A stretch of 13,129 nt of DNA, from NCBI GenBank assembly GCA_030643285.1, contig DAOWMC010000008.1, positions 1-13,129 on the forward strand, written 5' to 3'. The first letter of the stretch is position 1; each line of letters begins with the position of its first letter. Made by a program: the position numbers and the translations under genes. The notes beneath the pieces are model-generated. The model was not told where the DNA came from, searched no databases, and saw nothing but the letters and a program-made list of their open reading frames with translations. This document shows positions 1 to 13,129 of this stretch, one piece after another. This DNA is from Methanobacteriota archaeon (GTDB lineage: Archaea > Halobacteriota > Syntropharchaeia > DAOWMC01).

Positions 1-513
1 AATGTTGACGGAGAGACGATTTGTGTGGAAAAGAGTCTGGTTGATATAAAAGTAGTGGACGAAAAGGTAACAGGGGAAAATGTGATTCCCCGTGTCATAG
101 AACCTTCTTATGGTATCGACCGCATAATTTATCTACTCATTGAACACTCATTTTATGAAGAGGAAGTGGAAGGGGAAACAAGAACCGTGCTAAGGTTTTC
201 AAATGGAGTTTCGCCTCTTCAGGTTGCGGTTCTTCCACTGATGTCAAGAGAGGAGTTGGTACTAAAGGCAAAAGAGATTACATCCACCCTCAAAGAAATG
301 AATTTCTTGGTGGACTACGATGATAATGGGAGCATTGGGCGAAGATACAGAAGGCAAGATGAAGTTGGCACACCATACTCAATAACGATCGATTATGAAA
401 ATACAATGAAAAATAACAGGGTTACAATAAGAAACCGTGATACAATGGAACAGGATATAGTCGATATATCCAAAATATCCGATGTGATTGGGAAATTATT
501 TTTATCCGAATAG
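1..513 (+). CDS. glyS: Glycyl-tRNA synthetase, archaeal type, C-terminal part (5' end outside the window)
   Basis: Charges tRNA-Gly with glycine in the cytoplasm. The frame is open from base 1, so this is a partial gene; the GTG at 25 is an internal codon, not the start. Two parts of the family are visible: the class II motif 3 region (IEPSYGIDRIIYLL), whose arginine contacts ATP, followed by the C-terminal anticodon-binding domain (from about SPLQVAVLPLMSREEL, continuing to DYDDNGSIGRRYRRQDEVGTPYSITID). This order is that of the archaeal/eukaryal alpha2 GlyRS, not the bacterial alpha2beta2 enzyme. It ends with TAG about 70 nt before the KaiC-like gene, and a TATA-like element in the gap suggests that gene has its own promoter. 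The family call is firm; the N-terminal catalytic core cannot be seen. Confidence 0.93.
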   Translation, partial: NVDGETICVEKSLVDIKVVDEKVTGENVIPRVIEPSYGIDRIIYLLIEHSFYEEEVEGETRTVLRFSNGVSPLQVAVLPLMSREELVLKAKEITSTLKEMNFLVDYDDNGSIGRRYRRQDEVGTPYSITIDYENTMKNNRVTIRNRDTMEQDIVDISKISDVIGKLFLSE

Positions 514-533
514 CGCGAATTTCAATACAAGAA

Positions 534-545
534 TTTTTATACTTA
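534..545 (+). promoter_or_regulatory. Probable TATA box for the KaiC-like/GTPase/Roadblock operon
   Basis: An A/T-only element (TTTTTATACTTA) lies about 45 nt before the TTG start at 586. That predicts transcription starting near 565 and a leader of about 20 nt that includes the Shine-Dalgarno sequence. Inferred from spacing only. Confidence 0.4.
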
Positions 546-573
546 ATCCATACTTATTATTGTTAAGAAAGAG

Positions 574-580
574 GGGGTGA
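574..580 (+). promoter_or_regulatory. Shine-Dalgarno sequence that places the KaiC-like start at TTG 586
   Basis: GGGGTGA matches the archaeal anti-SD complement (GGAGGTGA) closely. It includes the GTG at 577 that could otherwise be called as the start. It leaves 5 nt to the TTG at 586, the same geometry seen for the L39e TTG start at 5790. Confidence 0.6.
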
Positions 581-585
581 AAACA

Positions 586-1287
586 TTGACTGGTTATAAG
601 CTGGGAATAAACGGATTGGGTGATGTGATAGGGGATATAAAGGGTGGTACGAATATACTGCTGATTGGTCCGCCAATGTGTGGAAAGAATATTATTCTCA
701 ACAACATTATGTTTCAGGGTCTATCAGATGGTGAATTTGCAGTTTTTATTACAACTGCAGAATCAGGTGAAAATATAATTAATTGGTTTACAGAAAATAA
801 AAAAGGGGTTGAGGACCATATGGATCAGTTTGGTGTAATTGACTGCGTATCTAAAACGCTCGGTCTTAATGTTGGGGACACCCAGACCATAAAAAGGGTA
901 TCCTCCCCTGTGAATCTAACCGGGATCAGTGTAGGAATAACAAGCTTTTTTGAGGACTTCTGGATGAAAAAAGAAATCCATAAAGCACGAATGTGTATTG
1001 ACTCCCTGTCTACAATGCTTATGTACTCGAACATACAAACTGTTTTTAGATTCCTCCACGTTCATTCCCGTAGAATAAAAACAGCCGATGCAATTGGCAT
1101 TTACATCGTTGAAAGCGGTATGCACGATGAGCAAACCATCGTTACGGTCAAGCAATTGTTTGATGGAGTATTAGAGATAAAAAATGAAGAGGATAACCTT
1201 TTTATCAGGGCGTTGGGATTATCACCCAAACCGACCAAATGGTTCGGGTATGAAATCGATGGAGCAGAGGTAATTGTAGAAGTATAA
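586..1287 (+). CDS. KaiC/RecA-superfamily ATPase (RAD55-like), single domain
   Basis: A 233-residue P-loop protein of the RecA/KaiC (COG0467-like) group. With the TTG start, the P-loop is at about residues 28-35 (GPPMCGKN). The lysine is kept but asparagine replaces the usual Thr/Ser that binds magnesium. A KaiC-type acidic stretch follows (ITTAESGENI, glutamate near 59), then a Walker B strand ending in IDSLS (Asp near 139). The C-terminal IRALGLSPKPTKWFGYEI resembles the KaiC-family final strand. The TTG at 586 is chosen because the GTG at 577 lies inside the Shine-Dalgarno sequence; GTG would add three residues. The next gene begins 19 nt downstream and carries a degenerate copy of the same fold, so the two products may pair. 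Substrate and role are unknown. It could also be compared with the archaellum ATPase FlaH, but no archaellum genes are nearby. Fold is confident, function is not. Confidence 0.85.
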   Translation: MTGYKLGINGLGDVIGDIKGGTNILLIGPPMCGKNIILNNIMFQGLSDGEFAVFITTAESGENIINWFTENKKGVEDHMDQFGVIDCVSKTLGLNVGDTQTIKRVSSPVNLTGISVGITSFFEDFWMKKEIHKARMCIDSLSTMLMYSNIQTVFRFLHVHSRRIKTADAIGIYIVESGMHDEQTIVTVKQLFDGVLEIKNEEDNLFIRALGLSPKPTKWFGYEIDGAEVIVEV

Positions 1288-1306
1288 AAGAAAAGGAGAT
1301 GCAATA

Positions 1307-2479
1307 ATGATTAAAACAGGGATCCCCAAATTGGATGATTACTTGAATGGAGGATTGCCTACTGGAAAATCGTTGCTGTACTATTGTCAGCCCGGTGTCG
1401 AAGGTGATGTTTTTGGGATGCAGACGACATATATTAATTTACAACAGGGGTATAAAAGTGTTTGTATAGCCACTGCATCATCCCCGGATGTCATCAGGGG
1501 TAAATTCACTGAGTTTGGATGGCCTCTTGAAAAATTTGAAAACCAATTCGAAATTATTGATGCTTACTCTGCTCTGATCGGAGCTGATTCTTCTGAAAAA
1601 TACGTAGTTGAAGACCCTGAGAACATAAAGAACCTTGATAAAGTTATTACAGAAGTTATTGAGGATTCTTCAGGTAAAGTAATCATACATGGGTCTATTT
1701 CAAATATAATAGACATGTGTGGCGAGGATCAGGCTTTAGAGTACATAGAAAACTGGAATAAATACATAATGTTGTACGATGTAGTTGGGATATACAACTT
1801 CACGGTGTGGCCCTATTCCGATAAAACGGTGGAAAGGATTAAAGACGAGCTTTTTAATGCGGTAATCAGGATAGGCGGTGTTTCAGAGCATGTAATTTTC
1901 GGGCAATACTATTCGGTAACAAAAGCAGATTGGACAAAGGCGATGATTGATAGCTCCATACTATTTAAGGTTCTGAGGCCAGGTGGTGTAAAGGCATTTA
2001 TTCCAAAGTTACTTGTCACCGGTCCATTCAACGCCGGAAAATCCTCATTTGTACAATCACTTTCGACAAGGTCGGTCTCGGTAGACCGAATGGGAACCAC
2101 AGTAGCGCTGGATATTGGTCATATAGACCATAAGGGCTTTTCTGCAGACATTTTTGGAACGCCAGGCCAGGAGCGATTTGATCCGATTCTTAAGTTACTT
2201 GGCGGAGAAGCGATGGGTGTTTTTCTTGTGATAGATTCCGTCAAAGGTAATGAATTTGAAAGGGCCAGACAGATGTTGGAAGTTACAAGGACACGTGGCT
2301 TACCCTGCGTAATTGTTGCAAACAAGCAGGATCTTCCTGATGCGCTCAGTATAGAAGAAATAAAAAGACAAATGGAGATTTCTAAGAATATACCAATCGT
2401 ACCTGCGGTTGCAAAAGAAAAGAAAGGGGTATTCGAGGCATTTGAGATATTAATTGATCAGATAATGGTGGGAATATGA
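1307..2479 (+). CDS. Fusion of a degenerate KaiC-like domain to an MglA/COG2229-type small GTPase
   Basis: A 390-residue two-domain protein. Residues 1 to about 225 follow a KaiC-like layout (TGIPKLDDYLNGGLPTGKSLLYY at the start), but the P-loop reads CQPGVEGDVF (27-36), with Asp and Val where Lys and Thr/Ser belong. The Walker B strand ends VIIHGSIS instead of IDSLS. This half looks like an inactive, structural ATPase fold. Residues from about 232 form a Ras-like GTPase: G1 GPFNAGKSS (239-247), switch I threonines in GTTVALD (263-269), G3 FGTPGQERF (283-291), G4 NKQD (339-342), and a plausible G5 near AVAK (367-370). The FGTPGQERF form with Gly for Asp is typical of COG2229 proteins, relatives of MglA. 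The start has a good ribosome site (AGGAGAT, 1294-1300). The gene overlaps the Roadblock gene by 4 nt (ATGA), implying translational coupling with a likely GAP-type partner. Domain calls are confident; the cellular role is unknown. Confidence 0.88.
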   Translation: MIKTGIPKLDDYLNGGLPTGKSLLYYCQPGVEGDVFGMQTTYINLQQGYKSVCIATASSPDVIRGKFTEFGWPLEKFENQFEIIDAYSALIGADSSEKYVVEDPENIKNLDKVITEVIEDSSGKVIIHGSISNIIDMCGEDQALEYIENWNKYIMLYDVVGIYNFTVWPYSDKTVERIKDELFNAVIRIGGVSEHVIFGQYYSVTKADWTKAMIDSSILFKVLRPGGVKAFIPKLLVTGPFNAGKSSFVQSLSTRSVSVDRMGTTVALDIGHIDHKGFSADIFGTPGQERFDPILKLLGGEAMGVFLVIDSVKGNEFERARQMLEVTRTRGLPCVIVANKQDLPDALSIEEIKRQMEISKNIPIVPAVAKEKKGVFEAFEILIDQIMVGI

Positions 2480-2844
2480 ATACAACAAAAGAAATGCTTG
2501 AAAAACTTTTAAACGATTTGAAAAAGGTAGGCGGGATCGAGGCATCTGCCGTTGTCTCGCGTGATGGTTTATTAATGGCATCTGATATCCCTTCGGGCAT
2601 TCATGCAGAAACATTTGCTGCAATGAATGCAACGATGGTTGGCGCGGCAGAGACTGCAATTTCAGAACTTAAAAAAGGTGTCCCGGAGAGGGTCATAGCT
2701 GAATCCAAGGAAGCAAAGGTAATCGCTACAGGTGCTGGCTCAAAGGCACTTTTAGTTGTTATGACTTCCCCTGATGCGGGGCTGGGTCTGGTACTTGTTG
2801 AGATGGAACGGATAACAGAAAAAATAAAGAGTATTTTGGACTGA
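2476..2844 (+). CDS. Roadblock/LC7-domain protein (MglB-like), probable GTPase partner
   Basis: A 122-residue single-domain protein with the Roadblock pattern: an amphipathic N-terminal helix (KEMLEKLLNDLKKV), GGIEASAVVSRDGLLMASD as the first beta hairpin, a long central helix rich in alanine (AAMNATMVGAAETAISEL), and a second beta region (KALLVVMTSPDAGLGLVLVEM) followed by a final helix. Roadblock proteins of this kind dimerise and act on MglA-family GTPases; MglB of Myxococcus is the GTPase-activating protein of MglA. Direct overlap with the preceding GTPase gene (ATGA) makes that GTPase the obvious partner, which is an inference. Its TGA stop abuts the TAA of the convergent tiaS gene with no spacer. 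No transmembrane segment or signal peptide is present, so it is probably cytosolic. Confidence 0.88.
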   Translation: MNTTKEMLEKLLNDLKKVGGIEASAVVSRDGLLMASDIPSGIHAETFAAMNATMVGAAETAISELKKGVPERVIAESKEAKVIATGAGSKALLVVMTSPDAGLGLVLVEMERITEKIKSILD

Positions 2845-4098
2845 TTACCTGTTCAAGTGTACTTTTTTCCCTTTTTCATATTTTTCTCTAATCAACGGCT
2901 TTGATATGTGCCTTCTTGCAACAGGTGGGACTTCATATAAACCAGGCTCTATAACCCTTTCAACCAAAAAGCGATCTTTCTCATCAGAATAAGTTTTACA
3001 GCTCTTGCATCTGTACTTTTGACCTTTTCCACTCGATTTCATTGTTTTATCACATTTGGGGCACTTTGGATTTGTATATGTAAATTTATCCTTCAGGTAT
3101 TCCACTTCAATTTTTTCCAGGTTTATCGTATTATTTTTAACACTTCCAAATGCAGTTATAACGTCATCCTTTAAAAGTGCCCTTACGATATCTCTGAAAT
3201 TTTTTGTGGGTTCATATGCAGCACAATCAATACAGGCCGAACCGTCAGATATGCTAAATATGACATGTCCGCCTGAAATCGTATGGGGATCATCCCTTAT
3301 CTTACCCCTTAAAATGTATGAGCAGCCTTCTTTTACCTCTGAAATTTCAGATGAGATTAGATGCGAATCAGTTCCCTGATTTGTTGTAAAAAGTACCGAC
3401 CTTTCAAATGGCTCTGATTTTACAATTTCATTTGCCTTCACAATTGCAGAGACCTCATCACCCCTTATGCCATAAAGAACCGGACACCCAGAGTGTGGGA
3501 AAAAGACAATTTTTTTATTTACCAGATCCACCGTATCCCAGGTCAATGGGTATGTTTCTCTATCTGCTTTAAAAACCGATTGTCTGTCTATGTTCCTTTT
3601 ACTGCCCCATTGATCTTTATATCTGTAGGTAATAAGTTCATAGGTAAAGTCGTCAAGCTCTGCCCCGACCGCTGCCAGAGCCCCAATGAGTCCTCTTTTG
3701 TTCTTGAAACCTTTATGATGAAGTCCATATTTTGAAATTAATTTTTTAGCCTCATCGATACGGATAGTTTCTTTAACTGCCCTTTTTGAAAATAATTTAA
3801 TTTCATCCGGCACATTTGGTGCAAAAACCACCCCTGGGTTCGTGTTTTCTTCCTTTAGCTCCGCCAGATCTTCTATGGTCTTTATTGTTATCTCTTCAAC
3901 CTCTTTTTGATGTTCTGTGTCTATACTAATGGCAATCGCTGCATTTCCTCTTGTTTTATATTTTATGGTGGGGTTTAGCCGTATCAGGCGTGGGTTACTC
4001 ACTTTTCCATAACTCTTTAGCCTCTCGATTAAGACGGCGGCTATGTAGGTGGTGCACATTCCCTGTTTTGAGTCGGTATCATCAAAGCCAATGAACAT
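2845..4098 (-). CDS. tiaS: tRNA(Ile2) 2-agmatinylcytidine synthetase TiaS
   Basis: TiaS uses ATP and agmatine to modify C34 of tRNA-Ile(CAU) to agmatidine, letting that tRNA read AUA and not AUG. It is essential to decoding in nearly all archaea. The 417-residue length matches the family. The N-terminal FIGFDDTDS (DDTD at 6-9) and LNPTIKYKTRGNAAIAI (41-57) are hallmarks. The middle contains GLHHKGFKNKRGLIGALAAVG (125-145). An OB-fold follows (about 253-335, with YILRGKIRDDP and VIFSISDGS). A C-terminal zinc ribbon has Cys 346, 349, 364 and 367 (CPKC and CKSC). The ATG at 4098 puts the hallmark motif at the very N-terminus. No strong ribosome site is visible, so the message may be leaderless or nearly so. 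It is transcribed divergently from pus10 and ends against the Roadblock gene. Confidence 0.96.
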   Translation of the reverse strand: MFIGFDDTDSKQGMCTTYIAAVLIERLKSYGKVSNPRLIRLNPTIKYKTRGNAAIAISIDTEHQKEVEEITIKTIEDLAELKEENTNPGVVFAPNVPDEIKLFSKRAVKETIRIDEAKKLISKYGLHHKGFKNKRGLIGALAAVGAELDDFTYELITYRYKDQWGSKRNIDRQSVFKADRETYPLTWDTVDLVNKKIVFFPHSGCPVLYGIRGDEVSAIVKANEIVKSEPFERSVLFTTNQGTDSHLISSEISEVKEGCSYILRGKIRDDPHTISGGHVIFSISDGSACIDCAAYEPTKNFRDIVRALLKDDVITAFGSVKNNTINLEKIEVEYLKDKFTYTNPKCPKCDKTMKSSGKGQKYRCKSCKTYSDEKDRFLVERVIEPGLYEVPPVARRHISKPLIREKYEKGKKVHLNR

Positions 4099-4185
4099 TT
4101 ATTTTGGTGTATTAATTACAATTTATTTAGTTATTTGCATTAAGCAAAGATTAAGTGTTTTCAAATCCAATTCTGCCAGGTTATC
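4099..4185. promoter_or_regulatory. Divergent promoter region between tiaS and pus10
   Basis: An 87-nt A/T-rich spacer between two genes pointing away from each other, so it must serve both. CAATTTATTTAG at about 4120-4131 could act as a TATA element. The pus10 ribosome site is weak (AGGT just before the ATG). No operator-like repeat is evident. Confidence 0.45.
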
Positions 4186-5430
4186 ATGGATCTGATTGAA
4201 GTTGCTATAAAGGTTGTACGGGAAGGGCCAATCTGCGATTCCTGTTTAGGCAGACAGTTTGCAAAACTGTCTACGGGCCTAACAAACAAGGAACGTGGAA
4301 TGGCAGTAAAAACGGTTCTATCCATGATGTCTGTTCAGAACATCGAGAACCTTAAGATACCGGACAAAGAAAAATGCTGGATCTGTAACGGGTTATTTGA
4401 TAAACTGGAATACTGGGCAAATAAAGCAGTTGAAGAAATAAAAGACCACGATTACGAAACTTTTCTGGTTGGTACTAATGTAACAGGACTGCTTTCTGAA
4501 AATGAAGAGATTATATGGACCGAATCTCAAACACAATGGGCCGAACCGGCCAAATCAGAGTTGAACCGGGAAGTTGGCAAATTGATATCTCAAAAGACGC
4601 TCAAAGAGGTAGATTTTTCAAGACCGGACCTGGTATTAATTTTGGATCTGGAGGACGATCTGGTAAAAATCAAATCCAATTCGCTATTCATATACGGGAG
4701 GTATAGAAAGCTTATCCGTGGTATCCCTCAAACAAGGTTGTTCTGCAAAGAATGTGGGGGTTCTGGTTGTGAAGTGTGTGAAGGGACCGGAAAGCGGTAT
4801 AAAGAATCGGTTGAGGAATTATTGATCTGGGCGGCACTTGACCGGTTCAGAGGTTCGAATGCCTCTTTGCATGGAGCCGGGAGAGAAGATATTGATGCTT
4901 TGATGCTTGGTAACGGAAGGCCTTTTGTTTTGGAAATCAAAGATCCGATTTTAAGAAATGTTGACCTTGCCAGTCTAAAAAATGAAATAAATGAAGAAAA
5001 TTTTGGAAAACTTGAGGTTTTGGGACTTAAATATGTGAATAAATCAACGGTTAAAACAATAAAGACGATAAAAGCAGATAAAGTCTACAGAGTCAAGATC
5101 TCATTGGATAAAAATGTTGAAAGGGAAAAATTGGAAGGGGCACTAATTAATTTGAAGGGAGTCATAAAACAAAAAACCCCAAACAGGGTGATTAAAAGAA
5201 GGGCAGATCTGATAAGGGTGCGAAAAGTCCATGACACGGAACTTAAATCTTTAGAGGGTGACACAGCGGTGATAGAGATAGACTGTGAAGGTGGACTGTA
5301 CATAAAAGAACTGATGACGGGAGATGACGGGAGAACGAACCCGAATCTTTCGGATCTACTCGACACAAATGTAAAGGTTAATGAGCTGGATGTTACTAAT
5401 GTACAGATAGACGAAGGTCATATCATATAG
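4186..5430 (+). CDS. pus10: tRNA pseudouridine synthase Pus10 (positions 54/55)
   Basis: Archaeal Pus10 forms pseudouridine 55, and often 54, in the T loop of tRNAs, replacing bacterial TruB in that job. The 414-residue protein has the expected N-terminal zinc module (Cys 17, 20, 64, 67 in CDSC and CWIC), a THUMP-like middle region (about 85-165), then [20 protein letters not shown] (186-205), a cysteine-rich stretch usual in archaeal Pus10. The catalytic domain begins near [22 protein letters not shown]. The catalytic aspartate should be D235 in [16 protein letters not shown]. The arginine I expect in this motif (REDIDxRxLG) is leucine 239 here. The gene heads a translation cluster, with rpl21e 34 nt downstream. 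The archaeal pus10-rpl21e pairing is common and supports the call. Confidence 0.95.
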
Positions 5431-5464
5431 ATTAGATATTAAGAATATTACAGGTGTATTTATC

Positions 5465-5779
5465 ATGCCAAAATCGCACGGTATAAGGAGAAAGACGAGA
5501 TACAAGCTTAAAAAGAAGGTACGTGAACGGGGACTCTCGCCTATAAGCAGGGCAATACAGAATTTTGAACCTGGTCAGATGGTACATATAAAGATTGACC
5601 CAAGCATCCATAAAGGGGTGCCAAATCCAAAGTTTCATGGCAAAACTGCAAAGGTATTGGAACAGCGTGGACGGGCCTTTATTCTTGAAGTTAAGGACTG
5701 TAACAAGATAAAAAAAGTGTTTGTTCGCCCCGAACATCTGAAACTGCAAAAGATATGCACTCAGGCAACCGATAATTGA
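5465..5779 (+). CDS. rpl21e: 50S ribosomal protein L21e
   Basis: A structural protein of the large ribosomal subunit found in archaea and eukaryotes. The N-terminal [23 protein letters not shown] and the core [45 protein letters not shown] are diagnostic; the second part is the SH3-like barrel. At 104 residues it is a little longer than the usual 95-100, the extra being a short C-terminal tail. The ATG follows AGGTG at 5452-5456. The gene sits between pus10 and rpl39e; its TGA stop overlaps the rpl39e ribosome site, pointing to a shared message. Confidence 0.96.
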
Positions 5780-5785
5780 GGTGAT
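5778..5785 (+). promoter_or_regulatory. Shine-Dalgarno sequence that places the L39e start at TTG 5790
   Basis: GAGGTGAT is a near-perfect complement of the archaeal 16S rRNA 3' end. It lies 4 nt before TTG 5790 and overlaps the L21e stop codon. It is the main evidence that L39e starts with TTG. Confidence 0.8.
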
Positions 5786-5789
5786 TAAA

Positions 5790-5942
5790 TTGGGAAAAAA
5801 GACAAAGGGAAAGAAACTAAGGTTGGCAAAGGCATGTAACCAGAATAGAAGACTGCCTGGCTGGGTTATGATTAGAACAAATAGAAAGGTTACCACTCAT
5901 CCTAAAAGAAGGCATTGGAGAAGAAGCAAACTGGATGAGTAA
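5790..5942 (+). CDS. rpl39e: 50S ribosomal protein L39e (50 aa, TTG start)
   Basis: A very small, highly basic ribosomal protein that lines the peptide exit tunnel in archaea and eukaryotes. Translation from TTG gives 50 residues starting [20 protein letters not shown] and continuing [30 protein letters not shown] to TAA. The conserved PxWVxxRTNRKVxxxPxxRHWRRxKL pattern is complete, and 50-51 residues is the family norm. The gene lies 10 nt after rpl21e and just before rpl31e; rpl39e-rpl31e-eif6 is a standard archaeal order. Its small size and TTG start make it easy to miss. A longer open frame on the opposite strand (5432-5896) is spurious. Confidence 0.95.
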
Positions 5943-5964
5943 TGTTAAGTGAACAGGTGTGATC

Positions 5965-6225
5965 ATGTCAGAAGAGCGAGTTTATACAATCCCCCTAAGA
6001 AGGGCAAAAAGTGCCCCGAGGTGGAAAAGAAGCAAAAGGGCGATAATAGAAATCAGGCTATTTTTAGGTCGGCACACAAAAGCCGAAGAAATCATTTTAG
6101 ACCCTTCCATTAATGAGAAAATATGGGAGAGAGGTGCAAAGAAACCACCTTCTAAGATACGCGTAAAAGTGGTTGAGAACAAGGATGGTGTAATCGAAGC
6201 CAAACTTGTGGGCACGGAAAGTTGA
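5965..6225 (+). CDS. rpl31e: 50S ribosomal protein L31e
   Basis: A large-subunit protein located near the exit tunnel. ERVYTIPLRRAKSAPRWKRSKRAIIEIRLFLGRHTKAEEIILDPSINEKIWERGAKKPPSKIRVKVVENKDGVIEAKL matches the family from end to end; 86 residues is usual. I choose ATG 5965 (MSEERVYTIP), because the GTG two codons upstream at 5959 forms part of the likely ribosome site (AGGTG, 5955-5959). The GTG start would give 88 residues. The gene lies between rpl39e and eif6, with short spacers on both sides consistent with one operon. Confidence 0.95.
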   Translation: MSEERVYTIPLRRAKSAPRWKRSKRAIIEIRLFLGRHTKAEEIILDPSINEKIWERGAKKPPSKIRVKVVENKDGVIEAKLVGTES

Positions 6226-6237
6226 TTAGTTTGTGGT

Positions 6238-6897
6238 ATGGATAGACAATTTAGTTTCAATGGCAATCCCCATATAGGCATTTTTGCAACCTGCACGGAA
6301 GGGTTTGTTATCCTCTCCGCCGATGTGCCTAAAAAAGTTACGGATAAGCTGGATAAGGCTCTCTCAGTGGTTTCCATAAAAACATTTATAGGTGGGGGAT
6401 CGGTCACAGGTTCTCTTGTTTCTGGGAATTCCTCTGGTGTCGTTGTATCGCCTTATGCATCTGTATCTGAAATCAATGAGATAAATAAATATACAAATGT
6501 CTCAAAATTACCAGGGAAAATGAGTGCGGCGGGGAATCTTATCCTGGTAAATGACACGGCTGCACTTGTTCATCCGAACTTATCCAACGAGGCTATCAGG
6601 GTGATAGAAGATACGCTAAAAGTAGGCGTACATAAAGGCACAATTGCAGGCCTGAAAACAGTTGGAATGGCAGGTGTTGCAACAAACAGGGGTATTATTG
6701 TTAGTCCGAAAGTTAAGGAACAGGAACTAAAGATATTAGACTCGATTTTTGGTCTACCTGTTGGGCTTGGCACTGTAAATCTGGGTGGCCAGATGATCGG
6801 TTCGGGGCTTTTAGCAAATACCAAAGGTTATGCTACCGGATCAAACACCACAGGGCACGAACTTGGAAGAATAGAGGAAGTTTTAGGGTTTATATAA
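6238..6897 (+). CDS. eif6: Translation initiation factor aIF6 (ribosome anti-association factor)
   Basis: aIF6 binds the large subunit, next to L14 and L24e in known structures, and keeps it from joining the small subunit prematurely. The 219-residue length fits the family (about 220). The pentein repeats are visible as recurring NPHIGIFATCTEGFVIL, GVVVSPYASVSEI, GNLILVNDTAALVHPNL, TVGMAGVATNRGIIVSPKV and LGTVNLGGQMIGSGLLANTKGYATGSNTTGHELGRIEEVLGF; the last is a hallmark. It starts at ATG 6238, 12 nt after rpl31e, with no strong ribosome site, so it may rely on translational coupling. A TATA box for the next gene overlaps its last codons. Confidence 0.97.
   Translation: MDRQFSFNGNPHIGIFATCTEGFVILSADVPKKVTDKLDKALSVVSIKTFIGGGSVTGSLVSGNSSGVVVSPYASVSEINEINKYTNVSKLPGKMSAAGNLILVNDTAALVHPNLSNEAIRVIEDTLKVGVHKGTIAGLKTVGMAGVATNRGIIVSPKVKEQELKILDSIFGLPVGLGTVNLGGQMIGSGLLANTKGYATGSNTTGHELGRIEEVLGFI
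6889..6896 (+). promoter_or_regulatory. TATA box (TTTATATA) for the COG2070-dapF operon
   Basis: TTTATATA matches the archaeal box A consensus well and overlaps the last two codons of eif6. It predicts transcription starting near 6918, giving a leader of about 20 nt with the ribosome site GGGGGATC (6929-6936) before ATG 6940. Confidence 0.6.
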
Positions 6898-6939
6898 TTT
6901 ATTTATAATTATGTTGGGGTATGAAATTGGGGGATCAAG

Positions 6940-7881
6940 ATGAAAACGAAAATATGTGATATGCTTGATATTAAACATCCCATCATTCAAGGTGCAATGG
7001 CCTGGATCGGAACTGCTGAGCTGGCAGCGGCTACCTCAAACGCAGGTGGTCTTGGGATAATTCACCCATTCACTGAAAGAGGGCTGGATAAAGAGATTGA
7101 AATTGCAAGAAAAATTACAGATAAGCCTTTTGGGATAAATATCCCCATACTCAGCCCAGGTGCAAAACGTGCGGTAAAAAAGGTAATAGATGAAGGTATA
7201 ACGGTAGTAACGGCGTCAGTTGGCGATCCTGTAAAGTTTACAAAAAAGCTTCAGGATGAGGGTGTCTGTGTGATTCAGGTCGTTACAAACCTTGCACATG
7301 CGAGGAGGGCAGGTGAGGCAAAAGTTGATTGTGTTGTTGCCTCGGGCATTGAAGCAGGAGGACATCCCGGGCGTGATGAAATAACTACGCTATCTTTAGT
7401 TCCACAGGTAATTGACGCACTTGATATCCCGATTATTGCCGCAGGGGGAATCTGTGATGCGAGGGGGTTGGCCTCAGCCATCATGCTTGGTGCAGAAGGT
7501 GTCCAAATGGGGACAAGGTTTATCGCCACGGATGAATGCATTGCACACGATGATTTCAAGCAGGCAATACTGAATGCGACTGATGTGGACACAACCGTGA
7601 TAGGTAGGGGAATTTTTCCTTCAAGAGTCATAAAAAACGAATTTTCCAATCGATTTGAAGGGATGGATGAAAAGAAAAAGTCTAGAGAGATGCTAACTGA
7701 GATAGAAAGGGCCAAGGCAGCGATGTTGAGGGGAGATCTTGTTGAAGGATCAATGTGGTGTGGTCAATGCGCAGGGTCGATTAATGAAGTTATAAGTGTT
7801 GAGGCGGTTATCAAAAAGATGATTGAGGGGGCAGAAGATATTATAAGTAATAAAGCGATTTTGATTTCTGAAAAAGCATGA
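6940..7881 (+). CDS. FMN-dependent oxidoreductase of the nitronate monooxygenase/FabK-like family (COG2070)
   Basis: A 313-residue TIM-barrel flavoprotein. Visible family motifs are HPIIQGAMAWIGTAELAAATSNAGGLGII (13-41), the nucleotide/FMN segment GIEAGGHPGRD (136-146, with the conserved His 142), and the phosphate-binding IIAAGGICDARGLASAIMLGAEGVQMGTRF (165-194). The C-terminal GSMWCGQCAGSINEV resembles the GQ-AG motif of FabK-type enoyl-ACP reductases and nitronate monooxygenases. Members are often misnamed IMP dehydrogenase-like; the IMPDH active-site loop is absent. Archaea generally lack bacterial type II fatty acid synthesis, so the true substrate is unclear. The stop overlaps the dapF start (ATGA), so the two are almost certainly co-translated. 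Family is confident, reaction is not. Confidence 0.88.
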   Translation: MKTKICDMLDIKHPIIQGAMAWIGTAELAAATSNAGGLGIIHPFTERGLDKEIEIARKITDKPFGINIPILSPGAKRAVKKVIDEGITVVTASVGDPVKFTKKLQDEGVCVIQVVTNLAHARRAGEAKVDCVVASGIEAGGHPGRDEITTLSLVPQVIDALDIPIIAAGGICDARGLASAIMLGAEGVQMGTRFIATDECIAHDDFKQAILNATDVDTTVIGRGIFPSRVIKNEFSNRFEGMDEKKKSREMLTEIERAKAAMLRGDLVEGSMWCGQCAGSINEVISVEAVIKKMIEGAEDIISNKAILISEKA

Positions 7882-8744
7882 ATAAAATCCCATTTACAAA
7901 AATGCACGGAAATGGAAATGACTTTATAGTAATTGATGAATTTGAACGAGAGCTGGTCTCCGATCAAAACAAGGCGGATTTTTCTTACAGGTTTTGCGAT
8001 AGGCATTTTGGTATAGGTGCCGATGGTGTATTATTCTTGTCAAAGTCAAGCAGAACGGATTTTGCAGACATAAAAATGAGGCTGTTTCAACCGGATAGAT
8101 CGGAAGCCGAGATGTGTGGTAACGGCATATGCTGTTTGGTAAAGCATGCGTGTGATAAAAAATATGTCTTGTTTGGTTCGGTAACAGTTGAGACCGTGGC
8201 AGGTATTTTAACGGTAAAAGTTATAAAAAATGATAAAAATGGTAAAATTTTCATCAATGTGAATATGGGCAAAGTCAAATTCGGTAGAAAGGATATACCT
8301 GCAAAAGGAGATGGAACCTTCCTTGAGGAAAAAATGCATGGGTATAAAGTCTCAGCAGTTAACACAGGTGTACCTCATTCTGTAATCTTTGTTGATAATC
8401 TGGATATCCCTCTAAAAGAAATTGCACAAAAGATAAGATTCGATCCTGTGTTTCCAGAGGGTTCAAATGTAAATTTAGTGCTTGTAAAAAACAATTCCCT
8501 TCGCATTAGAACGTATGAGAGGGGTGTTGAAGAAGAGACTTTAAGCTGTGGGACGGGCTCAGTTGCAAGCGTGGTTATAGCCCGCCGCCTCGGCAAGATA
8601 GAATACAAAGGGTCAGAAAAAACACTTGTTAAAACCAATGGCGGTAGTTTATCTATTTCAGAAGAAAACGATTGTGCATATATGGAAAGCACTGCCAAAA
8701 CCGTTTATAATGGAACAATCGAGTTAAGTCCGGCAGGGTTTTAA
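7878..8744 (+). CDS. dapF: Diaminopimelate epimerase
   Basis: Converts LL- to meso-diaminopimelate in lysine biosynthesis. The 288-residue protein has the two pseudo-symmetric halves, each with its catalytic cysteine: Cys 80 in EMCGNGICC and Cys 224 in LSCGTGSVAS. Other hallmarks are KMHGNGNDFIVID (8-20), DRHFGIGADGVL (41-52), NTGVPHSVIF (162-171) and the RTYERGVEEETLSCGTG block. All key residues are present, so the enzyme should be active. The ATG overlaps the upstream COG2070 stop. Its own TAA is separated by a single base from the stop of convergent queE. Presence of DapF implies lysine made through the diaminopimelate route, probably with DapL in an archaeon; dapL is not in this window. 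Confidence 0.96.
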   Translation: MNKIPFTKMHGNGNDFIVIDEFERELVSDQNKADFSYRFCDRHFGIGADGVLFLSKSSRTDFADIKMRLFQPDRSEAEMCGNGICCLVKHACDKKYVLFGSVTVETVAGILTVKVIKNDKNGKIFINVNMGKVKFGRKDIPAKGDGTFLEEKMHGYKVSAVNTGVPHSVIFVDNLDIPLKEIAQKIRFDPVFPEGSNVNLVLVKNNSLRIRTYERGVEEETLSCGTGSVASVVIARRLGKIEYKGSEKTLVKTNGGSLSISEENDCAYMESTAKTVYNGTIELSPAGF

Positions 8745-8745
8745 A

Positions 8746-9525
8746 TCACAAAACACCGATTTGCTTATGAATCTGTGGGATTACAAAAACGTTATCAATA
8801 TACCTTCCTGCCAACTCTGAAAACCTGAAAATTTCCTTAATAGATGGTTTTTTTACCGTTTCCAACCCTCCAGTCTGTGTAACTGGCTGAATTACAAAAT
8901 AAAATGGTTTATCTGGCGTTAAGCCACTCAAATCTTTGCAGATCTTTTCAAATTCATCGATTTTTGTGCCTTTTAGCAGCACCACTTTTATAATCGTTTC
9001 AACATTCAATCCAAATGAGGTTTTAATGCAATCAATTTCGTTTTCGTATAGCTTGGAAAAACCATCTTTTGGGACGGCGTTATGATTTGGTAGTTTAATG
9101 TCAATTGCAGCATAATCAAAAAACCTTATAACCCTCTCAAATTTTTTAGAAGATGTACCACCTGTTTCAAGGTAGTTTTTTAATCCGGATTCATGACATT
9201 TTTTTGCTATGGATATAAGAAAAGTATCGGTTAGAAGGGGCTCGCCACCTGTGAAAGATACACTGTGTAGATCAGGGCTGGTAAGTCGATCTATATGATC
9301 CACAACCACCTCTAATGGCATTGGATTCTTGAAAGAGATAAATTCCCCGGTACCCGGTTCTTTTTCTATTTTGCAAAATTGTTGCTTTGGTTTTTTAAAT
9401 GATTGGGTGTCGCAGTAGCAGCAATTCAGGTTGCACCCCAAAAATCGTATGAATATCTGCCTTCTTCCGGCATAAACTCCTTCCCCCTGAAACGAGGAGA
9501 ATATTTCTCCGATATATCCTTGCAC
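8746..9525 (-). CDS. queE: 7-carboxy-7-deazaguanine synthase QueE
   Basis: A radical SAM enzyme that ring-contracts 6-carboxy-tetrahydropterin to 7-carboxy-7-deazaguanine, leading to preQ0 and, in archaea, to archaeosine at G15 of tRNA. The 259-residue protein begins with the diagnostic IGEIFSSFQGEGVYAGRRQIFIRFLGCNLNCCYCDT; the cluster ligands are Cys 31, 35 and 38 (CX3CX2C). It continues with VSFTGGEPLL and LETGGT, the SAM-binding strands, and DYAAIDIKLP. The start is GTG at 9525, with no clear ribosome site, so a leaderless message is possible. cofH lies 89 nt upstream on the same strand and may be co-transcribed. The other archaeosine genes are not in the window. Confidence 0.93.
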   Translation of the reverse strand: MQGYIGEIFSSFQGEGVYAGRRQIFIRFLGCNLNCCYCDTQSFKKPKQQFCKIEKEPGTGEFISFKNPMPLEVVVDHIDRLTSPDLHSVSFTGGEPLLTDTFLISIAKKCHESGLKNYLETGGTSSKKFERVIRFFDYAAIDIKLPNHNAVPKDGFSKLYENEIDCIKTSFGLNVETIIKVVLLKGTKIDEFEKICKDLSGLTPDKPFYFVIQPVTQTGGLETVKKPSIKEIFRFSELAGRYIDNVFVIPQIHKQIGVL

Positions 9526-9614
9526 TATACGGATCTATGTCACTTGAGAGATAATAAGATATTTATTTGGCCCCCGATAATATGAAATTGGCACTTTGCC
9601 CAAAATTTCCACGT

Positions 9615-10727
9615 TTAACGAAACTGATAAAGCGTAGTTCTTCTTTTTGGAATACGCCCGGCAGTAGATATGATGGACTCGAACTCCTGCGGGACCATAC
9701 GCTCCCCATATGCCCCTCCTGCAGACTTGGATATGTTTTCCTCCATCAGTGTGCCTCCTAAGTCATTCACCCCACAAAAAAGTGATAACCGCGCTAATTT
9801 TTTTCCTAACTTGACCCAGGAAATCTGTATGTTTTTTATATGTGTATGAAAGACGATTCTTGCAAGTGCGTGCATTTTGAGATCCTCCAGATGTGTTGAG
9901 CAATGTCCAGCTAAACTGGTGTTTTTTGATAAGAAGGGTAATGGAATAAACTCAGTGAAACCACCTGTTTCTTTTTGGATCTCTCTTATTTCAAAAAGAT
10001 GCTCAATGCGGTTATTTTCCGTTTCAATGTGCCCATACATCATTGTTGCAGTTGTCGGGATACCTAACCGATGCGCAGTTTTTATAACATCAATCCACTG
10101 GTCAGAACTTAATTTACCCGGACATATAACCTTTCTAACATCATCAACAAGAATTTCTGCTGCTGTGCCTGGCATTGAATCGAGCCCTGCTTTCTTTAAT
10201 TCTAAAAGGGCATTTTTTATGCTGATATTTGAATTGTTGGCCGCATGAAAGACTTCCATGGATGAAAATGCGTGAATATGAATATCATATGATGATTTTA
10301 TGTTTTCAAGTAAATTGCAATAGTACGAGATACCGACCCCATCTAACAAACCACCCTGGATACATACCTCTGTTGCACCCAAATCTAATGCCTCTTCCAC
10401 CTTACCCAAAATTTCATTCATACTGAGTACATATCCGTTATCGTCCCTAAACGCACAAAATTTACACGTACCAACACATAAATTTGTGAAATTGATATTT
10501 CTATTTATTACATATGTTACAATGTCACCATTAACATCCCTGCATAATTCGTCTGCTAATGAAAAAAGCTTAAACGAAGGGATTTTTTTTAGAAGGTAAT
10601 ACACATCCTTATGTAATATACTACCATTCCACACTCTATCAAGCAAGTCATCTGGTATTACAGCCATAGCAAACTGGAAGCCTTTACACACTCCAATCAA
10701 AAAAGTCTTACGGTTTGTAAAATTCAA
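9615..10727 (-). CDS. cofH: FO synthase subunit 2 CofH (aminoribitylaminouracil-tyrosine 4-hydroxyphenyl transferase)
   Basis: CofH is the radical SAM enzyme that joins a tyrosine-derived hydroxyphenyl group to 5-amino-6-ribitylaminouracil; CofG then closes the deazaflavin FO of coenzyme F420. The 370-residue protein carries the cluster motif CVGTCKFC (Cys 84, 88, 91). Family blocks follow: NRNINFTNLC, GATEVCIQGGLLDG, IHIHAFSSMEVFHAA, AGLDSMPGTAAEIL, RLGIPTTATMMYGHIET, ETGGFTEFIPLPF and NDLGGTLMEENISKSAGG. The start is TTG at 10727, backed by AGGAGA 8 nt before it; an in-frame ATG at residue 21 has no ribosome site. CofG is not adjacent. MqnE/MqnC of menaquinone synthesis are related, but these blocks fit CofH best. 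Confidence 0.92.
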   Translation of the reverse strand: MNFTNRKTFLIGVCKGFQFAMAVIPDDLLDRVWNGSILHKDVYYLLKKIPSFKLFSLADELCRDVNGDIVTYVINRNINFTNLCVGTCKFCAFRDDNGYVLSMNEILGKVEEALDLGATEVCIQGGLLDGVGISYYCNLLENIKSSYDIHIHAFSSMEVFHAANNSNISIKNALLELKKAGLDSMPGTAAEILVDDVRKVICPGKLSSDQWIDVIKTAHRLGIPTTATMMYGHIETENNRIEHLFEIREIQKETGGFTEFIPLPFLSKNTSLAGHCSTHLEDLKMHALARIVFHTHIKNIQISWVKLGKKLARLSLFCGVNDLGGTLMEENISKSAGGAYGERMVPQEFESIISTAGRIPKRRTTLYQFR

Positions 10728-10734
10728 TCAAAAA

Positions 10735-10740
10735 TCTCCT
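10735..10740 (-). promoter_or_regulatory. Shine-Dalgarno sequence that places the CofH start at TTG 10727
   Basis: On the minus strand AGGAGA lies 7-8 nt before TTG. The alternative ATG 20 codons downstream has nothing comparable. Confidence 0.65.
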
Positions 10741-10838
10741 GTGAAGCCCATCGATTCTACTATTAGGGTCATCGGTCACTTAATTATGGTATGTACTGAA
10801 GTGTAAATGTATTGTAATAAAAATAACCAACAAAACAG

Positions 10839-10850
10839 TAAATTATATGA
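10839..10850 (+). promoter_or_regulatory. Possible TATA box for L37e
   Basis: TAAATTATATGA precedes the L37e ATG by about 80 nt. If used, transcription would begin near 10870 and the inverted repeat at 10884-10912 would lie in the 5' untranslated leader. Inferred from composition and position. Confidence 0.4.
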
Positions 10851-10883
10851 CGCATCGAAACAGATCAAAGATCAAGTTTTTTA

Positions 10884-10912
10884 TTAAAAAGGTCGTTTAT
10901 TGACCTTTTTAA
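10884..10912 (+). repeat. Perfect 11-bp inverted repeat in the probable L37e leader
   Basis: TTAAAAAGGTC and GACCTTTTTAA are exact reverse complements separated by 7 nt (GTTTATT). It ends 17 nt before the L37e ATG. A tandem heptamer, AGATCAA twice, lies just upstream at 10862-10875. It may be a protein-binding operator or a leader hairpin controlling L37e; a role as terminator for cofH is excluded because cofH runs the other way. Confidence 0.7.
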
Positions 10913-10929
10913 AGGTTGTGGTGTAGAAT

Positions 10930-11091
10930 ATGACAAAAGGAACCCCTTCGTTGGGGAAAAGACAGAAGAGAAGTCACATTAAATGTAGGAGATGTGGTAG
11001 AGTTTCATTTAACACACACAGGAGCTGCTGTGTTTCATGCGGATTTGGAAGATCAAAACGTATGAGAGGTTATAACTGGAATCGAACCTGA
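10930..11091 (+). CDS. rpl37e: 50S ribosomal protein L37e (53 aa)
   Basis: A small zinc-ribbon protein of the archaeal/eukaryal large subunit. Translation from ATG gives [20 protein letters not shown], then [20 protein letters not shown] and [13 protein letters not shown]. Zinc ligands are Cys 19 and 22 (CRRC) and Cys 34 and 37 (CVSC). The opening MTKGTPSxGKR and the ending RxYNW are diagnostic. GGTG at 10920-10923 is the likely ribosome site. In many archaea an Sm-like (LSm) gene directly precedes rpl37e; here the upstream 200 nt hold only regulatory-looking sequence. Downstream, purF starts 52 nt after the stop and could share the message or use its own TATA box. Confidence 0.95.
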
Positions 11092-11095
11092 ATAA

Positions 11096-11106
11096 GATAT
11101 AAATTA
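11096..11106 (+). promoter_or_regulatory. Possible TATA box for purF
   Basis: GATATAAATTA, just after the L37e stop, is about 40-48 nt before the purF start. It predicts transcription from about 11124 and a leader of about 20 nt containing GAGGG. purF could alternatively be read through from rpl37e. Confidence 0.45.
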
Positions 11107-11131
11107 TAGATATACCATTTGTTTATATTGA

Positions 11132-11136
11132 GAGGG
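11132..11136 (+). promoter_or_regulatory. Ribosome site for the purF TTG start
   Basis: GAGGG lies 7 nt before TTG 11144. The nearby ATG at 11154 is out of frame, so TTG is the only start that keeps the catalytic Cys 5 near the N-terminus. Confidence 0.6.
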
Positions 11137-11143
11137 TAGGATT

Positions 11144-12562
11144 TTGCAAGAAAAATGTGGTGTGGTTGGGGTTTTCCTGGATGAGCCAAAGGAGGAAAAT
11201 CACGCCGCAATATCGATGTATTATGCGCTATTTGCCCTTCAGCACAGGGGCCAGGAGTCTGCGGGCATCGTTATCAGCAAGGATAAAAACATGCGCATAA
11301 TCAAGGGCATGGGCCTGGTCCCCGAAGTTTTTAATGAGCATAACTTGGGGGATTTGAAAGGTACATTTGGGATAGGCCATGTTAGGTATTCGACGACAGG
11401 CGGTTCAAAATTGGAGAACGGTCAACCTCTGATTGTTGAATACAGGGGAGGAAGAATTGCAATTGCACATAACGGAAATTTAGTCAACTCGAAAGAATTG
11501 CGCAAAAAGTTGGAATCTGAGGGGGGAATCTTTTTATCGACATCAGATACTGAGGTAATAGCCCATCTGCTTGTTAAAGAGCTTATGAAGTCGGATATAA
11601 CCAATGCGATCAGGAAAATGATGAGGCAACTGGTGGGTTCTTATTCATTAGCGATACTTATTGATGATACGGTAATAGCTGTCCGTGATCCACTCGGATT
11701 TAAACCATTGTGTCTTGGTGAGATGGAGGGAGGTTATATAGTGGCGTCCGAAAGTGTTGCCATTGACACACTGGATGGGAAATTCATAAGAGATATAAAA
11801 CCGGGGGAAATCCTTATATTAGGAGGTGGGAGACCGGTCAGCCACCAGGTCTATAAATCACAACATACGGCACACTGTGTTTTCGAATATATATATTTTG
11901 CAAGAACTGACTCGGTATTAAATGGTAAGATGGTCTATGATGTGCGCAGGCGCATAGGTGAAACACTGGTTAATGAACATGCCGTCGATGTAGATATAGT
12001 CTCCCCTGTACCGGACTCAGGAGTTACATTTGCGATTGGGTATGCAATAAAGTCCAAGATAGACTATATAGAAAGCCTAATAAAGAACAGATATAGTAGT
12101 AGAACATTTATATTGCCCGGTCAGGAAATGAGAGAAATTGCAGTTAGATTGAAGTTAAATCCTGTGTGCTCAAATGTGAAGGATAAGAAAATAGTGTTGA
12201 TAGATGACAGCATCGTTAGAGGAACGACCGCTAAAAGAATCGTTAATTCACTTAAATTAAAAGGTGCAAAAGAGGTGCACTTAAGAATTGGCAGCCCCCC
12301 TATAAGGTATCCATGCTATTTGGGAATTGATATGGCAACCAGAGGGGAGCTGATAGCCTCCAATAGAGATGTGGAGGGAGTTGGTAAATTGATGGGGTCG
12401 GATTCAATCGGGTATGTGAGTACCGACGGCCTGGTCGAATCAATCGGCATATCTTCAGAGAATCTCTGCATGGGCTGTCTAACCGGGATTTACCCTGTAC
12501 AGATACCGGGGGAAAAGTGTGTGATAAGGCAGCTAACATTAGCTGGGGTAGCGCGGGGGTAG
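11144..12562 (+). CDS. purF: Amidophosphoribosyltransferase (glutamine PRPP amidotransferase)
   Basis: Catalyses the first committed step of purine synthesis, PRPP plus glutamine to phosphoribosylamine. The 472-residue protein begins MQEKCGVVGVF; removal of the four-residue propeptide would expose Cys 5, the Ntn-hydrolase nucleophile. The glutaminase half shows LQHRGQESAGI (32-42), GHVRYSTTG (78-86) and AHNGNL (108-113). The transferase half has the PRPP loop VLIDDSIVRGTT (351-362). Four cysteines (245, 391, 442, 445; the last pair in NLCMGC) match the 4Fe-4S ligands of the Bacillus-type enzyme, so an iron-sulfur form is expected. The start is TTG. The last three codons and the TAG stop lie inside the tRNA-Leu gene; the non-conserved tail VARG is therefore written partly by the tRNA acceptor stem. 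Confidence 0.96.
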   Translation: MQEKCGVVGVFLDEPKEENHAAISMYYALFALQHRGQESAGIVISKDKNMRIIKGMGLVPEVFNEHNLGDLKGTFGIGHVRYSTTGGSKLENGQPLIVEYRGGRIAIAHNGNLVNSKELRKKLESEGGIFLSTSDTEVIAHLLVKELMKSDITNAIRKMMRQLVGSYSLAILIDDTVIAVRDPLGFKPLCLGEMEGGYIVASESVAIDTLDGKFIRDIKPGEILILGGGRPVSHQVYKSQHTAHCVFEYIYFARTDSVLNGKMVYDVRRRIGETLVNEHAVDVDIVSPVPDSGVTFAIGYAIKSKIDYIESLIKNRYSSRTFILPGQEMREIAVRLKLNPVCSNVKDKKIVLIDDSIVRGTTAKRIVNSLKLKGAKEVHLRIGSPPIRYPCYLGIDMATRGELIASNRDVEGVGKLMGSDSIGYVSTDGLVESIGISSENLCMGCLTGIYPVQIPGEKCVIRQLTLAGVARG

Positions 12563-12649
12563 CCAAGCTTGGTCAAAGGCGCAGGACTTAAGATTCTATA
12601 AGATATCCTGTCTTGAAGAAGTTCATGGGTTCGAATCCCATCCCCCGCA
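12553..12649 (+). tRNA. tRNA-Leu (anticodon UAA) with a 12-nt intron
   Basis: The acceptor stem GCGGGGG (12553-12559) pairs perfectly with CCCCCGC (12642-12648), followed by discriminator A 12649; CCA is not encoded. The D arm is GCC/GGC (12562-12564, 12578-12580). The anticodon stem CAGGA (12582-12586) pairs with TCCTG (12606-12610). After intron removal the loop is CTTAAGA with anticodon TAA at 12589-12591. A class II variable arm (12611-12624, CTT/AAG stem) and a T arm (ATGGG, loop TTCGAAT, CCCAT, 12625-12641) complete it. The long variable arm and anticodon identify leucine. The 5' end overlaps purF by 10 nt, and a T-run follows the 3' end. Confidence 0.95.
12593..12604 (+). other. 12-nt archaeal tRNA intron at canonical position 37/38
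   Basis: ATTCTATAAGAT interrupts the anticodon loop. CTTA (12587-12590) pairs with TAAG (12599-12602) as the 4-bp central helix. The two 3-nt bulges are AGA (12591-12593) and ATA (12603-12605). Cutting after the second base of each bulge gives exactly this intron and a normal 7-nt loop. Only five bases (TTCTA) remain beyond the central helix and first bulge, so there is essentially no inner helix. Confidence 0.88.
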
Positions 12650-12661
12650 ATTTTTTAAAAA
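12649..12661 (+). promoter_or_regulatory. T6/A6 stretch between tRNA-Leu and the methylthiotransferase gene
   Basis: AATTTTTTAAAAAA directly follows the tRNA and runs up to the ATG at 12662. The T-run could help stop or pause transcription. There is no ribosome site, so after tRNA 3' processing the downstream gene would have a leader of only about 12 nt. Confidence 0.4.
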
Positions 12662-13129
12662 ATGAAATTCTACATAGAAACATATGGATGTACGGCAAAT
12701 CAGGGTGATTCAAAGAAAATAGAAGCCTTGTTGAAAGAAAAAGGATATACAAAGGTTGAAAATGAGTCTGATGCTGATACTATTGTTATAAATACATGCA
12801 TCGTTACAAAAAGGACTGAATTAAATGTACTAAAGAGGCTACGAAAAGTTGGTAAGGAAAAGAATCTGATCGTTGCAGGATGCCTCCCCGCGGCACAACC
12901 TGATCTGATTTCTCATATTTTAGATTGTGGCAGTTCAATTGAGACAGTTACACCTGATTTACTTAACTCCACCTTTGATTATGAACCCGATGGCGTCATC
13001 GGAACAGCTAACATATCCAATGGTTGTGTAGGTGATTGCTCGTACTGTACCGTAAAAAGCGCAAGAGGAAATCTGGTAAGTTATAGCCCAAAAAATATAT
13101 CAGATGCTGTAAAAAACCTCGTAAGACAA
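12662..13129 (+). CDS. MiaB/MTTase-family tRNA methylthiotransferase, N-terminal part (probable t6A37 methylthiotransferase)
   Basis: Radical SAM enzymes of this family add a methylthio group to position 37 of tRNA; the archaeal/eukaryal branch (e-MtaB, CDKAL1) acts on t6A to give ms2t6A. The first 156 residues are present, and the frame runs off the window. The N-terminal UPF0004 domain has its three cluster cysteines: Cys 10 (YGCTANQGDS), Cys 46 (NTCIVTKRTE) and Cys 74 (AGCLPAAQP). The radical SAM motif follows at Cys 122, 126 and 129 (NGCVGDCSYC). The YGCTANQGDS and VKSARGNLVSY segments are typical of the archaeal subgroup. The gene starts 12 nt after tRNA-Leu without a ribosome site. The catalytic barrel and TRAM domain are outside the window, so substrate assignment is by subgroup resemblance. 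Confidence 0.92.
   Translation, partial: MKFYIETYGCTANQGDSKKIEALLKEKGYTKVENESDADTIVINTCIVTKRTELNVLKRLRKVGKEKNLIVAGCLPAAQPDLISHILDCGSSIETVTPDLLNSTFDYEPDGVIGTANISNGCVGDCSYCTVKSARGNLVSYSPKNISDAVKNLVRQ

Follow-up and report, generated by a model that had tools for sequence, protein, structure and literature searches.

KaiC-fold proteins, an MglA-type GTPase and a Roadblock protein in one archaeal operon: a candidate GTP-driven switch

Among described systems, the archaeal Group 4 MglA-MglB pairs (Wuichet and Sogaard-Andersen 2014, PMC4316618) resemble the locus analysed here. In the sections of that paper on the MglA groups, an NKxD G4 motif is assigned to Groups 1, 4 and 5, Groups 2-5 are defined by a GTPGQ G3 and by a G2 with Thr where Group 1 has Arg, and sequences longer than 240 aa were left out of further analysis; the word KaiC is absent from the paper's text. 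Streptomyces conservons (CvnA-D) combine a Roadblock protein (CvnB) and a small GTPase (CvnD), as does the present locus. For Asgard archaea, the passages of PMC10933270 on Rab/Rag-like GTPases and Roadblock proteins also describe GTPase-Roadblock fusions, but there the MK-D1 GTPase genes are generally not in operons with Roadblock genes, whereas here the two are operonic; KaiC is not mentioned in the text of that paper either. A 2017 paper, as cited in PMC5847659, put KaiC-like proteins forward as hubs at the centre of archaeal signalling. In passages on archaeal KaiC-like and RecA-superfamily proteins (iKaiC, ArlH/FlaH), a body of text to which Makarova 2017 mBio does not belong, no case was found of such a protein fused to an MglA-type GTPase and paired with a Roadblock protein. 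Likewise, titles, abstract openings and passages yielded no report of the three-gene set described below, which Makarova 2017 mBio may list.

The window, i.e. the whole stretch of 13,129 nucleotides of contig DAOWMC010000008.1 from a Methanobacteriota archaeon, carries three consecutive genes on the forward strand. Gene A (586-1287) encodes a DUF7504/KaiC-like protein of 233 aa, gene B (1307-2479) a single chain of 390 aa made of an inactive KaiC-like domain and an MglA-type small GTPase, and gene C (2476-2844) a Roadblock/LC7 (MglB-like) protein of 122 aa. The open frame of gene A spans 577-1287, with an alternative GTG start at 577; the TTG at 586 was considered the best-fitting start because relatives start with M(S/T)xYxLGI at the matching position. 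Between the A stop at 1287 and the B start at 1307 lies a gap of 19 nt, and B and C overlap by 4 nt, an ATGA being common to the B stop and the C start; the three packed genes of the original prediction were therefore recovered with their coordinates and both junctions. The other annotated genes are the end of glyS, tiaS, pus10, L21e, L31e, eIF6, dapF, cofH, purF, a FabK/NMO-like gene and a radical-SAM gene which we read as QueE-like, its domain matches showing radical-SAM only. No motility or sensory gene is found among these annotated genes (glyS to purF), as the original prediction had stated. Unlike in conservons, neither a CvnA-type sensor kinase nor a CvnC is annotated in the window, and KaiC-fold proteins are present instead.

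The GTPase domain of B (residues 233-390, positions 2003-2476) was detected by Arf, Ras and small-GTP domain matches over residues 234-386 approximately, and its top sequence match among solved structures was 3t12, an entry named gliding protein mglA (E 1.2e-10), with Arl3 a close second (2.1e-10). Over 91 aligned rows, G1 (GPFNAGKSS, 2021-2047) conforms to GxxxxGK[ST] in 91/91, G2 reads TT, with Thr replacing the Group 1 Arg, in 91/91, G3 (DIFGTPGQERF, 2147-2179) is GTPGQ in 88 and GTPxQ in all 91, and G4 is NKxD in 90, the remaining row being a gap. The spacing from the G1 Lys to the G2 Thr is 20 in 89/91 pattern-readable rows of this alignment, which is devoid of bacterial MglA; the G1-G2 stretch is longer in some B copies of a second branch and of PAS-type operons (see below). 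As far as the Group 4 passages of PMC4316618 go, B shares with that group the GTPGQ G3, a G2 that has Thr-Thr and not the Group 1 arginine, and the NKxD G4, together with a Roadblock partner with an Asp-Gly pair encoded next door. It differs from MglA in that the GTPase follows a dead KaiC domain as the C-terminal half of one chain, whose 390 aa fall outside the 150-240 aa size rule for MglA (PMC4316618), and in that a second KaiC-fold protein is encoded beside it. In a phylogenetic tree, 49 fusion GTPase rows clustered apart (support 100/96) from the 11 sampled stand-alone archaeal GTPases that made up the comparison set, bacterial MglA groups being absent from it. Judged by its motifs, this archaeal MglA-type GTPase is the part of the module that has intact nucleotide motifs in the window's branch.

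The N-terminal half of B (residues 1-228, 1307-1990) matches KaiC (1.1e-19, residues 2-143) and shows a KaiC/RecA fold in the AlphaFold model of the protein (mean pLDDT 90.4, pTM 0.85). Its degenerate P-loop position, QPGVEGD (residues 28-34, 1388-1408), lies in the model between strand 22-27 and helix 34-46, and the P-loop Lys is found in 0/91 aligned rows, so that pseudo-ATPase was the right label for this half. A plain GGxPxGK[ST] pattern, present in the first 60 residues of B in 70/91 rows (residues 15-22 in the window), was rejected as the Walker A motif since it sits before strand 22-27 in the model. A tandem KaiC architecture for B was not accepted either, the Foldseek alignment to two-domain KaiC chains having an rmsd near 12. 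Gene A and the N-terminal domain of B are homologous (hhalign 98.7 %, identity 23 %).

Gene C matches Robl_LC7 in Pfam (1e-15), and its profile matches among solved chains include Roadblock 9jue, 7f8m and 3leq (cvnB5, i.e. a conservon protein), as well as MglB chains. Its Asp-Gly pair (in RDGL, 2563-2568), which is the one named for Group 2-5 MglB (PMC4316618), is conserved in 84/86 aligned rows. At locus L133, B and C form one chain of 546 aa, and the Roadblock part of this chain led to 15 protein clusters with a B-C fusion. KaiC, GTPase and Roadblock domains are all present in 14 of them, which are 522-524 aa long; the remaining one, of 418 aa and from a 1345-base contig, has no KaiC match. 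In all 15, Gly-Gly replaces the Roadblock Asp-Gly, and G3 is GTPGH in the L133 fusion and in one of the clusters. These single-chain fusions are the strongest sign that the Roadblock protein acts on the GTPase of B; together with the MglA-type motifs of B, they back the Roadblock-GTPase pairing proposed earlier, and C probably controls the B GTPase.

Conservation of the set was assessed in the best 80 of 213 archaeal loci, of which 77 were testable for A and 77 for C, i.e. on contigs extending far enough. Gene A lies immediately upstream of B in 77/77, with weak matches (34-38 bits) at two Alkanophagales loci, and C belongs to the cluster in 75/77, immediately downstream in 73 and in the order C-A-B in two. 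Most junctions are tight (overlap of at most 11 nt or gap of at most 10 nt), namely 71/77 for A-B and 63/73 for B-C. The A-B-C set is thus kept together in many methane-cycling archaea, and the rare co-occurrence in relatives that would have spoken against the original prediction was not seen among these loci. Exceptions are one case of B and C without A (L132, genome G009) and two of B without adjacent C (L070 and L085). Gene A also occurs without B: it was detected (E <= 1e-15) in 216/392 genomes, full-length B in 37/392, and 0/20 fetched lone or extra A loci had a GTPase or Roadblock match. The examined genomes of family f8 (4/4) keep A, with neither a full-length B nor a Roadblock protein detected. 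Candidate fusions of A to other domains at five loci (open frames of at most 552 aa) were rejected, the extra length being judged to be open frame upstream of the start, a judgement for which the ORF list was checked for L175 only.

Over 32 loci, the correlation of distances with the ribosomal protein S19e was 0.955 for A, 0.945 for B and 0.51 for C, and after regression on S19e, the correlation was 0.49 between A and the N-terminal domain of B, 0.47 between the two halves of B, and weak (0.15-0.21) between C and B. Given the S19e correlations, A and B were more likely inherited vertically, the case of C being less clear. A mobile or viral origin was rejected, as the distances of A and B track S19e and one scan of viral contigs with B as query yielded no relative.

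The original prediction took A for an ATPase whose ATP state is coupled to the GTP state of B. In Pfam, A matches DUF7504 (2e-24) and KaiC (8.9e-11), its score against DUF7504 (PF24336) being 87.4 bits, above the curated cut-off of 27, and its single-chain AlphaFold model has a KaiC/RecA fold. At its Walker A position (GPPMCGKN, 667-690), the Lys is kept and Asn replaces Ser/Thr, so that the window's A does not match GK[ST]. Over 88 aligned rows including that of the window, this column reads E in 44, D in 21, S in 16, K in 2, A in 2, and H, N (the window) and a gap in 1 each. The Walker B Asp is present in the window (CIDSLS, 1000-1002) and is Asn in 58/88 rows, and in 58/88 a GKE or GKD is combined with this Asn. 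A working KaiC-type ATPase could draw on the P-loop Lys, present in 82/88 rows, on the Walker B Asp of the window and on the intact GKS of the A copies beside PAS genes (3/3), but it appears improbable to us, as Glu, Asp or Asn replaces Ser/Thr in 66/88 rows, Asn stands in Walker B in 58 and the Lys is lost from 16/16 examined second-branch loci; moreover, according to the passages of PMC6011876 on P. furiosus FlaH, the Walker B change D126N strongly reduces nucleotide affinity. The motifs do not back an ATPase, with GKN in the window and degraded Walker motifs in most rows, and with the B P-loop Lys absent in 91/91, they do not support the proposed coupling of ATP state either. Some A proteins may nevertheless bind or use ATP, judging from the 15/88 rows with both Ser and Asp (12 of which also have the Lys) and from the GKS copies beside PAS genes.

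Somewhat less doubtful, yet still unlikely in our view, is that A binds ATP without hydrolysis, in the manner of FlaH/ArlH, its occupancy setting only the assembly of an A-B scaffold. The window's A, with both P-loop Lys and Walker B Asp, would suit this role, and the FlaH passages of PMC6011876 report ATP binding, no hydrolysis shown, and partner binding that requires nucleotide. Against it, A still adjoins B in the branch without the Lys (16/16 examined loci), so that the A-B pair can dispense with ATP binding there.

This second branch, besides having lost the A P-loop Lys, has no C beside B in 16/16 examined loci, and its GTPases deviate at G3 in 4/16 and at G4 in 6/16, so that some of them may be dead. 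In 13/16 loci, A-B lies downstream of FeoB on the same strand, with a DtxR/FeoA gene upstream of FeoB and a FeoB-A distance of -100 to 152 nt; feo genes are near but on the opposite strand in 2/16, and none occurs in the fetched stretch in 1/16. Given this arrangement, A-B could serve a membrane machine as an accessory regulator, e.g. acting on FeoB in ferrous-iron uptake or reporting iron. We hold this to be very unlikely, since the FeoB linkage is confined to the second branch, whose loci are without C, and annotated neighbours in the window and at the named loci are mostly translation and housekeeping genes. The ten annotated recurring neighbours of the named loci, i.e. a CRM/YhbY-domain protein, S19e, a dsDNA-binding-family protein, UPF0146, a DNA glycosylase, a class I (cysteinyl-type) tRNA synthetase, two ABC transporter parts, a radical-SAM protein and a PAS protein (L136), share no functional theme. 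A paralogous operon lies downstream of PAS genes in 3/3 cases. Mere co-transcription, with three proteins serving separate partners from one operon, would fit an A that is often alone and a second-branch B without C nearby; single-chain B-C fusions and the persistence of the set in the rearranged orders C-A-B and PAS-C-B-A leave it the least probable of these readings.

The reading we favour, with modest confidence, is that A, B and C make up a single protein module, which works as a GTP-driven switch and is built on a pseudo-ATPase KaiC scaffold. Counted in its favour are the operon order, the B-C fusions, the GTPase tree, the dead P-loop of B with kept G1, G2 and GTPxQ, the degenerate A, the KaiC folds, the A-B homology and distance correlation and the f8 pattern; counted against it are A without B, L132, the missing C (L070, L085, second branch), the second-branch G3/G4 deviations, the Gly-Gly and GTPGH of the fusions, the ATP-competent-looking A rows and the weak C-B correlation. 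In such a module, C would dock as a Roadblock dimer on the B GTPase and, as either its GAP or its GEF, determine which nucleotide state it is in, the fusions suggesting a physical link between the two. The catalytically dead N-terminal half of B would pair with A in a hetero-oligomeric scaffold clustering or presenting the GTPase, a pairing suggested by strict A-B adjacency and homology, with folds taken from models. Both KaiC-fold parts would act by partner binding, like the non-hydrolysing FlaH/ArlH, and not by an ATP cycle. The signalling switch of the original prediction is thereby supported as a switch-type module of a GTPase, a Roadblock protein and two RecA-type domains. Only tentatively, one may picture a signalling machine with the two homologous dead KaiC-fold proteins in a mixed ring or stack displaying MglA-type GTPases whose state is set by Roadblock dimers, a clock-like scaffold turned from ATP-driven to GTP-driven; the acid of the A metal site might then have shifted from Walker B to Walker A, as the GKE/GKD rows with Asn (58/88) would suggest.

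To our knowledge, no driver of inactive KaiC-like proteins is known. The module provides a concrete candidate, in which a Ras-like GTPase, itself under a dedicated Roadblock regulator, would drive an inactive KaiC fold. The known archaeal MglA-MglB gene pairs are joined by a form with the GTPase, Roadblock and KaiC fold in one chain, and the named records in which relatives occur, among them Methanoperedens and Archaeoglobales, make the proposal testable beyond this draft genome.

The window corresponds to contig C161 of an archaeal draft assembly that totals 1.3 Mb over 231 contigs and is 65 % complete. On its plus strand, gene A (586-1287) encodes a protein matching Pfam DUF7504 (2e-24) and KaiC (8.9e-11), gene B (1307-2479) a protein whose residues 2-143 match KaiC and whose residues from about 234 to 386 match small GTPases, and gene C (2476-2844) a Roadblock protein (Robl_LC7, 1e-15). 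Upstream of gene A lies the final part of a glycyl-tRNA synthetase gene (25-513), and tiaS (2845-4098, minus strand) is convergent with the three genes; its stop codon directly adjoins that of gene C at 2844/2845, the two lying on opposite strands with no spacer. Elsewhere in the window, a tRNA-Leu gene (anticodon TAA, 12553-12649) shares 10 nt with the end of purF, and two short genes (5790-5942 and 10931-11092), by eye those of ribosomal proteins L39e and L37e, fall below the 60-aa ORF cut-off. The same genome carries a second Roadblock gene (L180:2908-3279, minus strand, contig C173), 10 nt downstream of a gene that by eye is FtsZ-like (3290-4465, minus strand), and a third (L181:2123-2485, minus strand).

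When the gene B protein was used as query, 1635 of 4988 candidates proved related at E <= 0.001, and the top 120 on the list cover 98-100 % of B at 57-97 % identity. Scanning of genome contigs yielded 213 loci encoding a relative; only the best 80 were retained for gene-order counts, and the sample therefore leans to close relatives. Single-linkage clustering at 90, 75 and 65 % identity groups these 80 loci into 50, 18 and 10 clusters, respectively. The loci came from Methanoperedens, ANME-2, other Methanosarcinales, Methanocellales, Alkanophagales and Archaeoglobales, a few being labelled Hydrothermarchaeota, Undinarchaeales or Thermococci in their records. Gene A was found directly 5' of B in 77 of them, a contig end cutting the remaining three; in the two Alkanophagales loci the A match was weak (34 and 38 bits) and the P-loop was gone. 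Gene C was directly 3' of B in 73 of the 80 loci, upstream of A in the same two Alkanophagales loci, cut in three, and absent from the cluster in two (L070 and L085). An overlap of up to 11 nt or a gap of up to 10 nt was found at 71/77 A-B and 63/73 B-C junctions, overlaps being possibly overstated because ORFs were taken from the first possible start codon.

Among 392 genomes sampled from the window's phylum, the B profile matched at E <= 1e-20 in 119. By our count from the match table, in 37 the match was full or nearly full-length (39 places), in 32 it started at residue 114-186 within frames of about 390-540 aa (hereafter the second branch), and in the remaining 50 it was partial and confined to either the KaiC or the GTPase portion. 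Gene A (E <= 1e-15) accompanied full-length B in 35 of the 37 genomes, the exceptions being G009 and G384, and was more widespread than B (216/392). When 20 A loci lying outside the full-length B loci were fetched, neither a GTPase nor a Roadblock protein was matched within any of the stretches retrieved, although two of them (L161 and L172) stop shortly after A and A is split in two pieces in L160. A closely related A (E 2e-104 to 2e-110) stands without an adjoining B in five genomes of one family (f8, L155-L159), and at L155 it is preceded by a MoCF_biosynth gene. In three genomes of another single family (G384, G191 and G365), a paralogous set is arranged as PAS gene(s)-C-B-A on one strand (L134, L135 and L136), its A retaining an intact GKS motif in 3/3; among annotated neighbours, no sensory gene other than PAS directly adjoins an A/B/C set.

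Fusions were further found between B and C. In G019 (family f14), both form a single 546-aa open frame with KaiC, GTPase and Robl matches, and a search with its Roadblock part retrieved 15 protein clusters (65-91 % identity), 14 of which are 522-524 aa long and contain all three domain types, the other (418 aa, from a 1345-base contig) being without a KaiC match. The existence of such fusions argues that the GTPase and Roadblock parts belong together. G1 is present in 15/15 clusters and GTPGQ in 14/15, P0121 having GTPGH as in the G019 chain (L133). The Asp-Gly pair of Roadblock, present in 84/86 rows of C, is Gly-Gly in all 15, so the Asp is not always needed.

Motifs were counted on aligned non-identical rows, window included. 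The N-domain of B had no lysine at the P-loop position in 91/91 rows, and its GTPase retained G1 in 91, TT in 91, GTPGQ in 88 and NKxD in 90 of these rows. The main-branch GTPase has the signs by which PMC4316618 characterises MglA Groups 2-5 and also Group 4, a group described there as almost exclusive to methanogenic Euryarchaeota. In a midpoint-rooted tree of 60 GTPases (no bacterial MglA included, long-branch warning), the 49 KaiC-GTPase fusions grouped against 11 stand-alone GTPases with support 100/96.

In A, the P-loop Lys was present in 82/88 rows, and the Walker A S/T position was occupied by E in 44, D in 21, S in 16 and others in 7. E or D at Walker A was combined with Asn at Walker B in 58/88 rows, as if the acidic residue had been shifted from one side of the metal site to the other, and Walker A S with Walker B D in 15/88, three of these without the Lys. 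Mixed combinations occurred at L011, L016, L029 and L048; the window A has GKN and retains the Walker B Asp. The swap tracks lineage and may stem from one or few events.

The second branch was surveyed through 16 of its 32 loci (L116-L129, L151 and L152), from genomes that we suspect to be Methanomicrobiales. A was directly 5' of B in 16/16, and no C match was found in any of the 16. A DtxR/FeoA gene, then FeoB, then A-B follow one another on one strand in 13 loci; feo genes lie nearby on the opposite strand in two, and none was found in the fetched stretch of the last. Genes of the TP_methylase and DUF357 families often lie downstream of A-B. Roadblock genes occur elsewhere in 15 of the 16 genomes, none being found in G242. 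The P-loop Lys of A is missing in 16/16, and the GTPase keeps G1 in 16/16, with deviations of G3 in four (L118, L120, L128 and L151) and of G4 in six (L125, L127, L128, L129, L151 and L152).

Correlated change was assessed over 32 loci from distances regressed on those of ribosomal protein S19e. A correlated with the N-domain of B at 0.49 and with its GTPase at 0.58, about as the two halves of B did with each other (0.47); C correlated weakly with both halves (0.15 and 0.21). The distances thus speak mildly for an A-B contact and lend none to C. In the mechanism we consider most likely, GTP binding and hydrolysis in B would be the switch, C would set it, and the two KaiC folds (A and the N-domain of B) would act as scaffold. 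FlaH offers a precedent for a KaiC-fold protein working by partner binding without ATP hydrolysis: it binds ATP, shows no hydrolysis and acts via partner binding, and its D126N variant, the same kind of change as in the 58 A rows, binds nucleotide poorly (PMC6011876). In Haloferax, both motility and shape are influenced by CirA, another KaiC-like protein (PMC13286277).

No description of the A-B-C triad was found in the published literature searched, whose coverage did not extend to the most relevant work, Makarova 2017. We read the triad as an MglA-MglB pair built into an inactive KaiC scaffold.
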